Shown here in pieces: positions 1 to 64,000 of a DNA stretch of 64,000 bases. Position 1 is the stretch's first letter. Each line of letters starts with the position of its first letter. The stretch spans positions 5,811,001-5,875,000 of the forward strand of contig NC_134031.1 of NCBI RefSeq assembly GCF_964204645.1, written 5' to 3'. The position numbers and the translations under genes are program-made. Origin of the DNA: Tubulanus polymorphus. Lineage: Eukaryota; Nemertea; Palaeonemertea; Tubulaniformes; Tubulanidae. The notes below the pieces were generated by a model. It saw only the letters and a program-made list of their open reading frames with translations, ran no database searches and was not told the origin of the DNA.

Positions 1-600
1 AACGATGAGGTATTTTACCCTATCTATGTGCAGCATATTAAAACGAAATGGAATCTATTACGAATTTTCTGGGAATTTTCTTTGCACATTCAATTTCAAT
101 GTAAACAATGAGAATGTCTTGTGTGACAGTTATGATTTAACCCCAAGTCAGTGAGACATAATGTAGTGTCATCTGCGTATTGTTTGATTTTGTAAAATTA
201 TCACTATCATGTAGAGTAACGCGCTCATGGGACACCTCTTTCTAAAGTCAATGGTTAAGGAGCAGTTTTGATATATTGGATGGAATTTTCTCCGAAGCTA
301 AAATATTCTCACGTTTTGACGATCGAAAGCTTTCATCTGATCACCAAAATGCCTCTACAGTGGAACCTCGTTACAGCGAACTTCACAGGAACAGAAAATT
401 TGTTCGTTATAACCGATAGTTGGCGCAATGTATGAAATCAATCAAATTTTCTTAATTGGCACGAAATTCTATATTTGTAATATCCGATGAATCGTTGTAT
501 CCGAGTTCGTTGTATCCAGGTTCCACCGTAGTATTCATCCCCACTTGGGGCATATGTACCTATCGACCAAGACCCATCATTTTTTCTTATTTTTTTGTAG
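1..600. other. Intron or upstream flank of the CRD-LDLa gene
   Basis: No exon is seen here. The stretch ends in a T-rich tract and AG acceptor at 599-600. Because the CRD exon that follows lacks the first two cysteines of the domain, this is probably intron. It carries one mariner-like MITE at 358-528. Confidence 0.6.
358..528. mobile_element. Mariner/pogo-like MITE with TA target duplication
   Basis: The left end begins CAGTGGAACCTCGTTAC. The right end, read on the opposite strand, begins CGGTGGAACCTGGATAC, so the ends are terminal inverted repeats of about 20 bp. TA dinucleotides flank both sides (356-357 and 529-530), the usual target duplication of Tc1/mariner and pogo transposons. At 171 bp it is too short to encode a transposase. 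A related copy lies at 29924-30090. Confidence 0.65.
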
Positions 601-754
601 GAAAGTATAAGAGGATTTTTGGACCGTGTTGATAATTATATCGTGAACGTAACGGATACGTGCAGTTTGCATTTGGGCGCGTTCGCGTGCAGCGTGGCAT
701 TCCCTCGATGCCACGAAGGACATAATATCCCGCCATGCAGACGCTACTGTAACG
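601..754 (+). CDS. CRD exon 1 of 2 in window
   Basis: The acceptor is TTTTTTGTAG before 601 and the donor is GTACGT at 755. It encodes the middle of a Frizzled CRD: a helix, then C, the motif FAC-x5-PRC, and PPCRRYCN, matching the FLC...PVC...PPCRSxC core of Frizzleds. It contains five of the ten CRD cysteines. The exon ends in phase 1. Confidence 0.85.
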
Positions 755-3700
755 GTACGTGTTCCGAGAATCTAATTACGTTTTCTAGCCAGCCATCTAT
801 AATCGAATTTATGAAAACCTAAAGGGATTTCGCAAACGACCTACTCACTCCAACCTAAGCACGCGAACGCATTGGAAACTCGTAATGATTACCAGTCAAT
901 GTAACAATTTAACTCGGCCGCAGTTCGCTTAATCACGTGAAATACGTGTACTTCAAAGTTAAACATGAACGAATTTCTGATCGCAACCTGTGGAATCAAT
1001 ACAAGGATTTCTTTTCTTAAAATGAATCTATATCTTGAATCAGAGTTCTGATTCCCATGTTAGAAACCAGATTTGAGCAAAACATTCTGTAAATTCGATC
1101 GCCGATCACGCAGCTTCTTCGATTTTCGATTTAAAAATCAAACCCCGCCTGTTTCGCTCCCGGTAGGTGTGGTGGGTTTGTAAGGGATACCAAATAAAAA
1201 CTACCAAACAAAACAGGGTCAATACATATTTTAAGATAAAAATAAACCGTAAGCAAAGTACTGAAATTTCTTCTTATGCTGATTTTGTAATGCATGATAT
1301 TTCATATCTTACGATAACCCGTTTTAATCCTATAGATATGATGGCTATATGTAAAAATGTGATACCGCAAGTGAAATTACCGCACTCGAATAACCTGCTG
1401 TGCGGTGTTCTACCCGATTCTGACGATCCGAATGTTTGCGTACCAAAACCGAAAGAAGGTGAGTTATCCGATTCTGCAAACCGGATTCGTTTACCTCGCA
1501 TTACTCGGACACGACCACCTCGGACTTTTGACTTATACCGGGACAAATACTAAATCATTGTTCGGACTTCATAGCGTACTTTCCTATCCTTAACTCGCAC
1601 TTCACTTACCTCGGACCAGTTTTGCCGGTCCCAGCTTGTCGGTGGCGAGTCTCGATGCCATCGGGTTCGAATCCCTGTCATGGAGGATGAACTGTACTTC
1701 GCATTCCGAAATTTCAAAATCAATCTTAGTCAAAATCAATCTTCTTTTTTTAGTCAATATCTCACATCTGACGATGATCTCTAGTGTGAGATCGAAACGT
1801 CGTGTTCTTATATTTTAGATTGTTTTGATGAATAAATTCTCGATTTTAGATTTCTTTTAATCTGTAGATAGTGGGTTTTTATCTTATCATCTGTTCACCA
1901 CGTTTGAGTGTGGTTATCGTACCAATCTTAGGCGAGGTTCGCTATATGAGTCTGGGTGAAATGGGCCAAGTTGCCTAGTTTTACTTAGAGGTACTTAGAG
2001 GTGTAAACTGTTAAGGAACTTGAACAATCAACTCATATCACGTTTATGAGACTGGCCCAGGTTGGAGAGTTTGATTAGATTGGGTGGTAATGGATATGCT
2101 TTGTTTTATATTTCAGCTGATTTATGCATGGCAGACGAACATCTTTGTAAAAACGGAGCTTTCGTCACCGGCCGCAGTCACTGTATTCCGCTCGTTCGTA
2201 AATGCGACAACCACGTGGACTGCGAGGACCAATCGGACGAGTCTCATTGCAACGCGTGCACGCGTCATCAGTTTCAGTGTACGGACGCGCTGATTTGCAT
2301 TCCAAACGGTCAGCGATGCGACGGCGTTAAACAGTGCGCCGACGGCAGTGACGAGCTGGACTGCGACGGAAGCTGCGAGGTAGGGGCGTTTCGGTGCGCG
2401 CGAGGCGTTGACATCGTTACGAAACGAAAATGTATAAAACCCGCGCAGCGCTGCGACAACGCGCGAGACTGCACCGACGGTAGCGACGAATCCGACTGCC
2501 CGGCGATTAAATGCACCGACCAGGAATTCACGTGTAAAACCGGACTGAACAGATATTCGAGCGAGCCGTGCGTTTTGAACCGTCACGTCTGCGACAAAGA
2601 TTTCGACTGTTTCGACAAATCGGACGAGGCGAACTGCACCTATTCGTGCGCCGAGGGCCAGTTCTCGTGTAAGAACGGTACGATCAATCGATTCCCATTC
2701 GACGGATTTTGTATCGCCGCGTCCGAGGAGTGCGACGGAGTGGTCGACTGTAAAGACGGCTCGGACGAAGAAGGATGCGGACACGAATGTCAGGACGGCG
2801 GATTCAGATGCACGGACGGCGTCAGTCACTACACGGGCAGCGCCTGTATTCCGCTCTACGACGTCTGCGACTCGTACGCCGACTGTAGCGACGGCAGCGA
2901 CGAATTGAACTGCAACATTCCCTGCGAAACTAGCGAATTCAGATGCGTTAACGGCACCGATGTCGTACATAACGATAACTGCGTCGAGAAGGACTGGAAA
3001 TGCGACCGACTGCGCGATTGTAGCGACGGCAGCGACGAGGTGGATTGCAGCGAGTCATGCGGCGCTGACCAGATCAAATGTCACACAGGCGTCATCAAAA
3101 ACTACCCTCATCGAGGATACTGTCTGCCGGCCGAGAAAAAATGCGACGGCCGCGCCGATTGCCAGGACGGAAGTGACGAAACCGGCTGCGCCGAGATACA
3201 ATGCGCCGCAGACTATTTCGAATGCGTAAGCGGTACCGATAAGAACGGCGATAAGTGCATCCCACGCAAGTACACGTGCGATAAAGATATCGATTGTTTG
3301 GACGGCTCGGATGAACACGGCGAGTGCGCGTACCAGTGCGCCCGGCATCAGTTTGAATGCCGAAACAGCACGGCCTTGAACTTCAACATGCACTACTGTA
3401 TCCCTGCTGAAAACCACTGCGACGGGAGAGTAGATTGTAGAGACGGCTCGGATGAACGCGAATGCGCAGTGATCGGCTGTCCGCCCGGCTATTTCAAATG
3501 CGTCAACGGAATCGATCGAATCAAAAAAGATCGCTGCATACCCGAGTTATTCGTCTGCGACCACGACGAGGACTGCAGCGACGGAAGTGACGAAACGAGT
3601 TGCACGTATTCGTGCGCGCAAGGCGAATTTATGTGTCACAACGGTACCGTAATACGTCACCCGTTCGTGGGTAGGTGTCTACAGCAACACGAGGAATGCG

Positions 3701-6700
3701 ACGGCTATAAGGACTGCTCCGACGGCTCGGACGAGTTCGGCTGCCAGTTCAAACTATGTCCGGCCGGTTATTTCCGATGTGAAAACGGAACGGACGTCTA
3801 CAACCACGACTACTGCATACCGGATGCGTATCGATGCGATTTCGACGACGACTGCACGGACAAATCCGACGAAATCGGTTGCGATTATTCTTGCAGTCCC
3901 GGAGAGTTCCTGTGCAAGAACGGCAGCATCAACATCTGGCCTTACAACGGACGGTGCCTACTGGACGCGTTTCGATGCGACGGTAAAGCCGAGTGCACGG
4001 ACGGTAGCGACGAGGAAGGTTGCGCGATCCCCTGCACGGAAGATCAGTTCAGGTGCGCGAACGGTACCGATTACATCGGGCACAAATGTATCCGCCGGGA
4101 ACGCACGTGCGACCGCGAACGGGACTGCTCTGACGGTAGCGACGAGACTAACTGCACCTACTCGTGCGAGCCCGGTAAATTCCAATGCTCTACGGGAACT
4201 GTGAACAAGTTCCCGTATTCGGGATATTGTATTTTCGACGGCGAGAAATGCGACGGCGTCATCGACTGCAAGGACGGCAGCGACGAGAGAAACTGTTACA
4301 ATATGACCTGTAAAGAAGGCCAATTTCGCTGTATGAACGGCACGGATCGTTACGGAGGCGACGCCTGTATTCCGGGCCGTTATCGATGCGACCGCGACGG
4401 GGATTGCACGGATAATTCGGACGAAAGCAGCTGCCAGTACCATTGCCCGGACGGCGAATTCGCCTGCAAGACCGGATCCATATCCGTACGCCCGTACACC
4501 GGCTACTGCTTACCGATGTCTAAACGTTGTAATGGAATCGACGAATGCAAAGACGAAAGCGACGAGCAGGGCTGCGACGAGGTGTGCGCCTCGTACGAGT
4601 TTACGTGTACAGGGGGCGTTAGCGTACACACTTCCAGACGTTGCATCCCGGAAGACAACAGATGCGATAGAGAACTGGATTGTACGGATAAAAGCGATGA
4701 AAACGGCTGCGAATATAAATGCGAACAGGGCCGCGAATTTATGTGCAAAAATGGCACCGTTAAAACGTGGCCATATCGTGGATACTGTATCCACGATTCT
4801 AACGTTTGCGACGGATTCGTCGACTGCGCTGATAAATCCGACGAAGAGAATTGCCGCCCGAACGATTCGAATTGCGGAGACGGAGAATTCTACTGTCTTA
4901 ACGGCACGGACAACCGCGACGACGACCGCTGCATTCCGATCATGCACGTTTGCGACCGCGAGTCCGACTGCAGCGACGGGTCGGACGAATCGAACTGCAC
5001 GTTCGTTTGCAAAGACGGCCAGTTCATGTGCCGTAACGGCACCATCAACCGGCCGCCGTTCACCGGACACTGCATCCTGGTCGCGAAAGTCTGTGACGGA
5101 ATTACCGACTGCACCGACGCGTCCGACGAAATGAACTGCGATTTCACGTGTCGGCCGGATCAGTTCCGATGCGGGTCAGGAACCAGTCGCCACACCGGAC
5201 GCTCGTGTATACCGGCCACGGATAAATGCGACCGTATTCCCGATTGTATAGACCAAAGCGACGAAGAAGGGTGCACGTATGATTGTCCCGATGGACAGTT
5301 TATGTGCGAACGTGGAGGATTGAACTCCTGGCCGTACCACTCCTACTGCATCCCTTCGGAGCAGAGGTGTAACGGCCGCGGCGACTGTAGCGATCTAAGC
5401 GACGAAATGAACTGCCCGAATGTCACGTGTCCTATCGGTTACGTTAAATGCGCGAACGGTACGAATAAAATGGGCCACGACTGCGTCGCCGAAATGCATA
5501 TTTGCGACAGGGATTTCGACTGTTCGGATCGCAGCGACGAAGCGAATTGTACGTACACTTGTAATAAGCCGGGCGAGTTCAAATGCGTCACTGGTACTCT
5601 TAGTAAAGGTTTGGGATACTGCTTGAGCGCGTCGAGCGTTTGCGACGGAACGAACGATTGTAAAGACGGTTCGGATGAAAGCGGTTGCGAGAGGAACTGC
5701 ACGGCGGACGAGTTTCGGTGCGTCAGCGGCGGAAACGTCTACCACGGAGGTCATTGCGTGCACCGTAAATTCGTCTGCGATCGAGACAGCGATTGCGTGG
5801 ACAATTCGGACGAGTTGAACTGTCAATACGAATGCGGCGTCAATAAATTCAAATGCGAAACTGGTAAAGTTAACAAATGGCTGTCGAGCGGTTATTGTAT
5901 TCCGATAGAGGAGCGGTGTAACGGCGCGTCGGACTGCGAGGACAACAGCGACGAAGCGAACTGTACCGAAGGCGAGGGAACGGCCCGGTGCGGTCCGGCG
6001 ATGTTCCGATGCGAGACCAGCGGTACTTGCATCGAGTCGAAACACCGCTGCGACAGACACAATGACTGCCGAGACGGTAGCGACGAGTCCGGGTGCTCGT
6101 ACAACTGCGGTACGGGAGAATGGCCGTGTCGGAACGGTACGATTAACAACTGGCCTTTCGTGGGTTTTTGCATCGGTCTAAGTCAAAAGTGCGACGGCCA
6201 TTTGAACTGTAAAGACGGCAGCGACGAATTCGACTGCGAAACGAGTGAAATAAGATGCGCGATAGACGAGTTTAAATGTTTAAACGGTACGAATTGGAAC
6301 GGCGACGTTTGCATCCCGGCTCACTTTCTATGCGATCGCGACGCGGATTGCTCCGATCAAAGCGACGAGAACGGCTGCAGTTACTCGTGTCCGAGCGGTC
6401 AGTTTATCTGCGAAACGGGCCATATCAACAGATACCCGTTTCACGGTTACTGCATCCCGCAATCGAAACGTTGCGACGACCGCAAAGACTGCGTCGACGA
6501 TAGCGACGAAATGTACTGCAATAACGTCACATGCGCATACGGCGCTGTGGCATGCACCACCGGCGCCAACTATTTCGGCAGTCGGTGCATATCGGAACAC
6601 CAACGCTGCGATCGGTACGCAGATTGCAGCGACGGCTCGGACGAGCTGGATTGCGAGTATAACTGCGAGGACGGTTACCACATGTGCAAGAACGGCTCGT

Positions 6701-7629
6701 TGTCGTTGTTGCCGGGATTGTGTTATCACGCGACCGAGAGATGCGACGGCATGCGCGACTGTCTCGACGGCAGCGACGAATCCGGCTGCGAAACGCCGTG
6801 CGCGCCGCGTCAGTTCCGTTGCTCGAACGGTAGCAACAACAACACTGGCGAAATATGCATCGATGACATTTATAAATGCGATCGGTATTTAGATTGTACG
6901 GACAGTAGCGACGAGGATGATTGCGTCTACGAGTGTACGGGCGATTCGTTTCGTTGCTGGAACGGCACGATATCGCAGTGGCCATATCGCGGTTATTGCG
7001 TTCATAAAGACAAAATCTGCGATGGCACCGACGACTGCGGAGACGCGAGCGACGAAGCCGAGTGCGATGGACAGACATGCGCGGATGATCAGTTCCGATG
7101 TACGAGCGGTTCGAATCGATATTTCCATCGGTCGCCGTGCGTTTTGAAACAGTACGTCTGCGATCGCGAATCGGATTGTACCGACAATTCGGACGAACTA
7201 GAATGCGCCTATCAGTGCCGCGGCGACCAGTTCGTCTGCAAAAGCGGTATTTTACAGGTGGCGCCTTATGCCGGATTCTGTATCGATAAAAGTCGAGTAT
7301 GCGACGGTCGCGCGCAATGCGAAGACCATAGCGACGAGCTCAACTGCACTAAGTCGTGCACGGCCAGTCAGTTTCGTTGCGTTAACGGCACGGATGTTTA
7401 CGGGTTCGACCCTTGTATCCCGGATTATCATCGATGCGATCGTAGCCGCGACTGTACAGACGGCAGCGACGAGCTAGCGTGCACCTACGAGTGTAAACCG
7501 GGAGAGTTCATGTGCGAAACTAAGACCGTCAACACTTACCCGTATTTCGGTTTTTGTATCCGAGCCGACAAACGATGCGATGGTAATCTCGATTGCGAGG
7601 ATGGAAGCGACGAAGAGAAGTGTCATTAA
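601..7629 (+). CDS. Frizzled-CRD plus 40-module LDLa protein (3' part of gene)
   Basis: Three exons, 601-754, 1336-1458 and 2117-7629, join in frame: codon GAT spans the first junction and GCT the second, both phase 1. The product shows a Frizzled-type CRD lacking its first two cysteines, which must lie on an exon left of the window, then 40 consecutive LDLa modules and a stop. Each module keeps six cysteines and the calcium motif D-x-S-D-E. No membrane helix, protease or other domain follows module 40, so the protein is either secreted or anchored N-terminally, upstream of this window. Corin and MFRP also combine a CRD with LDLa modules, but corin ends in SRCR and trypsin domains that are absent here. 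I cannot name an orthologue. Role inferred: extracellular ligand or lipoprotein binding. Confidence 0.9.
755..1335 (+). other. Intron within the CRD (581 bp)
   Basis: Runs from donor GTACGT to acceptor TTTTAATCCTATAG. No other feature seen inside. Confidence 0.75.
1336..1458 (+). CDS. CRD exon 2 of 2 in window
   Basis: Acceptor CCTATAG before 1336, donor GTGAGT at 1459. It encodes the last part of the CRD: MMAICKNV, then LLCGVLP, and DPNVCVPKP, giving the last three CRD cysteines in the usual C-x-LP-x-C arrangement. The exon ends in phase 1 and joins the LDLa exon. Confidence 0.85.
1459..2116 (+). other. Intron between CRD and LDLa exon (658 bp)
   Basis: Runs from donor GTGAGT to acceptor TTTATATTTCAG. 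It holds a SINE-like head at about 1635-1690. Confidence 0.75.
1635..1690 (+). repeat. SINE-like head with tRNA B box
   Basis: The sequence GATGCCATCGGGTTCGAATC includes a pol III B-box match (GGTTCGAATCC), preceded by an A-box-like GGTGGCGAGTCTCG. The same block recurs at 15355-15410 and 50265-50318 (+), and at 49811-49866 (-), so it is a dispersed family rather than a tRNA gene. No cloverleaf can be folded. Element ends are uncertain. Confidence 0.55.
2117..7629 (+). CDS. Giant exon: 40 LDL-receptor class A modules, terminal exon
   Basis: One open exon of 5,513 bp begins after TTTCAG and ends at TAA (7627-7629). I count 40 modules of about 40-50 residues, each C-x5-8-C-x(n)-C-x6-C-x4-C-D-x-SDE-x2-4-C. 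From module 7 to 40 two subtypes alternate strictly. Odd modules resemble FRC-NGTD...CIP....CDR..DC. Even modules carry a longer loop with PY/PF-x-GYC and CDG or CNG. Modules 2 and 29 have the short loop of ordinary LDL receptors. Seventeen modules have an N-G-T/S sequon just after the second cysteine. GC content is well above the flanks. Having so many LDLa modules without introns is unusual. Confidence 0.93.
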
Positions 7630-8260
7630 CAACCGTCTTTACGACTATTCCCCTTGTTCTCCCGTTGTCTTTTCTCGACGTTAATATTACCATTATCACC
7701 TTGACTTGATCTTTCCAAATTATGTTTTAGTTGCATTCAAAATGCTCTATGCATGTATATTTTGAAATAGCTTCTGTTTTAGAATCGATGGAGATAAATC
7801 TCACAATTTTGATGTTACATAGGTCTATACATACATATACGTATACATATAACTATTATTTCTCGTTTTGTAAACCGTTGATAATATTGTTGTTATAGTA
7901 CATTTTTTTCGTTGACGACACTTTGCGCAAATCACGTGATGCAGGTCATCCATTTTTGTCGACTGCGGTTTCGTTTTGTTATCGTATAATGTTTCATTCA
8001 GTGTCGGTCGATTTTTGTTGCATTCCAAAAATGTATCGACAACTCTGTTTGTCCGCTACTAACTTCTCGTTCCTCGTTCCTCTATCAGAAAAAACCATGA
8101 CGAATCTCGCGATGTACATAATGTATCGATCAGATTTTTGAACATCGCCCTCTATTGCTAATTTCTCGAAACTTGTATGCAGTCGTGTACATAAATATAT
8201 ATTTAATATATGTATTTTTCTACTTAAAGCAAACAATAAATGCATTTATAAGGAATGAAT
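7630..8260 (+). other. Likely 3' UTR of the CRD-LDLa gene
   Basis: AT-rich non-coding sequence between the stop codon and a candidate poly(A) signal. No domain or long open frame is seen. Confidence 0.55.
8235..8240 (+). terminator. Candidate poly(A) signal AATAAA for the LDLa gene
   Basis: Canonical AATAAA about 605 bp after the stop codon, the first clear hexamer downstream on this strand. Cleavage would fall near 8255-8265. Confidence 0.5.
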
Positions 8261-8301
8261 ATTGATTTTTTTCGATCATTTTTGCTCCATTCATATCGCA
8301 G

Positions 8302-8569
8302 CAGAGGACGCCCGTAGTAGATCCAGGAGTAGACATGGGGACCCCAAGAAAAATGTTAACTGCCAAATGTATTTGGGTGGGGGGTTCTTTGAAAAATAGA
8401 AGCTTCCAAATGCATTTCCCTGCATTTAACCAGTGAAATTTAACATTCAGTGACATAGCAGTTTATACTACTGATTTTTTTTCGGAATGATTTGGAATAG
8501 CGGTGTTGAAAGAAAAACACTCGAAGGGCGAATTTCAGACACCCTGGAATCCTCCTGGACCCGCCCTTG
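8302..8569. mobile_element. hAT-like MITE, degenerate
   Basis: The left end has GCAGAGGACGCCCG with a GATCCAGG block, and the right end has CTGGACCCGCCCTTG. These are decayed versions of the AGAGGCGGATCCA / GGTCCGCCCTG ends at 52032-52344. Boundaries are approximate. Confidence 0.4.
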
Positions 8570-10444
8570 TAACCATGTACAAAAACCAAAGAATTGTACA
8601 TTTTCAGTTCATGTTTGGAACATGGAGACTGGCCTGATGGCCACATCTGCGGTCAATATCGGTCGTAAGAATGATACTCTACGAATAAGCTGTTTTGCAA
8701 GTCATTATTCCTTGCTTAGTTATAAACGAAGTTGTCTCCGACACATCATCAAGGTTATGGTATCAACAATCTAGCAAGACGTAATCCTTATTACATTGTA
8801 TATCAACTTTTATTTAGAATAGATCTTTAACATACGTATTTATATTTACAAAATCTTGATAATTATTTTTACACAGAGTTACATATTTTTGTACATATTC
8901 TTATTATGTACAGTTTGTACGCGCACGATACCCTCGAATGTTGCGATGAAAACCGCGCCAAACAAAAACATTGAGATCTGGGAAGGTGAAATAACGATAA
9001 GAGGTAAAAATTTAATAGATGAGTTATAAGTGAACACTGAGAATGGTCCGGACGAGAACAGAATACAACTAACTTTCAGGTCAAGTCTTTACCGGGATCT
9101 GCATAATTTGTTAATTAAATGCGATATGTCGCATTCGATCTTATGCACTATATTAGGTAAGTCAATTTCATTTCGCTTAAAAACCTGAAATCTGATGACC
9201 TGTAAATAAAAATCTTAATTTCTCGCATCACCGGATGAGGGTAAATTCAATCAAATTCAATTGGGAATTTCATCGTTTGATTTGTTCTATAACCATTAAA
9301 TAACCATCAAATCTTATTACATAGATAAACTATGACTGAGAATTTATTTGGCTAGCAACCAAATATCCCTGTGGGAATTCATAAAATCTTAAGAAATTCA
9401 TACGTCAGTCATTCATAGGACATCGTCGAGTTAAGATATGCAAATCACCGTCGCTGTTATGCCATTTTCGTTTATCATAAGTTGGATTACGGATTTTATG
9501 GTCTTGAAATATTTGCGGAGGCGGGGAACAAATCTTAAAAGAATATTTGTTTTCTTAAGACATTGAAAAACATTTCTTAGTTTGGAGGTCATTTTCGATA
9601 ATAGTACTCGAATATTGTCTATTTACTGCCTACATAGATATTGTCCACCGCGATTTTTTGTGTTTGATGTAAAAAGATGACATGGCAGTGTTAAAACGTT
9701 ATAAATGTTGAATTTTATTTTCATAACACTATGCTTAAGGGGGCGGCGGGAAAAATCTAAATGAAATTTCGTTTTTTTCCTCGGAATCGGAAAACTCATC
9801 GACGGATCCGTAATCCAACAAATAACAAAAATATGGCTATATCACCATGAATTGCAACAGTTTCACTCGGACGAAAAAAAAAGAAGAAAATTATTTTTCA
9901 TTTAGAAGATATAAATCAGCACGGGGAAGAACAGCGTCGAAATGAAGAATTTTACGAGTTAGTCGAGCTTTTAAAAATGGATTGGAAATACACAACCATA
10001 TTGGAATGTAGCAACTATGTAATAACAGTGAGTATGGTCGGTATTTGGTATATGACACATGTAACATTAACCTATGCACATGTATATACATATATACGAC
10101 CTTTGTGAAGTCAGTACCACGGACTCTAAAACGAAGAGCCAATGGTGAATACTTTTTTTCGAATCACAGAAGTTAAGAAGCCTTGTTTACGTATAATTCC
10201 CAAGCTGTGAAATGTTTTCTTTTTAAAGTTTTTTACTATAATTTTCAACGACGGGTGTGAGATCAAAAACTTCATCGGAGAACACATTCGACTGAAACCG
10301 AATAGATTAAACCACTTTCAATAAGGAATTAAGTCGCGTCGGACTTATCTGACAACTTCGAATGGTGGATACAGCGGGCGAGCGCGTCTTTGACCTAGAT
10401 CGATAAAAAACGAACATCCAATCGAAACACTTTCTCGCGCGTTA
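8570..10444. other. Gap between two convergent genes
   Basis: No gene seen. It probably includes the 3' UTR of the minus-strand FN3 gene on its right. A minus-strand AATAAA lies at 9714-9719, another at about 9345, and a third at about 8807. Confidence 0.5.
9714..9719 (-). terminator. Candidate poly(A) signal for the FN3 gene
   Basis: TTTATT on + reads AATAAA on -, 725 bp past the stop codon at 10445. Other AATAAA hexamers lie further along, so the choice is tentative. Confidence 0.3.
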
Positions 10445-10920
10445 TCAGGCTTCCGTTTCGACCTTGACCTCGTCTTTGTGCGTTTCCTCTTCTTGCATCA
10501 TTTCTAACGTCGGTTTACAACTGACCAATTGGCTGCAAGAATCGTTTTTGTGTAAATCGCGTTTCGGGCGAGCGCCCGATTGTTTGGCCGCTTTTTTCTC
10601 CTCCTCGATCTGAAGCGCCTCGATCGATCTGAGCGTGTTCATGCGTTCCAGTTTTTGTTCCCGTTTCTCCATCGTAAACGACAGTTGTCGGCTGTACGTT
10701 TTGTAGATGACGCTGTCGGTCGGGCGTTTGCAAACGCGGATTGTCTCGAGATTTTTCGGCTTGAAACTGTACCGCGGCTCGCGCGGCTGAACGATTCGTA
10801 TGCTACCCCATTTCTGTAGGAATATCGTGACGGCAACGCACCAGATAACTACGATTATCAAAACAACAGCGAAGTCGCCGATTCTGAAGGCGCGTAAAAA
10901 CTGTTCCGAGCTTTCGCGGT
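10445..10920 (-). CDS. FN3 gene exon 3: membrane helix and cytoplasmic tail
   Basis: The acceptor reads TTGTCGTTTCAG on the minus strand, just right of 10920. The exon opens with Asp-Arg-Glu-Ser, passes a short juxtamembrane segment, then a 19-residue helix (FAVVLIIVVIWC...) followed by QKW. The tail has RxKPKN, a KREQKLERM charged stretch that could form a short coiled coil (EALQIEEEKKAAKQ), and an acidic end. The stop TGA is at 10447-10445. Confidence 0.85.
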
Positions 10921-13900
10921 CTGAAACGACAAAAACAGGAAATCAGAGGAGGGGATACTCTTTCAAGAGTGACATGGAAAATGGAATCTAAACTTATTGC
11001 AATATATATTTCAGCCCTACACAGTGAGGATTTCGTATTGAGAATCCCTCCCCCTGGAATGGAAAGAAGCGCGATATTTTAATTTTTGTGCCCAATTCGT
11101 CGCAAGATACGAGGCGCAAATCTACAGCAGAAAGATAGATGGCGTATGTGACCAGGCTACCGCAAACTCTCAAGAAAACTTTTGAAGCTGATCTCGGCAA
11201 TTAGTACAAGCAATTAACCACCCTGCGAGTCTGAGAGCGGCTGCGCAATTCATCATAAATTCTGACAATGAAACTGTTGTGTTGGTCGTCCATCAAAATC
11301 CTAACAGCTAATATTCTCTTCGCTAGTTGATCGATGGGCTGCATACTATGCCGGATATCGACTCGGGTCGGCGGTGCATTTTAAGTAAGGATTCAATTAG
11401 TTTCTTGCCGATTTTATCAATGTCATATATCGATATATTTTATGGTCTAAAGGACATTTCGTGTAGATATTGGATATTCGGCATTTCCTGTCGCTTTTGC
11501 ACATTGGCAAGTTTATATGATAGCGATATGGGTAATGATCAGATATATTTGATTACGCGTCAACACGAATTTTATTTTACAATTTCTAGAACACAGGAGA
11601 GTTCCTTTCCGCAATTCCATTTGCGACGAACCGACTTCTTTGTACATTATTCAACATAGGCAAAATGCTACGCGGGGGGTTATTTAGAGTGTTAACTTAA
11701 TTCGAGGGTAAAAAACAATGAACTAATATAATATGAAGGAAGAAATATTGATAGTTTGAATAAAAGTGGACAGTTTGAGAAGGTACAAAAATGTCCATAG
11801 GTCTATAAAAGTTTCATATATTTTTGCGGTAAACATCGTAAAAACCAATAAACCAAGAATTACATTCAAAAGAATGTTTCCCGAGTGAACGGGTAAACTA
11901 TAGCCGTCAAATCTCACGTGCATACATAGTTTATAGCGAGGCACTTGTGCATCGACGTACCCGATAATGTGAGGAATGTTGCATTTGAGCTACTATTGCT
12001 TGAACCCTCGTCGTTGAACGCCCTCATATAGATTATATAGTACGTATCAGGAAGAAGCTGATTCACCGTCTTCAACCTGACATCGGGCTGTAAATACGTC
12101 ACCAGTCGAAACGGTCTCGAGTTAACGTTTCTCGTGTTGTTGTAGTAAGGAAGAACAGTCATTTCAAAATATCCGACCCGAATCTGAGACGTCGAACCGG
12201 TCGTAGTAGAGTGGGTCCATGTGACTACAGCAGTGCGGGAAAATACTTGCAGAATGCGTATGTTGCTCGGCGCCTGCGGGAGAGCTGAAAATATGAAAAG
12301 AATCACGTTACGCTATATCATAAAAGTCTGATATAAATTGATTGAATTAGCTGAATAAGATATCCAGTTACGAGCTACTCGCGTGAATTATTCATATAAA
12401 AGCGTGTATTTACTAAATAGCCGTACTGCAGGTTCTGCACGACATAGGTAAAATAGAGAAGTGCATCAATGTCCAGCGACTAGGTTCTATTCATTAAGCA
12501 AAATGCTTTGATTACGTAGTTGCCACGGGAAACCTCGGTTATCCGTATAGAAACTCTTAATCCGAATTGTAGTTTCAAATGATTGACCGTAGATCGTGGA
12601 TCGTGGGTCAAGCCCAAACTGGTCCAGACTCATAAACGATCTTGAAATCAAAATACGACACCGGCATAAAATGGTGTAAATTCTCATTCTAGACTGGCTT
12701 TGGCCCCCCCTGGCTTATCCATACTAAGGTTACCGCGAGAGAAATCGCACAATAGATTCAGCCAAAAATTAAAAGATCTATAGTAAAATGGTATATAATA
12801 TTTCGAGCAACGTTTCGGCTTAATACTATTAGCCATCTTCAGGCCTACAAAGAAAAGAATGAAATTAACAGAATATCATTATATCCTTGCTCGAAATATA
12901 TACCATTTTACTATAGAACTTATAATTTTTGGGCGAATCTATTTTCGGATTTCTCTCGTTATTCATCTTACACGGATATTGTGTATATTTTCTCGACTCA
13001 TAAGGTTGCTGTATTAAGGTCGAAAGCAATATAAGCGATTAAGCCAGACTTTTAGATCAAGTAAAACTTTCAAATTTGAGATGATTCTAGAAGGAAGACG
13101 GCATAGCCTGGCGTTATAACATAATGCGGAGACCCCGGTAGGGAGAATATTCGGTAGACAATGTCACGAAGGCGACGTTGCCAGCGAATGCGTGGAGTGA
13201 AATTTCACTATTCCTCGGTGCTAATGCGATTCCCCCAACCTCGAAACATCAGATTTAGCATCCTGTAGGTTGTTTATCATAATGTTTTTTTTTCAAGCCG
13301 TGGAAAAACCAGAAATATGATATAAAAACGAGATAATGTATCAGGAAAGATGCGATCTATACCGAACAATTGTGTCGACATGAAATAGAAATATGAGAGA
13401 TATCGGTATTAGATATTCGTAGCATCCTCCAACCCACGTGCACAAAACACTACGGTGATACAATACGGTGAAAATCCCACGATGTAGATAAGAACAAGAA
13501 AACTAATGGACGAAACGCACAGTTGATGATTTCACCACTTTTTCTCTGACAGTTTCGGAGTTTTTTGACTGAACTTCACCAAGGTTTAGTCAACACTTCG
13601 AAACTGTCAGAAAATAAATGGTTGAATGATCAACTGTGGGTTTCGCTTATACGACTTCTTAATACTCAGATAAATATCTAAGACTACCGGTCACAAGAAA
13701 ACTAGCTTAAAAGTCAACGCTTTCAAAAGCAAATGACACATACACTGCCTAATATTATCGGCGACGAATAATATGATATGCTATTAAGGATCAATAAATT
13801 TATTTTGAATTTAATACACGACAATTGAATTGAATTTAATTTAATTGACCGGGAATCAGTCCAACCAGGCAAGGGCATAGGGCACATCCATCCAAAATGC

Positions 13901-16900
13901 ATTATTAAAAAGACATGAAAATGCACTTTACCAAAATTTCTGGGGGGATCTGCCCCTACCTAATATTATTAATACCCCCGCCAAATATGTTCCTGCTTTC
14001 CTATTCATAGAACTAAGGCCAAGTTGGATGGGGAAATCTCCTAGGTACTATTTTAATGTCCTGCCCTACGCATCTTCAGGCCTGCTAAACTAATTTCGGT
14101 CCAATGTCGACTACCGGTTGTACAACGGTCATGTACTGAAAAGTACGATGATTTGTAATCCGAAGTGAAAACATTGAAGGGGCTGCGCGACAGCTCTAAC
14201 ACTATGCCAGTATTTCTCATTTCCTGTCTTTCAGTTCTCCTCCTCTCTGCCTCAATACGTCTGAATGTTTATTCAATTTATTGAAAATCGTACACCGCAC
14301 TGACTTTCTCGCACGTCCATCAATATAATGACGTTAAGCCAAACTCTCCGAATAACGCCGCGTTTCCGGAACATTATTGCACGTATTTTTTTCTTTTCTC
14401 CGTTTCCCGCCAGGAAACATTTTCAGCAAAATAGGAAATTAGGCTTACTTCTGCAGTTTTTTTTTAAAGAATAAACCCCATCGACTTTCTTCTTCAATGA
14501 ACCCGATATGAATGCACAATTAACAATTTTAGGGAAAAACATGTCTCTACTTATGTATACAATTTAAATGGAAACTTCTATCGTGGGATCACGAACTATA
14601 ACCATTATACAAAAGCTTCCATCATTTCAATTCAAGCTTATTTTACCGCGTATAAACATACACAACGTTCTTCCCACGACATAATCCGAAAAGCTGAAAA
14701 AATACACTGTCGGAGTTCGTGTGTGTCGTATGTCGTTATATGCTCGTGGCAGGATTACAGAAAGATTACGAGGGAGGGTAATCGACATACGAACTGATGA
14801 ACCATTAACAGCTAGGCGAATCTCATAATCAACCGCGACCTCAATTCATTTACACTAATTCACGCTTCTCTCGCAGTATGGCTTCAGTGTAGAAAACTGT
14901 CTAAATTCCAGGGCAAACTTTGGGTTTTGTAGCCAGTCGACTAGTGGCTGGAACTAATTGCCGAACGCACTATAGTTCGGACAGTGTCGGCCATCTTGGA
15001 ACTAGGTCCGAACTACAGCGACCGTACTCAATTCCGTTGTCTATTACCAAACTAAATAACTGGCATTCGGTTTCACTAAGTTTTCAAATAGTCCGATAAC
15101 CGAGGTTTGCCCTGATCAGAAACACATTCGATGCGTAGTCACTAATGACTATATGCGGTAGAACGCAGTACCAAACAATCCCATCTTTGATGATGTCATT
15201 ATCAGCCAGTCGGAATTCCCGTTTTATTTACGCTCGGGTTTTACCATTTATAGTTTATCCGTGGAATTTGCCTCAGCAACTATACAACGTGCGTTCTGAT
15301 TGGTGCGGCAAGTTTTCGCGCGGCAAACCTGCGCATGTACCTGTGCACTCGGTCTCCGTGCCGTGGCTGAACCTAGCGATGCCATCAGGTTCGAATCCCT
15401 GCCGAGGAAGGTTGTACCAACCCGCAGTAGTTTCAGTTCATATCATAGAAACGGTCATATCGTTACGTTTACGATTCTTCGTGAACACGCGAATAAGTTT
15501 TACTTGGATTTTGCTCATAACTCCGAGTGAATATACCATCACAATCGAGCCGGATCTATTCTCCGTGTAGAAATATCATTACGCATATTTCCACCATACT
15601 ATTCGCTTGGTCTACGCCGTTAATTATATCCTTGGTAGTTTTTTTCATGTCGCGGGACGAGACAGGAAACGAACTTCCGCTGGTTTGACTTCTCGTCGTT
15701 AATGACTTCTCAGAACGAACAGTTCGGTCCATCATAAATCCTCGCTGTGTGAGCTAACCGGACTGGAAGTAGCTGAGCCGATAGCTGTAAATGCATTTCT
15801 TACCCTCCACACTCTATCCTTTATCTTTCTCTCGCCTTGAATCTTCAATTCTCTTTTTATTTCCATTTGTCTCGGTCCTCACTCCACTCTCCCTTACATA
15901 CATTTTTCTAGTTTTTCTCATGCACTCATTACGCTCCAACAGCGTCGGTTCGATTTTCGATCTCAGTCGGATCACTCAGTACGTAGCATCGTAGATATAC
16001 TTTTACCTGATTTCATCCGCGAATGAATGAATACGATTCGATTCCAAATATCGTAAAACGTGATCTAACTCTCTGACTATCTCTCTTACTATCTGACTCT
16101 GCATGTTGGTTTCCACGGGAGCTGCACCTCAATACTTTATGAGTTATCAAAGCGGTCTCCGTTGGTTTCTATATTTCCAGGGCTAAAGAACAATGCAAAA
16201 TATTGGACTGAGAATATAAAAGTAAGATATTTACCATTTTTCAAAATATATTTTAAATCACTCTTGCCATTGATGTGTGTTACATAATCAAGCTCGAACC
16301 ATCAAATGTCAAACGGCAAAACTCACTGGTTACTTTTTACTGCGCTCTTCCGGTGGGTATCTTCATCGTGACAGTTAAAGGCGGTAAAACTATTCATAGA
16401 TTACCAGAGCCGTGTCGGGCTTTTTTGAGGGGCAGTTCTATTTCAAGAAAAATGCACTTTTTCACCGTGAAAATGGGGGACTTTTCTAATGTGCCTATCG
16501 TTCGCTTGCGTCATTCTCAAATGTCAAACGGCAGGTTTCACCGGTTACTTTTTACGAAACTCTGCCGGTGGGTATCTTCACCGTGACAGTTAAAGGCGGT
16601 AAAACTATTCATGGATTACCAGGCTCGTGTCGAGGTTTTTTAAGGGGCAGTTCTATTACATGGGAAAATGCACTTTTTCGCCGCGAAAAGTGAAGGACTT
16701 TCCTATCGAAAAATTCACTTGATAATGGATGACTGTTCATTTGAAATAAAAAATGAAAATTGTATCCAAATTTCGAAATCCCCCCCCCCAATTTTTTTCA
16801 AACTGAGTTTTTGGAGGGAATTTTTCAGGGCAAGAATTTAGGGGGTTCGTTCGCTACCCCCAAACCCCTTCCCCTCGGCACGGGGCTGATTACTTAGGAT

Positions 16901-19900
16901 TACAGAACTAGAACTCAACACTCAAAAGCCGAACAATGTGTACGCAGACGGATAGGTCAGCGTTTATTCCCCCATCTTCGTGGCAGCGACAGTTATATCA
17001 GTACCGGTGCTAATCCACATTCATCCTATACAGTCTCCGCAGAACGCAGGCACCACTCTCTCTCTCTCTCTGTCAGAGCACACAGTGGCGGAAGACGAAA
17101 TGTCAATCCCTATTGAAAAACGTCAAGGTACCGGAAATTTTGACATCGCTGAAATAATGAGAGGCATCCGCAGAAAAGCCGACATTCGCCGCGCGTGATA
17201 TCGCCTTCATCTCTGATCTGCACGTTCTAACCTTGGATTTGTTATCATTCTAACTTCTAACGGATTGATTGATCGCGCTCCGAGCTTCTGTTCGTGGAAC
17301 GTTAGCATAATATATCAAATATAATTCATAAAAAGTAGAGGTTAGCCTGTGACGCATCTATTCGGTTTTCTCACGGACTTCACGCAATTTATGGCGCCGC
17401 TTGTTAGCCCGAAAAAATGTCCATTGTTGTCGATGTAAGGAAAATCTCTTATTTGCTCGCAATTTCTTTAGGATTACGCGTATAGATGGTAACGGCTAAG
17501 GGGCTATCCACCCGTACGTACATATCGATTATGAAACGTATCGGTATCTGTAGTAGGTATCTATTCCTGCTCCAGATGATTTATAGCGTCTCACATCTGC
17601 AATCTAATTTCGGGTGTCATTGCGAAAATTCAAAACTGTTCATGTATGGGGAGCTCAGCAGGAAGAAACTGCCACAGCGGACAGAATCACAAGGAACTAA
17701 TAGGATCGTATGGGAGGTCGTGAGTGCCGCAGAATGAAAGAAGCTTCAATTAGGATTCAAGTCATCCTTGTGTGGAAAGTACATAAATCAGGGGCGGATC
17801 CAGTATTTTGTCGGGGTGGGGGAGGGGGTCCTGGGACCATAGGCACACGGACTGAATTTGAATAACACTATTTTCCAGAATTTTTTTTCAGCATGTATTT
17901 GTACTTGCACGGGGACTTGTTGGAAAAATGCTCTCTTTTGGCCACCGAGGGGGTTCTGACCCCATGATCCCCCTGTATCCCAAACCTGTAAACAACAGAA
18001 AGAAACTGTTATTATCATGATTTAACAAATATTGGGTGGTGAGGTCGGAGCACAACACTAACAGACCCCTGGCGTGGGGTTTCGACGAACCGGCCAAAAT
18101 CCGAAGAAGGAACGTATTTGAAAAATGAATTTTCAGAAATTGAATAAGATCTTGGACTTGTCCTATGTACTCCCGGTGCGATAGGACAACAGGTACTGAC
18201 TGGCATTGGACTTCTTAGGTAGCCAAGAACTGCATTTGCCATCACAACGCGACGTTTTACGTCTCAAAGAGGCCCACAATAGAGATCCGAATTTTAAAGA
18301 AAACGAACTACCCATAAAATCAGTCACGTTAGGTACGGGCCTGAATAACTTAGGATTGAAACCATCGATAGACGAGTGGGGCGGATAGTAACCACAATAG
18401 GGATCTGTCCCTATCGGTCTGCGTGAGATTAGATTTTTTTGTAAGTAATTTGATACGAACTGTGACGTCTTAGATTTGATGTTTGACCGCTTAAAGTGCG
18501 ATGGCATGCATGATATGCGCGGTGTCATCGAATCGTAAAATTCAGAATGAAAATAGAATTCCGCAACTGCACAATAACACATTTACTATCGCAATCGGAT
18601 GATACGAGTTCGATTCTAGGAATTCTAGGAATTCAACTGGAATGCGATTGAATACGTAGAATTAGCACGCTTCATAATTTCTGTTGTAATGAGCTCGATG
18701 TATTACCATAGCTCGATATGCTATGGTTATTGCGGTGAAAGCGGTGGATACCACTGTTGTGGTTTAGTTATGGCACGATCTGTCCACACATCATCAGCAT
18801 GAACGTGTACGTCGACTACAGTTGAATTGTATAATAAACATTTAATGATTTACTGGATTCTGGAGATTTACTCTCATTAGATTCTGAACACCACAGACCT
18901 CAACACATAATTATATAGCTTTGACTGGCCAAGGATGTTGCTACTTTGGACTGTTTCTAGAGCAGACTTGGATATTGTAATGCGGAGTATTGTTAAGTGT
19001 GCCAGGAGATTGCAGCGCTGTACTACAGGTGGTCTTCATGTTCACTACCTGTTTGGCAACTATAGCCGCGATCACGGAGACGATTTGGTCCGGATCAGAC
19101 CCCCGAGTCAAATTTGGCCCGTGCCTAATTAGAGAACGCACGTTCACACGTAAACCACTCACTCGATACTTAACAAGTGAAGTGAGTCACTTCCGGAAGC
19201 AGTTGCAATTCAAAAGTTGATCAGTGCTTGAATTTGGCTCGGGCGTGGTCGGACGTTTTTTGTCTGGCCAAATATGGTCCGAAAGTTTGCCGGGCCTAAT
19301 TTGGCACGGGCCAAAAATGCTCGTGTGATCGCGGCTTATAACGTCAATTCATTCCTATCTCCAGAACTCATGTGTTGAAACGAAACAACGGAACCGTTTT
19401 GGGGCTTACCGCTCGATTTTCGAAACAAATCATAACCAGACTGAATTATTGTCCCTTGATAAAACGTCTCATTTTAGGGCTAATCAACAATATGTATTGC
19501 TCGGTTAGGGAAATAGCGGAGATCAATCACGACATGGCCACTCTTGGCCGATATTACCATACCACTCAAAAGAGTAAATCAAACCGCAATCGTTCTCGTG
19601 ACTCGAGCAACGGGAGAAATTGATCGTTAGACAGAAATCCGGCGATAAGCAGAAACTGTGCGGAATTGAAAAAATAACAATCCATACGAAAGCCGTCCGC
19701 ATCAACAGCATTTTAATCGGAGAGCTATGACACGTTCATAACGCTTCGAGATTGAGCATCTTATAAATCGATATAGATTTTCAACGACATATATAATTAA
19801 TCTTAGGTGATCAATTTTCCAAAAAACGAAAGGCCCGCGAACAAGCAACAGTTTTCGCTACAAATTTCAGTTTTGATAAATTTTTGACGGCGTAAAAACC

Positions 19901-22900
19901 GTTACAATAATGTTTTTATACATTGATACCGTGATCTGTGTGAGATGATGTGCACTACGTCATCAATATTGGCGTTTAAAAATAACAATTACAATTGTGA
20001 ATTCTGGCATCTATTTTTCAACTGAATATATTTCGTAACTCTTATTCCATTTTTGATAAATTTTGATAGTAATTTTTGAGAGGATGTGTGCCACGTCATC
20101 AGTATATCGGGGTTAGACTGGTTGCCGGTCAATTCAATTCAATTATCGATATATTCATATCTATAATAACTTGATCCTATTGACATTACATGTGTATATA
20201 ATCAATATAATCATCTCTTTTTTATCGTCGACAGTATCTTAAGCAATATGTGTGTTGTTTTTCAAGGTGTCAAAAAGTTAGTTTTCTTGTTTCCTTTGAT
20301 AAAAAATTGATATTAACTTTGATATCATTTGATTATTGTTTGTAATCTAAACCGGAACCGAAATTTCTAATCATGCACTTCGCTTTGAATAAAATATTCA
20401 TTAAATTTTACCAGTCATCTATCTACGTAATCATATACATATGAATTTAATTAGAGCCAGAATTTTTTCTTCATAGTCAATTTTAAGCTTCAGTTGGCAA
20501 ACTTGCATCGGAGATTCTTATCCGTTTTTACTGTCACCGTCGTTTTTTCCCATACCGACTGCGCACGTGTCTTTCAATCAGAACATACCGCGTGTAAACA
20601 GCTCAATCTTCGCGTGGGGCTCATAATCATTTCACGCATTGTTCATCACGTTACATAATATATACATCTTGTGTGAATGAGCTTTCAACATTCACACTGT
20701 AGTGCATCCCGAGCCTCCTGCCACGTCTGAAGCACACATATATGTATTTATGATATCCCCGCTCCGTGAGAAATGGAAAACGACGAGCTTTGTTTGAAGC
20801 AAAATAAACAAGACATTTAGTTGATTATATCGATTGTATGATCATTCTCTATGTCTGAAACGTTTTCAGTTTTTCAGACGAACGTCATTCAAATCGTAAT
20901 TTTCAATTTCAACTACTGCTACTTTGGACTGTTTCTAGAGCAGACTTGGATATTGTAATGCGGAGTATTGTTAAGTGTGCCAGGAGATTGCAGCGCTGTA
21001 CTACAGGTGGTCTTCATGTTCACTACCTGTTTGGCAACTATAGCCGCGATCACGGAGACGATTTGGTCCGGATCAGACCCCCGAGTCAAATTTGGCCCGT
21101 GCCTAATTAGAGAACGCACGTTCACACGTAAACCACTCACTCGATACTTAACAAGTGAAGTGAGTCACTTCCGGAAGCAGTTGCAATTCAAAAGTTGATC
21201 AGTGCTTGAATTTGGCTCGGGCGTGGTCGGACGTTTTTTGTCTGGCCAAATATGGTCCGAAAGTTTGCCGGGCCTAATTTGGCACGGGCCAAAAATGCTC
21301 GTGTGATCGCGGCTTATAACGTCAATTCATTCCTATCTCCAGAACTCATGTGTTGAAACGAAACAACGGAACCGTTTTGGGGCTTACCGCTCGATTTTCG
21401 AAACAAATCATAACCAGACTGAATTATTGTCCCTTGATAAAACGTCTCATTTTAGGGCTAATCAACAATATGTATTGCTCGGTTAGGGAAATAGCGGAGA
21501 TCAATCACGACATGGCCACTCTTGGCCGATATTACCATACCACTCAAAAGAGTAAATCAAACCGCAATCGTTCTCGTGACTCGAGCAACGGGAGAAATTG
21601 ATCGTTAGACAGAAATCCGGCGATAAGCAGAAACTGTGCGGAATTGAAAAAATAACAATCCATACGAAAGCCGTCCGCATCAACAGCATTTTAATCGGAG
21701 AGCTATGACACGTTCATAACGCTTCGAGATTGAGCATCTTATAAATCGATATAGATTTTCAACGACATATATAATTAATCTTAGGTGATCAATTTTCCAA
21801 AAAACGAAAGGCCCGCGAACAAGCAACAGTTTTCGCTACAAATTTCAGTTTTGATAAATTTTTGACGGCGTAAAAACCGTTACAATAATGTTTTTATACA
21901 TTGATACCGTGATCTGTGTGAGATGATGTGCACTACGTCATCAATATTGGCGTTTAAAAATAACAATTACAATTGTGAATTCTGGCATCTATTTTTCAAC
22001 TGAATATATTTCGTAACTCTTATTCCATTTTTGATAAATTTTGATAGTAATTTTTGAGAGGATGTGTGCCACGTCATCAGTATATCGGGGTTAGACTGGT
22101 TGCCGGTCAATTCAATTCAATTATCGATATATTCATATCTATAATAACTTGATCCTATTGACATTACATGTGTATATAATCAATATAATCATCTCTTTTT
22201 TATCGTCGACAGTATCTTAAGCAATATGTGTGTTGTTTTTCAAGGTGTCAAAAAGTTAGTTTTCTTGTTTCCTTTGATAAAAAATTGATATTAACTTTGA
22301 TATCATTTGATTATTGTTTGTAATCTAAACCGGAACCGAAATTTCTAATCATGCACTTCGCTTTGAATAAAATATTCATTAAATTTTACCAGTCATCTAT
22401 CTACGTAATCATATACATATGAATTTAATTAGAGCCAGAATTTTTTCTTCATAGTCAATTTTAAGCTTCAGTTGGCAAACTTGCATCGGAGATTCTTATC
22501 CGTTTTTACTGTCACCGTCGTTTTTTCCCATACCGACTGCGCACGTGTCTTTCAATCAGAACATACCGCGTGTAAACAGCTCAATCTTCGCGTGGGGCTC
22601 ATAATCATTTCACGCATTGTTCATCACGTTACATAATATATACATCTTGTGTGAATGAGCTTTCAACATTCACACTGTAGTGCATCCCGAGCCTCCTGCC
22701 ACGTCTGAAGCACACATATATGTATTTATGATATCCCCGCTCCGTGAGAAATGGAAAACGACGAGCTTTGTTTGAAGCAAAATAAACAAGACATTTAGTT
22801 GATTATATCGATTGTATGATCATTCTCTATGTCTGAAACGTTTTCAGTTTTTCAGACGAACGTCATTCAAATCGTAATTTTCAATTTCAACCCTCTCTGG

Positions 22901-25900
22901 GAATATCAATGAAATATGATTTAGTCATTTTTGCTCGACATAACTACGAATAGAACACTATTTCCGAGTGGCAACGCTAGAGACGAACTATAACTTAGCT
23001 ACTACGACGCAGTTTCTATGAAACCCGCTGTGTGAAAACCTTTTCTGATAACTTAAGAATAGCACTTTGAAGAATGGCAATATCCCAATATCCGTGAAGA
23101 TATGTGAGAATCTCACAATTGTAAAATTGACTAGAATATTCGTAAGTAGAAATATGTCCAAGAGCTTCTGCTGCCCATCCTCAGTCTAAAATGTGTTGCT
23201 TTGATTACTTCATATAGTAAATATAGTTTATATACCTACATTCCACTTAGTAAATCATTAGTTCCGCTAGATTGTTTTAACGCTCCCTCCGTTGGTTATG
23301 TAGTTAATGGATAGAGTACCCGGTATTAACAACTGTTATGATGTAACCCGATAAAGGGTTATTAACTGTAACCTCTTCAAAAGGACGTGACCTAACATAT
23401 TTCGTGCAATATGCAAATCAGTCGATCGACTGCTACATGTAAGACTTCTTTGCAAGAAAACTGCATGTACACTGGTACTCTGGACCAATAAAACTAACTT
23501 GAAGGTTTATTGGCGCCTTGAAAAAAGTTACACATAGATAGTGCGTATAAAAGGATAGATGGAATTATTTTGAATTTGAATATACCGAGAATTGAATTGA
23601 ATTGACCGGGAACCCGACTAACCATCAATATAAAAAAACATGGACATTCATTAGGTACTTTTCATTCATTAAATATATTTGAATTCAAAATGAATGCCAA
23701 CACTCAAAGTTGTGAATAGTTATTTTGAAACGCCAATATTGATGACGTAGTGCACATCGACTCACACAGTACCCCTTAAATTGAATTTAAATTGCGTATG
23801 TGTGACCAGGTAGGTTCTTTCCCGCATCCCTGGCGTGACGAAATAATGCCGTAACACGTGACTTCGATTGATCACGTGACGACAGAGACAGACGACCGCC
23901 TCTCTATTGAAAATAATGAAAGATCAATACGAGTAGGTTATTCCATCACTTAGTGCCAGATTCGACGATAATTGGTCGAAACACAGATTCTGTTACGGAG
24001 ATAAACATACTAGTGTTCGGCCTAGGGTGGTAATTACGCAATAAACAATAAATCACTATTCCCATGGACGAAGGCCTATAAACTCCTGAACTTTGTCACA
24101 GCCAACAGACACAACGACATCATTTATACCTCCCCATATCAAGGAAGGTAGGAGCACCTCGCTTCTGGAGCTCAGCTTAAGTTCATTTACATTTGCTGAA
24201 ACATTACTTCTCTGCACAACTAATCTGAAAAAGAAGTTCGTTGTGCAGCCTTCCCTCTATTATCCACCCACACCAGTTGACATTTGTATCCATGTCCAAT
24301 CTTGATTTTATGAATGTGGACTATAAACAGTAACGGAACAATTTCCCACCCGGTTTACACTCGACGATTGTTTGATATCAGGTTGAAATATCAATATCAC
24401 CAATATAGCCACCGCTACTGCAAACTCATCTCATAAACCTAGAGTATACGCAGGACAAAGCCTGTAATTTTACGTTATGAATATCAATATTCTACCCCGA
24501 TACCAGGGGTCAGTTGCACAGTCAATGCTTAAACTTAAGACCAGTCTAAGACCGTTTTGGTTCTATATCCAATCTAATAACTTACGACCAGTCTTTAAGT
24601 TTTGGGGCACTTTCGGACTTATCTGTGCAACCGGGCCAACTGGGCCTTGGGGCCAGTTGCAAATGTCTTGACTTAAGTCCAAAAGTGGTCTTAAATCTTA
24701 AGACTGGTCTTAAGTTGTTAGATTGGCTTTAGGACTTAGTTGGTCTTAAACTTAAGTCTAAGCCATGACTGTGCAACCGGCCCCAGGGGCCGATTCCATA
24801 GACAGGACTTAGACTTAAGACCGGTCTAAGACAAACTAAGTTCTGTAGCCAATCTAACAACTTAAGACCAGTCTTAAGGTTTAAAACCACTTTTGGTCTT
24901 AAGTCTTGACTATGGAACCGGCCCCTGAAGCGTACAGAGCCACAAACTTGTTTCGGGTTGCTGCTGCTGCCAGTCATATATCTGCACGGATTCGGCTAAC
25001 GTGAACGGCGTTCCAGTTCTGAGACTCCAGACGATTCCAGCAATTTACACCGACTAAATTAGATCGTATCTCGGATAAGAGGCAGCTATTGTGCGTTCAT
25101 TACTGCGAGAAGAATTTACCAAAGAAAACTCGATACGCTAAAACACACGTAATTATAGGGAAAAGCTCTCGGTAAAGATTTATGAACGTTGGAAATGGAA
25201 TCCGCAGTCGCCCGAACCGGAATCAAGAGCAGAAAATACTCCGGATAAGACACAGTAATGTACAGAAACGTGGACCAGAGACTCTCTTAAGCAACCGAGC
25301 AGACTGAAGATGGAAAAGCTTTTATCTCAACATGAAAAGGGACACATGTTTGTGAAGTTGATACCGCGTCGGAGTGAACTCGTATCAAACAATCAAGAAT
25401 ACGATTGTGACTAAGGTGTGAATTACACGAGAAAGACCTGATGCTACTCGTAGACGCATATAGCGAGCGTCTTCGAAATAGTACGAAATGAGCCGAGAAA
25501 TTGTATTTCTAAACATTGAGTTAAAACTCATCTTTCACACCTGTTAGAAAATCTTTCGAATCTGGTTCGCACGGAATAAACCCATACATAATAATAACTT
25601 TAATTGAATCAGTAACACACAGCTTATCTATTTTGACTCATCCAGTTTTTAGACTAATTATGAACTAATTGCTGGGGCTTCCATCTTCTAGGTTTACTTA
25701 TTGAACTGTGAATTTAAGTCTGTCCGTGGATTTAAGTCCACTTTATCTCGCTACTGGCGAAAATAGCAGCTCATGCCTTGTATATATGTGGCTCATGTAA
25801 CACATACTTCATGCAGTACGATCTCAATCGTTTTCTGAATTCTCGGTAAATGTCTCCGCGAAACAGGACAGTAATTTCCTTAATGAAATATTCGCCGATC

Positions 25901-28900
25901 GACGGCCGATAATTAAAGGTTTGGATGTTGACGACAAGAAGCCGTAAATGAAATGCGCTGAGCGTCGCGCGAGAAAATTATCATGTTAGCGTTTGAAAGA
26001 GAATCTGGTTCGACGGGAAGTGAAAAGGAAATTATTTTGTATATATGCGACGAGTCGGAGAGACTGAAATATAACCGTCTCGGGTCAACACCAGGGGCCA
26101 GTTGCACAGTCATGACTTAAGTCCAAAAGTGGTCTTAAATCTTAAGACTGGTCTTAAAGTTGTTAGATTAGCTATAGAACTAAGTTGGTCTTAGACTGGT
26201 CTTAAGTCTAAGCCATAACTATGCAACTGGCCCCAGGTGCGCAAAGCAGTCTTGAAAACGTTTTTATCAGAGTGCGGCAATAGAAACAAAAAATGATAAA
26301 ACATCTGTGCTCAAACTCCGAAAATCAAACTTGCTCGGCGTTTCGTCCTGTTGTGCGCGTCAAACGTGGACAGGCAACCAGTCTAGTAGAATCGGACAGG
26401 CAACCAGTCAATGAACCTACCAGGGCCTGGAGATAGACTGGTTGCCGGTCTGATTCGGTTATCGGAGTTAGTCGACTACTATTTGCGAACTAAATGAAAC
26501 CGAATGTTTTAAGTCGGAACTGAACAAGGGCATAACTGACGGTGCTCTACTGTGTTCATAGTTATATATTTCGATTCCGCTATGTGCATCGAAAGCCAAA
26601 ATCTTGTGGATTTGGCTGAAACAATCGATTTTTCGCGTTTCGTGTTTGCAGACGTACCGAGCGCGTACGCCTTCGGGCAATTCGAAAAAAACTCTCAGAT
26701 CGAACCGCACTCAGTGATTCGACTCCGTCTAATGTAGAGAAAAAATTCTACTCCCCGCGCTGATAATTCAGTCAACGAGAAACTGTTTTCTTACAAGCAG
26801 CGTTCACCTATTACGACGCATTTATCATCAATTTGTCAGTCTGTTTTGTGAATTCTCCCGGATCGGTGATTATCAACGAGTGTTTATAATGGAGTAGTAC
26901 GTGTAGCATTAGTTTCGAGAAAGCGGTATGACAGCCGCGGTCCCCGGCTGGGACTGATCGATTTTACATTCGCGAGATAATACGCGCTGATTCTGAATGA
27001 AGTCTCTCTGTCTTTTCCTCTCTTTTCGCTGATTCGGGAGAGATTTGTGTGTCGCATTTCTATAAAAACAAACTCCCGTATATTCCGTCGATCGTTGCGA
27101 TCGTTTTGTGAATAAATTAGATAAACACAAGGCAATATACGAATCATGAACCTCCGTCTGCTATTGGTTACGTCCTCGCGTGATCCCAACATTTGAAATC
27201 CCTATTGTACATGGCCGAAGATTTCCGGTTATCGATTTATTCGGGGTTGAAACCCCGTTAAAAATAAAATGCTAACAATGCAAACTCCCTGGAGGCCATA
27301 CGAGAAGCTTATCGTCTGAAGCAGTTTCGCCGCGTCAGTGAATAATTAAAATTAGCTCACTCACTCCTTACCCATAGATCATCCGTACTAAGTATCAACA
27401 AATTTGATTAAAACCTGTAACTGGAATAAAGATTTTTGTAAAAGTTAACAGCCTCCGGCCACTGCGGAGCCAGAGATTTGAGCTTGACAGCACAAGCAAT
27501 CGACCCACTTAAAAGAACGATGGAACTCCATTATCTCAGTCAGATACAAACGAATCACATGTAGTAAGTCTATACAAACTGCCAAGAAATAATTCACTGG
27601 TTCTGGATGTTAAATTAAGTTTTGTAGTTTAATTTGTAATAGAAAATGCACCCACCTACAGGACGAGAAGAAGTCTGAAATGAGTCGGAACACCTCGAAA
27701 TGATAGTGCATTGCAGTCCAGTAGACCCGAAAGTGAGTGGCAAAATATAAATCAATCAAAAAAGATTAGCTTAAGTATAGTTATCTATTTGGCGATTAAA
27801 AACAAACCTTACAAAATGACGATTTTAGAATACTCAGGCGCACTTACTGCTTCGCCACAGAGCTTTTCATTTGGTTAACGACGGTTCGTGTTTTTCATCG
27901 ATTCATTGTGCGTCAGCGATGTCACTGAGGTGACGTCACAAAATGTCACATCACTGAGGCAATGTCACAAAATGTCACTTGGGGTGATGTCACGAAATGC
28001 TATTCCCAGGGTTTTTATGGCAAATGAAAAAAAAATGTATACCCTTTCTGTACGCAAATTCCTCCTCACGTACGCCGAATAATGACCACCGCGCGGGTGC
28101 CGTCACTAAGGAGGAGTAGCGAAACAAACATCTCGTCGCCACCGTCGATTAAATTCACCTGTTTTTAGAACACATCTATCGTCAAGCACAAAGAGAAAGG
28201 ATTTACATCCGCTTAAGGGTAATTATACGCTAGCACTGTATCACATTTACTTATTCATGCGTCACGAATCACGATTATAATGATTTTCGACAGGTCGGTT
28301 TCATCTAGACGGTTCTATTCGGTTTTTTTTTCTTCATCTTTGACTACGAAATGCAGTTGAATTGATGCGGGCAGTCGATATTATCGATTGGGGACTTGGA
28401 TGTTTTTTTTTTGTGATTGACGCTTGAAATCGAAATGTTTTACATTCAATCAAACATACAGTCAATGATTCACATGTATCGATGTTATTAGCCATGAAGA
28501 AATTCATTCGTGTCGCGGCACTGTCATTTTCTTATCCAAAAGTGAACGCGAAACAACGTTCATTTCAGAAAAGGACTGAATTACTAAACGATTATGAAAA
28601 TCTGCTAATTGATTTATGTCGTTTCAGCGCGTATAAGGCTGTCGCAGACGCATTTCAACAATTTGCTGATATCGCTTCGAGCCGAGCCATTAGTCGATTG
28701 CGCTAAAGTCGCTTTTTAGATTTTGTTGATTTATCTTTCTGTCGCCAGCTTCGTATCATCGTCATAGACGAAAGCAAATAAGTAATGACAAGAAGAAGGC
28801 TAGAAATAAGAGATTCTTGTCTGGGTCTTTGAATAATTTACATCTTGGAAAAAAATATATCTTGCCCCACCTTCACTCCCTCTTCATATCCTTCTCTCTG

Positions 28901-31900
28901 TGTTCTCACTGTCCCTCTCATCATTTCATCGCCATCACCATCACCATCACCATTCATTACGAATAATTGGCATATTTTTGAATACTTAGAAGGTTGAATT
29001 GTTTATAGTTTTGATTAGAGGAATTTCATAGAAAAAAATTGATCAGTCATAATTTGAAATTTCAAAATGTTTTAGGCACGATTGATTTGAATTGGCCTAA
29101 TTTACTATCATAAGATTTCTAGCCTTTTTTATAATTTGCTTTCGAAAAAAAGAAAGAAAAGTATTCATTCGGTCAAAGTTGTGAACAAACTGAAATAGGT
29201 GAGGGAAAAATGTCACCTCTTCCCTAATCTCGTATCCGTATTTCCCTCTCACTGTCCATTGCGGTATCTCTTTCCTTCACTCCTTACGCGCGTCCTCCGC
29301 CCTCCCGCTCCCTGTGCGGGTAATTAATGAAATTCGAAACTCCACGTTATGTAGTAACGCATATAGTAATGAAATAAATACCAAAACCCTATTGTCGCAG
29401 ACATCTACCGGATTCATATTCAGGAAATAGAATGCAATAAACTGGACCTCATTATTAATTCTGTTCAAGCACACATGAAATTATACTACGTACGTTCTTC
29501 TGTAAGAAAGGTACAGTAAGAACTGCTATCATGTATATATGAATTTCTAGAAATCAGAAATAAATGCAATCAATTCTTACGCTCAATTCTTAACTGCGGC
29601 CATTAAATATGTACATCAAGTTGGCCATTAGTCATACGCGGAACTGTCACGTACTCGGAACAACTGACGTGTGAAATCGAGTCGGTATTCGTTTAAGGTG
29701 TGGTCGGTCAGACTATTTCTGACTGTTGTCAGTTCGTTGACACCGCGTAAATCCGTACGAACGTATTATGTGATATCGCCGCTAGCCATATCCGCATAAG
29801 TGAATTACACAAGACATGGTTTCACGTCGATTAGATATTACAAAATCTCGAGAGAAATTCAAATTTCAGAAATTCTGAAAATGCATCGAAGATAATGCGC
29901 ACGTTTTCTATGCAGACGACATACAGTGGAAACTCGTTGATACGAATCTTGCGGGTAGAAATGAATCGTCGTATTAAACTGGTTTCGTATGATTCAAAGC
30001 CTGATTGATATAGATATATTATCTGGGACATACCTGAAATCGTCGTGATAATCCGGTTTTGTCTTAAACTGAATCGTATTAACGAGGTTCAAATGAACAT
30101 TGCCCTCATATCCTACGGAAAAACTAGATATTTTCATCCTCAAGTTAAACATAAAACATCAAAGCATTTTTCCTTCAAAGCGGGATATTTGTCCGTGCGT
30201 GTTCCGCTTGATTCTAAGCACTTATCACCCATGTTCTCAGAACCTAAAACTCTATAGTAACGGACGGAAATCTGAGTACGAATTCAAAAAGGTTTTTTTA
30301 TAATGTTTAATATCGGTATTTTATTGTATCTCTTACTTTTTTTTCACTCGCATTTTCTGTATACATGTATCCGTAGCGAGCGCTGCCAGGTCTCTATTTG
30401 ATATGCGATAGTAGGTTTTTGCACCGCCGGTACTTTGTAATCTAAACAATCGGAAAACGTCATGGCATACAATACTGCGTGCAGTCATTTTTTTTTTACT
30501 GGAGACTCGACTCTATTTCACTGCAAATCGCTGAATTTTGTTTTTGTGATTTTCATTTTATACGTAAATATATAAACAGGACCCGGTTTTACTTGGACGG
30601 ATTGTTTTCCAGTTTAGAAAGTTGAAATATTGAGTACACGGAGAAGGGCATAGCACATTTTACGTTTAATTTTCGTTTACGGTTGCTCTTACTTTTGTTG
30701 CTTCGAATTTTGATGAATACTGAACAAAGCTCCTAGCATAGATATATATAAAACGTAAGCGTATGTATATTTCTTATGTGCATGATTTCACGGCTAAATT
30801 TCGAAATGTTTTCTGTTTCATAAATCCTGCGAAGCGAATTTTCAAGTTGCATTTACGTTTGAAGCCTTATGACAATACGGCGATAAAGTTGTGAATCAGC
30901 GTTTTACGATGCGATGTTCAGGCCGACTTGAAAATGAACACTTAGATACAATGCTTCTGTTGAAGAACTTACCTTTCAGTAATATATATATATATACAAT
31001 TTCTGTACTGATACGCTACTGAGTAGAATGTATTCCTGATACTGTTGTTATGTTATTCATTCCTGGCGAATTTTCTTGTTGTTCCTCGGCTTTTATTTCC
31101 AATATTTCCTGCATATGTCTGCGATAATCGCTTTATCTGCCGTGAAGATTACGCAGTCCACGAGTCTGCGTCGCTTCCAACGAATGACGGAGTGTTCCAG
31201 TTTTGCCGTAGCCGCCAGCAGCCGCCAAAACAATGTACCGTGATGTCACCAACGACATAATGACGTCACCGCGAACATTACAGCGACTTCTATCGTGTTT
31301 TCGAGCAACTATAACTGGCGCTCACTGGTACAACAGCGCGATGATAAGTACTAACTGGCAGTGTAATTCATCAAATACAGGTTTCCTTTTACATAACAGA
31401 GGTTCGTTTTCGAAAAGAAACATATCTCAAAATAACTAGAATTCTCTTGCTAATCAACTCGCGTTTCGGAATATCATTTTCATTATCCACTCTTCAGTAA
31501 TTTCGCGCTTGGATTACGCAATCTCTTCACTTGTTGTATCTAAAAGTTCTCTGATAAATCGTCTTCAGTTTATTCAGAATAATGCGACAAGATCGATCAC
31601 AAAAACTAGGAAATCCGAAACATATTACTCCTGTTCTGACAAACCTCAATGGGCTACCGATTGCTGTTAACGCTGTATTCGAAGTTCTTTTGTACAAAAA
31701 CGTCTTAATAACGCTGCTATAAAGATTACGTCTAGTCCCTTCTTAATGTTTACACGGTGTATTCGCTCTAGTCAATCAAAGCAACTAGTCAAGCCAACAT
31801 CAAACCGCAATTTTGGTGAAACGGCCTATTCGATTGCTGGATTGTTCAAGTATTTGCAATGCAATTCCTGATTAAGTAAAATCTAGTCTTACACTCGAAC

Positions 31901-33729
31901 CTTTAAATAAAATCTTATAATATATTTTTTCAAACTTCCCGTGATCTTATAATGGATTGAGCTTTTTTTAAAACTATTCCTATATTTTTGTGTTATTGTC
32001 TTAATTATATTGTACACATTGTAAAAGTGCAGCGATATTCTATACAACAGCGCTATTAAAAAAAGAAAATATTATCATGATCGTTATTATTATTTGTATT
32101 GACTATCGTTATAATTGTGATTATTGATTATCATTGTGATTATTGTTTATCATTATTGTTTCTGATTACCATTATTGATTATCATTATTGATTATCATTT
32201 ATCGTTATCGTTATCATATTGATTTTACAGTCCGTTACACAAAATGTCTCAACAGACTTTACAGGTTACATACATTAAACATTATTTCACTCAGACAATT
32301 TTAAAAGAACTGTTTGCGAATTACGATCGATGTAATTGTGTAATAGTACAACAGTCGATATGGCTGGGGGGGCATATACGAGGTTCCTGGTATCTTTTCC
32401 ATCTTTTCATTCAATCGAAAACTATATTTGCGGCAAGATTCGAAAGACATCAAACATTCGACATCACATATTACATATTAAACATACAACAATCGCTGCC
32501 AGGGAATGAGTTTGCGTTTCTGCAATATACGTTTTCTTTTTATTATTATTCCGAACGCCATTTATTAAAACATATGTTAGAGTTGATATCCAACACCGCG
32601 GGGGTTCGTGTCTTAATCGATTGTGCACCGATCAAATCTACGTATTCACAGGCGGTGCAGACGATAAGGTGTGGTTTCGAAAACCTTTTTAGCTGTTAGC
32701 TAATACAGAACCAAGAAACTTATTTCGCATTGAGAAAAACCCTAAACGATGTCACAATTGAATTCGAAAACGAAACGTTTGCTTCATAGTCTGAGTGTAA
32801 TGAGTAACGCCTGTACGTGCGTAAATTCGAATTAAGAAGATTAATATTCTTTCTCTCTTGTCGGGATTCGGACCTAGGGACGTTGGTGCATTCACGTGGC
32901 GTCACAGCGTCATACAGAACGTGACGCGTGACGTCTGCGTGACTCACGTGATATCTGCTTCACCCGGGCAGAAGAGTCAGTGCTCACCCGCTAATAAGCG
33001 AGAGAGGTAGACATACAAAAATACCCGAAGACTTTGCAGTGTGCGCGAGAGGAGATTGAGACCGAATTTCATTTTGTAATTGTTGTGCAGCTCTAAATGG
33101 GAAAATCTGCTAGATGAACTCTTCAAAGATATCAACAGAATACCCCCCCCCCCCCCCCCACATTAGAAGCCTCAACAAGATCAACAAGAAAGACCAATTC
33201 AAACTACTCTTTTCATCCCATTTATTAGCCAAAAATGTTCGCAAATTTGTAGATCAAAGGTTTAAGGCCTTGAATACCTCATTCCCCTATCCACCTTCTC
33301 TGTGTAGATATTAAATATGGCAACAATTGCATTAATTCAAATTTTCTCTTTCATTATCATTCTACGTACAAATTTTATACACTATTCTTTTTCATTTACA
33401 AATTCTGTATCATCCACAATCTGTAAGATTATCAAGTCCAAAAACGCTTTCAACTTTCATAAAAGACGCCGTATTCCTGAAGATGGATATCAACGTCGAA
33501 TAGACCACTAGCTCAAGGAAACATTTTCGGACTTGATATCATTTTTCGTTACTTAATTGTGAGATTCTCTTTATATAATCGTCACAACATGGATTGTGTC
33601 GTATTAATGGTGATGATGTATATTATATAAGGTTTACTTACCAGCGTTCACTACAGTCGCCATTAAAATACAAATCTGTACGATAAACTTGACGTTAGTT
33701 GAAATTAAGCTACAAATACTATCGGGCAT
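10445..33729 (-). CDS. FNDC4/5-like single-FN3 type I membrane protein
   Basis: Three coding exons on the minus strand, 33729-33642, 12284-11961 and 10920-10445 (88, 324 and 476 nt), total 888 nt: 295 codons plus TGA. Both introns are phase 1 and both spanning codons are sensible (G|CT Ala, G|AC Asp). Residues 1-29 form a signal peptide ending VVNA. Residues about 31-137 form one FN3 domain. A hydrophobic helix lies at about 154-172, and residues 173-295 form a cytoplasmic tail rich in Lys, Glu and Arg. This order and size match FNDC4/FNDC5, whose helix also carries an IIVVV run close after the FN3 domain. Vertebrate FNDC5 releases its FN3 ectodomain as irisin; whether this protein is shed cannot be told. 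Linking exon 1 across a 21-kb intron is inference from phase and architecture. Confidence 0.7.
11961..12284 (-). CDS. FN3 gene exon 2: fibronectin type III domain
   Basis: A phase 1-1 exon, the usual arrangement for FN3 domains. The acceptor is CATATTTTCAG and the donor GTACGT. Landmarks are PQAPSNIRI at the start, the core tryptophan in VVTWTHS, the tyrosine-corner region LLPDTYYIIYMRA, and FNDEGSS in the last loop. The middle is longer than in most FN3 domains (YYNNTRNVN insertion), with several N-glycosylation sequons. Confidence 0.88.
12778..12916. mobile_element. Foldback MITE
   Basis: The arm CTATAGTAAAATGGTATATA and following bases at 12778-12811 recurs inverted at 12887-12916. The interior has CGTTTCGGCT and CCATCTTCAGG, motifs shared with the elements at 36785 and 51190. 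No coding capacity. Confidence 0.65.
13510..13647. mobile_element. Foldback MITE with arms of about 60 bp
   Basis: GCACAGTTGATGATTTCACC at the left is mirrored by an imperfect inverted copy at the right, sharing CTGACAGTTTCG on both arms. The hairpin covers nearly the whole 138 bp. Confidence 0.65.
13692..13890. repeat. Copy of the dispersed ATTGAATTG...CAGTC repeat
   Basis: Begins with CACAAGAAAACTAGCTTAAA and contains GGATCAATAAA, TTGAATTGAATTTAATT and GACCGGGAATCAGTC. The same ordered blocks occur at 19850-20300, 21828-22278, 23470-23800 and 47740-48170. Confidence 0.55.
14908..15118. mobile_element. MITE 'X' with CAGGGCAAAC inverted ends
   Basis: The left end CAGGGCAAACTTTGGGTTTT matches the inverted right end GGTTTGCCCTG. 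The interior has AGTCGACTAGTGG and GTCGGCCATCTTG. A diverged copy in the opposite orientation occupies about 49880-50098. Confidence 0.6.
15145..15420 (+). repeat. SINE-like repeat with B box, long copy
   Basis: Shares an ordered set of blocks with 50097-50330: GATGTCATTAT, GTTTTATTT, TTTGCCTCAGC, GGCAAACCTGCGCATG, then a tRNA-like head with GGTTCGAATCCCT at 15388-15400. MITE X adjoins it on the left at both loci. Probably non-autonomous. Confidence 0.55.
15421..16301. other. No gene seen
   Basis: AT-rich intron sequence with a pyrimidine-rich stretch near 15800-15900. No motif or long conserved frame recognised. Confidence 0.5.
16302..16731. repeat. Two-copy tandem repeat, period 215 bp
   Basis: Copies start at TCAAATGTCAAACGGCA (16302 and 16517). 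Both contain GGTGGGTATCTTCA, CGTGACAGTTAAAGGCGGT and GGGGCAGTTCTATT. The copies are clearly diverged. A C-run and G/A-rich sequence follows at 16780-16880. Confidence 0.7.
17086..17198 (+). other. Weak candidate terminal exon
   Basis: A long CT tract is followed by ...CACACAG (AG at 17084-17085), then an open frame of 36 codons: AEDEM, FDIAEIMRGIRRK and an RR-rich end before TGA at 17196. It reads like a short amphipathic helix plus a basic tail. No partner exon found, so it may be chance. Confidence 0.2.
17789..18010. mobile_element. hAT-like MITE fragment
   Basis: Starts with CAGGGGCGGATCCAG, the standard left end of the GGCGGATCC family also seen at 43389, 52032 and 56199. The matching right end was not found, so it is truncated or too diverged. 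Confidence 0.45.
18219..18388 (+). other. Candidate coding fragment, unassigned
   Basis: After an acceptor-like GACTTCTTAG comes an open frame with hydrophilic, protein-like composition: LHLPSQRDVLRLKEA, NFKENELPIK, LGTGLNNLGLKPS and an end IDEWGG before TAG at 18386. No family recognised. It could be the last exon of a nested gene on the opposite strand to the FN3 gene, or a retrocopy fragment. A minus-strand frame also spans the region, which weakens the call. Confidence 0.3.
19061..19342. mobile_element. MITE with TATAGCCGCGATCAC ends
   Basis: The left TATAGCCGCGATCAC is matched by the inverted right GTGATCGCGGCTTATA. The interior is rich in TTTGGCCCG / CGGGCCAAA words in both orientations. 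The duplicate lies at 21039-21320. Related sequences lie at 34611-34795 and 50985-51175. Confidence 0.65.
19850..20300. repeat. Dispersed repeat copy, duplicated at 21828-22278
   Basis: Contains GACGGCGTAAAAACCGTTAC, ACGTCATCAATATTGGCG, GACTGGTTGCCGGTC, TTCAATTCAATTATC and GTGTCAAAAAGTTAG followed by TTTTCTTG, which are the blocks of the 13692, 23470 and 47740 copies in inverted order. Confidence 0.55.
20917..22891. repeat. Tandem duplication, copy 2 (1,975 bp)
   Basis: Second direct copy of 18939-20913. The junction is ...TTCAATTTCAAC, then TAC (20914-20916), then TGCTACTTTGG. TAC matches neither the left flank of copy 1 nor the right flank of copy 2, so it looks like a 3-nt filler. Confidence 0.95.
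22892..23469. other. No gene seen
   Basis: AT-rich intron sequence without recognised repeats or coding frames. Confidence 0.5.
23470..23800. repeat. Dispersed repeat copy
   Basis: Ordered blocks AAAACTAACTTGAAGGTTTA, GGCGCCTTG, GAATTGAATTGACCGGGAAC, and a TTGATGACGTAGTGCACATC block, shared with 47740-48170. Confidence 0.55.
23801..24503. other. No gene seen
   Basis: Intron sequence. A short open stretch around 24093-24305 has no recognised domain and no supporting splice sites. Confidence 0.45.
24504..24640. mobile_element. Foldback MITE, GGGGYCAGTTGCACAG family, copy 1
   Basis: Starts CAGGGGTCAGTTGCACAGTC and ends TGTGCAACCGGGCC. The inside is a palindrome of ACTTAAGACCAGTCTAAG words. 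First of three abutting elements. Confidence 0.65.
24652..24787. mobile_element. Foldback MITE, same family, copy 2
   Basis: Starts TGGGGCCAGTTGCA and ends ACTGTGCAACCGGCCCCAGG, with the interior CTTAAGACTGGTCTTAAG. Confidence 0.7.
24783..24927. mobile_element. Foldback MITE, same family, copy 3
   Basis: Starts CAGGGGCCGATTCCATAGAC and ends GTCTTGACTATGGAACCGGC CCCTG. It shares the CCAGGGG junction with copy 2, so the two elements abut head to tail. Its ends read ATTCCATAG rather than TTGCACAG, a subfamily difference. Confidence 0.65.
24928..26091. other. No gene seen
   Basis: Intron sequence without recognised features. Confidence 0.45.
26092..26236. mobile_element. Foldback MITE, same family, copy 4
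   Basis: Begins CCAGGGGCCAGTTGCACAGT and ends ACTATGCAACTGGCCCCAGG, with a palindromic TTAAGACTGGTCTTAA core. Confidence 0.7.
26237..29923. other. No gene seen; minor repeats
   Basis: Holds a GCAACCAGTC / GACTGGTTGC patch at 26370-26455, GTCACAAAATGTCAC repeats at about 27915-27995, and a short CATCAC microsatellite near 28930. The stretch at 26460-27190 is richer in CpG than its surroundings, but no exon could be defined. Confidence 0.4.
29924..30090. mobile_element. Mariner/pogo-like MITE, second copy
   Basis: Starts CAGTGGAAACTCGTTGATAC after a TA. The right side ends GTATTAACGAGGTTC, which is its inverted partner lacking the last few bases. Confidence 0.5.
30091..31488. other. No gene seen
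   Basis: AT-rich sequence. A GTAAGT donor-like word occurs on the minus strand near 30969, but no coding exon was found next to it. Confidence 0.45.
31489..31870 (+). pseudogene. Decayed LINE reverse-transcriptase C-terminus
   Basis: Reads HSSVISRLDY, then LINRLQFIQNNATRSITKTR, then after a one-base frameshift HITPVLTNLNGLPI, and later IRSSQSKQLV with NFGETAYSIAG. These match the ordered blocks SRLDYCN, RLQRIQNxAAR, HITPVLxxLHWLP and GxRAFSxAAP at the end of CR1/L2-type reverse transcriptases. The catalytic YxDD region is absent. Confidence 0.7.
31871..33465. other. No gene seen; low-complexity ATT-rich DNA
   Basis: ATT/TATC-rich low complexity at 32060-32225 and a run of 17 C at 33143-33159. 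An open frame at 32244-32699 has no recognised domain. Confidence 0.45.
33466..33590. mobile_element. Truncated foldback MITE, CGTTTCGACT family
   Basis: Contains CAACGTCGAATAGACCACTA, then AGGAAACATTTTCGGACTT, then GTGAGATTCTCTTTATATA, the right half of the elements at 36785 and 51190. Confidence 0.55.
33642..33729 (-). CDS. FN3 gene exon 1: signal peptide
   Basis: ATG at 33729-33727 opens a 29-residue hydrophobic leader (core FIVQICILMATVV, ending NA) followed by phase-1 donor GCTG|GTAAGT. The phase and the sense of a signal peptide fit the FN3 exon at 12284, which lacks a start. An acceptor-like TATTATTTTCAG just right of 33822 suggests the exon begins there, with about 93 nt of 5' UTR and a separate upstream leader exon not located. 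Confidence 0.65.
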
Positions 33730-34610
33730 TTTTTCTGCCGGGCGCTCCCTAGGCTCGCTTCCTCATTTCGACACGACTTTTGCACCTGGTTATTCCATCA
33801 ATATTTCGAGTTATTCATAGCTCTGAAAATAATACAATAAAGGCATTTAGTATCATCATTTAGCTTTGTGTCCTCGGGTGACATTTGTTTGATTTTAGCT
33901 TTGCTTGATTCTAGGTGGTACCTAGAAATCTAAATCGAGCTTTTAAACTGATTGAAACGTTTTTCGAAAGTGAATTCACTGGAACGTTTTTCGGCGTAAA
34001 CCTTTCATAATGGTTCGATCGCCCTCTGAAGGGTTGTCGAACAAAAAAATGGTTTCAACTTTCACAAAAGCACGTCGAACATCGGTTGGTGCACACAAAT
34101 AATGCTTTCGATTTTTCCCTATTCTCTTAATTTCAGCAAATAAAGAGCTAAATCATACGTCTATTATTTGATAACCGCGGTGTATCTCGGGCATCGTTGG
34201 CACTATTCATTTATAAATGAATGAGAAATGCAACATTTTTTTGTCGAGATTCATTTGTTGTAGAGTGTTGTTTCGGCAGAAGCTCTACGCTACTAGGCAC
34301 TTATTTCATTAGCTTTTTCGTATAACAAAACCGCATCAGCGGCGACTGGAAACAAAACAATTAATGTTCCATCGTTTCATCTGTCATCGAATTGATATTT
34401 CACTCGTGCAGCATATCGGTGTCGTATTGACACCGTAGCGAAATGTTGGTCGTAAAACCCCCGGTACACGTGTGAATCTAACGTAAAACGTTGCGCAAAT
34501 AGCAGCGTAATTCGAAATGTGTTAAAGGGTTCCTTTTCATAGTTTCAGTCCTGCACCAATGTGGCCATTATTTATATGCAAAATCATTTATTTTTCGTAC
34601 TGGTTAGTGA

Positions 34611-34795
34611 ATAAGCCGAGCTAAATTTGGCCCGAACAAAAACTTCGGACCAGGCCCGAGCCAAATTTTAGCACAAATATTGCGTGTGAATCGCGACTGG
34701 TTCTGAAAAAAATACTCACTTTGAACGCGCTCTCCACTACGCACTGGCCAAATTAGACACGGGCCAAATCGTGCGATCGCAGATTATGATAGCTG
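34611..34795. mobile_element. Relative of the TTTGGCCCG MITE
   Basis: Contains GCTAAATTTGGCCCG, CCAGGCCCGAGCCAAATTTT, GACACGGGCCAAAT and ends GTGCGATCGCAGATTAT, a decayed form of the 19061-19342 ends. Confidence 0.45.
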
Positions 34796-35524
34796 ACAGC
34801 GATTTATAATTATTCGGTAATTTTACCAACAAACGACCTTATCCAGTTGTCATTTTTAAGTTCAGTTGGAATAACCGAATATGGTCGAAATCTGAATATC
34901 ATCAATAACCCGGATGATAAATGTATGTGAATGAGACAGCTCTAGTAGGGCTATGGGACAGCGGGCGAAAGCTCAGCGCGAGAGTTATGCAATGTGCATA
35001 GCATATATATCAAGTTCTCTTGTGGAAAAAGGCGCAATGGAAGAAATTAAAAGATGCTGATCCGATGAACATATTAGCTGACTTCGCTTGTTAGATTACT
35101 GGTTTGTTAACTTCGTCGGTGGTTTGTCATATTATTTCTCGATAGATTCTCATCGTAGTCCATCGAAGTATGCCCGAAAAAGGCTGTGCAACATGTCCCA
35201 TTTCATCCAGGTTTTCGGTGACTGGTTTTCTTGTTCTGATTGTATAAGTCACGAAGGACACGGTCGACATAGACTTAGCAAAAGTTCGGAAAGAGAATGC
35301 TGTAACCCAAGATAGCCAAAGCCGTTTGACTTACACTTCAATTTTTGGCAACACTTACTTTCTGTTGCTAGTAGGCTCTTCGAAACCATCGTTGCCAACC
35401 TAGCAATTTTGGTACCTCACTACCAACGCCCCCTGGTGGTGTAGTGGAAATTTGGTCTTTTTACTAACGTATTGCTATGGAACTGGCTCCTATACATTAT
35501 ATGAAATTAATTCCGATATTTCAG

Positions 35525-35639
35525 GCCGAACACGCATTCGAAATCTTACATCGATGAAGGGTGTGTAGGCAGTGAGTGTAGGAGTGTAGGTATTAGGTAT
35601 AGTGTACAAGCAACTAGACCGTTATTACATGCTAGAAGG
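35525..35639 (+). other. Weak candidate internal exon
   Basis: Preceded by CCGATATTTCAG and followed by GTAAGT, with one frame open throughout for 38 codons (SYIDEGCVG, SVQATRPLLHARR). It ends in phase 0, compatible with the phase-0 start of the acidic exon at 54938, but no domain supports it. Confidence 0.25.
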
Positions 35640-36784
35640 GTAAGTTAAATAGTAATTGTTACAATGTCAATGATAGACGGAGACGACTCCAGTTCCAACT
35701 AGTCGGTTGCGACTCTCAATTTTAATCTAATCCACAACGTGTAGTATAGAAACTTGATCTAGTATAGACCAAACCGGTTGGCAACTTTTTCTCCCGCTTC
35801 AATCTTTTCTCTGAAAACATCCATACGATAAGACGACAACGTATCCTATATATACTTGGTGAGGTTTCAGTTATATTGAAGAAAAACCCACAATATGACG
35901 AGAAACCTTTAAGGAGGTCTTAGTTTTTCTTCATATTTCAACTTTTTCTCAAATACTAGAATGTCATTTGTCTGCGCAAATCAAAATTGAAAAACAATAA
36001 CATAGCCGCAAACCTAAGAATGAGAATCGTAGGAAGTGGAAAGCTAACGTGTCACACGTAGCAGGGACAATGGGTATTTGAACAGGGGTCAGTCTAAGCC
36101 CATGGTCGTTCTATACGCAATCTACCAGTCTCGGGATGACAGTGCGACTGGGCCTTTGGTCGACTTCTGAGCTGAGACGAAGTAGAAATGGTATACCATT
36201 AAACCGATATCAAACTGATAAGCTCAGATATCTATCCGATGACTCGTTTGATAATTTTCGGATTCGGAAGCCTAAAAATCAAGTTCAGATTTCATTCAAA
36301 ATGAACTGATTTTCACTATCGTCTAAAGAAATATGCTGGGCAACTGACAACCTAACCAAGATAACGAAGACAGAACAGTAGAAGCGAAATCCCGCAATCA
36401 AAAACAAGATCAACGATTCAGGCAGAACTGAACTTCAGATCAGAATATAAATCAACGAAATATTTGAGGCGCCACCGTGCTCTACCTCACGTCGTTGACC
36501 TAATTTCTACAAAAAACCGAATCCTTTCGACGATTGTGTATTCCACCGCCGCGATCGGCAACTGTTACAGACGACCAAAATGTATGGCGCAGGTAATGAA
36601 ATAGAATATTCGCCGCACATATCACAGATACCACCAGACGGCTAAAATAAAAATAAACTGTGAACGGAATAGATAAGACACCGTGGATGATAATGTTTAC
36701 TTACTTTTCAGGCAGTGGGTTTGTTCGTGAAAACCTATTCCAGCCATTATTCGCAATTGATAAAACACTATATTTGTGTTGTTA

Positions 36785-37075
36785 CGATTATATAGAGAGG
36801 ATCGAACAATAATGAAAAGCTAAGTCCGAAAATGTTTCCTCGAGCTAGTGTAGTTCGACGTTTCGGCTGTAGTCATATTCAGGAATACCGGGTCACAGCA
36901 GATATTATGAAAAGACCCAGAACGATGTTATTAATCAAGGTTATCAAAGTGATACAAACTAAGGTTAGAAGACATTGTACTGTTAGAATACAGTCGAAAC
37001 GTCGAATAAACTACTATTTCTAGAAAACATTTTCAGACTTTGTCTTTCGTTACCATTGTGGGATTCTATATTCCG
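36785..37075. mobile_element. Foldback MITE, CGTTTCGACT family
   Basis: TATAGAGAGGATCG...GTCCGAAAATGTTTCCT at the left and ACATTTTCAGACTTTGTC...GTGGGATTCTATA at the right are inverted. CGTTTCGGCT and TCGAAACGTCGAATAAACTA also face each other inside. Confidence 0.6.
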
Positions 37076-40000
37076 TGCATCCTTTTTAGCTTTGTGTAAT
37101 AATTGAGCGAAACAGGGGTCATTTAGCGAGCAAAATAATTACTCCGTTGAACAAATGAACCCGAGCAAACTGTTGTCTTTAAGCTTTTAGCTGTGCGGTT
37201 TGTTTGCAATATCTGACGATGTTGTTTGCTGTTTACAGCACTACGGGGTATCGTTAGCGAACGCAACATATTTGTCTTCGAGAACGGCCGAGAAAAACGA
37301 AATAAAAACCAACACAAAACAAATACCAGTACTTACGGCCATCCGGATCAATCGTATGATTAGCTGAATCCTAAAGTTCGACTTGAATCATCGAAAGAAT
37401 CAGCTAAAATCTGACAATGAGCATTTCGATCTTGTTGTTAACCGTGGGAAAAAACAGAATTTTGAATGCTTGAAAATCTACCCGGTGTATACTCGAGTTA
37501 GTTTTTGGTCCGTTACTTTTGTGCCCGGTATTTATCAAATCCCGTGTGTGACGTCGATAACGATCAGTCTACCAGTCACGCGTGACGTCATCATCTCAGT
37601 TGTGACGTCACTACGTATCGTCCGCGCAGCCGAGGAGAATGAAGATGAATATTCAAATATCATCACGCACAACGCTTATTCGAAACCATTACACGATATT
37701 TATCGATCGGAATCGTGTCTGCCTGATCTCGCTGGAGATGAAAGAGTCTCTTTTCCGTGCCTCGCATTCGGGTACAGATTTTCCACGTGGCTACGAAAAC
37801 AGTTATCGTTTCAGTGGTCGTTCAGTCATGCGAAAATGACGCGTTCATAAATGAAAAAACAAACAACGCAGTCACGTTCTAGCATTAGGTAGCAGTGTCA
37901 AGAACGCGCCGTCGGGGCTTTTTGTGAAACACTCCTTGAGCGACGATACAGAAGCATGAGTGCGGTTTTACGCGCCGTCGTTCTACGAACTGCGAATGCC
38001 GCGGATTAAGCGCATTGCCGGGTGTCAAAGACAGACGATAAGATTTATAATTTCCACCCCAGCCGCCAACCATGATTCAAATCCTCAGAGAGCATCACCG
38101 CTTTAAGACGTCGTTAGGGTTTGGCGACGTCATTTCCATATCCGATTTTCTATAGGTTGGCTCGTGGACTATAAAACGATTTTCTTTTTATGGAGTCCAT
38201 ACACGCTTTAGGTCAGTAGTTAACTTCATTTGACAAAACATTGAGGTTAAACCTTTAATACCTAAACGACCAACTGCCATGGTTTGATTAGAGGCGCTAG
38301 CGATTCTCAAGCGATGGTTCAGCGTTTTGAAGTAAGATTTCTTGAGTCAATTTAGCCTACGAGCAACTCAATCTCAACTTGAGATGATTGCTCGTTACGG
38401 AAACCTAAATTGGAGCTTTAAACATGCGCTGATTAAAGCTATTACCTATGTTTTACCGGGAAGTATAGTAGGTACACCCTTCTTTGAGATATATAGCCAG
38501 TGAGAGGAAGTCATTTCATTTGTTTTAGCAAATACGTTTTTCGATCATGTCTTATTTGAATGATGAAAATGACTGCAAATCTCTTTTAGAAAGGACAAAT
38601 CCATACATTTCTAAATACATCTCAGACTCTGATAGTGTAACTTGGATTCCTCCTGTCTGTGGGCATGGGTGCCAGAGGAAAACTTTTATTATCATTGTAG
38701 ATGCTGCTAATAACATTAGTCAACCTATCTACATATTGATATAGAGCAGACGAGATGCGGCATTCGTAATGATTGTCATTGGAAAGCTGTTTAAAAGGCC
38801 AACACTGGAACACAATACGCCCGGTAAATGTACAGCAATATCGATATAACATAACATATATCCGAATGATATATCTGAATGCAATGCGTGAGGAGGTATT
38901 TGATAAATGTATTAACTAATTTTCCCGCAAGAACTGGTGGAAATTTCCAATATTTCATAGGAAGCAAAATTACGCATTCAATTTGCGGTTTTGTGTTTTA
39001 TAGACCGAATACTCCAAGGATTCGTGGTATTTCCATTGGCAATCTGAATCTAATTTGAACTTTTGTCTCTTCCTTATTCGGTACCGACCAGTTTAGTTTG
39101 TTTAAACCGATTGTTTTATATTATTTTTCCCCAGATAAAATCCTTGGTAAATTGTCGGAATCTTAAACACAGCATTTCGACCAACGAAGAACTTAAGAAT
39201 GTCTCTGCGTAAGTCTACGATGAAAAATGGCTGTTCAAAATGAGTGAAGAAACGTTTCCTGATTCAAGTCGTTCATAATCTGGCGCTCAAATTTGAATAA
39301 GTCACCATGGCATGACTGACGACTGATGGTAGATAAATGATATTCGAAAATTGTCGCCATGATTCAAGCGCATTGTTAACTGTAGTTTTGATCGATCGTT
39401 GCCGTCTGAATAAGATACACAGTTGTGACATTTTTGATGATAGATCAGACGCTCGAAGAAGTCATCCCAGGGAACAGCACACACAATCAAATGCGTCAAA
39501 TTCAGCGATGATTTATCGCCTGGCTGGCGCGCGGTCTCGACAAACCGTACAGTCTCTGAAACCGCCAGAAAACATAAAACCTATCACCCGGTTTTAATTG
39601 AGATGGCGTTAAATCTGTGTAAATCATTAAGGCCTACGTACAGTAGTGATTAGAATCGACTCCCTCTTTCTCTCTCTCTCGCTCTGTTCGACGTTAATTG
39701 GAATTCGGCGTAAATCTGATTTTTTCTACGACTAGCTATAGCCGCGCTCGAATTCATGTTCTGATAATCAAAAGAAGTTTGCCCTACTTATTTCATTGAT
39801 GGTTAAACCGCGCACAATGAATTAATAAAACGAAAATTACTTAATGCATTGAACTTATCAATGAAAAGACCAGCTTTTTAGTATTTTTTTCAAATGAATG
39901 TATCGTTGGGTTGAGTTGCGGGTTGCATAACGTTATAGTTTTGCCTAAAGTTGCCATAAGAATTGACTAAATTAACTAAAGAAATCGGATGACTGCAAAG

Positions 40001-43000
40001 CCCGGCGCGTTGGAAGCAATTTTTGATTCCAGCGGCCAAAAATATAAATCATATCATATCATATCATAAAAACCGATTTTGGACAGGTTCTAAATATTGC
40101 CGCGGTGAATTTACTGAATTTCTTCAAAAACGTGCTATTCAAAGAAGAAAAACGTCATTCAGTAAATCATTGCAGCGGCAACGCCACTGAAGCCAAATTC
40201 ATGCGCAACAGTCGTCGACACGGGTCCAGTATCCGGGTATTAGTGATGGTGACCTGAGCTAAACCCTACAAGCTGACACCACCGACAGCACGCTTCAGAG
40301 GATTTCATGAAACATCACACAATCCGGTTCGTAACAACATGTTATGTCCGATCCCATTAGCTCAATAAAAGTAGTATCAAAACTCAGTCCAGGCATTCAT
40401 ATTCAGTTGTTTTTTAGTCGTTTACACGTATGCATCTTATCAAGTCCGTTTTTCTTGTTCCCGCGAACTCGGACCACTAAGAAACACCCATGAAAACAGC
40501 AAAGAATCTTCCACCGGTTTGACTAGTTTTTCTTACATCGTTTTTCGCTACGAATCACATCAGCTATTATCGAAGCAACAATACAAAACTTAAACTCAAC
40601 AAACGGCTTGATTTAGTTTCATACGTCACAAATAGAAAATGAATAGTTTAAACATATAGAATAAATACAATATCATAGACAAATGGTTTCAGATTGATTG
40701 TATTGACTTAGTTACGCAGACCCTGAGTCAAGGGACCGTTTTTCGCAAACGTACCTACAAAGGGGACAGGGAGAAAGATATCAAATGTGAGTAAATGGTA
40801 TGATGATAACTGTTATATATATTGGTAAGGAAAATCCTTTTCTTTTGTTTTATGCATTCTAAAACAAATACAGAATCGAGTGATGATACATTTATGAAAT
40901 CCAAATTCACGATAATGTAGTCCTTGTTTAGAATTAGAATGATTGGAAACTAGTTTATCTGTCGTCTATGGTTGAAAGTCAACGGTCTATAACGAGCACC
41001 TGTTTCACAAACCAAAAAGAGAAACCACACATGCAGTGAAAAAATCATATCAGTATAACAAAAACATTAAAATGCAGTTAGAAAATAAGACTAAAAGCAG
41101 AAATATGCGAAATATTAGGTTCATATAAAAAGAACTGCTCTGAAATTGTTTCATATACATTCTACCCTACTGAATATGTATATTCCGTATTTCGTGAAAT
41201 TTTACGTCAGCATTCGCCAAAGTTATATTTCACCATCTATCCCTTAACTCGTGCTCGATGCTTCTATCCAAACCGGGATAAACATTAAAAACAAGTAACA
41301 TCGAAATAAATTGTCTACTGTACGTATTCAAAACACCAATAGATGTCTTAATCGACTTACCCGAGGAACTAAATCAGATATTTTGATGGCATTCTATCCG
41401 ATTGAGACACGCTGATGGAATGTTAACCTGTGTCACGCGGCGGCGGTTAGTGTAAAATGCGACGCATCAGAACATTCTGCTGCAACGAATCAACACATTA
41501 TGCTAACGGTACACTAACGTGCAAACTATATACATGCCGCGTGTATTTAACCCGTTTCGCTAATTTGTATAATTTTCTATATATGTTATATACGAAATTA
41601 TAGCATAATTGATTCGTACTATTATTGGCGATCCCATTTCCACGTGTTTACCCAGACCTGAAAAAAACTTGCTCTGATGTATCAAGTGCACGCGCTCCAG
41701 CAACGGGAATATTCAATATACTTAAACACATGTGAAAAATGTGAATTTTTCGTCATATTTCTCTTTTCATACGCATGTTTTGGAAGGAATTTAGTCTTAC
41801 CGATCTTTATGCGTATCGTTTACAATTCTGTACGCCATGTGTCCTTTAGTAATGTTTCATTTTCCGTTTTTTTTCTCGATACTGTACAATGCCCTCACAG
41901 CTGATTTCAGGATATATTTTGTTTGTGTATTGTTTTCAATTCTTTAAATAGAGTACAGACGCTTTAAAAATACTAGTTTCATTCGATAGGTCTAGGAGTA
42001 TTTGGAATATGGACTTATACTGTTATTAGATCAGCATAGACTTGCCATATAAAGGAAGCTTTCGGTCGCATCTTACTTTCCGATATTGACATATTTCTAA
42101 AATCAAAGCGTCCATCGACAGGAGTGGCTTTATACGAGCATTTTGTCACGTATACATACATCTCACGTGTTCTGTACTGGGGCAGTGCTGCTCACTCCTT
42201 CTTCATTACCGAGAGTAAAAATAAGTGATTTTTCGCCCGAGGTTCCGATAATGCTCGATCGTTCGTTGAACAACTGTTATTAGCCGTAAATTGCCCGTTG
42301 GAAACACGATGTAGCTGACAGTTTTTTTCCAACATCTCTGGTGATGAACATTTTTTTTCAAATTTTACGTAAAGCACTACTCCTACGTCCCGGTGACGTG
42401 ATCAGCTTTCACATAGACACTCGATATAGCGGTTATTTCATCAAAAAGTTATCGGGCTGGTGAATCTCGGACGCAGAAGGCACCGTGAAATATTTAGAAT
42501 TTCGCTGCGCAAGGAGTGCTGTGACAAAATTCACAAGAGGCAGAGAGTAACCCGTTGGATTACGCGTATGCACTTTTAGTCGTCGTTTCTTTGATCCGGA
42601 AGCTTTTGGCTTTTAACCATGTGGATTTCTGAAAATATCGACTCGGATAAATACCGAGTACGACACACGACGTTCTATTCCTTTCATCTAAAGCAAAAAG
42701 ATCGACTGGAGACGTAAATATTTTTGAATGTGGAACATTTTTCCAAGCCGAGCGCGCGGAAGATGACTAAGATTCTCAATGTAGGTGGATGAGATGCAGA
42801 GAAACGTTTGCAAATATCATCTTCGTTTAGAAACATGTATATTCTCTTCCGCTGGCATGCTTAGGTTATGAAAAAAAGTTATGATATAACGAATCTTTAA
42901 AAGGTTTATTTGTTACGGAAGCGGTAAGGGGTCTCCAGTTCGTCGCGCATACATAACTTGGAGTCTGCTTCTTAAGATATGATTTCCATCAAAATTCTAA

Positions 43001-43388
43001 TTAACAGTCACAAATTTGGTTCCGTCGCTAATCAGTAGGCTGCTAATTCATAACAGCAGTAGGCTAAATACGTTACCTAGCGACACTTGAATATTTAGAA
43101 TACAAATGTATGCGGCTAGTTGTGATAGGATATTCGTATTTTGACTTCTTACAACTTGTTAATGAAATAATACGTTGATATTGTGGTAATGTTATATATG
43201 ACAAATGTAACCAACAACTTTAACGATTCAGTAAAATCGTGGATTTTTCCTAAACCTTAAGACATTGACCCGATATTTGGATCCAGATTCCAGGGGGAAA
43301 TTATTACAATCGCACTTAACTAAGAAGGACACTCTCACTATCGATTCTAAAATCATCATACAAATCATCGTAATCTACCGGGCAATAT
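37076..43388. other. No gene seen
   Basis: Long AT-rich stretch. It includes a cluster of TGACGTCA words at 37550-37610, a CT-rich tract near 39665 and an ATATC microsatellite at about 40045. No coding exon with splice support was found. Confidence 0.45.
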
Positions 43389-43700
43389 CAGGGGCGGATC
43401 CATGGGCAGATTTCGACAGGGGCACAGAGAAAAGGGCATATATACTAAAAAGGGGCAAGTTAAGTATCCACGCAGCCAAAAAACAAGGGTCTGGAAAAAT
43501 TTGAAATATCAGTGTATTTTCATGCAAGTTTTATCTTGAGGAATAAAGAGAATATAAGCCATAAATTCTACACTGCGGACTGCTAAATTTCATTTCATTT
43601 ATTGTTTACAAAGAAAATCTGTCTTATTGGTTGCGAGTGGAGAAAGTGGCCTGATAAACACTGCCATTGTATTTTCAAAAGGGCACGGGAAAATTGCGAT
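43389..43700. mobile_element. hAT-like MITE fragment
   Basis: Begins CAGGGGCGGATCCATGGGC. The interior AAAGGGGCAAG and AAAAGGGCACGGGA resemble the 52032 and 56199 elements. The right end is unclear. Confidence 0.4.
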
Positions 43701-46700
43701 TATGATTTTATGGCTCAGCGTGGTTTTCATTTCAACCCCAAACTACTTTAATTTACAAAGCGTCGGTGAAGAATGCGATATCACGAACTCGCATCATATC
43801 TGATGAAATGGATTCGCGCGAAACGTTTGCCGTATTGGACGAATCGAATAAAAGATTCATTCGTACTTCATATTTTGGAAATCGAACTCGGCAGAAACGA
43901 TCGCCTGAAAAGCAAATAGATGAATTTCATTGATTCACAAAACCACTTAACTAAATTGATTTTCGAATATCGTTAATCAATCTTTTAGCCGTAAACCTTA
44001 TAAACGCGCTAAGCATTAATTCATCGTTTGAACGTCGCGGGATTTCTCATTGACCTAGATACGGAAGACAAAACGCGTGTAATATTTCACGTCACATTTT
44101 TGTCCATTTTCAAGAGCGTCAATTTGACGCTTTCTATTTAGCAATTTCATTACATCCTAGTGACTTACAGCTGATCAGGTCACACAATATACATACATAT
44201 CTGAAAAGAAGCACTCGGTGATAGGTTATATAAGCCAGTAGTTTGACGTTGTCACGAGACTGCATCATCCGGCTGATACACTTATCCCCGGCACGTAGCG
44301 AGAACGACTGTGATTTTTATTCAATAAGATGTTTATATCACATTTCATGAAAATGCACGATGAATAGCGATAACTACACACGTTAGTTTATACATGTATA
44401 CATACATATATTCCTATATATTCAATGTTTTTACATGTTCCTATATTCGAATGGACTGAGGGTCAGCTTACACCCTAGACCGAGGAGGAAAGATGCGTCT
44501 TTAGTGAATTTGACAGGTTCGACAAATGAGCGCATTAAATGCCAAGGTCTTCGCGCAGCAGCGCAGGAATTCGTAAATTAACCAATCATGATTTTCCCCG
44601 GGGAGATTGTTCGGCTTTTTGCGAATATCCACGTAGGTTCACGCACCAAGCGCGTAACCGCCCTGTGAATCGAAAATAAGGTACACTCGTTGCATCTCGG
44701 AAGTTTGATACAAAAATATACAAGGGTGACGTTACATTCTGCGTGTACCGCTTGCGATTGTCCTTCACCTTGACTGATAGCAGACATACGAAAGATGCTC
44801 ATGTCAGTAATGCGTGAAGTAAGGCCTACTTTTCTTTCCAATTTACCCATTTTTCCACCGAGTTTGTGCTAATCTCTATCCCGCGTTTGTTGTAAAAAAA
44901 CTTTCCAGTGGTAAAAAGGCTAAAGTATTCTCTCGTTGACCGATATCCCTAATTCCCAACACCACGAGCGACTTGTACGTCAGTATAAGGTTAGTACATG
45001 TCGTGTCGTGATCCGTATTATGTCGTTTTTTCCTTTCCTATTCAATTCCTCTCTTTATCTTATTGTATTTTCTTTCTTTCCTAAGGGCCGCTTTCTTGTA
45101 CATGCTAACTGTTGCTTCAAACCAGTCGTCATTCATCTAATATTATCATTACAGTTTTATTATAATTGTTTATTCATTTATTCTGTAAAAAGAATTCATA
45201 TGAAAAAAAGTTAATCATTACGTTCCATAACTCATGGACGCAAGGTAATTCCCTGCTCAGAACACAATCACCGAAATTACTATTTTCCAACGCTCGTTCG
45301 TCTGCCGACGCAGTTAATCACGTGACGCGCTATACTAAACAGACGACGAATTAAACCACGTGATTGGCAAATATAACCGGACAGAAGATTTATTTGCAAT
45401 GTCTATTTGTTCGGGGTTGAAATAAAGCGCATTTACCTGCATATTTCATGACTTCCATTATACTGTGGTTGTCAGTAGAAACGTAAATTATCGCTCCGAA
45501 CGCTTTTTATTAGGAGAGCATTTTACGTGATATGTATTCACATTCGTGGCGCTGCATTCTTTGCACATTGCGGAGATAGATATGAAAATCCACATGAATG
45601 CGAACAAGGCCGTCAAAGATGACGAAAATATGGATACTTTGGATTTCAAATCTTTCACTTTTGAGGCCCAAACGAAACTATATGGTGTAATTCCTTGCTC
45701 ATATCTTTCACTTTTGAGTAAATAAAAATAAAACTGCAAGATTGTAATAGCCCAAGTAACTCTTGCCCCGTTATAGTCTCTGCGTTTGAATTGACATTGA
45801 AATTGACTCGAATACGTGTTGAATTGATAACCAAACTAGACAGTCCTGGAGATGTATTTTTAGAATGTGTAGGTTATCATTGCATGCGAACACGAATGGA
45901 GATAATTTTTGAAGTCTCTGAACAGAGATGTCCGCCGGCGCGTGTATATATATATTCAACAAACCGTCGCATCAATATTTGCGTCATTTTATCCACAACG
46001 TAAACATCCCGCAGCGAATCATCAATTTATCTGCGTGAATCATACTTCTGAAATTATAAACTTATGTTTCATATAAGATTTATTGAAATCGATTAAAATC
46101 TTTTTTCGCTACATACACGCACGTTAATTCTGTTCGCGTTTTGCCGCCGGTTTTAACCGGTTCAAAAGAATCATCAGCAACTACAGTCTAAGTGGGTTTG
46201 GTTAATTCTGAGGTTAACGAAATTCTATCTGTCTTCAGAAGTTCTGCTTTCTGATTATTCTAATCGATCAGATCGTGTTAGTTTATTTTTGATTTCATCC
46301 ACAAGTCGGGACAAATGCTGCACAAATTGTTATTCGTAAGCATAAACTAAATTCATCTTTGAGATATTATTAAGTAGACATACGAACGTTATATGAAAGT
46401 TTGCTTTGAAGTATAACAAAAATGTTCGAATTTAGTTTCAAGTTAGATTTCTGTTGAATGGCTATTATTTGTAAATATCGATTTCCGTCCGACTCACTTA
46501 TAGTCGGGCACCAGATTATTAAGAAGGTGTCTAGAAATGCAGGTTCGTTCAACAAAAATGTTTGATTGATCTTGGAAACACTGTTTCCTACGCTAAAAGT
46601 TAGCTAACTCCAATGCATACGACGCAGGCAAACACGGAAACAGAAGACAAAACATGTTTACGAAAGTTTCCGTCGTGTGCGTTTACGAGAAAACATATTT

Positions 46701-46751
46701 TCGGGAAATAACGTTCCGAGATCAAATATTTTTTCCGTGTTTCCCCAGTTT
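43701..46751. other. No gene seen
   Basis: AT-rich, with short open frames at 44578-44850 and 44936-45214 but no domains or splice signals to support them. Confidence 0.45.
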
Positions 46752-47201
46752 CTCTGCGTCGTGTGCGTCGGACATGACAGAGGGAAACACTCGAAAACAC
46801 GGTTCTGTCTCCTGTTCCATGTCTCCGTGCGTCGTGTGCGTCGGACATGACAGAGGGAAACACTCGGAAACACGGTTCTGTCTCCTGTTCCATGTCTCCG
46901 TGCGTCGTGTGCGTCGGACATGACAGAGGGAAACACTCGGAAACACGGTTCTGTCTCCTGTTCCATGTCTCCGTGCGTCGTGTGCGTCGGACATGACAGA
47001 GGGAAACACTCGGAAACACGGTTCTGTCTCCTGTTCCATGTCTCCGTGCGTCGTGTGCGTCGGACATGACAGAGGGAAACACTCGGAAACACGGTTCTGT
47101 CTCCTGTCCCATGTCTCCGTGCGTCGTGTGCGTCGGACATGACAGAGGGAAACACGGTTCTGTCTCCTGTTCCATGTCTCCGTGCGTCGTGTGCGTTGGA
47201 A
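46752..47201. repeat. 73-bp minisatellite
   Basis: GACATGACAGAGGG recurs at 46771, 46844, 46917, 46990, 47063 and 47136, an exact 73-bp period. Units are almost identical, and the last lacks about ten bases around ACTCGGAA. Because 73 is not a multiple of 3 and the unit lacks minus-strand stops, long open frames appear in all three minus frames. These look like a by-product, not genes. Confidence 0.93.
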
Positions 47202-47739
47202 GGCTTTAACCGATCAGCGTAGAACTACAGACAGCAGACGACTTTTCTCTCCCGCAGGTGAGATATCCGGGGTTCGGTCTTTTTATCGGTCACGCTGATG
47301 CCTAGATAAACAAGACGTTTTTCAGCATTAATAGCCTCTCTCTCTCTAAATCAAGCCAGATTGCGGTTCATGTCGCGTAGAGCACAAGCGCATAGACCGG
47401 CGTTTTATTCGGCTATTAATCACCGCAAAACCGTGTCCATTCTTTTCACATCTGGCACGGTTTAGTGATTTACGGTAAGATCTTTCTCCAGGGACGGACC
47501 GATCATATTTGATGGGTATATATGCTGGGAGGCTGTCACGAGAAGACACTTTACTGCCATTAACCGGTAATCCCCTTATTGGAACCTGGAGAACTACGAC
47601 ACCATTATACTCTCGTCCTAAATTACCTATAATATCTATCGCATTTATATGTACATACACCGTATGCGTCTTGTAAACTTGGCTCAAATACTACAATGGT
47701 TATTTATTAGAAATGAGTGTGAAAACCAGGCTGTGCCTG
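47202..47739. other. No gene seen
   Basis: Short CT repeat at 47337-47348. Nothing else recognised. Confidence 0.45.
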
Positions 47740-48170
47740 TTTAGATGAACAAGAAAACTAGCTTTAAAGTTTATTGACGTCTTGAAAAATAACACATATC
47801 TTGCTTGATATTGTCGATGATAAATGATATATAAATCATACTTTATCAAGGATCAATATAGTTATTTTGGATTCGAATATATCGATGATTGAATTGAATT
47901 GACCGGCGACCAGTCTAGCCCCATATATTGATGACGCAGTGTACATCTTCTAAAAAAATACGTAAATTCTGAAATTTATCAAAAATAAGATGTATTTAAT
48001 TACCAAATTAACGCAAAATTCACAATTGTGATTTTTATTTCGAAACACCAACATTGATGACGTATTGCACATCAACTAACACATAACCCCTTAAATAACT
48101 CATACTATAGGAATCAATGTGTATAGACGTTATTGTAACGGTTTTTACGGCGTCAAAAATTGAAGTTCAA
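47740..48170. repeat. Dispersed repeat copy, longest
   Basis: Ordered blocks AACAAGAAAACTAGCTTTAA, TTATTGACGTCTTG, GGATCAATATAG, GATTGAATTGAATTGACCGG, GCGACCAGTCTAG, GATGACGTATTGCACATC and GTTTTTACGGCGTCAAAAAT. It defines the family also seen at 13692, 19850 and 23470. Confidence 0.6.
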
Positions 48171-48869
48171 ACTTTCAAACCAAATCTCCGGCTTCCCGGA
48201 ATTAGTTTTACCGGGTTTTGCCGCTGTCTTCATGCTGAATAAACAAGTGTTTTTTACCAGAAAATACAGATCTGACGGCGAAAACTTCCTAATCGCATTG
48301 AACGATGAAAGACCACTAATTAATGCGAGTCAGGAGGTAAAGTGAGTGATCAGCTGTACGCCGTCCCCGGGGAAATTGAGCGTACTTCAGTCGAGAGTGT
48401 ACTGCAATTTTCTGTTGAATAGGTCGCGTTAATATGAGCGCCGACCTAACAGTATACGTCACTCATTCCCGTTACAGTTGCAATATTCCGTGGGCTTGCA
48501 TCGTGTAAAAAAGTCATGTTGTTGAGGCAAATAAGTTTTTCATGGAAAAGTAAACAAAGTAACCACTTGATTGGGTTAAATTCTAGATATAGATATAGTC
48601 AAACCCAACCACCCACCCACATACCACCACCCCGCCTACTGCCAGGTTTGCTCAATGTACATCTCTATACAAATACATAGTAAAACACCCTGATGTACCG
48701 CCATACTCTCTATACCGCCAAAATCGTTCTGCACCGATGTGGGCGGTATATCGGGGGTTGACTGTATATCAATATGTTCGGCCAGTATATGGCTAACCGC
48801 GTACGAAGCGGTCAATGTCGTCGAAAGAGACGGGGCCAACATAAACGGTTGGTGCTTCTTCGTTCCTCG
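48171..48869. other. No confirmed gene
   Basis: An open frame at 48190-48345 is weakly exon-like but unassigned. A CCACCC-rich patch lies near 48605-48640. Confidence 0.35.
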
Positions 48870-49012
48870 GTGCAGGACCGACCAATTCCGACATTCAACT
48901 ATCGTCAGGACAGCAATAGACTGTAATCACCTCAGCGATTACATAGTCAGCAAACTGACTCCAGAGGGATTCCTAAATAGCCGCCCTCTGCGCGACACAG
49001 ACCAGCGCCTAT
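48870..49012 (+). pseudogene. Decayed LINE reverse-transcriptase tail
   Basis: TDQFRHSTIVRTAID, NHLSDYIV and PEGFLNS follow the order of the YRNSFFPRTIxDWNxLPxxIV and FKxxL blocks that close many non-LTR reverse transcriptases. The expected tryptophan is replaced by cysteine. Only this tail remains. Confidence 0.5.
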
Positions 49013-49810
49013 AACATTCACTTATCTATCTATCCCGTTCGCATATATGCCATACTTGGAGGCAGCAACCTACCATACAGATACAGATACAATTTTCAGA
49101 AAGATTCTAACGCATTTGAGCTGGTCGTCTGCAGGTAAATAAACGAATCGGAATTTGATAATGAAATAGAAGTTGAACCAGGGTGTCGTCTGTATGTCTA
49201 GGGCGTTTTCCATTCCGTAAGAAAAAAATCTACTGTACACGAAAAATGCGAATGATTACAGAAGGTTGATTCACTTTCGGGCAATAAAATACTATGCTGG
49301 GTCTATTAATTAACAAATATAGCTTCAAGCCAAAACAGAAATTAGTGAAGCATTTGGTATCAGTCTTTTTCGTGCGTGCCTGAATAATGCACGGAACTGT
49401 TATTTCTATTATCGATTCTCCGTGAAAAGCATACGATGTAGTAATCTTAGCGGATAAAAACCTTTTTCCGAAACGCGACTCGTCTTTCCTTACACCCACT
49501 ACACGTTCAAAGGCCGATCGTAATAAAGAATCGATACAAAGAGTAGTAATGACCCAATCAATCTATCAATATGGCAACATATCAGCTATTAGTCAACTAC
49601 CATCTTATCTTAGTTATTACTGGACGAAATAAAAGCGCGGAGGCCTTCTCGTCAAAGATTCTGAGTTCGGAGGGAGGATATACATGTTCCGGGAGGTACC
49701 TTGGTCTATATATCATAACCTACACGAACCTAGTTCAATCCTTTACGGCCCTTGTGCTCCTGATGTGCATCTCAGAGTTTCCTCTACGAAGGGAGCGAAT
49801 TCCTTCCCCA
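49013..49810. other. No gene seen
   Basis: No recognised feature. Confidence 0.45.
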
Positions 49811-49866
49811 CCTCCCATCCTCCCTCGGCAGGGATTCGACCCTGGTGACATCGAGACTCGCTTATA
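49811..49866 (-). repeat. SINE-like head, inverted copy
   Basis: On the minus strand it reads AGCGAGTCTCGATGTCACCA then GGGTCGAATCCCTGCCGAGGG, the same head as at 1635, 15355 and 50265. Confidence 0.55.
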
Positions 49867-49879
49867 TACGAAACCCTGC

Positions 49880-50098
49880 TACACTAGGTTATCGGATATG
49901 TCGAACTAAGTGAAACCGAATGTCAGTCAGTCGGTACTATGGTCCGGAAATAGTGGACCACGGGATTAAGCACGGTCGCGGTAGTTCCGAATAAGTTTCA
50001 AGATGGCCGACACTGTAAAATGCGTTACGACCGCGTTCGGTTATTACAAGTTCCGACCACTAGTCGACTAACTACGAAAACCGAAGTTCGCCTTAGCT
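49880..50098. mobile_element. MITE 'X', inverted copy
   Basis: Carries GTGAAACCGAATG, CAAGATGGCCGACACTGT and CCACTAGTCGACTAACTACG in the reverse orientation to 14908-15118. Ends are diverged. Confidence 0.55.
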
Positions 50099-50330
50099 GA
50101 TGTCATTATTAGCCAATCAGACATCCTGTTTTATTTTAGCCCGGGTTTTTCCATTCATAGTTCTTCCGAGAAATTTGCCTCAGCGATTATGCAACGAGCA
50201 ATCTGGTAAGTGTGGCAAACCTGCGCATCTACCTGCGCATCCGGTCACGTGTGTCAGGGTTTCGCGCGGTAGCTGAGTCTACCGATACCACCAGGTTCGA
50301 CTCCCTGCCGAGCGGCGAATGCCCCACCTT
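50099..50330 (+). repeat. SINE-like repeat, long copy 2
   Basis: Matches 15145-15420 block by block (TTTGCCTCAGCGATTATGCA, CAAACCTGCGCAT) and ends in a head with GGTTCGACTCCCTGCCGAGC. Confidence 0.55.
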
Positions 50331-50984
50331 CCTACTCCACCAAACACTTGGACAAGGTCCTCGAATATCCCATAAACCCATTTTTTGTTTTGTCTTATTG
50401 TCTAAAGCAACTGGTTCTTAGTTGGATAGGAATCGTGCATTGAATTCATGTGCAAATCGATTCAAGAATTATATATTTGAATATATTTATGCTATATGTC
50501 GTATATTTTGAAGATCAGGGCGTCAATAACAGTGAAGTCTGTCATCGGTATCGGTTGTAAATCAATGAAATTGTACTGAAAACATCGCAAAATTGCAGGA
50601 ATTCTTTTGTTTAAAATGTGGGAAACAGTGGAATAATCGATAATACTATTCCGTTCACCTTTTATCGTGGAAATCATCTCGATATAGAATTTGACAGATA
50701 TACTGCCCTCGTCGACAGATCGATCCGTTTACAAAGACAAATAACCTTTAGGCCTAAATATAGTTAAGTGCTTAAGTTTCGAAAATGAATCTCGAGCATT
50801 ATTGAAATTTTGATAAATGCATCAAAAAAATGTTTATTCAAGATTATATATATATACTTTGCAAAACTAGACCTAGTGGCCGGTTTCTAAGTCGAAAGCC
50901 TACGGCAAGCAGCATGTTTTTTTGTAAGATATGATTAGCCAACCTTCAACATTTGATAAAACACTATATCCGTGTTGCGGCGAT
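50331..50984. other. No gene seen
   Basis: AT-rich, no recognised feature. Confidence 0.45.
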
Positions 50985-51175
50985 AATAGCCGCGATCACA
51001 CGAGCATTTTCGGCCTGGGCCAGATTTGGCCCGGAACAACTGTTCACACCGGTGCCAAATGTGCCCGAGCCTGTTTGGCCCGAGCCAAATTTGGCCCGAC
51101 CAAGAACGTCGTACCAGGACCGAGCCTAATTTTAGCATCAGGCAAATGATTGCGTTTGAATTGCAACTGGCACCG
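50985..51175. mobile_element. TTTGGCCCG MITE, one intact end
   Basis: The left end AATAGCCGCGATCACACGAG matches the inverted right end of 19061-19342. The interior has several TTTGGCCCG words. The right end is not preserved. Confidence 0.5.
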
Positions 51176-51189
51176 GAAATGATCCGGAA

Positions 51190-51385
51190 TATATAGGGAT
51201 AATCTCACAATGAAAACGATCGATGAAGTCAGAAAATGTTTCCTAGAGCTAGTAGTTTATTCGAATACGCTATTCCTGAGGATGCCTATTAGAATGTAGT
51301 CGAAACGTCGAATAAACTACTAGGGCAAGGAAACATTTTCGGACTTTGTCATTCGTTACCATTGTGGGATTTTCTCTATATTAGC
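51190..51385. mobile_element. Foldback MITE, CGTTTCGACT family, best copy
   Basis: The left TATAGGGATAATCTCACAAT and GTCAGAAAATGTTTCCTAGA are inverted at the right as AAGGAAACATTTTCGGACTT and CATTGTGGGATTTTCTCTAT. GTAGTTTATTCGAATACG and CGTCGAATAAACTAC are a nested inverted pair. Confidence 0.65.
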
Positions 51386-52031
51386 CAATCTTGATCCTAC
51401 GTATCTTACTTCGAACTGCCTTTTCTATCTTGATTTAATCTAAGGGAAAATGTGCCACTTTGTTGTGAATGACTATGAAAATCGAGGTTTCATATTCATT
51501 AACATGAAATATACTTTTAAACATAATATCCTGCTATAATATGTATACATACTCACAATTCTCTATCGTTCCTTGTGTTTGAAAGAAAACCTTTAAAATT
51601 TCCTTATAGCGAGAGAAAGTGTACCACGCCTATGATTGGCAGACTGACACTACTACAGTTACCTGTGTATCCCTGACAACAGCTGTAAATGTGTAAACTG
51701 GGTTTTTCAATTTGATCTAGTTATCATAAATTGCGGCGGCTTCTAATGACCGATTAAATGTGCATCATCGAAAGACTATAGTCTGTACATCAATTCTTGA
51801 ATATGCGATATGTTTTACCCACCCTCGCGCGAAAGACCGCGCAAATCTTGGACGCGGCTAAACCATCGATTTTATACCATTCCTGTGGGAGAAGCATCGT
51901 CAAAGAGTTCTTTTACACTCAGGTTGAATCAGAGGAAAGGGCATCCATTTTTTTTAATTTCCTTAAAACAAACGTTCCTGTGGCTACAAACCATGATCTT
52001 AATTTTTGAAAAACCACTTCAGTTTATTTAA
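51386..52031. other. No gene seen
   Basis: No recognised feature. Overlapping short frames at 51797-52031 lack domains. Confidence 0.45.
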
Positions 52032-52344
52032 AGAGGCGGATCCAGACATGAGCACGAGAAGCACGTGCTCCCGTCACAATTTTCCCATGCCCTTTCGAAC
52101 GAATATACAGTGGCTATATTTTTTCAGGGCACTTTTTCCATACGACAGCAGTCCGCAGATATAAGATCCAGCTTATATCATGTGTGACCCTCAGGTGCCG
52201 AGAAATTGTATGAAAATGCACTGAAATTTCAAATTTCCCCAGACCATTGTATTTACGTACGTAGCTGCGTAGATACTTAACATGACCTTTTCGGTATATA
52301 TACCCTTTTCATTTGTTTGTGCTCCTGTCAAAGGGTCCGCCCTG
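52032..52344. mobile_element. hAT-like MITE, both ends present
   Basis: Left end AGAGGCGGATCCAGACATG, right end AAAGGGTCCGCCCTG, imperfect inverted repeats typical of non-autonomous hAT elements. No transposase. Confidence 0.6.
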
Positions 52345-52716
52345 ATTTACCTACGGAATACCAAGACGACTTAACGACTTGCAATGAGAATGATTTACAA
52401 AGATTGAATCGGATGAAATAGATATGAAGTAATATAGGGGCGCATTATCATTTGAAGTGTCCCCGGTTCTTTCCATCCTTCACGAAGCCTATTCAGTTTC
52501 AGTTTATCAAGTTTCACAAATAAAAGGATTCTACCTCAATGAGTTTATTATACAATTTCATGAAACAGGATGCGCTGTCGACCAGTCATATTTCTCCCGA
52601 GGTTTTCATGCTTATCACCAAAACGTACTGAACCGTTCAGCTCCTTTTACTCACTCCCTTTGTTTGATTCGTGTAAATTCATTCTCTACTCAGCATGCCT
52701 GGTGATGGCTAACAAC

Positions 52717-52868
52717 ACAGGGGCTTGTCAGAATTGATAGTGAATGAATAAACCTGTATCAATAACCAACCCCAGTATCCCTGTAGTTTTTTTTTACACA
52801 GGGATATTGGGGTTGGTCATTGATACTGGTTTTATTCATTCACTATCAATTCTGACAAGTCCCCGTGA
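52717..52868. mobile_element. Near-perfect long foldback element
   Basis: The left arm starts CACAGGGGCTTGTCAGAATT and the right arm, read on the opposite strand, starts CACGGGGACTTGTCAGAATT. Arms of about 68 bp differ at only a few positions. A T-rich loop (GTAGTTTTTTTTTACAC) separates them. Confidence 0.8.
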
Positions 52869-52936
52869 CTAACAATAGTCTTTGGTGTCGCTCAAATAGT
52901 ATATGCATACTTTTATTCAAGAACTTTACGCAGATT

Positions 52937-53010
52937 TAACAAGTGAAGCCGAATCGGGAACAAGTAATGGTTACTTGTTCCTTATTCGAGGGTGAATTCT
53001 GAATAAGTAA
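52937..53010. repeat. Repeat shared with 54310-54475
   Basis: ACAAGTGAAGCCGAATCGGG and AACAAGTAATGGTTAC occur in both places with the same order and spacing. Confidence 0.5.
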
Positions 53011-53329
53011 CAGGCCTCTAAAGAGGCAGTGAGACATCGTCTGTTGGTTGTTTGGATGTATTCGATACTAGGGGATGCGATTTCATTAAAACTACAGCGA
53101 CGAATCGATTTAGGGTGTTTGAGTGAAGGTAGAGGCGAACAAGAAAATTAACTTTGATAAATTATTTGACGCCTGCGAAAAAATGTAGAATTTCTGGGAT
53201 AAGCTAATGTGGAATTGCAAATTTGAAATCGAATTATAAGAAATTTGGGGAATTATGAGATTTGGCGATTGGGTAGATGATACAGTCTTCGACTGGTCTA
53301 ATTAAAAAAAAAAATGTCAACTTGTGACC

Positions 53330-53675
53330 GACTTCGATTCACTTTTGCCTCTAAGCTGGTCTGCAACTTCATTGCCTCCATGGTTGAAGAAAGAGCTCTT
53401 CTGATGTCTGCTTCATCATGACTTCGAGCATATCGTGTAGCCAGCCGGCCCGGTCCCGGGGCTCGGTTTGGCTGTCACTCGATATCCTAGACTTGAGTCT
53501 GGGTTGAAGTAGACATTGTCATTTAAATAACTTATTCATGTTATTCTGTATGAATTACCCGTGTCTTGTATTTGTATTTTCTTAGTTTAAAATTTGTAAC
53601 TTTATTGAATTTGGGAATTTTATCCGGGAATTTCAATGTAATAAGGATCAATAAAGTATTGAATTGAATTGTCAC
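53330..53675 (+). mobile_element. Probable LINE 3' end
   Basis: Ends with GGATCAATAAAGTATTGAATTGAATTG, a poly(A)-signal-like word followed by a short tandem TTGAA repeat, as is common at the 3' ends of CR1/L2-type LINEs. The preceding sequence holds only broken frames. Confidence 0.4.
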
Positions 53676-54309
53676 CTTTTATACACATGCCATCAGTGGA
53701 CGCGGAGCCGTATATGACAGCTATGCTATTATAAATTGCTAATCTCATGAAACCTGCATACCCCTAATATCGAACATATTTTCTAAAACATTTGAATATT
53801 GAAATTATATGTTTACACGTTTTTATATAGACCGCTTGTAGCCGCCGATGAAATTCACGCCGGCCCTACTCAGATCGTAGATAGCTTCGTCATCCCACTA
53901 GCATCCCCATGACAGGGTCTGACTTTTATATCAGACTTCCAAATCGTGTATACATCCGCCATTTAACCGAATAATCCGATTTACTTATCATTTCTTTTTA
54001 TGCCTGCCGCTCCTGATATAATCATACATCCTTTACTATTACAATACGTCTTCTCATGATATTCAATGCAATATAACATTCCGACGTTCAAATAGAGGTC
54101 ATTATATAATCACAGGGAGCCATTCTACATCTTTATCAATAATATTTTGCCAAATAGCTTGTATGTGTACACATAAACCTGTGACGTTTTGCACATCGAT
54201 TTACGGTTGTCCTTTGTAAAATGACGCTGAATGGTTAGCATTGTTTAGGTTTCATAATGGTAACGTTTTTTAAGGCGTCAAAAAAATATTAAAAAGTCAA
54301 ACCGGGAAC
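53676..54309. other. No gene seen
   Basis: AT-rich. Its right part (54185-54300) carries TTTTTAAGGCGTCAAAAA, a fragment of the 47740 repeat. Confidence 0.45.
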
Positions 54310-54475
54310 CAGTAACAAGTGAAGCCGAATTGGGAACAAGTAATGGTTATTTACGTATTACTTATTCGAAAAATTAAACCTAACCGTAACACAAGTATCA
54401 GTAACTGTTCCTCATTTGAGAGAATATTTCAATAAGTAACTGAATAAGGAACAAGGAACATGTAACCAACTTCAC
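54310..54475. repeat. Repeat with CAGTGAAG-like inverted ends
   Basis: ACAAGTGAAGCCGAATTGGG at the left and AACCAACTTCACTGGGCTG at the right are partly inverted. Related to 52937-53010. Confidence 0.45.
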
Positions 54476-54937
54476 TGGGCTGATTTATTGTGGGATTTCT
54501 CACGTATACCTAGATTTCAGAGATATGAGATATGAGATATGACGACATTTTCTTCAATACCGAATGACGAAGAAAACCTGAACACTTGAACTGTACCCGA
54601 TAGATCAGTTGATACAAGGAGAGAATAACGACATATAATTCAAATTCAGATTTAAAGCATTTTATTGCATAGTTTGAATTAGATATATATACATTGATAT
54701 GCGAGCACTGTTCATCATTCAATAAATTGCATTATTTTTCGTCATTTCTATATATTTACAATGAGATCAGAAGCTATGGGGAATAGTGAGTAAGAAATGT
54801 GGGTAAAATTTCCACAATTTACATCCAGTTGGCCTGAATTTCTCTTTTAAATCGAATTAGTTTCTTCTTCGATGAGTATATAAACCTGTTCAATTTCGAA
54901 TCGATTTACGTAGAATGAATGAATATTTCTCGACCAG

Positions 54938-55063
54938 GATTGCGATGAGCTGAGGGGTCATCCTTGTTACAGCCCCATCGCCAGCTCAGATACTGATAAC
55001 GATAGAATATTGTTTTCTGGTGGTGAAGAAGAACCGCCTGATGAGGAAGAAGATCTTACGTGA
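54938..55063 (+). CDS. Candidate terminal exon with acidic C-terminus
   Basis: After an AG at 54936-54937 an open frame of 41 codons begins DCDELRGHPCYSPIASSDTD and ends with a GGEEEPPDEEEDLT acidic tail before TGA. A canonical AATAAA follows 113 bp later. The composition resembles a cytoplasmic sorting tail of a membrane receptor, but I do not recognise the family. Upstream exons are not identified, and the piece at 35525 is the only phase-compatible candidate found. The polypyrimidine tract before the acceptor is weak. Confidence 0.4.
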   Translation, partial: DCDELRGHPCYSPIASSDTDNDRILFSGGEEEPPDEEEDLT

Positions 55064-55175
55064 CTGCACAAGTTTCTTCTTCCCATAGTCACATTTGAAG
55101 AAGTCACATTTGAAAGATTATATATACACGAAATATCGAAAATCGAAAGTTGCAATCATAAAACAATTAGATTTG

Positions 55176-55181
55176 AATAAA
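55176..55181 (+). terminator. Poly(A) signal AATAAA after the acidic exon
   Basis: AATAAA 113 bp past the stop at 55063, a normal distance for a short 3' UTR. It supports a plus-strand gene ending here. Confidence 0.4.
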
Positions 55182-55941
55182 GCACCATTTTTGAGAAGAC
55201 GTTTTAAAATGAAGAAGCAGCCATTGCATAGATTCACGTATAGTTCGCCTTGGCAAATTTCACTCTAAGATCGCGCCACAAGTTTCGATTATCCTCACGA
55301 CATAAGGGGGACTAGTTGCAGTATGGATTTTAGTTATTCCAGACGTTCTCACTGGCGCGGATTCTCACGGCAAGAGCGTCGATATCAAATACTCTCATTT
55401 TACTATCATCGAAAGCCAATTTCATCGTATCGACAAGTCTTGTTTGGCGCGAGCGGCTGAATCAGAATTTCCGATTAATTGTCGCCGTTTGAGCCCGGAG
55501 GCGTGAGGTTTAGATACATTTATATAACGGATACTAAAACTCTACAACTAACTTCGTTTTTAGAATCCAGTTATATCAAGCACGAGTATCAACCAGAGAT
55601 TGGACGAAAGCGCGCGTCATCACGAATTATCACGCGATATTTGCCGAGATCTGTTTCGCCGCGTTCATCGGGTGCATCGTCTGCGTTTGGGGATCAATCC
55701 AAATAAGGTCTGTTGTTTCTGCTGGTATATCGGAACGTTGATGTCGTAATATTCGCGGCGGTATACACAGTCTCTGAGCTCGTTAGCAGTCGAGTGAAGG
55801 AAAGAATTACTATTAAAGAGCCTTGCGTGCACGCATGCGTGTAGCGGCTCTAAGCACCGGGCTTCATTACTGAATGCGAGTCCCTTATGATGTGTCGTTT
55901 CGGCAAAAATTTGCCGAAGACTCTCCGAGAAGCGCTGGTGA
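55182..55941 (-). other. CHRD: 3' flank and probable 3' UTR of chordin
   Basis: Follows the chordin stop codon on the minus strand. No clear minus-strand AATAAA was found within 1 kb, so the end of the transcript is unresolved. Plus-strand frames here are open but unsupported. Confidence 0.45.
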
Positions 55942-56117
55942 CTAAGACAGGCCGACGAGCGCATGCGGTGTCATCGCCGCTACTTTGTTGACTTTTTTAT
56001 TTCGCTGTTTCTTATTCGATCTCCCGCGAGATTTTCGTTTCGACGATTTCTTGCCGCGTCCTTTTCGCCTTTTGCCTTTGTTGTTGTTCTTCTTCGATTT
56101 CGAGCTCCTCGCATCCG
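55942..56117 (-). CDS. CHRD: Chordin last exon: polybasic tail
   Basis: 176 nt, acceptor TTTATTCTTCAG, stop TAG at 55944-55942. After ADARSS come repeated Lys/Arg clusters (KGKRRKGRGKKSSKRK and SNKKQRNKK), then VAAMTPHALVGLS. The composition suggests binding to heparan sulphate. No counterpart in human chordin. Confidence 0.9.
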
Positions 56118-59100
56118 CTGAAGAATAAAATAAAGGGAACATTGACAGACGTTTTCGGATTACAGAATTTTTACGAACACAAGAAAACATGTAATGTACA
56201 GAGGCGGATCTTGAGGCCAATTTTGAAGAACTTGTCACATCTCAAAGGGGCACTTTGATGTCCAAAAAAGCAATATTAGGCTTAAAATGATACCTTGTCT
56301 CATAAAATGCAATAAAATTTGTAATCATTTATTTCTATAGCTGCCGGGTCTGCTATGGTTAAATTTATCTCCGTTTTTTCAAAAAGTAATGTACAGGGTA
56401 GATAAGCAGCCGGCTTGTAAGTTAAACAGAAAGGAGAACCAAGGTATCAATCGTTTAACCTCAGGGTCACTACCGCATTGAAATGCACCAATTTTTATTG
56501 TCTTTGTTGAAAGAAATAGAAAAAAGCACTCCAAACAATTCGTTGGAATTGTGCAAGTCTCACAAGTCCCCTGGTTCCACCCCTGATGTATATTGATGTG
56601 TAAATATTTTTTGCTATTTTTGGGCCGGGAATCTCTTAGAGATTTTATCTTATACCCCTAGCCCCAGTATTCATAGAGATTCGAACAAGGCCAACGTCGC
56701 GTAGAATTGACGATGCATCCCCGTTTCTACAGGTGGTTAAAAATCTAATCGCTCGACGCGCCAAACTGATACTGAAATCCTCGATTGAATGCTATAAGAC
56801 ATTTTCCGACGCAATCAGGATTTTTTTTCGAACACCAGCGCGGAACTGTTCAATAAGGTCGATTGGCTATTGATACAACATAGTAACTAAGCGGATTATT
56901 GACAGACTGAGGCTATACCCCTTGCGGAAATGAGGATTAGATCTCGTCTGTCGGTTCGAGAAGAACAGATTCCTGTGCGAACTGTAGCAGACGGTTGAGT
57001 AGTACTTCGATAGGTACTCATGCCCGCTCTCAACTGAATCCCCGAATCGGTGACAGATTCTTCATCATTATCATTCGCAGAAATAAGATAGAATTCTAGT
57101 AGGGCTTGCTTTTCATACCTGAACATTTAGGGCAACACTGGTCTTTACTGAAACTCCATAGGCGCCGAGGACAAGGAAGTTTTGGACATTTCTTCTTCTG
57201 ACATTTGATTTCGCCAGCCTGAAAACGATAACAGAGGGATGAAAATTAAAAAAATCCTAACGTTTTTCAAATATTTTTCTTTTTTAGAAGTTTTTGTGAT
57301 AACTTTATGTTTTTAAGTTATGATAGCTGCTTACCTTACACCGGCACGTAACGCATCGAATCGTTCCGAAATCACCCACTTTCGGATTCCAGTGAGTTCC
57401 ATCCGGAATACGGGACTTCCCAAATAAACAAGCTACAAAATACGAAAATTACGATTCTAAGTAACGAGAGCAAGTTGAAAATGTTGCTTTTTTTCTAAAA
57501 ATTCCTCAATCTCGATAATCGCAAATATACCTTTAGCATCCGGAGAATCACCGAGCACGCTAGAGTCCTTGTTGACTACTCGACTGACTGCTGTGCTATC
57601 TGTAAAATAACATTATCAGAGTTAGTTGATGAGATTTCAAGACAATGAAAATGGTAACTTAGGGTGGCTCTTCCAGCCTGAAGTATAGTAAACTCTAGCC
57701 ACTACGATCGATGACCATTTCATAAAAATTTTCTGTGAATTGGACCGGAGGACTCGGGCACTATATAGGTTGCAGTATCAGGTGTAATATTTCGATTAAA
57801 CTATCCCCAGTTCTACGGATAGAATTCAATAATTTTGAATTATTGCGATCGTTGCGACAGAACATACCTGGACACACTCTGCAGCAATCAGTTTGATTTC
57901 TCCTGTACGCCTCGGCTTCCGGGCAGGTTAACGCGGGACATTCGATACGGTGACAGTCGGTTTCTTCCGTTCCATCTCCCTGTGAAAATACAAATTTCAC
58001 ACATCTAGTTTACAATCGAGAAACCGAAGATAAAAATTCGAGCAAATCATCCCTCTGAAATGTTGGATCCACGTATTTTTTATAAGCGTCTAAACCTGGT
58101 CTTCCATGACGTCTCTTTACAGTAAACCTTGCCTAATGTGGCAAATCGGAAAATACGTTAAAAGGCAGAAAATAATTTCGTTTTTGTCCGAGTTAGTGAA
58201 AAGTACGAGTTGGCTGTGTCTGAGTTTGGTGAGTGGTTTATTGTACTTTCTTCATGAGCTTTCCTCACGGGGAAGGTTGATAGATTGGATTTTTCAAAAA
58301 CACTAAAATATGCCCGTTGATAAGCAAGAGAATACGTTATTTTGTGCCAATACTCACCTTACAACTGCAGACGGCGCAACGAACAAATCCAAACGGTGGA
58401 ATGTACGGATGCCATTTGGTGCCGTAAGCGTGGTATCTCTGATCACCGTTGAAAAAACACCGATTCGCCGTCGTATTAACAGAAGAACCGACGACTGTAG
58501 CAGATTCATTGCTAGATCCGGCTGAAATAGGAAGAAATAAACGTTTCATAGTATCATACGATATAAGCGGAATAAATTATCAAATATGATTCTAAATTTG
58601 CGGGTTCGATCTTGACATTTGGCGGCCTACAACAGCGAGGATATCTCGGGCATAATTTCGTCATATAACTATAGTCGAACCAAGGTAGTGTACATATAAA
58701 TTTATGGGTATGTTACGAGGTGCCCTAAGCTCAAATACCAAGTACGCTAATGGGGAAGAGTTGAGGGAGGCTGAAGAGTATCCACCAAAAATTCTAACAA
58801 TAGCAAGAATTGAATAGAATTTCCGAATCGTACGATACTTACCATCACACTTCGGACAGCATTCACCCTCTATCGTCACTGGATTGTCGCACGCAACTGT
58901 AGGACATTGCATTTCATGACACGCGGTCGTTCCACGCTAAAAGAAAAGCAACGCAAGTTCAAGATGATTCGATCTCTTCTAAAAAGTCTATACGAATTTT
59001 ATATACACGCGAATTCAAATCTACTCGAATCGAAGTTAGAATTAAACTTACGATGCAGCTACATGCCCGACAGGGGGCGTCTGGGTCGGGAGTCCATCTC

Positions 59101-62100
59101 GCTCCGTCGTCGTACATTTTACCGCTGTACATGCATTTGTATTTGTCAACGTCGTCCTGGTTATCCTTCCCCTCCTCGCCCATCACTATACTACTGTCGA
59201 ACAGGGCGCATTGGTTTTCCAGCTTAACCTGGAAAATGAACGACATTCCTGTTAGGAAAATAGCTACATTAAAAAAATATTCGGATCAATTTCGAAACGA
59301 GTTTTACCTGCCCGATGATTTCGCCTTGAGGATGCGTTTTTGTGGCTATTTGTAAGAAAGCTTCGCCTTCGTTCATCGCTTCGAATAACGATTTTTCTAA
59401 ACCTTCTGCGGAGCCTTTAACCTAAAAACAAAAATCAAATATTTATACATGAATAATCCCGAACATGATTTTTTTCTGAATTAGGAGCCTTATATGAAAT
59501 TTTTGCTATTTTGTACAATTTTCTAAGTTATCATATTGAATGTCCAGACAGTAAAAATTCCTAAAAACTATAGCCTTTACGAATTTTTGATAAAGCCTAA
59601 ACGCGTAATAGAACCGATTTACTTACATATTCCCCGATAAACCCTTTCAGCATTTGCACTTTATTCTGCGACGAAGAGGTGACCTTTCTCGACTTGGGTT
59701 TCGCTACTACGGGACCAGTGCCGCGATCGATGTATTGACCTAGTTCTGCGTAGCTCGTCATCAATTTCGTCGACTCGCCCGATTCTGTGCTCAAACCTTT
59801 GATAACCATTTGATAGTGGAGGGTGCAGCCGGCACTGAGCACGAGCCACGCGTGACCAGCCGCGCCCACCTTTCTACTCGGGTTCACGCCTACACCCGAT
59901 AGTAATACAGGAAAGTCTGTAAAACAAAACATGATATTTATTTTCCTTCATTTGATTTGTTTCTGATATGACGTCATCTTCATCAAATGGCGTATCAAAT
60001 ATAACGATTCTAAAAAAAACCTCAAATGCCAACTAAACATTTTCAATCTACTTGAAGGATCATAACCTCGATTTAGTTTTTACCTCGGCTAGTGTCAATT
60101 TCTGGATTGAACAACAATTCGGTGACGCGTCCGTGCAGCGCGCTGACGTCATTATTCACCGTAGCGACGTTGATGAAAAATCGGTGACGTAATAACATGT
60201 AGAAGTGTTCAACTTTCGTTTTACTGATCGTGCCATTTGCCTACAAATGAATATACGATCATAAGCAATAGTAGGACGGCGAGACGACCACCTTTCTTTG
60301 TGATTTATTATAAGAACTGATAGTTTTGAAATTCCATAAGTAAATCTGATTATTCAAATAATCAATTTTGGAGAACAAATATTTCATAATCAAATTACAT
60401 CAAATAATTAAAATAACAGCCAGATTTTCGTTTGAGGCTCAAATTGTAGGGGCACCATTAACTGATATCGGGGAAAGGGAAATTCATGAAATTTTGTTTG
60501 TTTTAACTGAATTTTCTGAACGAAGAATATAGCTATTTCAAGAGGTACATACCCAGCCATCGAATTTTTGCCCAATTTTCGAAAAAGATCTTTTAGCATT
60601 AGTAACTCGTTTGGTTTCCTTTTTCGTCGCATATTCTATTGTCAAACCCGTCAGTCGACTATCCAATCCGCCGATGAATATCTGAAATATATCAATACTA
60701 TTTTCTCAATATCACGCGGAATACGATTCAGATTTTCGCGCGTAAAAATTATTTCGTATACAGAAGATAGATGGCGATATAATCGCTACTGCGAATGGCG
60801 ATATTTATTTGCTTTAATATCTACACACGGCAACACAAAGATCCATTCCCTCGCTGCATGAGAAATTGGGTGATGATTGAGGTCGTGATTAAACTTAAGT
60901 TATGATGAAATGATACATTTCAAGCCGCATTTACTATTCAATTAGATCATATCGTACATTTTTCGCTGTTGGGTATGTGAACCAGGATGGCCGAGTGGTT
61001 AAGGCGTTGGACTTAAGTTCCAATGGACGGATGTCCGCGTGGGTTCGAACCCCACTCCTGGTAAAGTTTTTCTTTTCCATCATCTTTTAAAATTACCTTG
61101 TAATGTATTTTGCCGTGATTGTCATACGTTAAGACGGCTGATCCTGCAGCTCCAATCATTGTTTTCTCCATAGATTCAGCTCCAGACAAAACCGATTGCA
61201 AAGCTGTAATAGGGAAATTAACTACATTTTCGCACCGTCTAATCTAATTGAATACCTTGAGATGAACTGAAATCGATATAGAATACTTACTATTACAGAT
61301 CGAACGAGGGGTAATCCGACCAGATATGGTTTTTCCTGATGCAGTTACGATCACTAATTTATATTTAGCTCGAGCGAATTGTCTCGATTCAGCAGTTTTC
61401 AAGTTAGTCCAAACATCAGAGAAAACTTCATCCTTAAGAAAAAAATATTGACGTTAGAATACAATCCTTTTCTAGACCATAAAACAACTAATGTATATTG
61501 GTCGGGAACAATGATTTAAAAAATCAAAACATCTCCCCGGCCGGGAATCGAACCCGGGTCTCGCACGTGACAGGCGCGGATACTCACCACTATACTACCG
61601 AGGAACGCTGACTTCAATGTGAAAAAGTAGCTTTATAAATCGTGTAGCTACTCTATACGAGCACCTGTTATTCGTTGGGTTTGAAAATTAACAGTAGGAA
61701 ATATTTCAACTTACGTGATTAGACATAACTACGATGAATTCTTTCTTTATTTCTTTATCTTTCTGGAACCTGACTTTTATTGTTGTTTTGGTATCTGTAA
61801 ATTTGTAAAAATATTTGTTAAATCTCAGCGCTAATCGTTCGGTTGCCTGGGTAAACTCGCCTTCCCATTGCAGTTTCTTTGCAATTAGCACTTTACACAA
61901 CTACTCGGGGATTAAAATGACATGTTTACTGTTTTGATTTAGATTCAACTATAGTACATCATAACAGGTTATTTACCTTCGTTTCGTAAAAACCCTTTTA
62001 TTTTTACGTGAAAATCAATCATATTGCCAGCTTCGTTCGTGCTGAACACCGCAGAACCTCCGATTCCCGTGTCTTCCCGTGAGATTAACAAAGCCGCGAA

Positions 62101-64000
62101 CGTTTCTAAAATGTATGTATAGAAAATGTAACATGTAAGATTTCATATCAATTGATTACAAAGACGTTATTTAATTTATTCAAAATATAGTTACGTCTCG
62201 TCGCAAAAAGGTGAAACACTCAAGATATCGTTTGAAGATCTTTTTTTATCGATTTATCTTCCATAGCTTACCATCGGAGAGAGTGTCCCGTGATTCGATT
62301 TTGGCGCGAACCTCTCCTTGGGGGTGTTTTTGAGTGGCGATTACAGCGGTCAAAACGCCTCGGTGCAGATAGTTCTTAAACACGTCGGGAATATTACCCC
62401 ATAGACCGCAAATCTACAATTAAAAGATTGTACTGGAAACTACAAAACCGGAAGTACATAAGAACCATTACATAAGCCGTTTTATGAACCATTACATAAT
62501 GTCTCCGCAGGGGTTCGGATTTGATGGCATCAGGATAACGTAGGAGCTAAGAGGGAAACGTCCCCTTCCTTCGCTAAGGCTACCCATGAGAACACAACTA
62601 TGGCCCAGGTTAGCGGCTGTGCTGAATAGGTCATGACCGGTCTAAATTTCGTCGTGTGAACGCGCCTAAAGTTTAAAGCCCACTATAAAAATCAATGATT
62701 AAGTGACGACTCATTGAAAGTGAAAAAGACCCAGAAGAAAATCCAGTAAGCGATAAGACGTGCCCTTGACGTTTCAGAAATCAACGTCGTTTTAATTTTT
62801 GGATAATAAATTTCCCTTTCAAATCCTAAATTTGTTTATAGTGGTTTTCGAATAAGTAACACGTAACCTATAACTATAATAGTTAGTAGTATATGTCTTA
62901 CGACACTAATCATAATATACGGTAGTATCATCATAATGATACTGTAATTGAATGCGAGTGCGCATACGTTTAAAGAGGTAAATACGTAAGTGTGAAATGT
63001 TACTAACCTTCCCAGTCTGTTCGTTTCCTGATATTTTCTGTTCAAATAAAACTTCGTCGCTGTCGTCAACTAACCAGAAATGAGTAGGTCGTCGTATCCT
63101 GAAACAACGAATAGAATATATGAAATTTGATACGTCGATTCCTTTGTCGACTAAAAATGAATGGCCGAATTTCTAAAAATTAGTTTGATAGTCCATGGTA
63201 GAATCTAACTGAACTTACTTCTCATAGTTCACGGTGAAATAAAGATCCGATTTCTGTAGCTGGAAGCGCCCCTTAGCGACTCCGTGAGTCGTTACGTTAT
63301 CCCCGGTCATCAGAGTCGAAAATTCTACAGGAAGAAAAAAAAATGAAAAATGAGAAATCATTTTCAATAAAGGCTAACTTAGCTTTGCTTAGGAAGGTTC
63401 GCGATCATGATATGTATATATTCATATATGTAATACCTTGGTAACTGGCATCCCCTACAACCCACGAATTCGTTTTACTGTCGCCCATAAATGTCATCGC
63501 AGTCTGTCCATTCGAAATCGCTTCATCTGAAATAAACAGTAAATAAAAGGAATATAGTCTCTTCGCACAGAATTCTAAGTACGTAACGTTTATTTTTTTA
63601 GGGTCAGCGTCGAGGAGACTTAACCCGAATATCTAGCGTGGACAGGGTGCACTCGACTATACACCGCGCGCGCACACCTGCAAAGTCAAAAAGTTTTCTT
63701 TTTAAATCGGTGATATTTGCTCGAATCGTTTCACATCAATTCAACACGTGCAAATTCGTCGATGATATGCGTGCGTGCGTGCGTGTGTGAATGTGGGAAA
63801 TTATTACGCGGAATTCCGCAGACGTCAAGTTGAAATTTAGGCAATATATGATAAATTTCATATATTAAAACATCACGAAGATTGTGTGATGATGCGCTGA
63901 ACGACTGATTGCAGTTATTTTGAACAGTAGATTTGTAGGTTTACAAAAATTAAGATTGAATTTCTTGAAATTATACCAGCCTGGTCGAAACATATCGGAA
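55942..64000 (-). CDS. CHRD: Chordin, secreted BMP antagonist (5' end outside window)
   Basis: Twenty-one exons (24+90+106+91+142+129+80+142+107+129+157+290+114+177+94+164+112+69+98+100+176 nt) join with every phase consistent, giving 862 codons before TAG. The order is: end of vWC1 (C-P-I-C), linker, four CHRD domains, vWC2, vWC3, vWC4 and a basic tail. Clear chordin signatures include RPTHFWLVDDSDEVLFE and ICGLW in CHRD1, AGHAWLVLSAGCTLHYQ in CHRD4, and CFFNGDQRYHAYGTKWHP with PPFGFVRCAVCSCK in vWC3. Known of the family: vWC modules bind BMPs extracellularly, and Tolloid proteases cut before CHRD1 and near vWC4 to release them. Unlike human chordin it ends in about 58 residues of which 23 are Lys or Arg. 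Signal peptide and most of vWC1 lie to the right of the window. Confidence 0.96.
56199..56585. mobile_element. hAT-like MITE in chordin intron
   Basis: Left end CAGAGGCGGATCTTGAGG, right end GGTTCCACCCCTG, imperfectly inverted, same family as 52032-52344. Lies in the last chordin intron. Confidence 0.55.
56586..57118 (-). other. CHRD: Rest of the last chordin intron
   Basis: Intronic, between exons 57119-57218 and 55942-56117. Nothing else recognised. Confidence 0.7.
57119..57218 (-). CDS. CHRD: Chordin exon: second half of vWC4
   Basis: 100 nt, acceptor CGTTTTCAG, donor GTATGA. Reads AGEIKCQKKKCPKLPCPRR and DQCCPKCS. Confidence 0.94.
57335..57432 (-). CDS. CHRD: Chordin exon: first half of vWC4
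   Basis: 98 nt, acceptor TTTTGTAG, donor GTAAGC. Reads CLFGKSRIPDGTHWNPKVGD and FGTIRCVTCRCK; human has FPESQSWHPSV...FGEMSCITCRC. Confidence 0.95.
57531..57599 (-). CDS. CHRD: Chordin exon: vWC3-vWC4 linker (69 nt)
   Basis: Symmetric phase 1-1 exon of 23 codons, acceptor ATTTTACAG, donor GTATAT. Reads STAVSRVVNKDSSVLGDSPD. It lies where the second Tolloid site of chordins is found. Confidence 0.88.
57868..57979 (-). CDS. CHRD: Chordin exon: second half of vWC3
   Basis: 112 nt, acceptor TTTTCACAG, donor GTATGT. Reads TDCHRIECPALTCPEAEAYR and TDCCRVCP; human has PTDCCKQCP. Confidence 0.96.
58358..58521 (-). CDS. CHRD: Chordin exon: linker and first half of vWC3
   Basis: 164 nt, acceptor CTATTTCAG, donor GTGAGT. 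A Ser/Thr/Val-rich linker, then RCFFNGDQRYHAYGTKWHP and FGFVRCAVCSCK, close to human CYFDGDRSW...GTRWHP. Confidence 0.96.
58843..58936 (-). CDS. CHRD: Chordin exon: second half of vWC2
   Basis: 94 nt, acceptor TTCTTTTAG, donor GTAAGT. Reads ACHEMQCPTVACDNPV and ECCPKCD, the CCxxC end of a vWC module. Confidence 0.95.
59052..59228 (-). CDS. CHRD: Chordin exon: spacer and first half of vWC2
   Basis: 177 nt, phase 0-0, acceptor CATTTTCCAG, donor GTAAGT. VKLENQC, an acidic spacer (EEGKDNQDDVDK), then CMYSGKMYDDGARWTPDPDA and CRACSCI. Confidence 0.95.
59308..59421 (-). CDS. CHRD: Chordin exon: CHRD4 end
   Basis: 114 nt, phase 0-0, acceptor GTTTTTAG, donor GTAAAA. Reads VKGSAEGLEKSLFEAM, FLQIATKTHPQGEIIGQ; the GE-IxGQ motif ends the domain. 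Confidence 0.94.
59627..59916 (-). CDS. CHRD: Chordin exon: CHRD4 start, largest exon
   Basis: 290 nt, acceptor GTTTTACAG, donor GTAAGT. Reads FPVLLSGVGVNP, AAGHAWLVLSAGCTLHYQMV, a TSYAELGQYI region and MLKGFIGEY, matching AAGHAWLSLDTHCHLHYEV and LLKGFYGSE. Confidence 0.96.
60084..60240 (-). CDS. CHRD: Chordin exon: CHRD3 end
   Basis: 157 nt, acceptor ATTTGTAG, donor GTAAAA. Reads VEHFYMLLRHRFFINVATVN, then ALHGRVTELLF; compare MLLQNELFLNVGTK and GELRGHV in human chordin. Confidence 0.93.
60553..60681 (-). CDS. CHRD: Chordin exon: CHRD3 second part
   Basis: 129 nt, phase 0-0, acceptor TATTTCAG, donor GTATGT. Reads IFIGGLDSRLTGLTIEY, then a KKETKR-rich loop and KFDGW. Confidence 0.9.
60981..61063 (+). 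tRNA. tRNA-Leu (anticodon UAA)
   Basis: 83 nt with a long variable arm (GGACGGATGTCC) as in class II tRNAs. Acceptor stem ACCAGGA pairs with TCCTGGT, discriminator A. Anticodon stem-loop TTGGA-CTTAAGT-TCCAA gives TAA. T-arm GTGGGTTCGAACCCCAC. Followed by GTTTTTC, a pol III terminator. It lies antisense in a chordin intron, 33 bp from an exon edge. Confidence 0.96.
61097..61203 (-). CDS. CHRD: Chordin exon: CHRD3 start
   Basis: 107 nt, acceptor CTATTACAG, donor GTAATT. Reads LQSVLSGAESME, then MIGAAGSAVLTYDNHGKIHY, very like human LQSVLCGADAL and TGAAGSASLTL. Confidence 0.95.
61291..61432 (-). CDS. CHRD: Chordin exon: CHRD2 end
   Basis: 142 nt, acceptor TTTTCTTAAG, donor GTAAGT. Reads DEVFSDVWTNL, FARAKYKLVIVTASGKTISG, and SIC before the junction; ISGxI is the closing strand. 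Confidence 0.93.
61533..61604 (-). tRNA. tRNA-Asp (anticodon GUC)
   Basis: 72 nt. The acceptor stem TCCTCGG pairs with CCGGGGA (one T-G wobble), discriminator G as expected for Asp. D-arm TAGTATAGTGGTGAGTA, anticodon loop CCTGTCACG giving GTC, T-arm GGGTTCGATTCCC. T runs follow on the minus strand as pol III terminators. It lies in a chordin intron, same strand as chordin. No intron. Confidence 0.95.
61715..61794 (-). CDS. CHRD: Chordin exon: CHRD2 middle
   Basis: 80 nt, acceptor AATTTACAG, donor GTAAGT. Reads TKTTIKVRFQKD and IKKEFIVVMSNH, aligned to TQVPLRLQILHQG in human chordin. Ends in phase 0. Confidence 0.9.
61977..62105 (-). CDS. CHRD: Chordin exon: CHRD2 start
   Basis: 129 nt, acceptor CATTTTAG, donor GTAAAT. 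Reads ETFAALLISRED, GIGGSAVFST and FHVKIKGFL, the first strands of a CHRD domain. Confidence 0.93.
62272..62413 (-). CDS. CHRD: Chordin exon: CHRD1 end
   Basis: 142 nt, acceptor TTAATTGTAG, donor GTAAGC. Reads ICGLWGNIP, then LTAVIATQKHPQGEV, the GE-motif that closes CHRD repeats. Confidence 0.95.
62414..63007 (-). other. CHRD: Chordin intron within CHRD1 (594 bp)
   Basis: Phase-0 intron between ...QTGK and ICGLW. No feature seen inside. Confidence 0.8.
63008..63098 (-). CDS. CHRD: Chordin exon: CHRD1 middle
   Basis: 91 nt, acceptor TTGTTTCAG, donor GTTAGT. Reads IRRPTHFWLVDDSDEVLFE, closely matching chordin's RPTRIRFSDSNGSVLFEH. Ends in phase 0. Confidence 0.95.
63219..63324 (-). CDS. CHRD: Chordin exon: CHRD1 start
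   Basis: 106 nt, acceptor TTCCTGTAG, donor GTAAGT. Encodes EFSTLMTGDNV and KSDLYFTVNYE, matching the start of a CHRD domain (FxALLTG and LxFxVxYxK). Confidence 0.93.
63437..63526 (-). CDS. CHRD: Chordin exon: linker between vWC1 and CHRD1
   Basis: 90 nt, phase 1-1, acceptor TTATTTCAG, donor GTATTA. Encodes DEAISNGQTAMTF and SWVVGDASYQ. The GD-ASY segment lies where vertebrate chordins carry the first Tolloid cleavage site. Confidence 0.85.
63527..63976 (-). other. CHRD: Chordin intron after vWC1 (450 bp)
   Basis: Phase-1 intron. Contains a short GCGTGCGTGCGTGTG microsatellite near 63770. Confidence 0.65.
63977..64000 (-). CDS. CHRD: Chordin exon: end of vWC1 (partial)
   Basis: Donor GTATAA follows GCTG at 63977. 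The frame reads P-I-C-F-D-Q-A, which would complete the CCxxC end of vWC1. Ends in phase 1, matching the next exon. Only 24 nt are in the window, so confidence rests on phase and context. Confidence 0.65.

Follow-up and report, generated by a model that had tools for sequence, protein, structure and literature searches.

A forty-module LDLa array in the final coding exon of a split gene, probably encoding a type II membrane protein, in Tubulanus polymorphus

The core of the LDL receptor family combines LDLa modules with EGF and YWTD beta-propeller domains in a type I orientation. The EGG-1 and EGG-2 proteins of C. elegans have a type II topology, with far fewer repeats than 40 and no known Frizzled domain. 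In the available text of the respective sources, EGG-1 and EGG-2 are LDL-receptor-repeat surface proteins that are endocytosed (PMC13042291), the LDLa modules of LRP1 form clusters of 2, 8, 10 and 11 (PMC7609443), and corin is composed of a cytoplasmic tail, a membrane span, two Frizzled domains, eight LDLa repeats, a scavenger-receptor domain and a protease (PMC9138375). The zinc-finger array of teleost Piccolo b, as far as the available excerpt describes it, grew inside one gene by the multiplication of whole exons, which is explained by unequal crossover (PMC3484663).

The gene described here, from T. polymorphus, shares with the LDL receptor, LRP1 and megalin an LDLa array with a calcium cage and, in the portion of the source available, an NPXY-type motif in the cytosolic tail (PMC6912373), and this family is among the best PDB sequence and fold matches of the array. 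It differs from them in its opposite predicted orientation, its long C2-C3 loops and its 40 unbroken modules, and Pfam found no EGF or beta-propeller part in the scanned exons. It resembles EGG-1 and EGG-2 as a predicted surface protein with LDL receptor repeats. An N-terminal span, a Frizzled domain and extracellular LDLa modules, as predicted here, also belong to corin as outlined in the available text (PMC9138375), whereas the array gene has 40 rather than 8 LDLa modules and one rather than two Frizzled domains, holds its array in one exon, and has neither a scavenger-receptor domain (SRCR) nor a trypsin or other protease domain before its stop. Like the Piccolo b array it appears to have grown inside one gene, but within a single exon. 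Searches of the open-access literature, weak since some drew no paper with the LDLa term, found among the papers listed no precedent for single-exon or intronless LDLa arrays or for Frizzled-LDLa type II proteins; the array gene may well be annotated elsewhere already.

The array exon and the exons upstream

The window, that is, the whole 64,000-nucleotide stretch of DNA analysed, corresponds to C7:5811001-5875000 of a 268-Mb genome. The array exon was read from the genomic sequence alone, by its open frame and splice sites. On the plus strand, an open frame runs from 2050 to a TAA at 7627-7629, comprising 1859 codons with no internal stop. An AG ends at 2116, and the exon that follows it (2117-7629, plus strand) opens in phase 1 and is the final coding exon. 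From the frame, the Pfam matches, the cysteine count and the splice site, it consists of 40 LDLa modules, one further residue and the TAA. The frame read from 2119 contains 240 cysteines, which divide exactly into 40 six-cysteine modules, and Pfam LDLa (PF00057) matched 40 stretches of the exon (E 1.7e-279). The six cysteines and the SDE motif are present in all 40 modules; the C3-C4 and C4-C5 spacings are 6 and 5 residues throughout, and the C5-C6 spacing is 8 residues except in module 9. The stop lies one residue past the last cysteine of module 40. The initial annotation had reported 40 complete LDLa modules in an uninterrupted exon at 2117-7629, and both the count and the coordinates are borne out. 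It had also raised an assembly collapse or false expansion as a threat to this observation. Such an artefact, or a joined frame, is very improbable, as no two modules exceed 0.67 in nucleotide identity, the exon contains no array according to Tandem Repeats Finder and all 1859 codons stay open. The observation is confirmed and the locus is real. Base composition was rejected as a feature that sets the array apart: its G+C content of 54.6% falls inside the range of seven other long frames (38.9-58.5%), and the frame in L016 is richer. Downstream, an AATAAA at 8235-8240 (plus strand), read from the sequence, is a possible polyadenylation signal of the gene.

The array exon belongs to a split gene, in which the upstream exons join it in frame at GT-AG sites and four introns are retained. 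A candidate first coding exon of 22 residues begins at position 2146 of the adjoining upstream stretch (L005) and ends at a GT in phase 0. The following exons are all on the plus strand. The exon for the tail and membrane span (L005 5904-6171) is connected by an in-frame GT-AG join, and the exon for the N-terminal part of a Frizzled domain covers L005 9816-10000 (C7:5810816-5811000) together with positions 1-9 of the window, with its GT at 10-11 in phase 0. The middle of the Frizzled domain is encoded at 601-754, in frame between AG and GT sites, and its C-terminal part, with the linker to the array, at 1336-1458, bounded by AG and GT sites that are both in phase 1. The intron before the array contains a dispersed genomic repeat (1744-1860, plus strand), recognized from sequence matches elsewhere, with at least 44 other genomic matches at 88-96% identity; it is not part of the mechanism proposed below. 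The joined exons encode 2083 residues, and the sole stop is the final one.

Scanned alone, the exon at 601-754 scored 30.6 bits with Pfam Fz, under the cut-off of 32.1, and the joined Frizzled domain (PF01392) scored 58.1 bits (E 1.6e-15) over profile positions 6-109 of 110. Ten cysteines were read from its translation, and against PDB it matched Frizzled domains, with a best E of 4.3e-9. No close second copy of this domain was found in the genome, where the three top matches were its own exons; the next-best match (E 3.6e-7, 30% identity over 107 residues) lies in a 583-codon Fz-bearing frame that is probably a Frizzled receptor. Hydropathy analysis placed a single span, with a mean of 2.9, N-terminal to the Frizzled and LDLa domains; outside residues 40-110, the 21-residue windows do not exceed 1.3. 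Because a long N-terminal tail precedes the span, a type II membrane orientation is predicted. The predicted cytosolic tail carries FDNPIY, which fits [FY]XNPX[YF], given in the available text of PMC6912373 as the rule for the binding of PTB adaptors. Pfam detected LDLa and Fz on the scanned exons, together with LDLRAD1_C at 35.9 bits, above its cut-off with no single stretch passing. As judged from its translation, the gene probably encodes a giant type II transmembrane protein without a protease.

Two alternating kinds of LDLa module

The array is composed of two kinds of module, here called B and A. Thirty-six of the 40 modules form 18 B-then-A pairs, and modules 1, 2, 3 and 6 stand outside them. 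On the plus strand, modules 1-3 (2125-2499) fall outside the paired pattern by their cysteine spacing, module 2 having a normal short loop, and modules 4-5 (2512-2778) make the first pair, with the linker TYS and loops of 11 and 13 residues. Module 6 (2788-2913) is unpaired by its cysteine spacing and its linker and residue features. Modules 7-40 (2923-7623) form 17 consecutive pairs, recognized by a parity permutation and by linker and residue contrasts, and the alternation is unbroken along them. Module 29 (5989-6096) occupies a B position but has a short loop of 5 residues between C2 and C3.

Within modules 7-40, mean identity was 0.476 between modules of the same parity versus 0.409 between those of different parity, a difference reached by none of 5000 label permutations, and the best match was of the same parity for 28 of the 34 modules. 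Position decided which 18 modules were labelled B and which 18 were labelled A, with module 29 counted as B, and the features of the two sets were compared afterwards. The results showed that the C2-C3 loop has 10-12 residues in 17/18 B modules and 13 residues in 15/18 A modules, while the residue at C4+2 is R or K in 16/18 B and G in 17/18 A. All 18 B-to-A linkers have 3 residues, with Tyr or Phe in the middle in 17; the A-to-B linkers (n=17) vary from 3 to 8 residues, and only 2 have an aromatic at that position. From the linkers and the alternation, the B-A pair is probably the structural repeat unit. AlphaFold2 folded one B-A pair with a best mean pLDDT of 91.4 (five models spanning 91.4-69.0, the second at 89.1) and a four-module stretch with a mean pLDDT of 87.7, from alignments (16 and 14 rows) that included neither pair 4-5 nor the one containing module 29. 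Foldseek placed the LDLa pairs of CD320, ApoER2 and megalin at the top of the matches to the B-A pair model and LDLR and VLDLR lower, at modest TM-scores (0.36-0.57 of query).

The C2-C3 loop has 10-13 residues in 38/40 modules of the array, unlike the short loop of solved LDLa modules. Elsewhere in this genome, 101 pattern matches drawn from 12 loci have loops of 4-8 residues. This set is biased toward normal loops through its selection by Pfam matches; it also counts one locus twice (L001, which is part of L015) and includes near-identical tandem copies and, in GPCR-like frames, two false matches that overlap. A search less exposed to this bias used a single A module as query: it recovered every one of the 18 A modules, plus one B module of the array, at E 0.0064 or below, and among the best 150 candidates scored none outside the array fell below E 0.0124. 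With a B-A pair as query, matches outside the array, among the best 150 candidates scored, lay only in frames of at least 428 codons. As the pair model still matches LDLa structures, the long-loop module would be a variant within the LDLa fold.

Calcium-cage residues are acceptable in 38/40 modules, and the D at C5+2, like SDE, is present in all 40. In LDLa modules the ligand pocket uses an aromatic at C4-2 and an acid at C4+3. At C4-2, W, Y, F or H occurs in 14/18 B versus 1/18 A modules (Fisher p 2e-5), and W, Y or F only in 9/18 versus 1/18; at C4+3, D or E occurs in 12/18 B versus 0/18 A modules (Fisher p 3e-5), both p values overstating independence because the modules are related. Of the 18 B modules, four have neither an aromatic residue nor His at C4-2, and six have no acid at C4+3. 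By residue content, then, B modules tend to have an aromatic/acidic ligand pocket and A modules do not. For comparison, LRP1-type modules receive lysines of their ligands in acidic pockets, an "acidic necklace" in the wording of the available text (PMC7609443). The array also has 30 N-glycan sequons, compared with a mean of 10.8 in shuffles that permuted the non-cysteine residues, none of 2000 of which had as many. Eighteen modules, 9 A and 9 B, have a sequon at C2+2, so glycans do not mark spacers.

Origin of the one-exon array

Six other LDLa clusters of the genome are spliced, with 68 modules in frames of a median of 70.5 and a maximum of 161 codons. A phase-1 AG and GT lie within 60 bases for 47 of the 68, by a loose test without shuffled control that included near-identical copies. 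Because these clusters are still spliced, there has been no general loss of introns among the LDLa genes of this genome. By eye, about 58 of the best 150 Pfam LDLa matches lie in frames of at most 161 codons and about 92 in frames of at least 442 codons, most near 1,100. GPCR-like frames in L006, L007 and L017, as well as a frame in L016, have four or five LDLa modules, and several LDLa modules in one frame are thus not unique to the array gene. The contrast with spliced LDLa genes drawn by the initial annotation is real here, in six loci with short frames, but not absolute. Single-exon frames of about 1,100 codons were considered as paralogues of the array and rejected, since the loops have 4-5 residues in the four examined (two in L006 and the others in L007 and L017, some cut by stretch ends). 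One such frame scanned with Pfam is an LDLa-LRR-7TM receptor; on this result and the loop lengths, a retroelement origin of these frames was also dropped.

The best reading, we infer, is old growth inside one exon, which is favoured by the two-module period along modules 7-40. The array would have grown as a two-module unit of about 270 bp, free of introns, was duplicated in tandem, and this would lie so far back that the order in which the copies arose can no longer be read from them. Its age is indicated by low DNA identity between modules (mean 0.52, maximum 0.67), by the lack of a Tandem Repeats Finder array and by protein similarity that does not fall with distance, whether among B (r -0.01) or among A modules (r -0.07). 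No lag between pairs is exceptional (the lowest reached 585/5000 permutations). Growth by unequal exchange within one exon had been among the origins first proposed; its in-exon part is favoured by the two-module period, and recent exchange was rejected, as a pair resembles its neighbours no more closely than it resembles distant pairs. Mantel tests for co-duplication of B with its A partner were negative in protein (r 0.0, 2498/5000 permutations as high) and in DNA (r 0.09, 1011/5000), a signal that may be saturated, and the case for pair duplication therefore comes from the alternation. Selection for alternation could also maintain the B/A pattern.

Two other histories bear on how the exon arose. 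Retroposition or wholesale intron loss had also been suggested for it, that is, an array once spliced and brought into one exon by retroposition or by mass intron loss through a reverse-transcribed mRNA. Intron loss by reverse transcription is expected to strike 3' exons first, and the array exon is the last coding exon in a genome where the six other LDLa clusters examined are spliced and lie in short frames. Against this, every intron of the array would have to go, while growth by an intron-free pair requires no loss at all; the four upstream introns have been kept, and no spliced long-loop relative or parent appeared among the best 150 candidates scored. A target-site duplication or poly-A tract is not expected to have survived at this divergence. 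Nothing supports either process, and even when retroposition of the array exon alone is included, we regard this history as unlikely. The other history, compatible with in-exon growth, starts from a corin-type gene in which the scavenger-receptor and protease part was lost before the LDLa region expanded. The order span, Frizzled domain, LDLa modules is common to corin, in the description available (PMC9138375), and at C4:26564001-26570500 lies a separate corin-like gene whose exons encode Frizzled, LDLa, SRCR and trypsin domains. The Frizzled domain of the array gene nevertheless matches the C4 gene (E 2.7e-4, 35% over 69 residues) more weakly than the 583-codon frame, a comparison that is not strictly even because the C4 domain is split between exons. 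Such descent is possible, though we hold it only tentatively.

A proposed receptor and its meaning

In our main reading, to which we give a probability of roughly 0.55, the gene encodes a type II Frizzled-LDLa receptor whose array grew in-exon by pairs, with B modules as binders, A modules as spacers and FDNPIY for uptake. The predicted protein would run from a cytosolic tail with FDNPIY through one span, a short stalk and the Frizzled domain to 40 LDLa modules ending at the C-terminus, and would act as a multivalent calcium-dependent receptor at the cell surface. B modules would bind basic residues of ligands through their aromatic/acidic pocket, A modules with the longer loop would serve as spacers, and N-glycan sites on both kinds may shield the chain. 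The FDNPIY tail could recruit PTB-domain adaptors for clathrin uptake. This receptor function is inferred from residue patterns in the translated gene.

Alternatively, the protein may be no endocytic receptor and may have a structural or adhesive role at a surface such as that of the egg or an epithelium, where its modules would hold partners or matrix. The many N-glycan sites would suit such a role, and EGG-1 and EGG-2 of C. elegans are predicted LDL-receptor-repeat proteins of the oocyte surface, although the same available text has them endocytosed after fertilization (PMC13042291). An FDNPIY tail and a ligand-pocket contrast between B and A modules both suit uptake, and we consider the adhesive role rather doubtful.

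The LDLa and Frizzled parts are each standard, and what is unusual is the conjunction of a 40-module single exon, the alternation, the long loops and a predicted type II orientation with FxNPxY. On a more speculative interpretation, which we think could be right although the odds are against it, the gene is an independent, inverted (type II) LDL-receptor-like endocytic receptor: a Frizzled-bearing membrane protein would have gained an FDNPxY tail and a 40-module array of binders and spacers, alternating along it, through the multiplication of a new kind of rigid long-loop pair within a single exon. If true, a very long modular receptor can be built without exon shuffling, and the array is a natural experiment in which binding and spacer LDLa modules alternate 18 times. 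It would also suggest that FxNPxY and LDLa came together twice, the second time in the opposite membrane orientation. The growth of such arrays could be tested directly in relatives that have fewer or more pairs.

Introns and neighbouring gene of the array exon

The intron immediately upstream of the array exon contains a dispersed repeat (window 1744-1860), for which we found at least 44 other matches of 88-96% identity spread over many chromosomes. A long run of AT dinucleotides, seen in the reading frames, lies in the intron separating the membrane-span exon from the Frizzled exon, at about 6570-6850 of L005, the stretch directly upstream of the window. On the minus strand, an open frame at window 10445-10942 matched Pfam DUF4808 (39.3 bits) and is probably an exon of the gene next door.

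Other genes with LDLa modules

Among the best 150 genome Pfam matches scored, LDLa was found in numerous single-exon open frames, each about 1,100 codons long, on C6, C8, C9, C12 and other chromosomes, including the loci L006, L007 and L017; six of these frames are consecutive on C6 at a spacing of about 10 kb. One such frame, scanned with Pfam, had the order LDLa, LRR and rhodopsin-type 7TM, and it resembles GRL101-type receptors. A corin-like gene on the minus strand of C4:26564001-26570500 has exons for Frizzled, LDLa, SRCR and trypsin.

LDLa arrays elsewhere in the genome

Short single-exon LDLa arrays also occur elsewhere in the genome, since a 591-codon open frame at L016 (C11:5196001-5199000) holds four modules, whose loops between C2 and C3 are 4-6 residues long. 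At L010 (C8:8966001-8975000, with more matches up to C8:8978424), the LDLa exons form a recent tandem array in which identical modules recur at a 1,509-base step, indicating that exon duplication also builds LDLa arrays in this genome.
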